IMG/VR virus record: IMGVR_UViG_3300032006_000057
Coordinates: 1 to 29,631 of that record
Direction: 5' to 3' (one strand)
DNA from: a virus
Length of the DNA stretch: 29,631 bases
Made by a program: the position numbers and the translations under genes. The notes under the pieces are model-generated. The model had not been told where the DNA came from. It made no database searches and saw only the letters and a program-made list of their open reading frames with translations. Below are positions 1 to 29,631 of the stretch, one piece after another (within the stretch, counting starts at the first letter, position 1; each line of letters starts with the position of its first letter).

Positions 1-21
1 TTTCAGTACATCTAAAATCAT
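1..21 (-). CDS. 5' end of an unidentified gene (cut by window edge)
   Basis: An ATG directly follows the TAA of the small membrane peptide gene (TAAATG). It opens a frame reading MILDVLK before the window ends. An AGGTG sequence lies about six bases upstream, inside the end of the previous gene, and could serve as ribosome binding site. Only seven codons are visible, so no function can be given. The tight stop-start junction matches the packing elsewhere in the window, which is the main reason for listing it. Confidence 0.35.
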
Positions 22-132
22 TTAAACACCTACAATAAGAGCAATGATAATTACTACACCAACGGCAATAGCAATCTTCCATTTCTTTTCTAGGTCTATA
101 AACCAATCTTTTATTTGTATTAGTTTTTCCAT
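22..132 (-). CDS. 36-residue single-helix membrane peptide
   Basis: A 36-codon frame starts with ATG preceded by a clear AAAAGGAG ribosome binding site. The first half is charged and amphipathic (MEKLIQIKDWFIDLEKKWK). The second half, about residues 20-36, is a continuous hydrophobic helix rich in Ile, Val, Ala and Gly. It has no signal cleavage site and probably spans the inner membrane once. Small one-helix peptides of this layout occur near the ends of structural modules in marine phages, and some phage membrane peptides act as holins or antiholins. Nothing here proves a lysis role. The next gene starts immediately at its stop codon. Confidence 0.7.
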   Translation of the reverse strand: MEKLIQIKDWFIDLEKKWKIAIAVGVVIIIALIVGV

Positions 133-149
133 TTTTTTCTCCTTTTTTA

Positions 150-256
150 GGGGGTGCTATGGTATTAGACACCTCCGATTTGTTAATCCTCGTGCATCCT
201 AGAGCGTTTTTTTTGTCTAGAATGCACTAAAATTGCCTCCTGCCCCAAACACGAGG
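150..256 (-). ncRNA. structured RNA candidate in the hsp20-downstream spacer
   Basis: This spacer starts right after the hsp20 stop codon and ends about 18 bases before the next ATG. On the minus strand it holds three pairings. A stem of 6+5 bp with one mismatch (222-227 and 216-220 with 192-197 and 199-203) closes an A-rich loop. A 7 bp pairing CCUCGUG/CACGAGG (250-256 with 188-194) shares the bases 192-194 with that stem. A second hairpin lies at 150-176 (GGUG/CACC plus CUA/UAG). No U-run follows the big stem, so it is not a normal intrinsic terminator. The overlapping pairings suggest a cis-acting regulatory or processing RNA. No RNA family was identified by search. Confidence 0.45.
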
Positions 257-691
257 TTATTTTATTTTGATTGTTTTACTCTTCTTTTCTTCAGGAAGAT
301 TAAGTTTCATCTTAACTAAAAGGATACCGTCTTTAAATTCTGCATCCTTTACTTCAAGATGTTCTGCAAGAGTCCATCGTCTAGTGAAAGCTCTCTTGGC
401 TATTCCTTTATGAAGGAAACTTTCTTCCTCATCTTTAGTCTCCTTAGAAGCTGAGACAGTTAAGACATCTTCTTTAACTTCAACATCGATATCATCTTTA
501 GTGAATCCTGCTAAAGCCATTTCCAATTCATAACCATCAGTACCAATCTTACGAATGTTGTAAGGTGGGTAGCTTGGTGCTTCAAAGTTTGACATTGAAG
601 ACAGTTGGTCAAAGATAGAATCAAAGCCGACTGTTAAGTTTTTAAATGGGTCTGCATTAAATACCAGACCTCTTGTTGTAGGTATATTCAT
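257..691 (-). CDS. hsp20: small heat shock protein (Hsp20, IbpA-like)
   Basis: This 144-residue protein has the full layout of an IbpA-type small heat shock chaperone. It has a short N-terminal arm, an alpha-crystallin domain from about residue 41 (YPPYNI) to 134, the conserved region 94-122 (LHKGIAKRAFTRRW and the following LAEHLEV), a DGIL turn, and a C-terminal IKI motif used for oligomer contacts. Such proteins bind unfolding proteins without using ATP and hold them for refolding. Hsp20 genes are known in cyanophages and some other marine phages, where they may help virion assembly or protect host proteins late in infection. The start is supported by an AAAGGAG site six bases before the ATG. 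It sits at the end of the structural block, followed by a structured RNA spacer. Confidence 0.93.
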   Translation of the reverse strand: MNIPTTRGLVFNADPFKNLTVGFDSIFDQLSSMSNFEAPSYPPYNIRKIGTDGYELEMALAGFTKDDIDVEVKEDVLTVSASKETKDEEESFLHKGIAKRAFTRRWTLAEHLEVKDAEFKDGILLVKMKLNLPEEKKSKTIKIK

Positions 692-751
692 AATTAACTC
701 CTTTCATTAAGCAAGTTATTGTTGTTGTTGTTGTCTTTAAGAAGCTATACC

Positions 752-1546
752 TTAAGCCTTCTTAAATTTTTTTGTGTCTAGTAGACCACCTCTTTTAAAA
801 CTTACACTAAATCCTGCACTAACTGAGCTAAGACCTGGAGTAACTCCAACAGTAAATCCTTTTTCTGCATCTGTGAATCCCAATCCTAGGTCATTTATTC
901 CCCAACCATCATCAGTTTTACTAAATAAACTTTTATCTTCAGGAGGACTATATGTAGGACTATATGTACTTAGGTCATTAAAGGTATTTTGATTATTATT
1001 ATTATTGTTGTTGTTGTTATTGTTATTGTTATTGTTGTTATTGTTGTTACTGTTATTATTATTATTGCTGTGTGGGTTTCCTCGAGAACTATACCCACCA
1101 TCATTGTTTCCACCGTTTTGACCTCCCATTCCAGAAGTATCTCCACCCATTCCATGATGTCCACCACCACCGTAATCAGGGAAAGCTGGTATTCCAGACT
1201 TAGTTTTTTCTCCACTACCTCCCATAGCTTTTAAAAGCTGTGCTTCTTCTGGTGTAATGTAAGCTAACATATGACCTTTTGGCGCTTCTTTATTTAATAT
1301 CTTTGCCATCTTAACTAATTCTTTATTCTTTTTAGTATCAATATTACCACCTTTTGAAACAGCTATTGAACCAAAGTACTCAACTAAATCAAAGACACTG
1401 GGTTTTCTTTTACCCTTACCTTGTGTAGAATATTGACCTAGAGTGTAAGCTCCTTCATTGGTTATCCCATAAGATTTCTTACCTGCTCTAAAGTATTCAT
1501 CCATCCCTTTTCTTGTAGCATAATCTGATAATTTTGGTTTAACCAT
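752..1546 (-). CDS. poly-asparagine, glycine-rich structural-type protein
   Basis: This is a 264-residue protein of unknown function. I chose the ATG at 1546 (MVKPKLSDYATRK) because AAAGGA lies nine bases upstream. An earlier in-frame ATG at 1597 would overlap the previous gene by 25 bases and has no good binding site. The N-terminal half is basic and compact. The middle is a Gly/Met/His-rich linker followed by 5 and then 19 asparagines. The C-terminal 60 residues alternate hydrophobic and polar residues (GFTVGVTPGLSSVSAGFSVSF), suggesting beta strands, and end with a basic RGGL tail. The layout suggests a virion protein with a flexible spacer joining two folded ends. The poly-Asn length may vary because it is coded by a trinucleotide repeat. 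Confidence 0.75.
   Translation of the reverse strand: MVKPKLSDYATRKGMDEYFRAGKKSYGITNEGAYTLGQYSTQGKGKRKPSVFDLVEYFGSIAVSKGGNIDTKKNKELVKMAKILNKEAPKGHMLAYITPEEAQLLKAMGGSGEKTKSGIPAFPDYGGGGHHGMGGDTSGMGGQNGGNNDGGYSSRGNPHSNNNNNSNNNNNNNNNNNNNNNNNNNQNTFNDLSTYSPTYSPPEDKSLFSKTDDGWGINDLGLGFTDAEKGFTVGVTPGLSSVSAGFSVSFKRGGLLDTKKFKKA
944..967 (-). repeat. 12-bp perfect tandem duplication
   Basis: The plus-strand sequence ggactatatgta occurs twice head to tail. In the poly-Asn protein it codes for the repeated YSPTYSP stretch just after the asparagine tract. It looks like a recent slippage duplication in a region already unstable because of the adjacent microsatellite. Confidence 0.85.
992..1066 (-). repeat. 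AAT/AAC trinucleotide tract coding poly-Asn
   Basis: On the plus strand this is an unbroken run of att/gtt triplets interrupted once by act. It gives 19 asparagines, one serine and 5 asparagines. The mixed AAT and AAC codons mean it is not a pure microsatellite, so the tract may be partly kept by selection for the amino acid. In-frame gain or loss of triplets would change linker length without breaking the protein. Confidence 0.9.
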
Positions 1547-1572
1547 ATTATTTATTCCTTTGTTGTAATCTT

Positions 1573-4500
1573 TTAATTTTTTGGAAACATATCCCACACT
1601 TTAAGTGAAAGAGGTTTGGAATCTTCTACAGATGTTCTACTTGTAAATGTCAAACCAGTATGAGGATATAATGTTCTTGTTAATAATGCTCTCCATGATG
1701 GAAAAGGTGCTAAATCCCATGCATTCTTATAAGCATCCTCCCAACTTTTATTTCCTGTAACTGCTTGTAATGTATTTACAATTCCAAGAGATACATCTTC
1801 AAGAGGTTGTAAACCTGGAGCAATACTCATAGGTCTAGCTGAACCATAACCAATAGTTTGATTTACAATAGTTGTTGGTAACCATCCCATAGTACCACTA
1901 AGTTGTAGAGCTTCCGCCGACCATTTAGGCCAGTTTACATTTGGATGTCCCAACATAGGACTATTATTTCTGGTATGTCCAAAAGAAACTAAGTCTCTTA
2001 AATCTTTTATTCCTCCATATAAAACTAAAGATAAAGCCATTAATGTTGCTTGTTTTGTAACATCATGTAGAGGACCGCTTTCTATACGAGCTATCATTGC
2101 ATCAGTTTGTGCAGTTTTTGCCATCGCCCAAGAACTAAACTGACCGAATAATCTCATTACAGGATTTCTAGATTGAGAAAATAATAATCTATTTCCTACT
2201 TCTGGAATAATTGCATCTCTATTCATAGCATAGCTTCCAGCTTTCATTAAAAACTTTTTACCAGCATCAGAGCTTAACATTTGTTCTGGTGTTGTAAACT
2301 GAGACAACATCATTAATTCATTTGTGTTAATAATTTTACCGTCTTTTACTTTGATAACTCCACTATCTATTAAATGTTTTATTGATGTAGGGTTTTGTCT
2401 AAATAAATCATCTATTGAACTATACTTACCTTTATTAATAACTTTGGCTACAGCTAATAAAGATTTATGAGCATCTATAGCACCAGCATTAAATGCAAAT
2501 CTTCTAGCAAAGTCAGTAATATATTCTAGACCTACTACTTTGAAGAAACCTTTATTTAAAGCTTGAGCATTTTTTCCTGTTCCAGCTCTTTCTATTAAAG
2601 ATGTAGGAGTAAAAGCTATGTCTGGTCCTCCGTGAATAAAAGTTTTTCTAATTGATTCTTGTCCTACTTTATATGTTATCTGGTCTAATAACTGAGCAGC
2701 ACCTTTTTCTTGTCCAGAAAGTAAAGATGTTCCTAATCCTCTAAAACCTCTGAAGTACTGGCCGAAACCTGGCATTGCTTTAAAGGCGGATAAATAGTGT
2801 CTGCTATTAACAAAGGGTTGTACTAAATCTCCAAGGTTTGCTATAGTAACTTTATCCATCATACTAAAGTTAGATAAAGTAGATAGTATACCTGCACCAC
2901 CTCTTGCCCAACCAGGAATATTTGCATGACCATACTTACCAAAGAAACCATTAATAGTATCAGCTAGATAACTTACTTCACCTTTGTGGAGTGGTCCATA
3001 GTATCCAGTAGCACCACCTTGTCCCTTAGTAAATTTTTGTTTTATATATTGCTGTTCTAATTTATTTAAAAAAGGAATTAAAAATTGTCCTTCACTGCCA
3101 AATTTTCTAGCAAACTCTACAGACCTAACACTTCTTTGAACAACATCTGTAAGGACTGTCTCAACATCATCTACTATCCAACCACCATCCATTAGAAGTT
3201 TTTCAACTTTTTTATATTCTCCTTGTAATTTTCTATCAAATTTAATATGTTCTGATAAAGGTAAGAATAATTTTCCTTTTGTTTTTGAACCTATTTGAAA
3301 AGAATCTGGGCCAACAATATCTTTTACTCGTCCCTCATTAACACTTGCTAAAAACTTATCCGCTTCCTCTTCTGCAAACTTAGGATTTTTCTTAGTTTTG
3401 TTTGGATATTTATTTTTAAATATTTGTACTATTGTTTTTCTAAAAGCTAGTAAGCTTTCTTCATTAGCATTTATTTTTTCATAATTATATTTTCTATAAA
3501 AGAAATTATCATATACATTTTTTTCTTTAATACCTACATCATTGTAGTATTTCTTAAATCTATCTTTAAAGTTTATAATTCTACCTGCTAATGCTGTAGC
3601 CTCTTTACTTGCTTTAATAGTTCTATCACCTCTGACTATTCTCAAAGCTTCACTTTGTAAAGCTAAATTACCACGAGCATTTCCTAATACTTCTCTTATT
3701 CCTCCTAACCAAAAAGTTGTTGCTTCACGAGTCATATCTTCTACATTATTTGCAATACCTAAAGTAGGTTGTTGTTCGTCAGGTAGAAGTTTCCCCCACT
3801 TATCTCTTAGAGGAGTTTTCATAAACTTAGGAAATAATAATGTAGATATTTCATCCATTATTTTTCCGTGAGAAGATAATTTTGTAGCTGTTGTAGTAGA
3901 TAAGTTTATATTTAAATATCTTAATTGATTACTTAGAAAATTATTTGCAATACCTTCACCAATTTTTTGTGCTTTATTTTGAGCTATGCCTGTTACTGCT
4001 CCACTTCTTAATGCTCTTGAAAGAAGTCCAAGACCAGCACCAGCAGTTGCCCACATTAATACTCCTTTATCATCTTTTTGCCATATAGTTCCTGCAGCAC
4101 CTCCAAATAAAAAACCTACTACAGGTCTAGTTACATTATAAGCAAATGCCCTAGCAACTTGATTAGTTAAGCCACCTTTACTTTCTAATTCTCTAAGAAC
4201 AGTCAAATAATAATCAGTCTGAGAACGAGCACTTTTATCTTGTGCTTTTAAAACAGTATCATCCCAATTTTTTAAAAACTTTTTTTGAGCTGCTTTAATT
4301 TTTGAAAGATTTCCTTTTGCTTTATTTATAGCTATAAGATTCTGTTTAGTTAAAGCTGAAGTAAGAGTACCAGGTATTTTTGTTATTTTTTTTGTTTTTA
4401 ATTTTGTTAGTTTTTTAGTAAGAGTTTCAACTGTATTTGATAAATTTTCTTTTTGTGATAAAATTTTAAATAAAGCAGTGTCCGTAGCTTCAACATTTTT

Positions 4501-5310
4501 AAATGCAAGAGTAACTTTATCTGCTTTACCAACAGAATTAAGTATAAGAGTTTCAGCATCACTTAATAAAGAAGACGAACCACTCTTAGCTTTTTCAACA
4601 GCTGCCCTTGCTATCTTTTCATTTCCAAACATAGAAGGAAACAGTGCTGGTAAAGCTTTAGTAGCTCCTCCGATTCCAGCAGTAGCTACTCCACCTATAC
4701 CTGCACCAAGTGCTACATGAGACCAATCAATTTCTCCTGTTCTGGCTGTACTTCTTATTGCAGCATCTCCTGCTCCTACAGCTGAACCTAATCCAAATAA
4801 AGCAACTCCACCTTTACCAATAAATTTACCTGCTTGTGCAGCTCTAGCCCAAGGCATGAATGCATAAACTGGGTCAGTAGCCATTACACCTATACGACCT
4901 GCCCATACCCAAGGATTATTATCATAAGAGCCATCTTTAAATTTAGCAAAGTCTGGGTTTTCGTATAGTTTAGCAATTCTTCTTGCTTCAATATCTTCAA
5001 TAGTTCTTTCAGAATCTAAAGCTGCAACCCCAAGTCTCCACAAATCACCTACTAAATTAGTTTCAAGTGCCCACCCATATCGCATTAGTTCTGATTTATC
5101 AGGACCACCCTTATCAATCTTATACTCTCCAGTGAAACTCTGTACTTCACTAGGTTGGTTACTATTAAGAATTTTTAAGAGTTCATCGTTAGTAATAGTA
5201 TTAGTAGTAGTAGTAGTAGGAATAGTGGTAGAACTTTCAGGTATTTTTTGTTGAGAAGAAGCATCTCTATTTTTCTCAAGAATTTTTAAGAGTTCGTCAT
5301 TAGTAGTCAT
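1573..5310 (-). CDS. very large internal virion / DNA-ejection type protein
   Basis: This 1245-residue protein is one of the two largest here, and I do not recognise a named family with certainty. The N terminus holds a duplicated TNDELLKIL motif (residues 3-11 and 40-48) joined by a Thr/Ser-rich linker. Gly/Ala-rich hydrophobic stretches follow at about 160-225 and 395-440, which could insert in membranes. The central part is helical and charged, with many Lys- and Glu-rich segments. Giant proteins with buried hydrophobic segments, coded after the tail genes, are typical of the internal core or ejection proteins of short-tailed phages such as T7 gp16 or P22 gp16. That role is inferred from size, composition and position. 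It is separated by 7 bases from the 815-residue gene upstream, which suggests a joint operon and perhaps a joint complex. Confidence 0.75.
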   Translation of the reverse strand: MTTNDELLKILEKNRDASSQQKIPESSTTIPTTTTTNTITNDELLKILNSNQPSEVQSFTGEYKIDKGGPDKSELMRYGWALETNLVGDLWRLGVAALDSERTIEDIEARRIAKLYENPDFAKFKDGSYDNNPWVWAGRIGVMATDPVYAFMPWARAAQAGKFIGKGGVALFGLGSAVGAGDAAIRSTARTGEIDWSHVALGAGIGGVATAGIGGATKALPALFPSMFGNEKIARAAVEKAKSGSSSLLSDAETLILNSVGKADKVTLAFKNVEATDTALFKILSQKENLSNTVETLTKKLTKLKTKKITKIPGTLTSALTKQNLIAINKAKGNLSKIKAAQKKFLKNWDDTVLKAQDKSARSQTDYYLTVLRELESKGGLTNQVARAFAYNVTRPVVGFLFGGAAGTIWQKDDKGVLMWATAGAGLGLLSRALRSGAVTGIAQNKAQKIGEGIANNFLSNQLRYLNINLSTTTATKLSSHGKIMDEISTLLFPKFMKTPLRDKWGKLLPDEQQPTLGIANNVEDMTREATTFWLGGIREVLGNARGNLALQSEALRIVRGDRTIKASKEATALAGRIINFKDRFKKYYNDVGIKEKNVYDNFFYRKYNYEKINANEESLLAFRKTIVQIFKNKYPNKTKKNPKFAEEEADKFLASVNEGRVKDIVGPDSFQIGSKTKGKLFLPLSEHIKFDRKLQGEYKKVEKLLMDGGWIVDDVETVLTDVVQRSVRSVEFARKFGSEGQFLIPFLNKLEQQYIKQKFTKGQGGATGYYGPLHKGEVSYLADTINGFFGKYGHANIPGWARGGAGILSTLSNFSMMDKVTIANLGDLVQPFVNSRHYLSAFKAMPGFGQYFRGFRGLGTSLLSGQEKGAAQLLDQITYKVGQESIRKTFIHGGPDIAFTPTSLIERAGTGKNAQALNKGFFKVVGLEYITDFARRFAFNAGAIDAHKSLLAVAKVINKGKYSSIDDLFRQNPTSIKHLIDSGVIKVKDGKIINTNELMMLSQFTTPEQMLSSDAGKKFLMKAGSYAMNRDAIIPEVGNRLLFSQSRNPVMRLFGQFSSWAMAKTAQTDAMIARIESGPLHDVTKQATLMALSLVLYGGIKDLRDLVSFGHTRNNSPMLGHPNVNWPKWSAEALQLSGTMGWLPTTIVNQTIGYGSARPMSIAPGLQPLEDVSLGIVNTLQAVTGNKSWEDAYKNAWDLAPFPSWRALLTRTLYPHTGLTFTSRTSVEDSKPLSLKVWDMFPKN

Positions 5311-5317
5311 TTATTTA

Positions 5318-7765
5318 CTATCTTTCTGATGGCTCTATAGCATTTTGTATTCCACTAATAAATTCATCATCTGTTGTTGTTGGGACTTTTGTTGATTCAG
5401 CTTCTGGTTCTTCTACTAATACAAACCTAACTGCTGTTTCAGAATAACCTGCATTAGGTCTAGTATACTCATATGTTTCAGCTTTATATGTATTTCCGCT
5501 TGTAGTTGTTACTAAATCTTTAAACTTCCATTGTTTTCCGATACCAGTGTTGAAGGTTGGTTCATCCTTAAAGAACTGTATATTCGTTACAGGGTAAGAC
5601 ACTTTTCTTTCAGGATTGATTCCTTTTTCATTAAAGAGTGTTATAAACTCATCTGTTAATAAATTATTATCATTTAATTCATTAATAGTATCTAATTTCT
5701 TTCCTACTGATAAGGAACCAGTTTGGCCATAAGTATTAGAGGATATTGAATTAACTGTATAAATTTTATAAATAGGAAGATTATTTATTTTTTGTATTAT
5801 TGTGTCTCCAGGACTATACAATTTTTCTATACCATCAGCTTTAACTACTACTTTATCTCCCTCTACTCTAACATAGCTTGGTCTAGCAGACACTATTTCT
5901 CCCTTTTCAGGAGCACCACTAGCAGTATTATCTCCAGCATCATCTGTTGTAGTACCTAATTTAAAATAATCTACAATTAAAGGATATGAATTTAAAAAAG
6001 AAGAATTAGCATCATTATTAAATCCCTCTCCCCTTTTATCAGAGAAGTATAAATCTAACATGGCTTGATGGGCTTCTTCACTTTGTTCTTTAGCATCTTG
6101 TAAGTTAAGATGTATATTATCCCAACTATGAAATTTTCTAATACTATTTTCTTCAACTAATAATCCTACATTTCCTTTTGTTATATCATCTAAAGATAAT
6201 ATCTCAGTTAGGGACTGCATACCAGAGAAAATCGGTGGCATATCAAATTCCGCAATTTTTTCATTAGTAATTGCTACAGATGGTATATTTGCAGTTTTAA
6301 AACTTTCTAGTCTGTGGTTTGCCCAAGCATCTAGATAAGGAATCCAAGCTTGAAAGCTACTATCAGTAGCTAACTCTCTAGCTTGTGGCATAGGTATTCC
6401 ATTTTTATTAAATTCAGCTCGTATAGTTTCTTGCAGTGTACTATCTTTAGCTGGACTAATATTAACTAAGTCTATTAGTTCGCCTCTTATTTTCTGTAGT
6501 ACCAGTGGATTATTATTTCCCTTAACAGGACTAGGAATAACATAGATAGCATTAACACTTCCACCTTTAAATCCAGGATAGGCCAAGTTTGACAATTCAA
6601 CTTTATTATCATTAAGCCATGTAGCTAGTTTTTTATTTCTATCATAAGTTGAAAAAGGTCTAGGGTCTCCAAAAATAACCTGGTTACTTCCTTCGTCATA
6701 TATTCCACCACTTATAGGTGATATTGCTGCTAGAGCTTCCCCCATTATGAAATCTTTATAACCAGCTAATATTAAAGCTTTGGTAGTTTCTGCACCAGGT
6801 GCAAAAGTAGTTTCTCCACCTTCTACTGTCGTCCAATACTTATCTTCAGAATCAGGTAAAGTTTTTAAAATATCTAGTGCCAATTCATTTTGTGCAGTTT
6901 CACTAAGATTTTTAGTAATAAAGTCATTAACCATAGTTTGTGTAACACTCCAATTATTGTTTGGCTCTCCATCTTCTAACCACTCTTTTTGTTGAGTCTT
7001 ATCTACAGGTAACATATTAAAATATGTATTAAACTCATCTTCTATACTAGCAGAACTTAATAGTTCACTATCTATAATAGAATCATCATCATCATCAGTA
7101 GCATCCCATGAATACTCTTGTCCAGCATTATAGTAATCACTAAACTCTTTATTGCTTCTTTTACTTCCCTCTTCTAAGTTAGTTTGAAGACTAGCAAGAA
7201 CTTCCTCCCCACTATCCCAATTTTTTCCTCTAAGGAAAGTAGTCCACTTGCCTCTAGTTGAATCTTTTAATTCATCTATTTTCTGTGGGTACATCTCCAT
7301 ATCATAGTATTCTTTACCCCACTGTGGAGCAATAGGCGATGGATTATAGTCACTACTTAATTTCCATTGTTTTACATCACCTACTTTTTTACCTTCAGGA
7401 ATATCATCTTCGTCAGTATATTTTATAGGTATTATATTATTCATATAAGTGCTAATGATAGCTTCTTTTTCATCTTCATCTGTCCAAGTTTTTCCATCCA
7501 ATGATGCTAATGTTTCTGCTATATTTGTTTTTGAAGATGAAGGCCCTATAGCTCTTAATTTTCTATCTCTATCTAACCATGCTTTTTGATTTTCTCTATA
7601 TAATGCTTCATCAGTAGCGTATTTTTGAGTAGCGATAGTCATATATAACTTATTTAATTCTGCTAGTTGTTCACCACGCTCTTTAATTTTCTCTGCTTTA
7701 TCAAGTTGGTCATCTCTTGCAAACGCTCCTGCTAAATTTAACCAATCACCTTTATCCCAAGCCAT
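5318..7765 (-). CDS. 815-residue unknown, probable virion protein
   Basis: The protein is hydrophilic, acidic and has no signal peptide or clear membrane segment. The first 75 residues are strongly helical and charged (MAWDKGDWLNLAGAFARDDQ onward). The middle is rich in Asp, Asn, Trp and Tyr, and the last 180 residues look beta-rich, with a flexible acidic tail. I do not recognise a domain. It lies between the 203-residue and 1245-residue genes with 1 and 7 base gaps, so the three are probably cotranscribed from the promoter at 8542-8570. The start is supported by AAGAGGT five bases before the ATG. An internal virion or ejection protein is the most natural guess from size and context. It could instead be a tail protein. 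Confidence 0.7.
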   Translation of the reverse strand: MAWDKGDWLNLAGAFARDDQLDKAEKIKERGEQLAELNKLYMTIATQKYATDEALYRENQKAWLDRDRKLRAIGPSSSKTNIAETLASLDGKTWTDEDEKEAIISTYMNNIIPIKYTDEDDIPEGKKVGDVKQWKLSSDYNPSPIAPQWGKEYYDMEMYPQKIDELKDSTRGKWTTFLRGKNWDSGEEVLASLQTNLEEGSKRSNKEFSDYYNAGQEYSWDATDDDDDSIIDSELLSSASIEDEFNTYFNMLPVDKTQQKEWLEDGEPNNNWSVTQTMVNDFITKNLSETAQNELALDILKTLPDSEDKYWTTVEGGETTFAPGAETTKALILAGYKDFIMGEALAAISPISGGIYDEGSNQVIFGDPRPFSTYDRNKKLATWLNDNKVELSNLAYPGFKGGSVNAIYVIPSPVKGNNNPLVLQKIRGELIDLVNISPAKDSTLQETIRAEFNKNGIPMPQARELATDSSFQAWIPYLDAWANHRLESFKTANIPSVAITNEKIAEFDMPPIFSGMQSLTEILSLDDITKGNVGLLVEENSIRKFHSWDNIHLNLQDAKEQSEEAHQAMLDLYFSDKRGEGFNNDANSSFLNSYPLIVDYFKLGTTTDDAGDNTASGAPEKGEIVSARPSYVRVEGDKVVVKADGIEKLYSPGDTIIQKINNLPIYKIYTVNSISSNTYGQTGSLSVGKKLDTINELNDNNLLTDEFITLFNEKGINPERKVSYPVTNIQFFKDEPTFNTGIGKQWKFKDLVTTTSGNTYKAETYEYTRPNAGYSETAVRFVLVEEPEAESTKVPTTTDDEFISGIQNAIEPSER

Positions 7766-7766
7766 A

Positions 7767-8378
7767 TTATACCTCTTCTTCTTCTTGTGTTATTTGTTCT
7801 ATAGGTAAAACTCCTGCTTCTTCTGCTGTAGGAAGCTCTTCAACTCTTGCAAGTAAAGAAGGTTCAACACTAGAACTTTTAATATTTTCTGGTTTTATTT
7901 TTTTTACTTTTTCAGATTCTGAAAGATATAATTCTCTATCTTCAAGACTCATTTCATCTGCATCCTCACCGTCATAAAGAACATAATCATTTATTCCTGC
8001 ATTTTCAGCTATAGCTAATAATAAATATAATACTGGCTCAACTAATAATAGCATTAAATCAGGATTAATTTTTCCATCCTTAACTGAAACATACAGAATA
8101 GTTTGTGCTATTTCATCAATAGGAGTTTTATTCATTATAGAACCAAGTAATTTAATATACCTCTCCTCTTCAGTAATTTGCATAAACAAATCTTCCATAA
8201 AAGGTCTGACTTCTGTATATTGAGGTGGATTCTCCCAAGGAAATCTTTGTTCTGGATTAGCTGTTAAACTTTCTCCTGGTGTAGGAGCATCAAATGGATT
8301 TAAAACTTTACCATCCGATAACACTACTCCACCTGGAACATTTGTTCCTTTAGGCTTTTCTTTTATTTGTTCTACCAT
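7767..8378 (-). CDS. 203-residue acidic protein with one hydrophobic helix
   Basis: No known family is recognised. The first 60 residues are Pro/Gly-rich and probably extended. Residues 60-130 form a predicted helical core, ending in a strongly hydrophobic stretch at 107-124 (NPDLMLLLVEPVLYLLLAIA). That stretch could be a buried helix or a membrane insertion segment, although it carries one glutamate. The C-terminal third is very acidic and ends in EEEEV. It is followed after one base by the 815-residue gene. AAAGGA lies 11 bases upstream of its ATG. It may be an accessory or chaperone for the large downstream proteins, but that is only inferred from the operon. Confidence 0.7.
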   Translation of the reverse strand: MVEQIKEKPKGTNVPGGVVLSDGKVLNPFDAPTPGESLTANPEQRFPWENPPQYTEVRPFMEDLFMQITEEERYIKLLGSIMNKTPIDEIAQTILYVSVKDGKINPDLMLLLVEPVLYLLLAIAENAGINDYVLYDGEDADEMSLEDRELYLSESEKVKKIKPENIKSSSVEPSLLARVEELPTAEEAGVLPIEQITQEEEEV

Positions 8379-8379
8379 G

Positions 8380-8538
8380 TTATTTTTTATCCTTTAATTT
8401 ATCTTTTAATAATTCATCTAAGGGATTATCAGGTAAGTTTAATTCTTTTTTTCTTTCTTTTTCCTGTTTTTCTCTTAGTTTCATGAATTCAAATTCAAGT
8501 TGTTTTTCTTTATCTTTTAAAGATTTATCAGATACCAT
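8380..8538 (-). CDS. 52-residue charged coiled-coil protein
   Basis: This small frame begins MVSDKSLKDKEKQLEFEF and ends with a lysine-rich tail. It has about 15 lysines and 10 glutamates and is predicted to be one long charged helix. It fills what would otherwise be a 195-base gap, and its stop is one base before the next ATG. It has no Shine-Dalgarno sequence. A consensus promoter ends three bases before its ATG, so its message may be leaderless. The good fit between its neighbours supports it as a real gene. A role in assembly or protein contact is possible but unknown. Confidence 0.65.
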   Translation of the reverse strand: MVSDKSLKDKEKQLEFEFMKLREKQEKERKKELNLPDNPLDELLKDKLKDKK

Positions 8539-8541
8539 AAT

Positions 8542-8570
8542 ATTATATCATATTATTTATGAAAAGTCAA
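8542..8570 (-). promoter_or_regulatory. sigma70-type promoter, TTGACT-17-TATAAT, extended -10
   Basis: The minus strand reads TTGACT at 8570-8565, a 17-base spacer ending in TGA, and TATAAT at 8547-8542. Only one base differs from the perfect -35. The TG before the -10 makes it an extended -10 promoter. Transcription would start near 8535-8538, on the ATG of the 52-residue gene. It sits in a 35-base gap, one of few in the window, and should drive the block from 8538 to about 752. Confidence 0.85.
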
Positions 8571-8573
8571 GAA

Positions 8574-8963
8574 TTAATTTAACAATGGGTTAGATTGTTC
8601 TGCTTTTAATTCTTCTATCTTAGCATCTAGATATTCTATAGCTGCACCATTGATTGCAATATCTTTACTGATAATGTCTACTTTATCTTGTAGTTCATTA
8701 TTATCAGCAGATTGCATATCTAATAGTTCTATAAAGTTTCCATTCATCTCTGATTGTAACTCCTGAACTTTAATGTTTAGTTTTTCATTTAATTCTTTTA
8801 TATCGTCAGTGATTCCTGATAAATCAGTTGTCTCATAAGATACTCCCTCGAGTGCACTAAGTCGTGTGTTGAATTCACCCCAGGCATAAAAACCTCCGCC
8901 GATGGCTCCTACTACACCAACAAGTGCTGCATAGCTTGATAATTTATTAATTAAGTCTGGCAT
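8574..8963 (-). CDS. membrane-anchored coiled-coil protein (129 aa)
   Basis: The N terminus carries one Gly/Ala-rich transmembrane helix at about residues 10-28 (ALVGVVGAIGGGFYAWGEF). A long heptad-like helix follows from 30 to 125, rich in Leu, Ile, Glu and Asp. There is no cleavable signal peptide. One helix plus a coiled coil is seen in phage spanin-like, holin-like and envelope proteins. This protein has no lipobox, and the family is not recognised. AAAGGAG lies seven bases upstream. Its start overlaps the end of the acidic exported protein gene by 17 bases, so translation is probably coupled. The next feature downstream is a promoter, so this may be the last gene of its transcription unit. 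Confidence 0.75.
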   Translation of the reverse strand: MPDLINKLSSYAALVGVVGAIGGGFYAWGEFNTRLSALEGVSYETTDLSGITDDIKELNEKLNIKVQELQSEMNGNFIELLDMQSADNNELQDKVDIISKDIAINGAAIEYLDAKIEELKAEQSNPLLN

Positions 8964-10875
8964 CCATTAACTCCTTTAATTTAAAATAAGCTTTATTAGT
9001 ATTATCTTTTGCATCTTTTACTTTTAATTGATATTGAACTATTGGGTCAAAACCAATCATTTTATTTATAGATGCAACATTTGTATAAATTTCATTAGAA
9101 TAAGAATCTAAACTAACTTGATTAAAAAACTCAGGATTACCTTGAGGTAGTTGCCGAGTATCAAATAAAGCTTGATTTATATCCATATAACTAGAAATAT
9201 CTGGTTGAGAAGCTACCATTTCTTTAGATACTATTTCATTAACCACATCTAAAGTTATACTAACTCTTTGCATTTCATTAGATATTTTATTTTTAATTAC
9301 TTTTTCTAATGCTGCTACCTTAATATCTAAATCAACTTCCACTCTTTCGTCAGTTTCGGATTTATCTGAGATAAATTCTCCGCTAGAATCTGGTTCTTTA
9401 GTTGAGCTTCCTTCAACAGCTGCGAGTTCAGTTGACTCCTCGTCAAGTGATTCTTCTTGTTCGGTAACATCTGTTGTCTCCTGCGGCTCGTCTGTAACAA
9501 CGCTTTCGCTACTGGATTGCTCTTCAATTTGTTCATCAGATATTTCCTCTATAGGTTCTTCATTAGTCATAGCTATTTCTTCAGTAGGTTCTTCATCTTC
9601 TACTATAACTTCTTCTTTAAACTCTTCAACCATTTCCATTGGTGGTTCTTCTTCAAAGTATTCTTCAAACATTTCCTCAAACATTTCTTCTGCCATTTCC
9701 ATGTCTATTTCTTCCATTGGCATCTCTTCAAACATCTCATCAAACTCTTCTATAAAAGCCTCATCAGTAAACACTTCCATATACATTTCTTCTTCAAAGT
9801 ACATCTCTTCTTCAAAGAACATTTCTTCCATTGGAGGTATTTCAGTTATATTAAATTCTTCAAAGTATTCATCTTCAAAAGTTATTTCTGGTAATTCTTC
9901 AAAGTATTCTACTTCTTCAAAGGCCATATCTTCTGGAAAAAATTCTTCCAGTTCAAACTCTTCGTAATAGTCGTCTTGATAGTAATCGTCTTCAAAAAAA
10001 AATTCATCAAGTGCCAAATAGTTATCTTCTATTTCAAACTCTTCTTCTTCAAAGTAATCATCATTAAATGAATAATCAAAATCTATATCTTCTATTATGC
10101 CTGGCTGTTCATAAAGATATATATCATCTAGATATATGTCATTTTCAAATGTATCTAAAAAAGTTTCAACTTCAGCTATTTCATCTTGACCTACACATGT
10201 TGGTGGTGTCTTTTCCCAACAATACTGAACTGTAGTTACTGTCGTAGAAGAAAGAACATCATATGTTAGTTTTAATTCTGGGTCTTTCACATCGACGCCG
10301 CTATGCCCTCCGTTATAGTTGGCGTTCCCTTGTATATCAAAACTAAACCTAGCAGTTAAAGAACCGTGACTATTTTCTGTATTAGGTGCAATAGTTAATG
10401 TATTAGAATAATTATTAAACTGATAGTTATGATTTGTAGTATCTTCAAAAGTAATACTTTGAGTAGTTGTATCAATACCATTAGTTGCTGTCTGTGTCAT
10501 AGTGATAGTAGACTCTTGTGGATTCCACCATCTTATGTCTGCGGATAATTCAGAAGTTAATCCTTGTTGTAATTCTTGTTCTGTTAATATATCCTGAGAT
10601 TGAATAGTTGTTTCTGCATACTTTCCATCTTTTCCTGTAAGATAAACTGACTCATTAATATCAGATGAGTCTGGAAACATAGTGCCTTGCCAACTACCAT
10701 CATTCCATTTCTGAGATATTAAATTATCTGTAGTTACAGGATTACCAGTTGTAACAGTAGTTACTGTAGTAGTATCACCTGGGTTGGGAGTGTCTTCAAT
10801 AGTTACAGTCTGACTATTCGCTGCCGAGATGAACAGCATTACCGTTGCCGTCAACGATATAAGCTTCCTTATCAT
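8947..10875 (-). CDS. exported hyperacidic aromatic-rich protein (642 aa)
   Basis: A Sec signal peptide (MIRKLISLTATVMLFISAANS) precedes a Thr/Ser-rich beta-type domain to about residue 220. It is followed by a short Cys219-x7-Cys227 loop that could form a disulfide. Residues 223-419 contain no Lys, Arg or His and consist mainly of Glu, Asp, Phe, Tyr and Met in loose FEEM, YFEE and EEMF repeats. A Ser/Thr/Glu linker and a helical C-terminal domain (515-642) end the protein. The start has a strong GGAGG six bases upstream. The gene overlaps the previous exported-protein gene by 62 bases. Export to the periplasm or cell surface is strongly suggested, but the function is unknown. The acidic aromatic stretch could bind cations or a basic partner. 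Confidence 0.8.
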   Translation of the reverse strand: MIRKLISLTATVMLFISAANSQTVTIEDTPNPGDTTTVTTVTTGNPVTTDNLISQKWNDGSWQGTMFPDSSDINESVYLTGKDGKYAETTIQSQDILTEQELQQGLTSELSADIRWWNPQESTITMTQTATNGIDTTTQSITFEDTTNHNYQFNNYSNTLTIAPNTENSHGSLTARFSFDIQGNANYNGGHSGVDVKDPELKLTYDVLSSTTVTTVQYCWEKTPPTCVGQDEIAEVETFLDTFENDIYLDDIYLYEQPGIIEDIDFDYSFNDDYFEEEEFEIEDNYLALDEFFFEDDYYQDDYYEEFELEEFFPEDMAFEEVEYFEELPEITFEDEYFEEFNITEIPPMEEMFFEEEMYFEEEMYMEVFTDEAFIEEFDEMFEEMPMEEIDMEMAEEMFEEMFEEYFEEEPPMEMVEEFKEEVIVEDEEPTEEIAMTNEEPIEEISDEQIEEQSSSESVVTDEPQETTDVTEQEESLDEESTELAAVEGSSTKEPDSSGEFISDKSETDERVEVDLDIKVAALEKVIKNKISNEMQRVSITLDVVNEIVSKEMVASQPDISSYMDINQALFDTRQLPQGNPEFFNQVSLDSYSNEIYTNVASINKMIGFDPIVQYQLKVKDAKDNTNKAYFKLKELMDARLN

Positions 10876-11509
10876 CCATTGCCTCCGTAATCTGTGAATC
10901 TACTTCTTCCATATATCTAAGAGCTTTTGTATATTCTTCGTAGTCTGGTCTTTGTTTATCGTATTTGTTCCATTCTTCTAAAGCCTCACTTCCTATGCGG
11001 CCATTAAACGGACAAGGTGTTCCTGCGTGAGCCATAGCTGAAAATACTCTAGCATCTTGACATAAAATACTTACCGCTGCTACCTTCATATTAAAATCAA
11101 AAAGAAGTTTAGATAGCTTCATTCTTTCACAGTTCATATCTCTTTTAGTAATACCAATACTTCCACCTATTAAAGGTTTCTGTATTCCTAAACTAACTCC
11201 AACTGTACAAAGGTCTTGCGACATTGCAGATATTCCTGGAGCAGATGCTGATGGAACTGTACGAGTATCACCAGTATAGGAATTATTATTAGTGGTTGAA
11301 TTAGTAGTTGTACTAGAAGACGAACCACTTTGGTAATTAGTTGTACTTTCAGAATTATAACCACCAGTTATAGCAGTATTACTTCCACTTGAATTCACTT
11401 GGTCATTTGTAGTTGCTCCACTAGATGTAACATCATTGTCTGCCATTGCAATACTAAGACTACAAAACATTACAGCTGTAATAACAACTGCCATTAAAAT
11501 ATTTTTCAT
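10814..11509 (-). CDS. exported Ser/Thr/Asn-rich protein with cysteines (231 aa)
   Basis: The first 23 residues form a classical signal peptide ending in AMA-D. A low-complexity Ser/Thr/Asn/Gly region (25-90) follows, then a compact domain with cysteines in LCTVGVSLG, MNCERMKLSKLL, SILCQDARVF and GTPCPFNGRIG. The four cysteines could form disulfides after export. Similar proteins with the NCERMKLS...KVAAVSxLCQD pattern are familiar to me from marine phages, but with no assigned function. AAGGG precedes the ATG. Its 3' end overlaps the acidic exported-protein gene, so both are probably made together and act in the envelope. Confidence 0.8.
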   Translation of the reverse strand: MKNILMAVVITAVMFCSLSIAMADNDVTSSGATTNDQVNSSGSNTAITGGYNSESTTNYQSGSSSSTTTNSTTNNNSYTGDTRTVPSASAPGISAMSQDLCTVGVSLGIQKPLIGGSIGITKRDMNCERMKLSKLLFDFNMKVAAVSILCQDARVFSAMAHAGTPCPFNGRIGSEALEEWNKYDKQRPDYEEYTKALRYMEEVDSQITEAMDDKEAYIVDGNGNAVHLGSE

Positions 11510-11531
11510 TTATGTCGCCCTTACTAATTAA

Positions 11532-11771
11532 TTAATTTCCGTTACTTTTCTTTGTTCTAATAAAAATTCTAACTATAAATTTTATAAACTTTTTAATATG
11601 TCCTAATACAAATTCGTTTAAGAACCATCTTACTATACGCATCACAATAAGTATAGGGCTAGATAAAACATCAAACACAACAAGAGATATATCTACTCCT
11701 GTATCTACTATATTATCTAAATTAAAATATTTCTTAATTCCCTGTTGGGTTTTCTGTGAGGATTTTGACAA
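11532..11771 (-). CDS. small basic membrane protein
   Basis: The reading frame has no ATG near its beginning. A TTG at 11771 is preceded by a purine-rich GGAAGGAAG four bases upstream and gives 79 residues. Another TTG at 11798 would overlap the previous gene by 65 bases and lacks such a site. The protein has a hydrophilic start, a hydrophobic stretch at about residues 26-45 (VDISLVVFDVLSSPILIVM) and a second weaker amphipathic one, then a basic tail. It is probably an inner-membrane protein of the envelope block. No family is recognised. Confidence 0.55.
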   Translation of the reverse strand: MSKSSQKTQQGIKKYFNLDNIVDTGVDISLVVFDVLSSPILIVMRIVRWFLNEFVLGHIKKFIKFIVRIFIRTKKSNGN

Positions 11772-11967
11772 TTCTCTTCCTTCCCATATCCATTTCAACT
11801 TCAGCCTCTACTTGTACACACTGCATGAATATTCCCTCTTGTTCTGGGCCGATGTTTTGCATAGCCACACGCTTGGTCTTAAGACAATCAGCCATACCCT
11901 CAGTTGGCACCGTCTCTATTATGGAACCGTTAGTTATAAGTAGTACTGCGAAAAGTGTTTCAATCAT
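11734..11967 (-). CDS. 77-residue exported or membrane-anchored Cys protein
   Basis: The N terminus (MIETLFAVLLITNGSII) is a short hydrophobic segment. The rest is a small domain with Cys28 (MADCLKTKRVAMQN) and Cys50 (GIFMQCVQVEAEVEM), spaced so that one disulfide is possible. I know similar small proteins with the pattern hydrophobic start, xxCLxxKR and xCxxVxAE from marine phage genomes, where the function is unassigned. Its start overlaps the stop of the membrane coiled-coil gene by 8 bases. Topology could be periplasmic and anchored, which fits the neighbouring envelope proteins. Confidence 0.7.
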   Translation of the reverse strand: MIETLFAVLLITNGSIIETVPTEGMADCLKTKRVAMQNIGPEQEGIFMQCVQVEAEVEMDMGRKRIVKILTENPTGN

Positions 11968-12355
11968 GTGATATTCCGTTCTGTCTTATCTTATCAATTA
12001 ACATTTCAACATCTATCATGCGTTCTTCGATGAATTGTAATTGCATATTTAGTTTTGCAATCTCTGGAATCTCTTTATTAACATGAGTACGAAGTTCCTC
12101 CTGCGTTTTACTTAGCCATTCCACTAACATAAAGAGTTCGTTTATCTGTGGACTGACCATGGTGCCTTTAGGCACTCCATCAATAAAGTCGTTTGCTGCT
12201 TCCATGTCTTGTGCCATTAACTGTTGATTTGTTTCCAACTTGTTTAATCTTTCCTGTATCGAGAAGAAGCTCATAGTGCCTATTGCGACTGCTGCTAGGA
12301 TGGCTATTAAGTTTCTGGCAGGGAGAGAAATTTGCGTTGCGTCTGAGATTTTCAT
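11960..12355 (-). CDS. membrane-anchored coiled-coil protein (131 aa)
   Basis: A hydrophobic helix at about residues 14-33 (NLIAILAAVAIGTMSFF) is followed by about 95 residues of helix with heptad-like spacing. It contains the phrase DGVPKGTMVSPQINELF, which may form a turn between two coils. There is no signal cleavage site or lipobox. The layout matches the 129-residue protein at 8574-8963, so the envelope block carries two anchor-plus-coil proteins. It has no evident Shine-Dalgarno sequence. The upstream leader is A-rich. Possible roles are in lysis or envelope bridging, but this is not shown by sequence. Confidence 0.7.
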   Translation of the reverse strand: MKISDATQISLPARNLIAILAAVAIGTMSFFSIQERLNKLETNQQLMAQDMEAANDFIDGVPKGTMVSPQINELFMLVEWLSKTQEELRTHVNKEIPEIAKLNMQLQFIEERMIDVEMLIDKIRQNGISHD

Positions 12356-12365
12356 TTATTTTTAC

Positions 12366-13670
12366 TTAGTTTCCAAGTAAATCCATTCTTTCTTTTGCAC
12401 CCATAAACCAATCTGATTGTGCTTTATTTAAGAACTGTCCTGAAGTTGCTGCATATATATCAGTACCAGCATATCTAGTTCCAAATGGGTCTAAACTAGC
12501 GTCTACTCCCATAGGCACATATGGACTTTCTTCAGGGTCTTGTCCAAGAGTAGATAAATAACTCATAGCAGAATTTTTTCCTCTTTGTAGTAAACTAGGA
12601 GTTTTATCTTGTGTTCCGTAAGTAAAGTTATCTGGCCCTTGGTAACGAAGTTTATTATCTTTTATACCAACATATTCCATTCCGTAATCTTTAAATTGAA
12701 CAGTAGCACTGTCTCCTGTCCAGTGAAAGTTTTTACCACTAGCTCCTTCTCTAAATTGTGTCATACCAAAATCTTTAGATTGACTAAAATCTAATGTATA
12801 TTTATTAGCATCTCCTACAGATACTCCATTTTTCATCATATGTTGATGAGCATCATAAGAATTTAATCCATATTCTTTTGAAAGTGTATTAGCATATGTT
12901 TGAACATCAGGAGTATACATTGATGTTGTACTAGACATAGCTTGATTAATAATTTGTTGTGAAGCCATATTCATTTGATTAGCATTAAAAGCTTGAACAC
13001 CACCAGTTTGAACTACACCACTAGATGTTCCCCAAACACCTGTACTTCTAGTAAACTCTCCAGTACCAACTTGCATTGGAGTTGTCTTCGCTATAGTTGG
13101 AGACCAGTTAGCACCAGTTTCAACAGCTTTAGTTATTAATTTTTCTGTACCCATTCCAGCTCTACCAGAAAGTACATCTCCAGTACCTTTCCAAAGATTA
13201 TTAAATCCTCCAGCTATATCACCTTGACCAAGAGAGCTAAAAGTTTTACCAAGTGTTTGTGTAATACCTTGATATGTTCCTTTTATAAAAGCACCTGATT
13301 TACTAATACCTGTCCAAGCAGAATGTCCTAGTTGTGCTAATGTATTACCAAATGTCATTCCTGCTCCAGGAGCTGCTTTTGCTGCTGCACCTAACCAATT
13401 ACCTAAACCTGCCCACGCTTGACCCATACCAGCCATTAAATATGGCATGGCAAAAGATAAAGCAACCATTCCTATTGGTCCTATCTTATCAGCAAACTTT
13501 GCAAATTTTCTAAAAGTACTCTTACCAAACTTTTTAACTTTAGTCCATAGTTTACCTCCAAGTTTTCTAATATTTTTAGTAGCTTTTTTTACTATTTTAG
13601 TAATAGGCTTACTAATTTTCTTAGCAACTTTTTTAACTGTCTTTTTTATTTTTTTAACTATCGAACCCAT
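12366..13670 (-). CDS. lysine-rich, membrane-active type virion protein (434 aa)
   Basis: The first 62 residues hold 22 lysines and 2 arginines in amphipathic blocks (VKKIKKTVKKVAKKI, later KLWTKVKKFGK) and a single acidic residue. A hydrophobic stretch follows at about 64-84 (GPIGMVALSFAMPYLMAGMG), then a Gly/Ala/Trp-rich region to about 190 with further mild hydrophobic helices. The remaining part is polar and Gln/Ser/Thr-rich without a recognised domain. This organisation fits a DNA- or membrane-binding internal virion protein. The gene starts within the last 17 bases of the HlyC-like acyltransferase gene, with a GGAG site inside that gene, so both are translationally coupled. That makes its lysines plausible acylation targets, which is an inference. 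Confidence 0.78.
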   Translation of the reverse strand: MGSIVKKIKKTVKKVAKKISKPITKIVKKATKNIRKLGGKLWTKVKKFGKSTFRKFAKFADKIGPIGMVALSFAMPYLMAGMGQAWAGLGNWLGAAAKAAPGAGMTFGNTLAQLGHSAWTGISKSGAFIKGTYQGITQTLGKTFSSLGQGDIAGGFNNLWKGTGDVLSGRAGMGTEKLITKAVETGANWSPTIAKTTPMQVGTGEFTRSTGVWGTSSGVVQTGGVQAFNANQMNMASQQIINQAMSSTTSMYTPDVQTYANTLSKEYGLNSYDAHQHMMKNGVSVGDANKYTLDFSQSKDFGMTQFREGASGKNFHWTGDSATVQFKDYGMEYVGIKDNKLRYQGPDNFTYGTQDKTPSLLQRGKNSAMSYLSTLGQDPEESPYVPMGVDASLDPFGTRYAGTDIYAATSGQFLNKAQSDWFMGAKERMDLLGN

Positions 13671-14109
13671 TTTCTTTTTCTCCTTTTGTAAATGCGTATC
13701 CTTGTTTTTTAACTTTAACTCCGCCGAACTTATCGTAACCTAATCGTATCCAATTTATTTTCTTTTTATCACCAACTTGTTCAGCTAAATTTCTTTGTGT
13801 CCATCTATGTAATGTTAATAAATTTCCATCATTACAGATAGTATCCATATGCCATATATTCTCACCATTATTCCACCAACTTTCATCTTCTATTAAACCT
13901 GTTCTTCTAAATTTTTCAGAAGAGTTATTATTCATAAAAGCCCAGCTAGTATAAGCAAAAGGCCTATCTCCTCTTCTAAAGACTCTATACTGATTAAGTT
14001 TTATTGGTGGTAAAACTTGTTGTAGAATATGTTCAACATCCCCTTTAAATATATTTTTATAAACTTTAGCAGTACTTACTAAATGTACTGCAGCTTCTAC
14101 ATCATTCAT
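13654..14109 (-). CDS. HlyC-like toxin-activating lysine-acyltransferase homologue
   Basis: This 151-residue protein matches the RTX toxin-activating acyltransferase family (HlyC, RtxC) in length and in its main landmarks. VLPPIKLNQYRVF (32-44) corresponds to VLPAIQANQY in HlyC, RPFAYTSWAF (49-58) to YPVAYCSWAN, and WWNNGENIWHMD (78-89) to the WxxGxxxWxID region that ends in the catalytic Asp (here Asp89). HlyC enzymes move a fatty acyl chain from acyl carrier protein to a lysine of a protoxin. The catalytic His of HlyC (His23, in LHRNW) aligns best with Tyr17 (VYKN), so activity may be altered or His26 may replace it. No RTX toxin is coded here. The next gene overlaps it and has a lysine-rich start. 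There is no Shine-Dalgarno sequence before its ATG, only an A-rich stretch. Confidence 0.8.
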   Translation of the reverse strand: MNDVEAAVHLVSTAKVYKNIFKGDVEHILQQVLPPIKLNQYRVFRRGDRPFAYTSWAFMNNNSSEKFRRTGLIEDESWWNNGENIWHMDTICNDGNLLTLHRWTQRNLAEQVGDKKKINWIRLGYDKFGGVKVKKQGYAFTKGEKENGFDS

Positions 14110-14125
14110 TTTTTTTTATATTATA

Positions 14126-16165
14126 TTATTGTCCTTGAGCCCAGATATCTTTAGCCCAGTTAGCAAGGTCAACTAAAGACTGTCTTTTAGTAGAAGTATC
14201 AGCTGCTTCATTACCAAGAGCAGCTATAGTAATTTTAGCATCTCTATCATCATCATTTTCTGAAGCTTCAAATTCCCATTTAGCAGCATCTCTCATTTCT
14301 TGCCAAAGAAAAGATAACCCTTGGTTACTAAGGTTAAAAGCATTCATAGCATTTGCTTGATTAACAGCATTAACTCCTGCAGTATTTGCTGTATTTGTTT
14401 GTCTTCTCCATTGTACATTAGATTGTTCTATAGCCATAGAGTTTTGTGCATTAAATTGGTCTTTTTGAAAAGCTAAGTTAGAATTATATTGGTCTATTTG
14501 TGCATTAAGTTGGTCTGTCAATCTTTCAGCTTCAAGTTGATTACCAGCATTAACTTGAGCTATTTGATTTTCTTGAGTAGAATTAAACTGAGACATAGCA
14601 TCTGCACGAGATGCATTATTTTGTGAAATAGTTGAAGCAAGGTTTGCCATAAATTGGTCTGTTTGCATATCACTTGTAGCATTAAACTGTCTAGCTGCAT
14701 TTTCAGAAGATTGGTCAGATAACATAGCTTGTTGTCTTTGTTGTGCAGTTAGTATAGCAGCTTGTTGAGAATTACTAAGATTAGTCATATCAAGTTGTAA
14801 AAAGGATTGAGCATTTAATACTTGAGCTTGTTGTCTATTACTTAACTCAGCCATATCAAGTGCTGCAAGATTAGCAGCATTTTGCATTACAGCTTGTTGT
14901 TCATTTGTTAAATTTTGTAAACCAAATGTTCTAAATAAATTAGAATTAGAAATTACTTTTTGTTGTTCATTATTAAGATTAAGAACATCCATTCCTGCAA
15001 CAGTTTGTGCATTAGCAAGAGCAACAGACTGTTGATTATTCATCCCAGCCATTGTCATTTGTTGTTGTAACTCAGCATTAGTTACAGCACCTTGTTGATT
15101 ATTTGCAAGATTTTGTAATCTTACTTGTTGCTGTTGTTGTGCACTAGAAAGAATAGCTTGTTGTTGATTATTTAAATTAGCCATTAATAACTGTTGAGTA
15201 TTACCAGCAGTTGTTAAAGCAGCTTGTTGTTGAAACTCAGCTCCTGTTAATTGAGCTTGGAATTGTTGTTGTTTAGTTAATACTTCAGCTTGTTGCTGGT
15301 TATTAAGATTAGCCATAGCTACTTGTTGTAATTGAGTTGCATTAGCTTGTGCGATTGGGATAGCACTTTGAATAATAGAATTAACTAAAGCTTCTCTACC
15401 TATAGAAGAACGACTCATTCCTCTTGAAGCAAGGTTTGCATCTACTGCTTCAACAGCAGCTCTTGCCCATGTTGGGATAGTACCACTATCAATCCCATTT
15501 AATAAAGTTTCTAGTTGTCCTGAAACAAGAGTATCTGCAGGTAATGAAGCAATTTGTGCAACAACACTTGTAGGTTGATTAACAACTGTAGCAGTAACAG
15601 ACGCAGGATTTGTACCTACTGCTGCTTGAATATCATTTGGCAAGGTAGCTGTTTGTGCTTGAACAGTAGCACTTTGTCCTGTAATAGCATTAGCTAATGC
15701 TCCAGAACTTACTTGTCCTTGAGCAGCAGCAGTTATTACACCTTGAGCAGTTCCAGCAGTTTGACTTGCTCCAGCGGCAGTACCAGTAACAGTACCTCTT
15801 GTTTGACCAGTAACTTGTTGAGTTAAACCACTTCCAGAAACACCTGTAACAGTTTGTGGAGTTCCAGCTGTTGCTGCAGTAACACTAGTAGGTTGTATAG
15901 TGGTAGGAGCTGCTATAGTTGTACCTGTCCCAGTAGTAGCAGTTATATTACTAGGAGCTTGTACAGTTTGTTGACCAGCCGCTGTCGTACCTACATTAGT
16001 AGGAGAACTCATAAGTTCATTACTTTGTACGACTTGGTCAGTATATTTTTGTTTAGCCTTGTCAGGTATTACAGGCTCAGCTGCTTGGTCATCAAGAACC
16101 TCACGAATAGGTTTACTACTTATTTTTCCCCATGGTCGTGATTTTTCTGGTATTTCATATGCCAT
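14126..16165 (-). CDS. Gln/Asn-rich repeat structural protein (679 aa)
   Basis: A short N-terminal segment (SRPWGKISSKPIREVLDD) is followed by a Thr/Ala/Val/Gln-rich low-complexity region at 55-210 and a helical part at 210-280. Nine tandem 22-residue repeats follow at 282-479 with the core NLxNxQQAxxLxxAQ. The Gln/Asn-rich helical character continues to 610, and the C-terminal 65 residues are charged and Trp-containing. Repeats of this sort occur in large structural proteins of marine phages. The 22-residue period equals two hendecads, which favours a long continuous helix or filament-like bundle. A virion role is likely, in the internal core or tail. The gene starts with GAGAAG upstream, just after the 47-residue basic protein. 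Confidence 0.8.
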   Translation of the reverse strand: MAYEIPEKSRPWGKISSKPIREVLDDQAAEPVIPDKAKQKYTDQVVQSNELMSSPTNVGTTAAGQQTVQAPSNITATTGTGTTIAAPTTIQPTSVTAATAGTPQTVTGVSGSGLTQQVTGQTRGTVTGTAAGASQTAGTAQGVITAAAQGQVSSGALANAITGQSATVQAQTATLPNDIQAAVGTNPASVTATVVNQPTSVVAQIASLPADTLVSGQLETLLNGIDSGTIPTWARAAVEAVDANLASRGMSRSSIGREALVNSIIQSAIPIAQANATQLQQVAMANLNNQQQAEVLTKQQQFQAQLTGAEFQQQAALTTAGNTQQLLMANLNNQQQAILSSAQQQQQVRLQNLANNQQGAVTNAELQQQMTMAGMNNQQSVALANAQTVAGMDVLNLNNEQQKVISNSNLFRTFGLQNLTNEQQAVMQNAANLAALDMAELSNRQQAQVLNAQSFLQLDMTNLSNSQQAAILTAQQRQQAMLSDQSSENAARQFNATSDMQTDQFMANLASTISQNNASRADAMSQFNSTQENQIAQVNAGNQLEAERLTDQLNAQIDQYNSNLAFQKDQFNAQNSMAIEQSNVQWRRQTNTANTAGVNAVNQANAMNAFNLSNQGLSFLWQEMRDAAKWEFEASENDDDRDAKITIAALGNEAADTSTKRQSLVDLANWAKDIWAQGQ
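14729..15322 (-). repeat. nine in-register 66-bp (22-residue) coding repeats
   Basis: Residues 282-479 of the 679-residue protein divide into nine units of exactly 22 residues with no insertion or deletion. The QQA triplet recurs at residues 291-293, 313-315, 335-337 and so on to 467-469. Units 3, 7, 8 and 9 are closest to the core pattern. DNA copies differ at many positions, so the array is old and held in length by selection. Confidence 0.9.
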
Positions 16166-16170
16166 AATAT

Positions 16171-16314
16171 TTATCTTCTCTTTCCTTGGCCTTTATATTT
16201 TTTAAAACTTCTTCTCTTATGTTTATTCATAGAACTCATTTTTGGATTACGACCAATAGATGTTCCATTATGTATTGCTTCATGCTCACTATAAGATTTC
16301 CATTTTTTAGCCAT
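16171..16314 (-). CDS. 47-residue highly basic small protein
   Basis: I start the protein at the ATG at 16314 (MAKKWKSYSEHEAIHNG). Extending upstream in frame would overlap the previous gene fully and give a Cys-rich segment that looks non-coding. The product is very basic, ending in NKHKRRSFKKYKGQGKRR, and includes a GTSIGRNPKMSSMNKHKRR stretch that I recognise from small marine-phage proteins of unknown function. It could bind nucleic acid or act as a small head component. It has no clear Shine-Dalgarno sequence. It starts two bases after the upstream stop and is followed by the 679-residue gene. Confidence 0.7.
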   Translation of the reverse strand: MAKKWKSYSEHEAIHNGTSIGRNPKMSSMNKHKRRSFKKYKGQGKRR

Positions 16315-16316
16315 TA

Positions 16317-16520
16317 TTACATTAAAGTTCTGACAATAAGATAACACATTTGAACAAAGACAGTTGAACCTATTATCCAAATAAACTTAGATAACTTATC
16401 TATATCTTTAGCCATATGATTAAGATGATTATCTTTAATCGTATCTATTTTTTGATTAAGTAATTTTAAATCACCTTCTATACGAATAATTGATTCTTTA
16501 TTATCTTGTTCTATTGTCAT
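16317..16520 (-). CDS. small coiled-coil plus C-terminal membrane helix protein
   Basis: This 67-residue protein has an amphipathic coiled-coil region at about 8-44 (IEGDLKLLNQKIDTIKD). One transmembrane helix follows at 46-64 (FIWIIGSTVFVQMCYLIV). The layout resembles the XhlA haemolysin/holin-associated family of phages, but I cannot confirm membership. An AAGGAAAG site lies upstream inside the preceding gene, whose TAG stop is joined to this ATG (TAGATG). It is a candidate lysis or membrane protein. Confidence 0.7.
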   Translation of the reverse strand: MTIEQDNKESIIRIEGDLKLLNQKIDTIKDNHLNHMAKDIDKLSKFIWIIGSTVFVQMCYLIVRTLM

Positions 16521-16727
16521 CTATTTCTTTCCTTTTTTTTCTTCTTCTTCTTTTGGAAGCTCTTTTTTAAGAATATCTGAATAGTGAGAAATTAAAATAT
16601 CTAAATTATTTAAATCAGCAAGAACAGAGTTTTTCTTTGTTGCTAAAACTTGAAGCTGAGCATATGCAAACTTACCTTCTTTATTTAATTTAGTCTCATC
16701 ATACTCTTTATTATCTAGTGTAAACAT
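16521..16727 (-). CDS. 68-residue DUF6447-like small phage protein
   Basis: The protein begins MFTLDNKEYDETKLNKEGK, continues with AYAQLQVLATKKN and a helical middle, and ends in a charged tail (EEEEKKGKK). The pattern short beta start, KEYDxxxLxxEGKxAYxQLQ, then a helix matches a small conserved family of marine phages that I believe is DUF6447. Its function is unknown. This is the first gene after the consensus promoter at 16767-16795, with a leader of roughly 33 bases containing AAAAGGA about 11 bases before the ATG. Confidence 0.72.
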   Translation of the reverse strand: MFTLDNKEYDETKLNKEGKFAYAQLQVLATKKNSVLADLNNLDILISHYSDILKKELPKEEEEKKGKK

Positions 16728-16766
16728 TTATTTTTTTTCCTTTTCTTCGCCCACATTGGTTTATAT

Positions 16767-16795
16767 ATTATATCATATTTTTAAAAAATTGTCAA
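16767..16795 (-). promoter_or_regulatory. perfect sigma70 promoter, TTGACA-17-TATAAT
   Basis: On the minus strand TTGACA (16795-16790) and TATAAT (16772-16767) are both perfect and 17 bases apart, with TG two bases before the -10 (TGATATAAT). Transcription should begin near 16760. The surrounding bases around the -10 (AATATGATATAATAT) are shared with the promoter at 8542-8570. It lies in a 71-base gap and should drive the genes from 16727 down to about 8574. Confidence 0.92.
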
Positions 16796-16798
16796 TAA

Positions 16799-17017
16799 CT
16801 ATTTAATTTTTTTTAATTGTTGTTTAAGTTTTCTTACTTCCCATTTTAGTAGTAAGATTTTCATTTCTTTATCTCTTATATCCGTACTAGTAAAGTTCTG
16901 ATAATCTACAAACAATTCATAAAACCTCTCTAGTTCTTTTATATAATCATCTTTTGTAGATGTAGTTCCATTTTCTGAGTATTTAAATTCAGCTCCTGAT
17001 AATCTGGTTATACTCAT
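16799..17017 (-). CDS. 72-residue small protein of unknown function
   Basis: I place the start at the ATG at 17017 (MSITRLSGAEFKYSENG), because AGGTGG lies five bases upstream and the ATG overlaps the stop of the SRPBCC gene as ATGA. An in-frame GTG three codons earlier lies inside the binding site itself. The first part is polar, and the second half is a charged helix ending in WEVRKLKQQLKKIK, likely a coiled coil. No family is recognised. It is the last gene before the 16767-16795 promoter. Confidence 0.65.
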   Translation of the reverse strand: MSITRLSGAEFKYSENGTTSTKDDYIKELERFYELFVDYQNFTSTDIRDKEMKILLLKWEVRKLKQQLKKIK

Positions 17018-17493
17018 GAAAACCACCTATGATTCTCTTTAGGAATTCTTTTATTATTCTTTAAATACCAATCTAATCCGCCTAATACCTGTTTAAGATA
17101 TTTCTTTAGTTCAGGTTTCACATAGATAAAGAATGGTAAGAAAGATTGAAGATAAGGATAAATCGTAATGTCTATTAAAGTTTTAAATCTATCAATTTCT
17201 TGTATTCTCCATTTAACATAAGATTTTGGATAACCAACTCTATTTATATATAAGTTGTAACCCTTTTGAGGCATCCAATTAACAAACTCTCTTTGATAAA
17301 TATGTCCATTTAAATAGTGTATTTCGTCACTTCTGTTTGTATCTTCCCATTTAATAACAGGGTTTTTGTCAACGAGTGGGTGAAACAATTCAAGATTTGA
17401 GGCTTTTGAAATTGTACTCCACACTTTATCAATATTTGTATTGAGTAATTTTTTATGAGTTACTCTTCGCATAAACTCTTTGCATAATTGCAT
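17014..17493 (-). CDS. SRPBCC / START-like (polyketide cyclase-type) protein
   Basis: The 159-residue protein has the ordering typical of the SRPBCC helix-grip fold. An early strand is followed by a helix with the hallmark NTNIDKVWSTISKASNLELF (19-38) and HP. Strands continue through the middle (IYQREFVNWMPQKGYNLYIN and RIQEIDRFKTLIDITIYPYL), and a long C-terminal helix (KPELKKYLKQVLGGLDWYLK) lies over the pocket. Members bind hydrophobic ligands such as lipids, sterols, polyketides or hormones. The exact ligand cannot be read from sequence. The start could be ATG at 17493 or the internal ATG at 17472. Such a protein is unusual in a phage tail region. The next gene overlaps it by four bases. 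Confidence 0.72.
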   Translation of the reverse strand: MQLCKEFMRRVTHKKLLNTNIDKVWSTISKASNLELFHPLVDKNPVIKWEDTNRSDEIHYLNGHIYQREFVNWMPQKGYNLYINRVGYPKSYVKWRIQEIDRFKTLIDITIYPYLQSFLPFFIYVKPELKKYLKQVLGGLDWYLKNNKRIPKENHRWFS

Positions 17494-17504
17494 TTGTTAC
17501 TTCT

Positions 17505-18293
17505 TCACCATTCACTTCGCTTCCATATCTGAACAAGTTTATTTTGTTTGTCGCTTGTGTTTTTAATTGTTATTTTTTCACTCTTTAGCGGTCTTAAAAT
17601 TTCTGCGTCAGTTTCTATATCTCCTTGTGAAGTTCCAATTAATGTTGCCTCTTTATGTAGATAAAAGTAACTTTCGTCAGGAAACTCATCTAAACAATGT
17701 TTTTCTAAAACAAATTCCTCATTAGGCTTAATATCTATTTGTCTATAATCCCACGATAACGGATTTTGTATTTGAAGATATGTACAGTTATCGCTTACTG
17801 ACCCTGTTTTCATTATTGGCACTCTTAAAACATGATTAAAAGATGCTCTATTATGCCAATCGCTTATATGGTTTTCACTTCCTCCTGCTTCAGGGGAATA
17901 TATATTAGCTACTCCAGATTCCATGCTGTAGTCGTAGCTCTCAACTTCTTCTGTTGATACTGCGTACTCTAAATACTCTTTAATATCATCTTCTGTAATG
18001 TGTGAATCATCATCTGGCGACCACTCAAAAGAACAAAATCCTTTGCCTTCAAGCAAGACAATTCCACACATATTATTATTAGATGGAATATTTTTGTTAC
18101 CATTTAAAAAAGTTACTTCAAACCTGTTAGTACCTTCTGTATCTATATAGTCAAAATACTTTTTTCTAGTTTCACTCATACTTCCATTACAAACATTACT
18201 TACAAAATCACCTGCTTTGCCTTTAATTACTGCAACTCTAAGATGATTGAATGTTCCGTTTAGTTCTTCAAGTATTTTATAATTATATGCCAT
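17505..18293 (-). CDS. 262-residue unknown acidic protein in the tail region
   Basis: No family is recognised. The protein is acidic, with four cysteines before residue 90, a helical acidic section at about 95-125 and a His/Trp/Asn-rich segment around 140-150 (NHISDWHNRASF). Its C-terminal half is probably beta-rich and ends with KLVQIWKRSEW. It has no signal peptide or membrane helix. GGAGTG sits about six bases before the ATG, within the last codons of the previous gene. Its place after the fibre and adhesin-like genes suggests a fibre accessory or tip protein, but this is only positional. Confidence 0.65.
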   Translation of the reverse strand: MAYNYKILEELNGTFNHLRVAVIKGKAGDFVSNVCNGSMSETRKKYFDYIDTEGTNRFEVTFLNGNKNIPSNNNMCGIVLLEGKGFCSFEWSPDDDSHITEDDIKEYLEYAVSTEEVESYDYSMESGVANIYSPEAGGSENHISDWHNRASFNHVLRVPIMKTGSVSDNCTYLQIQNPLSWDYRQIDIKPNEEFVLEKHCLDEFPDESYFYLHKEATLIGTSQGDIETDAEILRPLKSEKITIKNTSDKQNKLVQIWKRSEW

Positions 18294-18295
18294 TG

Positions 18296-18634
18296 TTACA
18301 CTCCATACTCTAAATGTATTCGTTGTTTAATTTTCTTGGCATTTTCATCCCAATACGCTTTTTTAATATCAATTCCTAACTCAGCAAACCATTCTCTTAA
18401 TACATCACTTTGTGCCTCACATTTATAAGTCCACACATCAGCATCACTACAATTAGTTTGAATCATTTTAACTTTTGGTGAAAGTCTGTTATCGCTTGGT
18501 GTAAAAGTGTATTTTGCAAATTCAGCTTTAACTATTAAACCTGTTTTAGGGTGTATTACATTTTGTGTTTCTGATGGAGCATCTAATTTTTTAGTAAATT
18601 CAAAGTCCATTATTGTTTCTTCTCTTATTGCCAT
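18296..18634 (-). CDS. 112-residue unknown protein in the tail region
   Basis: This is a small mixed alpha/beta protein with no recognised family. It starts MAIREETIMDFEFTKKLD, has two cysteines (NCSDADVWTYKCEAQ) and ends with a basic stretch before HLEYGV. The ATG at 18634 has no Shine-Dalgarno sequence. The internal ATG at 18610, preceded by AGAGAAGA, is a possible alternative start. The gene is joined closely to both neighbours (4 and 2 base gaps), so it belongs to the tail operon. It may be an adhesin chaperone or fibre accessory, as many small proteins after fibre genes are. Confidence 0.62.
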   Translation of the reverse strand: MAIREETIMDFEFTKKLDAPSETQNVIHPKTGLIVKAEFAKYTFTPSDNRLSPKVKMIQTNCSDADVWTYKCEAQSDVLREWFAELGIDIKKAYWDENAKKIKQRIHLEYGV

Positions 18635-18638
18635 AATG

Positions 18639-19661
18639 TTAACTTATTGTAAAAGTTCTTGTTCCACTTGGATTAAATCGTTGACTGTTACTTGTCAGAT
18701 ACCATTGGACAAAGTCAGTATAATAATAATTATGGTAATTTGAACCATTACCTACTCCATAATTTGTACCATTATCCCAAATTGAAGCCCCTCTATAATC
18801 GGCAGCATTTCGATTACCTGCGTATGCTCCTGTAATAACCATAAAATTAGTAACACCAGCAGCATTAATTGATAAACTTCGAGTAGTACCTCCATTATCT
18901 TCATAATAAAAAGTTTTACCTTGTAGAGGGTAATAATCGTAATCAGCTATTGTTGCTGCATTATGCCTATCTGAATCAGTGTGATTAGACCATGTATAGC
19001 TACCCCACTGCGAGGCTCCATAATAAGTGGGTGCGACTTGACCAGCTAAATCGTTACCAAAAGTTCTACCTGTATTTAGATAGACATACATACTATTAGA
19101 GGTTTGTTCATAATCGGACATACAATCGTAAATCGGAATAGGACCATAATCTTCATTAGTATTGATGACAGCACTATTAGTAATCATCGCAGGATTAACC
19201 ATGTAACTCCCCATATTAGTTGGATAAGTTCCATTATTATTATGAAAAGCTGTGTAATCTACAGCACCATTTAAAGCTATATTAACGCAGTACACTTTTG
19301 TAGTTGCTGTTGGGTGTTTTTGTCCATGTATAACCCCATCAAGATATGATTGGTTTTTTCCAAATCGTAGATAACTTAAAGAGGCTCCGTGTACTTGCTG
19401 CCAACTGTTGTTAGTAATAGCTCCATAGTAGTTAGAAAGGGAAACTGTACCACTTGTTGGAATATTGGAATTATCAGAGCTATCAATTATTAATCTGTTC
19501 CTTGCTGTGTTACCAAGATTTTGACCTATTGACTGTGGGCTGTGATTAGTGTGTCTGTAATAATCACCTAAAGATACTGAACCTGACGATGGAAGATTAT
19601 TCTTATGAAGTTGAGTTCTAAGGTCAGAAAAAGAAATTGCTCCACTACTTTGAAAGCCCAT
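18639..19661 (-). CDS. second fibre or adhesin-like protein with SSG repeats (340 aa)
   Basis: The N-terminal 85 residues contain three related units: SSGAISFSDLRTQL (5-18), SSGSVSLGDYYR (25-36) and TSGTVSLSNYYGAI (69-82). This motif is seen in tail-associated proteins of marine phages. The rest is rich in Gly, Asn, Tyr, Ser and Thr with few charges, typical of a host-contact domain, and ends with a short TRTFTIS strand. The gene begins one base into the fibre stop codon (TAATG). A very strong AAAAGGAGGT site is placed inside the last codons of the fibre gene, so it is made in a fixed ratio with the fibre. It is probably a receptor-binding tip or companion fibre. Confidence 0.72.
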   Translation of the reverse strand: MGFQSSGAISFSDLRTQLHKNNLPSSGSVSLGDYYRHTNHSPQSIGQNLGNTARNRLIIDSSDNSNIPTSGTVSLSNYYGAITNNSWQQVHGASLSYLRFGKNQSYLDGVIHGQKHPTATTKVYCVNIALNGAVDYTAFHNNNGTYPTNMGSYMVNPAMITNSAVINTNEDYGPIPIYDCMSDYEQTSNSMYVYLNTGRTFGNDLAGQVAPTYYGASQWGSYTWSNHTDSDRHNAATIADYDYYPLQGKTFYYEDNGGTTRSLSINAAGVTNFMVITGAYAGNRNAADYRGASIWDNGTNYGVGNGSNYHNYYYTDFVQWYLTSNSQRFNPSGTRTFTIS

Positions 19662-22600
19662 TACTTACCTCCTTTTAGTTCTTCAATTTCTGCTTTGAGT
19701 TCTTTTATTGCCTCAATCAGATAGCCAACTGTATTTCCATAAGCTACTGATTTATATTCACCATCAATAACTAACTCAGGTGCAATCTTTTCTATTTCTT
19801 GTGCAATAACACCAGAACCTTTTTTGTCATCTTTAACAAATGAAACACCTCTCATTTGAGATACTTTGTCTAAAGCATTGTCGATTGTTTTAATGTCTGA
19901 CTTTAATCTTTCATCTGAGTAAGCAGTAACATTACCTGTAAATGTACCATTACCAGAAGAATCTATTACCAAAGCATTTGCAGCATTAGTAATAAAGGTC
20001 ATTGAGTTTCCTGTATTATTGTAAACAATTTGTCCGATGTTATCATCTCCACTATCGCCAAAAGCTATTCTTGCAAAACCATCTGTTGCAGCAAGAAAAG
20101 ACATACCGCAACCTTCACCGCTAGTTCCATGCTCTATGACAAGTTGGTTTGCATGACCATCAACTGAAGAAGAGCCACTATCACTTTCTTTAATATGTAT
20201 TCCAATGCCTAAATCTTTTGCACTTATAACACCTAAAGTTCCTGATATATCAGCACCACCACTTGTAGTTTCAAGTTTCTTAGTTCCGTTGTGATAAAGT
20301 TCTGCCGCTCCAGCTGACCAGAATTTTGCCATAGCTACACCAGCAGCATTATTAAAGTGAATAGTATCACTTGAGCTAATGTTTAAATCTCCTGTACCAA
20401 CCTCCGCAATATAAGAATGAGAGGCGTCATGGTAAATTTCTAAATCGCCTCCTGTTCCAACAACAACTTTACCATTATCAGCAAGTTTTACATCGTGATT
20501 AAAGGTAGCTGTTCCTGCATCAGAGCCGTCAATAGTTAAGAAAGTAGTATCTACAGTTCCATCAGTTCCTTTAAATATAATATCTGTATCATTTCCTTGC
20601 GCATCAATAGTTATGTTACCTGCAGATGTAGCAAGTGTAACTGCAGCATCACCAGTAGAAATATCATCAGCTGCTAGACTTACATCTGCCCATGTTAGTC
20701 CACCAGCATTTCCTGATTGTTTTTGTAAATACTGTCCATTACTACCAGCATTACTGATTTCAAGTCTAGCTTCATCTACTGACTCATCAGCAATCTTAGC
20801 TTGGGTAACTTGGTCATCTGCAATATGGGCTGTATCAATACTACCATCAGTATAATGCTCACTATCAAGTGCATCATCAGCTATCTTTGCTCCAGTTATT
20901 GCATCGTTTGCAATCTTTCCTGTAGTAACTTGTAAATCACCTAGATGTGCTGTATCTATAGAGCCATCTGTGTAGTGTTCAGAATCAACCGCATCATCTG
21001 CAATCTTAGCTCCTGTAATAGCATCAGCTGCAATCATACCAGTTTCAACAGCTGTACTTGCTATTGTAACAGCTCCAGAATTAGAAATTGTAACATCACC
21101 TGATACTGCTACTGGATTAAAATTAGTACCATCTGCAACCATAATATAGCCAGATGTATTTGTACCCATAGTAATGTCATCACCACTTACAGTCAAGTCT
21201 CCAGTAATTGTAACATCATCTGCAAAAGTTGCCCCACCTGCAGAAATATCTGCTAAGTCATATCCAGTACCACCAGTATCAACAGTTGTACCAGGGTCTG
21301 CTTCTAATGTATCAAAAAATGTAAAAGGTGTGCCTGTAGCACTTTGGTCTCTAAATATACCTGCATATTTAGCAGTACCACCAACTCCATACTTACCATA
21401 GAATCCAAAGTCTACTGCATCTGCACTTGTACCTTGGTCTTTAGCAAGTTTTAACATTGCATCTGCTACTTCAACAGTTGTTGAATTAACTGTAGTAGTT
21501 GTACCACTAACAGTTAAGTTTCCAGTTACTGTTAAATTATCTGCAACAGTAACTTCTGAAGTAGAGTGTCCTATTGTTACTGCTATACCTGATGTTTCAG
21601 TAGCAAGTTTTAAAGCTCCATCTGAATTTGTAATATATCCATTTGAACCATCGTGATAAACTTCTAAATCGTTTCCTGTTCCAAATCTTGCTTTAACATT
21701 ATCGTTAAAATCTACTCCAGTACCTCCTCCAATAGTTGTACCACCTACAACTAAATCAATAGTACCATCAGCATCTTGATATGTTGCAGTAATATCTGTT
21801 TCTGTATTACCAGTAAACATAGCTCCAACTGTATCTTGAATAACTTCAGTTAAATCAATATTAGCTGAGCCATCAAAAGATACTCCATGTATTGTTCTAG
21901 ATGTAGCTAAAGCAGTAGCTGTAGAAGCATTACCTGTAAGTGCTCCTGCAAATCCTGTTGCCGTTACAGTTCCTGTACTTGGGTTATAATAAAAATCTCC
22001 ATCAGATTCTAATCCAACATTACCAGTTGCAGAAGCATCTTCAATAAAAGTAATTAAATTATTTTCATTTGTGTTTTCATTATCAGCTACAGAAATATGA
22101 TTTGCATTTGTAGCAGTTACAGCAGTTGTAGCATTAGTAACTGTAACTCCTGCTATATGAGTATCAAGAGCTGTTCCTGCAATAGTTATAGCATCTGCTT
22201 CTAGTGTACCATCGAAATCTCCATCAACAGCATCAACATTACCTTTAAATATAGAAGCTGTTACAGTTCCTGTACTAGGATTATATGCAAAGTCTCCGTC
22301 TGATTCTAATCCAACATTACCAGTTGCAGAAGCGTCTTCAATAAATGGTATTAGATTTTCTTCATTAGTATTTTCATTATCGGCCACACTTACATGGGCT
22401 GCATTTGTTGCATTTGTTACAGTAACACCAGCTATAACTGTATTTATTGCAGTACCACCTATTGTAATTGCATCAGCTTCTAATGTACCATTAATATCAG
22501 CATCTCCTTCTATATCAAGAGATGCTCCATCTAATTCTCCAGTAATAGTTAAATTTCTAATATCAGTGTAATCTTTGTTAGAATCTAGAATGACTGCTTT

Positions 22601-23461
22601 AGAAGCAATAGCTGTTCCTATAGCTGTGCTTCCTAAATCTAGTGCGTTAAGTTCACCTACAACTGCAGTAATACCATCTAGTGTATTTAATTCTGATGCA
22701 GTAGAAGTTACTCCGTCTAATATATTTAATTCTGAAGTAGTAGCTGTTACACCGTCTAATAAATTTAATTCTGTCGCAGTAGAAGTTACTACTACATCTT
22801 CATTTATCTTAGGTGAAGTTAATGTTTTGTTTGTAAGTGTATCTGTTGTTGCTCTACCTACTAAAGTATCTGTTGCTGAAGAAGGTAAAGTTAAAGTAAT
22901 ATCACTACCAGGATTACCTGGTGCTAAAGTTGTTTCATGTGCATCAGAAGTAGAACCTTCAAATATTAAGTTAGTTGTGATAGTACCATTAAATGCAACA
23001 TTATCTGTAGCTGCGTCCCCTAGATTAATTGTACCACCATTAAATGTTGTTGTTCCTGTAACAGTTAAATTACCACCAACTGTTACATTACCTGTAGTAG
23101 TAATAGCATCAATATAAGCATTTGCAAAATATTTTGAAGAGCTACCTAAATCAATATCACTATCAACATTAGGTAAAAGTTTACCATCTTCAAGATGCAT
23201 TTGTTGAACTGCTGCTGAAGAAACATCTACATAAAATTCAATATGATTATTTGAAGAATCAATTAAAACTTTGTTAAGAGGAGTTGCAACACTAGCATCA
23301 CCAATAAGACCTATAACAGGACCTTCACCAGTTGTTCCATCATGTTTATGTCCAGATGTATTAACAAATGTTGCTGCTATTGCATCATATTCATTATTAA
23401 ATAATGATGCATTAATAGTATCTCCATCTGAAAATGAACTCTGTCTTGTGTATGCCGCCAT
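19661..23461 (-). CDS. long tail fibre with C-terminal S74 chaperone domain (1266 aa)
   Basis: The N terminus (MAAYTRQSSFSDGDTINASL) is a virion-attachment type start. A long repetitive shaft follows. It includes four 13-residue xELNxLDGVT units (227-275), two large duplicated LEADAITI...GLESDGDF units (325-407 and 418-506) and a 40-residue duplication with AITGAKIADDA (813-892). GTGxDLExYHDxSxxYI motifs appear at about 594 and 1002. The last 85 residues are an S74 intramolecular chaperone/peptidase. Ser1182 in SDERLKSDIK with the lysine of that motif forms the expected self-cleavage dyad, and GVIAQEIEKIAPE is also typical. The domain assists trimer folding and then cuts itself off before Ser1182. 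The coiled coil at the very end (IKELKAEIEELK) fits trimer release. The start has an AGGAGG site inside the previous gene. Confidence 0.93.
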   Translation of the reverse strand: MAAYTRQSSFSDGDTINASLFNNEYDAIAATFVNTSGHKHDGTTGEGPVIGLIGDASVATPLNKVLIDSSNNHIEFYVDVSSAAVQQMHLEDGKLLPNVDSDIDLGSSSKYFANAYIDAITTTGNVTVGGNLTVTGTTTFNGGTINLGDAATDNVAFNGTITTNLIFEGSTSDAHETTLAPGNPGSDITLTLPSSATDTLVGRATTDTLTNKTLTSPKINEDVVVTSTATELNLLDGVTATTSELNILDGVTSTASELNTLDGITAVVGELNALDLGSTAIGTAIASKAVILDSNKDYTDIRNLTITGELDGASLDIEGDADINGTLEADAITIGGTAINTVIAGVTVTNATNAAHVSVADNENTNEENLIPFIEDASATGNVGLESDGDFAYNPSTGTVTASIFKGNVDAVDGDFDGTLEADAITIAGTALDTHIAGVTVTNATTAVTATNANHISVADNENTNENNLITFIEDASATGNVGLESDGDFYYNPSTGTVTATGFAGALTGNASTATALATSRTIHGVSFDGSANIDLTEVIQDTVGAMFTGNTETDITATYQDADGTIDLVVGGTTIGGGTGVDFNDNVKARFGTGNDLEVYHDGSNGYITNSDGALKLATETSGIAVTIGHSTSEVTVADNLTVTGNLTVSGTTTTVNSTTVEVADAMLKLAKDQGTSADAVDFGFYGKYGVGGTAKYAGIFRDQSATGTPFTFFDTLEADPGTTVDTGGTGYDLADISAGGATFADDVTITGDLTVSGDDITMGTNTSGYIMVADGTNFNPVAVSGDVTISNSGAVTIASTAVETGMIAADAITGAKIADDAVDSEHYTDGSIDTAHLGDLQVTTGKIANDAITGAKIADDALDSEHYTDGSIDTAHIADDQVTQAKIADESVDEARLEISNAGSNGQYLQKQSGNAGGLTWADVSLAADDISTGDAAVTLATSAGNITIDAQGNDTDIIFKGTDGTVDTTFLTIDGSDAGTATFNHDVKLADNGKVVVGTGGDLEIYHDASHSYIAEVGTGDLNISSSDTIHFNNAAGVAMAKFWSAGAAELYHNGTKKLETTSGGADISGTLGVISAKDLGIGIHIKESDSGSSSVDGHANQLVIEHGTSGEGCGMSFLAATDGFARIAFGDSGDDNIGQIVYNNTGNSMTFITNAANALVIDSSGNGTFTGNVTAYSDERLKSDIKTIDNALDKVSQMRGVSFVKDDKKGSGVIAQEIEKIAPELVIDGEYKSVAYGNTVGYLIEAIKELKAEIEELKGGK
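20786..21025 (-). repeat. two 120-bp repeats in the fibre shaft
   Basis: Residues 813-852 and 853-892 of the fibre are adjacent 40-residue copies beginning DAITGAKIADDA and containing DSEHYTDGSIDTAH. The DNA copies differ at many third positions, so the duplication is not recent. Repeats of this type extend or shorten a trimeric fibre shaft. Confidence 0.85.
21944..22489 (-). repeat. two long diverged repeats in the fibre shaft
   Basis: Residues 325-407 and 418-506 share LEADAITI, IAGVTVTNAT, SVADNENTNE and FIEDASATGNVGLESDGDF in the same order. The second copy has a six-residue insertion after VTNAT. The shared part is nearly identical in protein but differs in synonymous bases, which suggests selection on the shaft structure. 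Confidence 0.85.
22637..22783 (-). repeat. four 39-bp repeats coding xELNxLDGVT units
   Basis: Residues 227-275 of the fibre consist of 13-residue units with the cores ELNLLDGVT, ELNILDGVT, ELNTLDGIT and ELNALD. The same unit is common in fibres of marine phages. It probably forms turns of a triple-stranded shaft. Confidence 0.9.
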
Positions 23462-23463
23462 AT

Positions 23464-25263
23464 TTAAATCCTTCCTCCTGGGATGTAGTCTACATAAAAT
23501 CCTGAAACAGTATATGAAGAACCTGTTCCAGTACTTGATATTCTAAAATTATTAGTAAATCCGCTACCAGTTAAATTTACTTTTTGTTGTGGGTATAATG
23601 TTTGTCCAAAAACAGCTGATGCAAAAACTGCTGTACCAAATACTGCTGGATTTGCTAAAGCACCTATTCCTAGTTCAGCTGGTTGTGGAACATTGTTATC
23701 ATCAAAATCATATCTACACAAAACTTTTAAATTATTATTAGAACCTTCTGCTCTAATACTTGTTTTAATATAATATAAAGTTTTACGAACACCTGAATCT
23801 CCATAATCTAAATCAGGTGTTTTATACTCAGCACTTATAGTATTACCATCAAAATTATTTCCAGTATCATGATTGTATATATAACCATCAATACTAGAAT
23901 GATAATAAACTTCATCACCGTTTTCATCAAATCCTGAGTGAGTCATACGAGCTGGTATACCTGTAGATTCACTCCATTCGTATAAAGGAACACCTTCAGA
24001 AGATATTTTAAATGTTCCTAGTATTCCTTTTTGTTGTAAGTCAGCAGTTCCACTCTTATAATAAAATAATCTATATTGATTTTTTTCTCTAATAACCATA
24101 CTTGAAAAAGTAATAGTTGATAAGTTTGGAAAAATATCATCTCTAAATATAGGAAGTACCTTTCTACTAATAGAACCTAATTCAATATCATCAATACGAG
24201 CTGTTCCTGCAATAGTTCTTAAACCGTCTGGAGAAAGAAAAATTAAATCTCCACCAATCTCTTGAATAGTTTTGCCACTTACACAACCAATATTTTTAGT
24301 TACGGATGATAAGACTGCCGTTGTATCTAGGCCAGATAATTGGTATATACTATTTTTACAAAATATAATAAGTTTATTACGAAAAGATTTTATGCCTACT
24401 ATTTGGTCTCCAACATCTACTGTACCTGCAGAACTTCCTGTAAAATTTTCTGGTGATAGTCTAGTACTATAAGCAACTACTTGTGGATTTTCTGAATAAC
24501 CTGCAACTATTAATCTTTCTCCAAAAATAGTAACTAACTCTGGGTCTGTAGGAGCTGACCTTTTTACTTCTTTAAATGAATAAGTATGTACTCCTGCATT
24601 TGTAATTTCTATAACTAATTCACCAATCTTATTAGTACCATCAGCTATATAAAGTTTACCATATTGTTTATTTCCTTCATAAAAAGCAAACTCACAAAGA
24701 CTTTGAGAACCTCTTGATATTGCACTTCCACTAGATAATTGAGCGGCAGTAGCTCCATTCTTTTTTATAACTTGAGATGATGCACTTGAAGCAAAATTAC
24801 CATCTGCTGTCATTGATGTATCACTACCAATACTCAGAACAAGAAACTGTTCGTTATTAATTAATATATCGTCACCAACTGCAAACTCTGAAGAAAAAGA
24901 AGTACCACTTCCAGTTATTGTAGCACTTCCTGAACTTACTGATACAGTACCTGTTTTAGATTGATAAGTATCTTTATTAACTTGTGTCCAAGTAGTACCA
25001 TCTGCACTATAATAAATATTAGAACCTTGACAAGCTACAACACCTTTAGCATATCTATATATACCTTCAATATCATCTGCATTTCCAGCTGGTTGATTGC
25101 TTCCAAATTTACTATAACCATTAATTCTTCTGTATCCTCCGTGAATAGAAGACTCAAAATTATTAAGTCTTTGTGCTACTCCTGGAGTTCTAAAAAGTAG
25201 TGAGGTACTAGAAACTAAGTCTAATCCACCTTCACAATTTATCGAGATACCTTGTTCAGCCAT
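23464..25263 (-). CDS. tail nozzle / hub protein (P22 gp10 or T7 gp12-like role)
   Basis: The 599-residue protein begins with MAEQGISINCEGGLDLVSST and the phrase NNFESSIHGGYRRINGYSKFG, which is typical of phage tail nozzle proteins in short-tailed phages. The middle is rich in regular beta strands with repeats such as FGERLIVAGYSEN and FRNKLIIFCKNSIYQLSG, suggesting a beta-propeller. The C terminus is beta-rich and hydrophobic. In T7 and P22 this protein forms the end of the short tail below the adaptor ring. Here it follows the adaptor-like gene and precedes the fibre, as expected. There is no nearby Shine-Dalgarno sequence; GGAAG lies about 20 bases upstream. Its last codons contain the fibre gene binding site. 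Confidence 0.8.
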   Translation of the reverse strand: MAEQGISINCEGGLDLVSSTSLLFRTPGVAQRLNNFESSIHGGYRRINGYSKFGSNQPAGNADDIEGIYRYAKGVVACQGSNIYYSADGTTWTQVNKDTYQSKTGTVSVSSGSATITGSGTSFSSEFAVGDDILINNEQFLVLSIGSDTSMTADGNFASSASSQVIKKNGATAAQLSSGSAISRGSQSLCEFAFYEGNKQYGKLYIADGTNKIGELVIEITNAGVHTYSFKEVKRSAPTDPELVTIFGERLIVAGYSENPQVVAYSTRLSPENFTGSSAGTVDVGDQIVGIKSFRNKLIIFCKNSIYQLSGLDTTAVLSSVTKNIGCVSGKTIQEIGGDLIFLSPDGLRTIAGTARIDDIELGSISRKVLPIFRDDIFPNLSTITFSSMVIREKNQYRLFYYKSGTADLQQKGILGTFKISSEGVPLYEWSESTGIPARMTHSGFDENGDEVYYHSSIDGYIYNHDTGNNFDGNTISAEYKTPDLDYGDSGVRKTLYYIKTSIRAEGSNNNLKVLCRYDFDDNNVPQPAELGIGALANPAVFGTAVFASAVFGQTLYPQQKVNLTGSGFTNNFRISSTGTGSSYTVSGFYVDYIPGGRI

Positions 25264-25352
25264 GATTTAAAAAAATTTGTTATTACTTCCTTTTTATTTA
25301 CTTTTATCCAACTTGGTGGTAATTTTACATGTGTCTTTTTTTTATTAGACAT
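25239..25352 (-). CDS. 37-residue basic small protein bridging adaptor and nozzle genes
   Basis: A 37-codon frame starts at an ATG that overlaps the last codons of the adaptor gene by eight bases. It runs through the 81-base gap and ends 25 bases inside the nozzle gene. It reads MSNKKKTHVKLPPSWIKVNK and continues with a mixed hydrophobic and basic helix. The overlaps on both sides fit translational coupling and could explain why the nozzle gene lacks a nearby Shine-Dalgarno sequence. No family is recognised, so it could also be chance. Confidence 0.45.
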   Translation of the reverse strand: MSNKKKTHVKLPPSWIKVNKKEVITNFFKSWLNKVSR

Positions 25353-26118
25353 AAAAACTTCTTCTATCATCCATTATAACAGGGAAAGGTTCAAGTAGTT
25401 GTTCTCTCATTGTTCTTAAACCATTTTGAAATTCTACATCTGCTAACTGAGCTTGAGACATATTATCTTTAAATTGATGAATATAGTATCTTGCTTTTGC
25501 TAATAACACAGAAGTATATTGTTTTGGAAATACTACAGTATCATCATATGCTGATAATTCTGTAGGTTGTGTATAAGCATAAAAATAAATTCTATAAATT
25601 CCATCAGGTATAGGAGATAATCCAAGTTTATTGTTCTCTGGTACTCTTATTACTCTTCTAGGAATACCATAAGATTGTGTATCACTTTTATCTCTGGCTT
25701 CAGATATTCCGTGAGTTCTTTGCCAACTACTTAAAGATAGTGGAGATAATTTATGTATTTCATAAGGAGCAGATTTACCTGATACTCCTTCTTCAGTAAC
25801 TACCATATTATCCCAATCAATAAAACTATATTCATTTAGTATTGTTTGGGCGCTTCTTAAATCATACCATCTTGTTCCTGATGATGTTTCAATATAAGTA
25901 TTACCATAATAATTATTAGAAGGGTCTCCTGCAGATAAAAAACTCCATTTATCTTCAGCGTTGCATATATCAAAGTAAGCTCTATTAATAGCGTCTTTAA
26001 TATATTTTTGTATACCTAATGCAGAACTAGAAAAATTAGAAGAAGTTAATTCAACTTCATTAAGTTCTCTAATTAAAGTATTAGTTAAATCCAAATATGT
26101 TCTAAATGGAGCAGCCAT
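25345..26118 (-). CDS. head-tail adaptor (tail tubular A / gp11-like)
   Basis: This 257-residue protein has the features of the adaptor ring protein below the portal in short-tailed phages. Its N-terminal helices include FRTYLDLTNTLIRELNEVEL and an IKDAINRAYFDI helix. A central beta part contains YEIHKLSPLSLSSW, IPRRVIRVPENNKLGLSPIP and YRIYFYAYTQPTELSAYDD. C-terminal helices follow (YTSVLLAKARYYIHQF, then DVEFQNGLRTMREQLLEPFP). The proline after the beta part and the final DDRRSFYV tail are typical. It lies between the capsid and nozzle genes as expected. AAAGGA lies eight bases before the ATG. Confidence 0.8.
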   Translation of the reverse strand: MAAPFRTYLDLTNTLIRELNEVELTSSNFSSSALGIQKYIKDAINRAYFDICNAEDKWSFLSAGDPSNNYYGNTYIETSSGTRWYDLRSAQTILNEYSFIDWDNMVVTEEGVSGKSAPYEIHKLSPLSLSSWQRTHGISEARDKSDTQSYGIPRRVIRVPENNKLGLSPIPDGIYRIYFYAYTQPTELSAYDDTVVFPKQYTSVLLAKARYYIHQFKDNMSQAQLADVEFQNGLRTMREQLLEPFPVIMDDRRSFYV

Positions 26119-26132
26119 TATTTAATCCTTTA

Positions 26133-26333
26133 TTATTCTGAAACTTTGTAAGAAGGGGTACCAATGTCAGGTGAACCAATATCAGCTTTTCTTCTTAAAT
26201 CCATTTTACCATATTGTCTTGGATATTTTTCTTTACTATAATCACAAGAAGCTACATTATTCCCTTCTTTTAAGAAAGGTAAATGTTCTGTTATAACATC
26301 AGTATATTCAATTCCGTTTTTCATTTTAGCCAT
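26133..26333 (-). CDS. 66-residue hypothetical structural-type protein
   Basis: This small polar protein has a Pro/Gly-rich C-terminal half (IGSPDIGTPSYKVSE) and one cysteine. No family is recognised. It lies between the capsid terminator and the adaptor gene, with AAGGA eight bases before the ATG, so it is probably translated. A role as a small head completion or decoration protein is possible from its position only. Confidence 0.6.
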   Translation of the reverse strand: MAKMKNGIEYTDVITEHLPFLKEGNNVASCDYSKEKYPRQYGKMDLRRKADIGSPDIGTPSYKVSE

Positions 26334-26344
26334 TTTTAAATTCC

Positions 26345-26380
26345 TTATTATAAAAGAAAGGGCGAAATTAATCGCCCCTT
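26345..26380 (-). terminator. intrinsic terminator after the capsid gene
   Basis: On the minus strand a stem of six perfect GC-rich pairs (GGGCGA/TCGCCC) is extended by one G-U and two A-U pairs. It closes a six-base loop and is followed by TTTCTTTTATAA. It begins 15 bases after the major capsid stop codon. This is the only clear Rho-independent terminator in the window. It would allow the capsid message to be made in excess of the tail genes. Confidence 0.85.
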
Positions 26381-26394
26381 CTAATTATGTATTA

Positions 26395-27372
26395 TTAGTC
26401 GATAGCGTAGACTGCTTTCACAATCGCATCATCTCTAAGAACACTTCTTCCATAAACATGAAGACCTCTTACGATATCACCGAAAGTATCAGTGTCTCGT
26501 AGAGTTTCAATATTAAGGATTGACTGAGCAGTTGCTGTAGAAGATATATGTCCTCCTAAGCATTGACCAGTTGAGTTCGTACCTGAAACTGCAGGACAGT
26601 TAGAAGATTTATACATTTGGAATCCTCTAATTGAACCAGACGCAACTAGACCATTTCTTACACCACCATCACCTTGATTGTAGTCAGATGACATTAGTTT
26701 AGAATCAGTACTAGCTAGTTCTTCATAGAACTCAGGTTTTGCAACAAACCATCTTCCGTCTTCTGGCACAGATGAATCGTCAAGAAGTCTAGCCATTCTA
26801 GCCATAATTGCTAAAGGACTAATTTCTGAACCTCCATTACCCATATCAATAGGGTCGCCTGAAGTCATGTTAGCTATTGCTGAACCATTTCCATCACCAC
26901 CAAGTAGATGGTCTGGACTTGAAGTAGAGACACCTCCGAACATTGTAGATAATACTTCACTGTCCATTGTGTCTTTTAGTGTGTACGCCGCACTTGAAGC
27001 GCCTACAGATGCAAAGTTGACATGAGACATTCTTTCCTCAATATCATCGATAATAAACTTAAATGAGTTTGCTTTATCAATAACAAGTGTCGCTTCGGCA
27101 TCAGTAAGGTATTGTTTTGTTGTCGCTGCTGCTCTCGTATAAGCTGCTACAGTTACAGTTGGCTCTTTAATAATTTTGACAGTATCGCCAAAACCACTGA
27201 TTTCACCAGCGTAATCTGTATTAGTTATAGCTTCAATAACAGACGCTTTCCTAAAGAAGTTTTGAATCTTCTTCGAGAAAATTTCAGGAACCCAATACTC
27301 ACCTGTTTGGGTTGAAACGCCTACATCAAAGTTGGAGAGGTTTGCATTCGACGCATTTTGTAATGTACCCAT
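26395..27372 (-). CDS. major capsid protein (HK97-like fold)
   Basis: This 325-residue protein has the length and layout of a phage major capsid protein. A short N arm (NFDVGVSTQTGEYWVPEIFS) is followed by the conserved early helix KKIQNFFRKASVIEAI, then a beta strand with KIIKEPTVTVAAYT. The RAAATTKQYLTDAEATLVID and FKFIIDDIEERMSHVNF sections match the P-domain of marine podovirus and cyanophage coats. A Gly-rich loop with SPLAIMARMARLLDDSSVPEDG follows, and GIYR-like end strands finish the protein. It follows a scaffold gene and has the strongest ribosome binding site in the window (AAGGAGG six bases before ATG), as expected for the most abundant protein. A terminator follows the gene. Confidence 0.92.
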   Translation of the reverse strand: MGTLQNASNANLSNFDVGVSTQTGEYWVPEIFSKKIQNFFRKASVIEAITNTDYAGEISGFGDTVKIIKEPTVTVAAYTRAAATTKQYLTDAEATLVIDKANSFKFIIDDIEERMSHVNFASVGASSAAYTLKDTMDSEVLSTMFGGVSTSSPDHLLGGDGNGSAIANMTSGDPIDMGNGGSEISPLAIMARMARLLDDSSVPEDGRWFVAKPEFYEELASTDSKLMSSDYNQGDGGVRNGLVASGSIRGFQMYKSSNCPAVSGTNSTGQCLGGHISSTATAQSILNIETLRDTDTFGDIVRGLHVYGRSVLRDDAIVKAVYAID

Positions 27373-27386
27373 TACTTCCTCCTTGT

Positions 27387-27409
27387 TTAGTTGTTAAGTT
27401 AGCAACTAA
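27387..27409 (-). promoter_or_regulatory. leader hairpin before the capsid ribosome binding site
   Basis: An inverted repeat TTAGTTG/CAACTAA (seven pairs, nine-base loop) lies in the 49-base gap between scaffold and capsid genes, just before the AAGGAGG site. It could stabilise the capsid message or mark an RNase processing site, as seen in other short-tailed phages. It has no U-run, so it is not an intrinsic terminator. Confidence 0.5.
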
Positions 27410-27421
27410 GCACGAGTAAAA

Positions 27422-28402
27422 TTAGTAAGTCGGATTTCCACTACCGCCATAATTTCTTTTGCCCATATCATTAACGACACGGCCTTCAGACATAGCTTCT
27501 GTAATAGATTTTTCGTTCTTATCAAATTCACTTTGAGACATAGCTGCAATTTGTGAACGAGTCCAAATCTTTTTACTTCCATATCCTATCTCTTTACTAT
27601 TCTTTACCTGTATCATTTCTGAAGCAGGTACTAAATCGCCTGAGACATTCCTTTTAGTATTAGAAGATTTAAACTTGCCGACATCCTGTTTGAAGAGGTC
27701 GATTGCACGAGCAGCTAAAGTAGCATTTGAACCATTACTATAAATCCAACCTTTTATTTCTTCAGGTTGTCTATCAGCCCATTCATGAAACTCATCGGAT
27801 TCTCTAATCTCTGAGAAGTCTGGGTGTAGTTTTTCTAAAGTTAACTCTGCTTCTTTCATAGAAATTTCTTGATTTTTATTCTGAAGAACTTTTAATTCTT
27901 CTTTTAAATCCTCAAGTTCTTTTGAAGTTTGAGTATGAGCAACTGATTCAACTACATCATAAACATCTGGATAATTCTTTTTAAACTCTTGAAGTTCTTC
28001 TTTACTTTTAGGAGCTTTATATTTTGGTCTATTAGCTCTTAATTGTGCATGAAGTTCTTCTTCTTTTTGTTTAAAAGAGTTAACCTTAGTATCATAATGT
28101 TTTTTTAAATCATCATACCTTTTTTTATAGTCAACTTTTTTATAAGGTTGAGATTCTTGAGTTACTTCCTCTTCCTGAGTAGCTTCTTCTGTGTTTAGCA
28201 TTGTATCCACAACTACCTTAGGTTTTGGTTTTTTATATCCCATCGAATCATTTGCACCTTCGTATGGTTTTTGTGCTGCTTCATCCATAGTATCATAATC
28301 AAGATAATCTTTCTTTTGATTATATGGATTAGCTTCTTGTTCATCGTTCTTCGGAGAAGTAGTTCTTTTTTTCAAAAGAGGGTTCTCTTTACTTTCAGTC
28401 AT
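27422..28402 (-). CDS. capsid scaffolding protein
   Basis: This 326-residue protein is highly charged and mainly helical. A Lys/Glu/Asp-rich, partly disordered N-terminal third is followed by a long coiled coil at about 120-205 (LEDLKEELKVLQNKNQEISM). It also contains the scaffold-type segment HPDFSEIRESDEFHEWADRQ and a helix with NATLAARAIDLF. The C-terminal basic part ends in MGKRNYGGSGNPTY and may contact the coat. It sits directly upstream of the major capsid gene, which is the usual place of the scaffold. AAAGGTG lies seven bases before the ATG. It should guide procapsid assembly and leave before DNA packaging. Confidence 0.85.
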   Translation of the reverse strand: MTESKENPLLKKRTTSPKNDEQEANPYNQKKDYLDYDTMDEAAQKPYEGANDSMGYKKPKPKVVVDTMLNTEEATQEEEVTQESQPYKKVDYKKRYDDLKKHYDTKVNSFKQKEEELHAQLRANRPKYKAPKSKEELQEFKKNYPDVYDVVESVAHTQTSKELEDLKEELKVLQNKNQEISMKEAELTLEKLHPDFSEIRESDEFHEWADRQPEEIKGWIYSNGSNATLAARAIDLFKQDVGKFKSSNTKRNVSGDLVPASEMIQVKNSKEIGYGSKKIWTRSQIAAMSQSEFDKNEKSITEAMSEGRVVNDMGKRNYGGSGNPTY

Positions 28403-28504
28403 TTTTAATCACCTTTCGTTGTTATTGTTGGGGTCTTGCAGAATTGCAAGAGTAGCCGAAAACAGAGTGCCTTGGTGATTCCAGGGTCGCTCTATTTATA
28501 AAGT
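28403..28504 (-). promoter_or_regulatory. 102-base leader with hairpins before the scaffold gene
   Basis: This gap holds no convincing gene. On the minus strand it contains a perfect seven-pair hairpin (TCTTGCA/TGCAAGA with a four-base loop) at 28434-28451 and a weaker CCCTGG/CCAAGG stem at 28470-28486. No U-run follows either one. A TATAAA sequence at its upstream end lacks a good -35. It is likely a structured 5' leader or RNA processing site of the scaffold-capsid message. Confidence 0.4.
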
Positions 28505-29362
28505 CTACTTGTAGGGGTTTTGCATTAAACCACCACGAGCAGCACTCATGACATCCGTTGGAACAATATCCATAGGAGTAGTATCCATTTGTTGTTCGTC
28601 TTGGATGTTCATATCTTTATCGTAGTCATCCTCTGCTTTTTTCATCATCTTACGAAGTTTGTCTACACCTAAGTGTTTTACAGACTTAGCTGTAAATACA
28701 AACTCTCCATCTGATAATCTTGCAGGGATTGAGTCGGATGTTTCTGTTCCTGGTCCATCGACTTCGCCTTCACCAGAGAATTCATTAGTAGCATTAGCTA
28801 TAAACATTTTTGGAATTATATCTAATAACGCTGGAAATGTTTCTATAGCTTGTTCTAAAACTTGTTCATCTTCTGCAGTTAACATTGTTGTATCAATACT
28901 AACTTGTAAATCTTCATTATCTAGTTCATCAATATCAGGTTCTTCAGCTTCATTTAATACTGCTTGGTCATTTTCTAACATTTTATCTGTTTCAGCAACA
29001 GCTTCTGCTTCTTCGTTTTGTTCTTCTATCATATCAATGGGCATTCCTTCATCTTGTACTGTTTGTAATTCTGGGATGACCATACCACCATCATCATAAG
29101 CACGATAACCAGGGTCATCTTTAATACTAAATACTTTTTCCTCAAGACCAGCTATTCCACCTGCAGCATATCTAGCTCTTGATTGGTCAAATAATCTTTG
29201 TGGTTGCCCTGGATTTTGTACTGAAGAAGGAACTTGAGGAGCTTGTAACCCCATAGTAGGAGCTTTAGTTTCTCCAGTAATAGTAGAAAGAGGTTTATCT
29301 TCACTACCAGTTTTACTTGAGCCTGGTACTCTATATAATGCTGCGTATCCTGGTGTTGCCAT
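28505..29362 (-). CDS. marine-phage structural protein with SDSIPARLSDGEFV motif
   Basis: This 285-residue acidic protein begins with a Pro/Ser/Thr-rich arm and the motifs RYAAGGIAGLEEKVF and AYDDGGMVIPEL. A very acidic stretch with helices follows at about 112-185. The conserved segment GEVDGPGTETSDSIPARLSD with GEFVFTAKSVKHLG comes next, and a charged helix and the tail AARGGLMQNPYK close the protein. The GPGTxTSDSIPAxLSDGEFV motif is widespread in structural proteins of marine phages. Its function is not settled. The gene lies just upstream of scaffold, with AAAAGGA nine bases before the ATG. It may be a head-associated or portal-associated protein. Confidence 0.75.
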   Translation of the reverse strand: MATPGYAALYRVPGSSKTGSEDKPLSTITGETKAPTMGLQAPQVPSSVQNPGQPQRLFDQSRARYAAGGIAGLEEKVFSIKDDPGYRAYDDGGMVIPELQTVQDEGMPIDMIEEQNEEAEAVAETDKMLENDQAVLNEAEEPDIDELDNEDLQVSIDTTMLTAEDEQVLEQAIETFPALLDIIPKMFIANATNEFSGEGEVDGPGTETSDSIPARLSDGEFVFTAKSVKHLGVDKLRKMMKKAEDDYDKDMNIQDEQQMDTTPMDIVPTDVMSAARGGLMQNPYK

Positions 29363-29383
29363 AGTATTATTCCTTTTAATTAG

Positions 29384-29596
29384 TTAAAAAGTCCATTTAA
29401 TTTTTATTCCTTTATCTTTTGATTTAGTATTGTAGCCTATGTTTGCACTAAAATTATTTTTATTAAATTCTGCACCTAGCCAATTATTACTATCCAAATT
29501 TAAATTCTTTGTAGGGTTCCCATACTTTACTTTTGTATAACTAGGTCCATCACTAGATGAATAACCTTCTACAGATATTTTATTTTTATTTCCCAC
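29384..29596 (-). CDS. 70-residue beta-rich small protein
   Basis: The start is GTG at 29596, preceded in frame by a stop two codons upstream. The product is rich in Asn, Lys, Ser and Gly. It ends with alternating hydrophobic and polar residues (NNFSANIGYNTKSKDKG, then IKIKWTF), like a strand pair of a beta-barrel. It has a tail pattern similar to the C terminus of the poly-Asn protein at the other end of the window. The GTG overlaps the end of the upstream partial gene by 11 bases. No family is recognised. Confidence 0.6.
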   Translation of the reverse strand: MGNKNKISVEGYSSSDGPSYTKVKYGNPTKNLNLDSNNWLGAEFNKNNFSANIGYNTKSKDKGIKIKWTF

Positions 29597-29631
29597 GAAC
29601 TATATCGTAATCCTTTCCTTGTTTTTTCCAA
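29586..29631 (-). CDS. 3' end of an upstream gene (portal by position?)
   Basis: A frame entering from the right edge reads WKKQGKDYDIVRGK and ends in TAA. It overlaps the GTG of the 70-residue gene by 11 bases, like other junctions here. The AAGGAAAGG stretch within it may act as the binding site for that next gene. In short-tailed phages the gene a little upstream of scaffold is often the portal. Only 14 residues are visible, so this identity is a guess. Confidence 0.5.
   Translation of the reverse strand, partial: WKKQGKDYDIVRGK

Follow-up and report, generated by a model that had tools for sequence, protein, structure and literature searches.

A conserved three-gene envelope module in marine phages with an acidic, basic-residue-free exported chain and a candidate role in outer-membrane lysis

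We analyzed a 29,631-base IMG/VR virus record (the window), in which gene B encodes a predicted exported protein with a long acidic stretch devoid of Lys, Arg and His. Judged from gene order and sequence comparison, gene B appears to belong to a fixed and truly conserved three-gene envelope module, A-B-C. As the most likely role of this module we tentatively propose, from positional evidence, that it stands in for the spanin system and contributes to opening the outer membrane during lysis. The outer-membrane step is unexplained in many phages, and A-B-C is a testable candidate for it. The module and the parts of gene B are located in the window as follows.

10814..11509, minus strand: gene A, 231-aa predicted exported protein, phrog_20531, overlapping gene B by 62 nt
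8947..10875, minus strand: gene B, 642-aa predicted exported protein with ATG start and homologues
10813..10875, minus strand: B residues 1–21, Sec signal peptide predicted from the sequence by eye
10255..10758, minus strand: B residues 40–207, predicted β jelly-roll of carbohydrate-binding-module type (AlphaFold2, structure matches)
9619..10209, minus strand: B residues 223–419, without K/R/H, predicted disordered (composition, pLDDT, purifying selection)
9331..9618, minus strand: B residues 420–515, second acidic stretch, weakly constrained
8950..9330, minus strand: B residues 516–642, predicted helical C-terminal domain common to distant cassette members (alignment, AlphaFold2, HMM)
8574..8963, minus strand: gene C, 129 aa, N-terminal hydrophobic stretch, predicted coiled coil, ending NPLLN, overlapping gene B by 17 nt

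The product of gene B is predicted to consist of a signal peptide, a jelly-roll domain, an acidic disordered region and a C-terminal helical domain, in this order. Judged by eye, its N-terminus, MIRKLISLTATVMLFISAANS followed by Q, looks like a Sec signal peptide, and a hydrophobic core was present within the first 25 residues in 37 of 39 homologous sequences; export, proposed in an earlier sequence-only reading, is likely. The same reading had described about 197 residues without basic side chains and with repeated FEEM and YFEE phrases. These phrases are present, and counting in the translation gave residues 223–419 (197 aa) as the exact longest K/R/H-free run, composed of 31% E, 14% F, 11% D, 7.6% Y and 7.6% M, i.e., 42% D/E and 22% F/Y. 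Other proteins of the window contain 5–20% K+R+H, with longest basic-free runs of 14–114 residues. The chance of a given 197-residue stretch being basic-free is about 1e-11 at 12% basic residues and about 4e-5 at the 5% found in B itself. Chance would thus not be expected to produce such a run in a protein encoded in this window.

Tandem repeats in the DNA of gene B were short and imperfect (12–33 bases, about two copies), with nothing more extensive. Two opposite-strand open reading frames, 9457–9894 and 9701–9967, look as if they merely mirror, at low complexity, the coding sequence of the acidic region. Two functions suggested earlier for the acidic region fared less well: nucleic-acid mimicry is hard to square with a signal peptide, and a condensate with basic partners encoded alongside finds no such partner in the cassette, where the net charges of A, B and C are all negative (−9, −134 and −14, respectively). 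We also considered an amphipathic membrane-disrupting helix in B and rejected it, as the hydrophobic moment was not above that of shuffled sequences (57% of shuffles reached the maximum).

AlphaFold2 modeling of B with 22 sequences gave a β-sandwich at about residues 35–217, with pLDDT values mostly of 70–89 and some weaker stretches included. Most of residues 243–515 was predicted to be disordered, with pLDDT mostly of 30–55 in residues 223–419, and the C-terminal helices 515–555 and 611–641 were weakly supported (pLDDT about 40–74). Structure matches to the jelly roll were the Fbs1 sugar-binding domain (Z 12.6), the phage K2-2 tailspike (Z 11.0) and CBM16 (Z 10.4); CBM4 shares this fold as well. 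The N-terminal domain of B is thus predicted to have a carbohydrate-binding-type jelly-roll fold, where the fold alone is no proof of sugar binding. It differs from CBM- and lectin-like jelly rolls in its sequence identity of only 4–14% and in being joined to an acidic tail and a helical domain. B of the window matched no PHROG, Pfam or NCBIfam family, so that no CBM family membership is assigned by sequence; its relative BAQ94057 reached CBM_4_9 at 16.8 bits, below the cut-off of 25.9. Solved structures were found by sequence for neither B nor A. The N-terminal domain occurs in two sequence types, the C-terminal domain is common to both, and an HMM found the latter in HTVC202P, Baldr and MedDCM-S28-C10.

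Relatives were collected by scanning viral contigs twice, which yielded overlapping sets of 38 and 80 loci. Most loci were gathered with B as the query and their counts take in near-duplicate contigs; they contain 61 distinct complete B sequences. A cellular origin of B was considered and rejected, as a scan of 84,980 species genomes with two short peptide patterns gave no confirmed relative. In nearly all complete sequences of the first set the basic-free run started at residue 222–225, with a length of 117–264 residues, and the whole acidic part had 39–45% D/E, its net charge ranging from −78 to −128. Over the 61 sequences the region averaged 38.5% D/E and 2.2% K/R/H across 242 residues. In the most distant cassette members HTVC023P, HTVC202P, HTVC033P and Mosig it retained 31–39% D+E and carried about 9–12% K+R+H; acidity is therefore the most widely conserved trait, with the strict lack of basic residues confined to the closer family. 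In the comparison of homologues suggested by the sequence-only reading, the acidic composition persists, the length varies (123–304 aa) and the strict basic-free rule holds in close relatives only.

Absence of the region or free drift of its composition, which the earlier reading had named as speaking against it, was looked for among the IMG/VR relatives and not found. Pairwise dN/dS values (Nei-Gojobori, 16 pairs) were 0.10–0.28 in residues 223–419, compared with mostly 0.02–0.15 in the N-terminal domain, 0.07–0.52 in the C-terminal domain and 0.24–1.0 in residues 420–515. Glu to Lys is a single transition. Nevertheless, Lys occurred in only 4 of the 89 Glu columns of residues 223–419, compared with 19 of 49 in residues 420–515, i.e., at 13-fold lower odds (Fisher P 5e-7, a test that counts alignment columns, which are not fully independent, the sequences being related). 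The same 89 columns varied between GAA and GAG in 55 cases and showed Asp in 55. Moreover, residues 223–419 contain sequence-conserved positions, e.g., a DEFFFE..YY.DDYYE block, and cysteines are conserved at residues 219 and 227. By the low dN/dS and the near absence of Lys at Glu columns, residues 223–419 are under purifying selection and under selection against lysine. Free drift was accordingly rejected for this part and not for residues 420–515. An unselected low-complexity linker grown by repeat slippage would agree with the variable length and with the short imperfect tandem repeats; given the dN/dS values, the conserved columns and the depletion of Lys, we regard this explanation as very improbable overall, refuted for residues 223–419 and still reasonable for residues 420–515. 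Such strong selection against Lys, acting on a phage chain that is predicted to be disordered and exported, is a clear case in which charge composition itself is conserved.

Gene A was located upstream of B in all 97 testable loci and gene C downstream of B in all 80. The three genes share one orientation and in most cases overlap, typically by 53–86 nt between A and B and by 17–20 nt between B and C. The A protein has a Ser/Thr/Asn-rich N-terminal part and four invariant cysteines, and AlphaFold2 modeled it with a mean pLDDT of 43 only. Conserved cysteines in A and at B residues 219 and 227 would fit with an oxidizing compartment. In C, the C-terminal Asn-Pro is invariant in 22 aligned homologues. 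Gene A matches phrog_20531 and gene C weakly matches phrog_1009, both families of unknown function. No description of the cassette was found in the open-access literature.

Pelagibacter is an abundant ocean bacterium. Isolates with all three genes are the Pelagibacter phages HTVC023P, Mosig EXVC030M (Kyanoviridae), HTVC202P, which has a tape-measure gene, HTVC033P and Baldr; the uncultured Autographivirus MedDCM-S28-C10 carries them as well. These phages are of unrelated types, i.e., T7-like, siphophage-like and myophage, and such a spread suggests that A-B-C moves as a unit between unrelated phages. In HTVC115P, A is followed by an acidic exported-type middle gene, with a C-like gene further down, and in the Roseobacter phages CRP-207 and CRP-810 A and C surround an unrelated middle gene. 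HTVC027P, of the same type as HTVC023P, gave no match in the cassette searches, so that the module seems not to be universal even among close phages.

In many loci we found a common order of endolysin, a 3TM-holin-like gene, the small protein c6, sometimes c4 and c5, and then A, B and C. We examined the 64 loci in which the contig extends 2.5 kb or more beyond A on its upstream side, a set that includes near-duplicates; the 3TM-holin-like gene was located just upstream of A in 48 and an endolysin nearby in 41; several had no lysis genes nearby. The Pfam cut-off for GTA_holin_3TM was reached only by the holin of Mosig. The endolysins were of three unrelated types, Phage_lysozyme, Amidase_2 or M15. 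In MedDCM-S28-C10 the order tail fibre, holin-like gene, A, B, C and TerL, with further genes after the tail fibre and before TerL, parallels genes 17, 17.5, 18, 18.5/18.7 and 19 of T7, and the trio occupies the T7 spanin position. Across 109 loci, a lipobox scan of the cassette strand, which recovered both T7 18.7 and lambda Rz1 as controls, gave no plausible candidate for an o- or u-spanin; of its three matches, two were A genes almost identical to each other and the third was a remote TM protein. The cassette strands of the complete HTVC202P, Baldr and MedDCM-S28-C10 genomes likewise contained no plausible spanin. In Baldr, a possible lipobox open reading frame of 54 aa, lacking an annotation, lies on the strand that does not carry the cassette (L116:37085–37246, minus strand). 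Very basic small proteins of about 60 and 98 aa without a signal peptide adjoin the cassette in some relatives (L068:5954–6423 and L112:6829–7310), with RRW[NR]C at the C-terminus of the longer protein.

Spanins were not recognizable in 91 of 677 phages (about 13%), for which another route was asked for (PMC6139136), and whether spanin-less phages carry other disruptor types is still open (PMC12819732, 2026). Our proposal that A-B-C takes the place of spanins follows from the position of the trio behind a holin-like gene and endolysin in many relatives and from the lack of a lipobox spanin found beside it. As with the two-component spanins lambda Rz/Rz1 and T7 18.5/18.7, the module of the T7-like relative is placed between the holin and TerL, its genes overlap, and C is a putative membrane protein with a predicted coiled coil and putatively exported partners. 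I-spanins are defined by an N-in/C-out topology in the inner membrane and a periplasmic coiled coil; in C, an N-terminal hydrophobic stretch and a helical-looking tail were observed. Unlike these spanins, A-B-C has three genes and no lipobox protein, and a strongly acidic, exported, lectin-like B of 460–660 aa stands in place of a short lipoprotein. B also does not resemble a unimolecular spanin, which combines a lipoprotein signal with a C-terminal transmembrane domain, as it has no lipobox and its C-terminus is polar and helical. Outer-membrane disruption without spanins, the role proposed here, is also that of the disruptin gp28 of phage phiKT, as cited in PMC12819732. However, this is a short amphipathic peptide of antimicrobial type, whereas B has 642 aa, is strongly acidic and has a helical moment within the range of shuffled sequences. 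The known disruptins are cationic, and the opposite charge of B counts against the lysis reading.

In the proposed mechanism, B would be the central, exported subunit of the three-protein envelope module. C would reside in the inner membrane and its periplasmic coiled coil would pair with the C-terminal helices of B, whose jelly roll may bind an envelope glycan. The acidic chain would act as an extended polyanionic tether, from which positive charge might be excluded because it would make the tether collapse or adhere to the envelope, which is anionic. Disturbance of the outer membrane by the complex would follow after cleavage of the cell wall by the endolysin. Less probable is the broader idea of a third way, beside spanins and disruptins, to remove the outer membrane at lysis, i.e., by an exported three-subunit complex free of lipoproteins. 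Its working part would be the subunit that binds a glycan and bears the selected chain, polyanionic and aromatic, and the genes would have passed together from one phage type to another, unrelated one among the phages that infect marine Alphaproteobacteria. A-B-C is conserved, apparently mobile, predicted to be exported and often encoded next to lysis genes, and its phages infect bacteria that rank among the most abundant in the ocean; it is a concrete candidate that is testable in E. coli.

A weak point of the lysis reading is the position of the trio in the window, with genes for tail or virion proteins on one side and, on the other, genes for two large proteins that may be internal to the virion. 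This location inside a structural gene block would rather suit a host-recognition protein, in which the carbohydrate-binding domain recognizes strain-specific surface glycans and B joins or attaches to the virion. The closeness of the jelly-roll CBM fold to phage tailspike and sugar-binding domains points in the same direction, as does the name of the MedDCM-S28-C10 B gene, ‘putative carbohydrate binding domain containing protein’, a name that, in a study of marine metaviromes, topped the genes identified in variable islands and was linked there to host recognition (PMC3909814). However, virion proteins are assembled in the cytoplasm and do not usually have signal-peptide-like N-termini, as A and B do, or a partner resembling a membrane anchor, as C does, and B comes after the holin in many relatives; we consider host recognition unlikely.

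Lower still we place a superinfection-exclusion or surface-masking module, in which an exported lectin covers the receptor glycans of the infected cell. A lectin fold on an exported protein would fit, as would the accessory distribution and the exchange of the middle gene and of N-terminal domain types, but many relatives carry the trio next to lysis genes, which suggests that it is expressed late, and comparison with the defence systems in PADLOC gave no match. The outer-membrane step might also be carried out by the c4/c5 pair, leaving another envelope role to A-B-C. These genes overlap, c4 has a TM segment and a coiled coil, and in many loci, including the window, the pair either precedes A or follows C. 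Yet c5 has no lipobox, and the pair was not detected in L087, MedDCM-S28-C10, HTVC033P and HTVC202P, all of which have A-B-C, which makes this assignment distinctly improbable. A link to the curli/T8SS transfer described for pelagiphages (PMC9599517) was considered as well, and no connection to the cassette was found.

Against spanin replacement by A-B-C, no holin or endolysin was found by the cassette of the window and of its nearest relatives L001, L009, L050 and L096. The loci with no lysis genes nearby, the missing match in HTVC027P, the unrelated middle gene of the two Roseobacter phages and the opposite-strand lipobox frame of Baldr count against it as well. The spanin-less cyanophages P-SSP7 and Syn5 have no detectable relatives of A, B or C; in P-SSP7 (L120:37739–39238), TM and small secreted-looking genes, one with several cysteines, lie between tail fibre and TerL and show no A/B/C homology. 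The cassette of the window is flanked on one side by large, possibly internal virion proteins and on the other by a Lys-rich protein and an acyltransferase. Two features of this latter side are as follows.

11960..12355, minus strand: c4 (phrog_20984), TM and coiled-coil protein; in many relatives it precedes A or follows C
13654–14109, minus strand: HlyC-family lysine acyltransferase gene (PF02794, E 8e-18)

Together with c5 (phrog_24646, small, cysteine-containing), c4 forms a second overlapping pair at 11740–12355 on the minus strand. The HlyC-type gene directly precedes a gene at 12366–13670 (minus strand) whose product is Lys-rich and cationic in its first approximately 65 residues, an arrangement also present in L050 and L096, and the two are possibly enzyme and substrate. 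Elsewhere in the window, an Hsp20/α-crystallin family protein (257–691, minus strand; PF00011, E 2.5e-18) follows large virion-type genes, and an otherwise ordinary open reading frame at 752–1597 (minus strand) contains a long poly-asparagine run.
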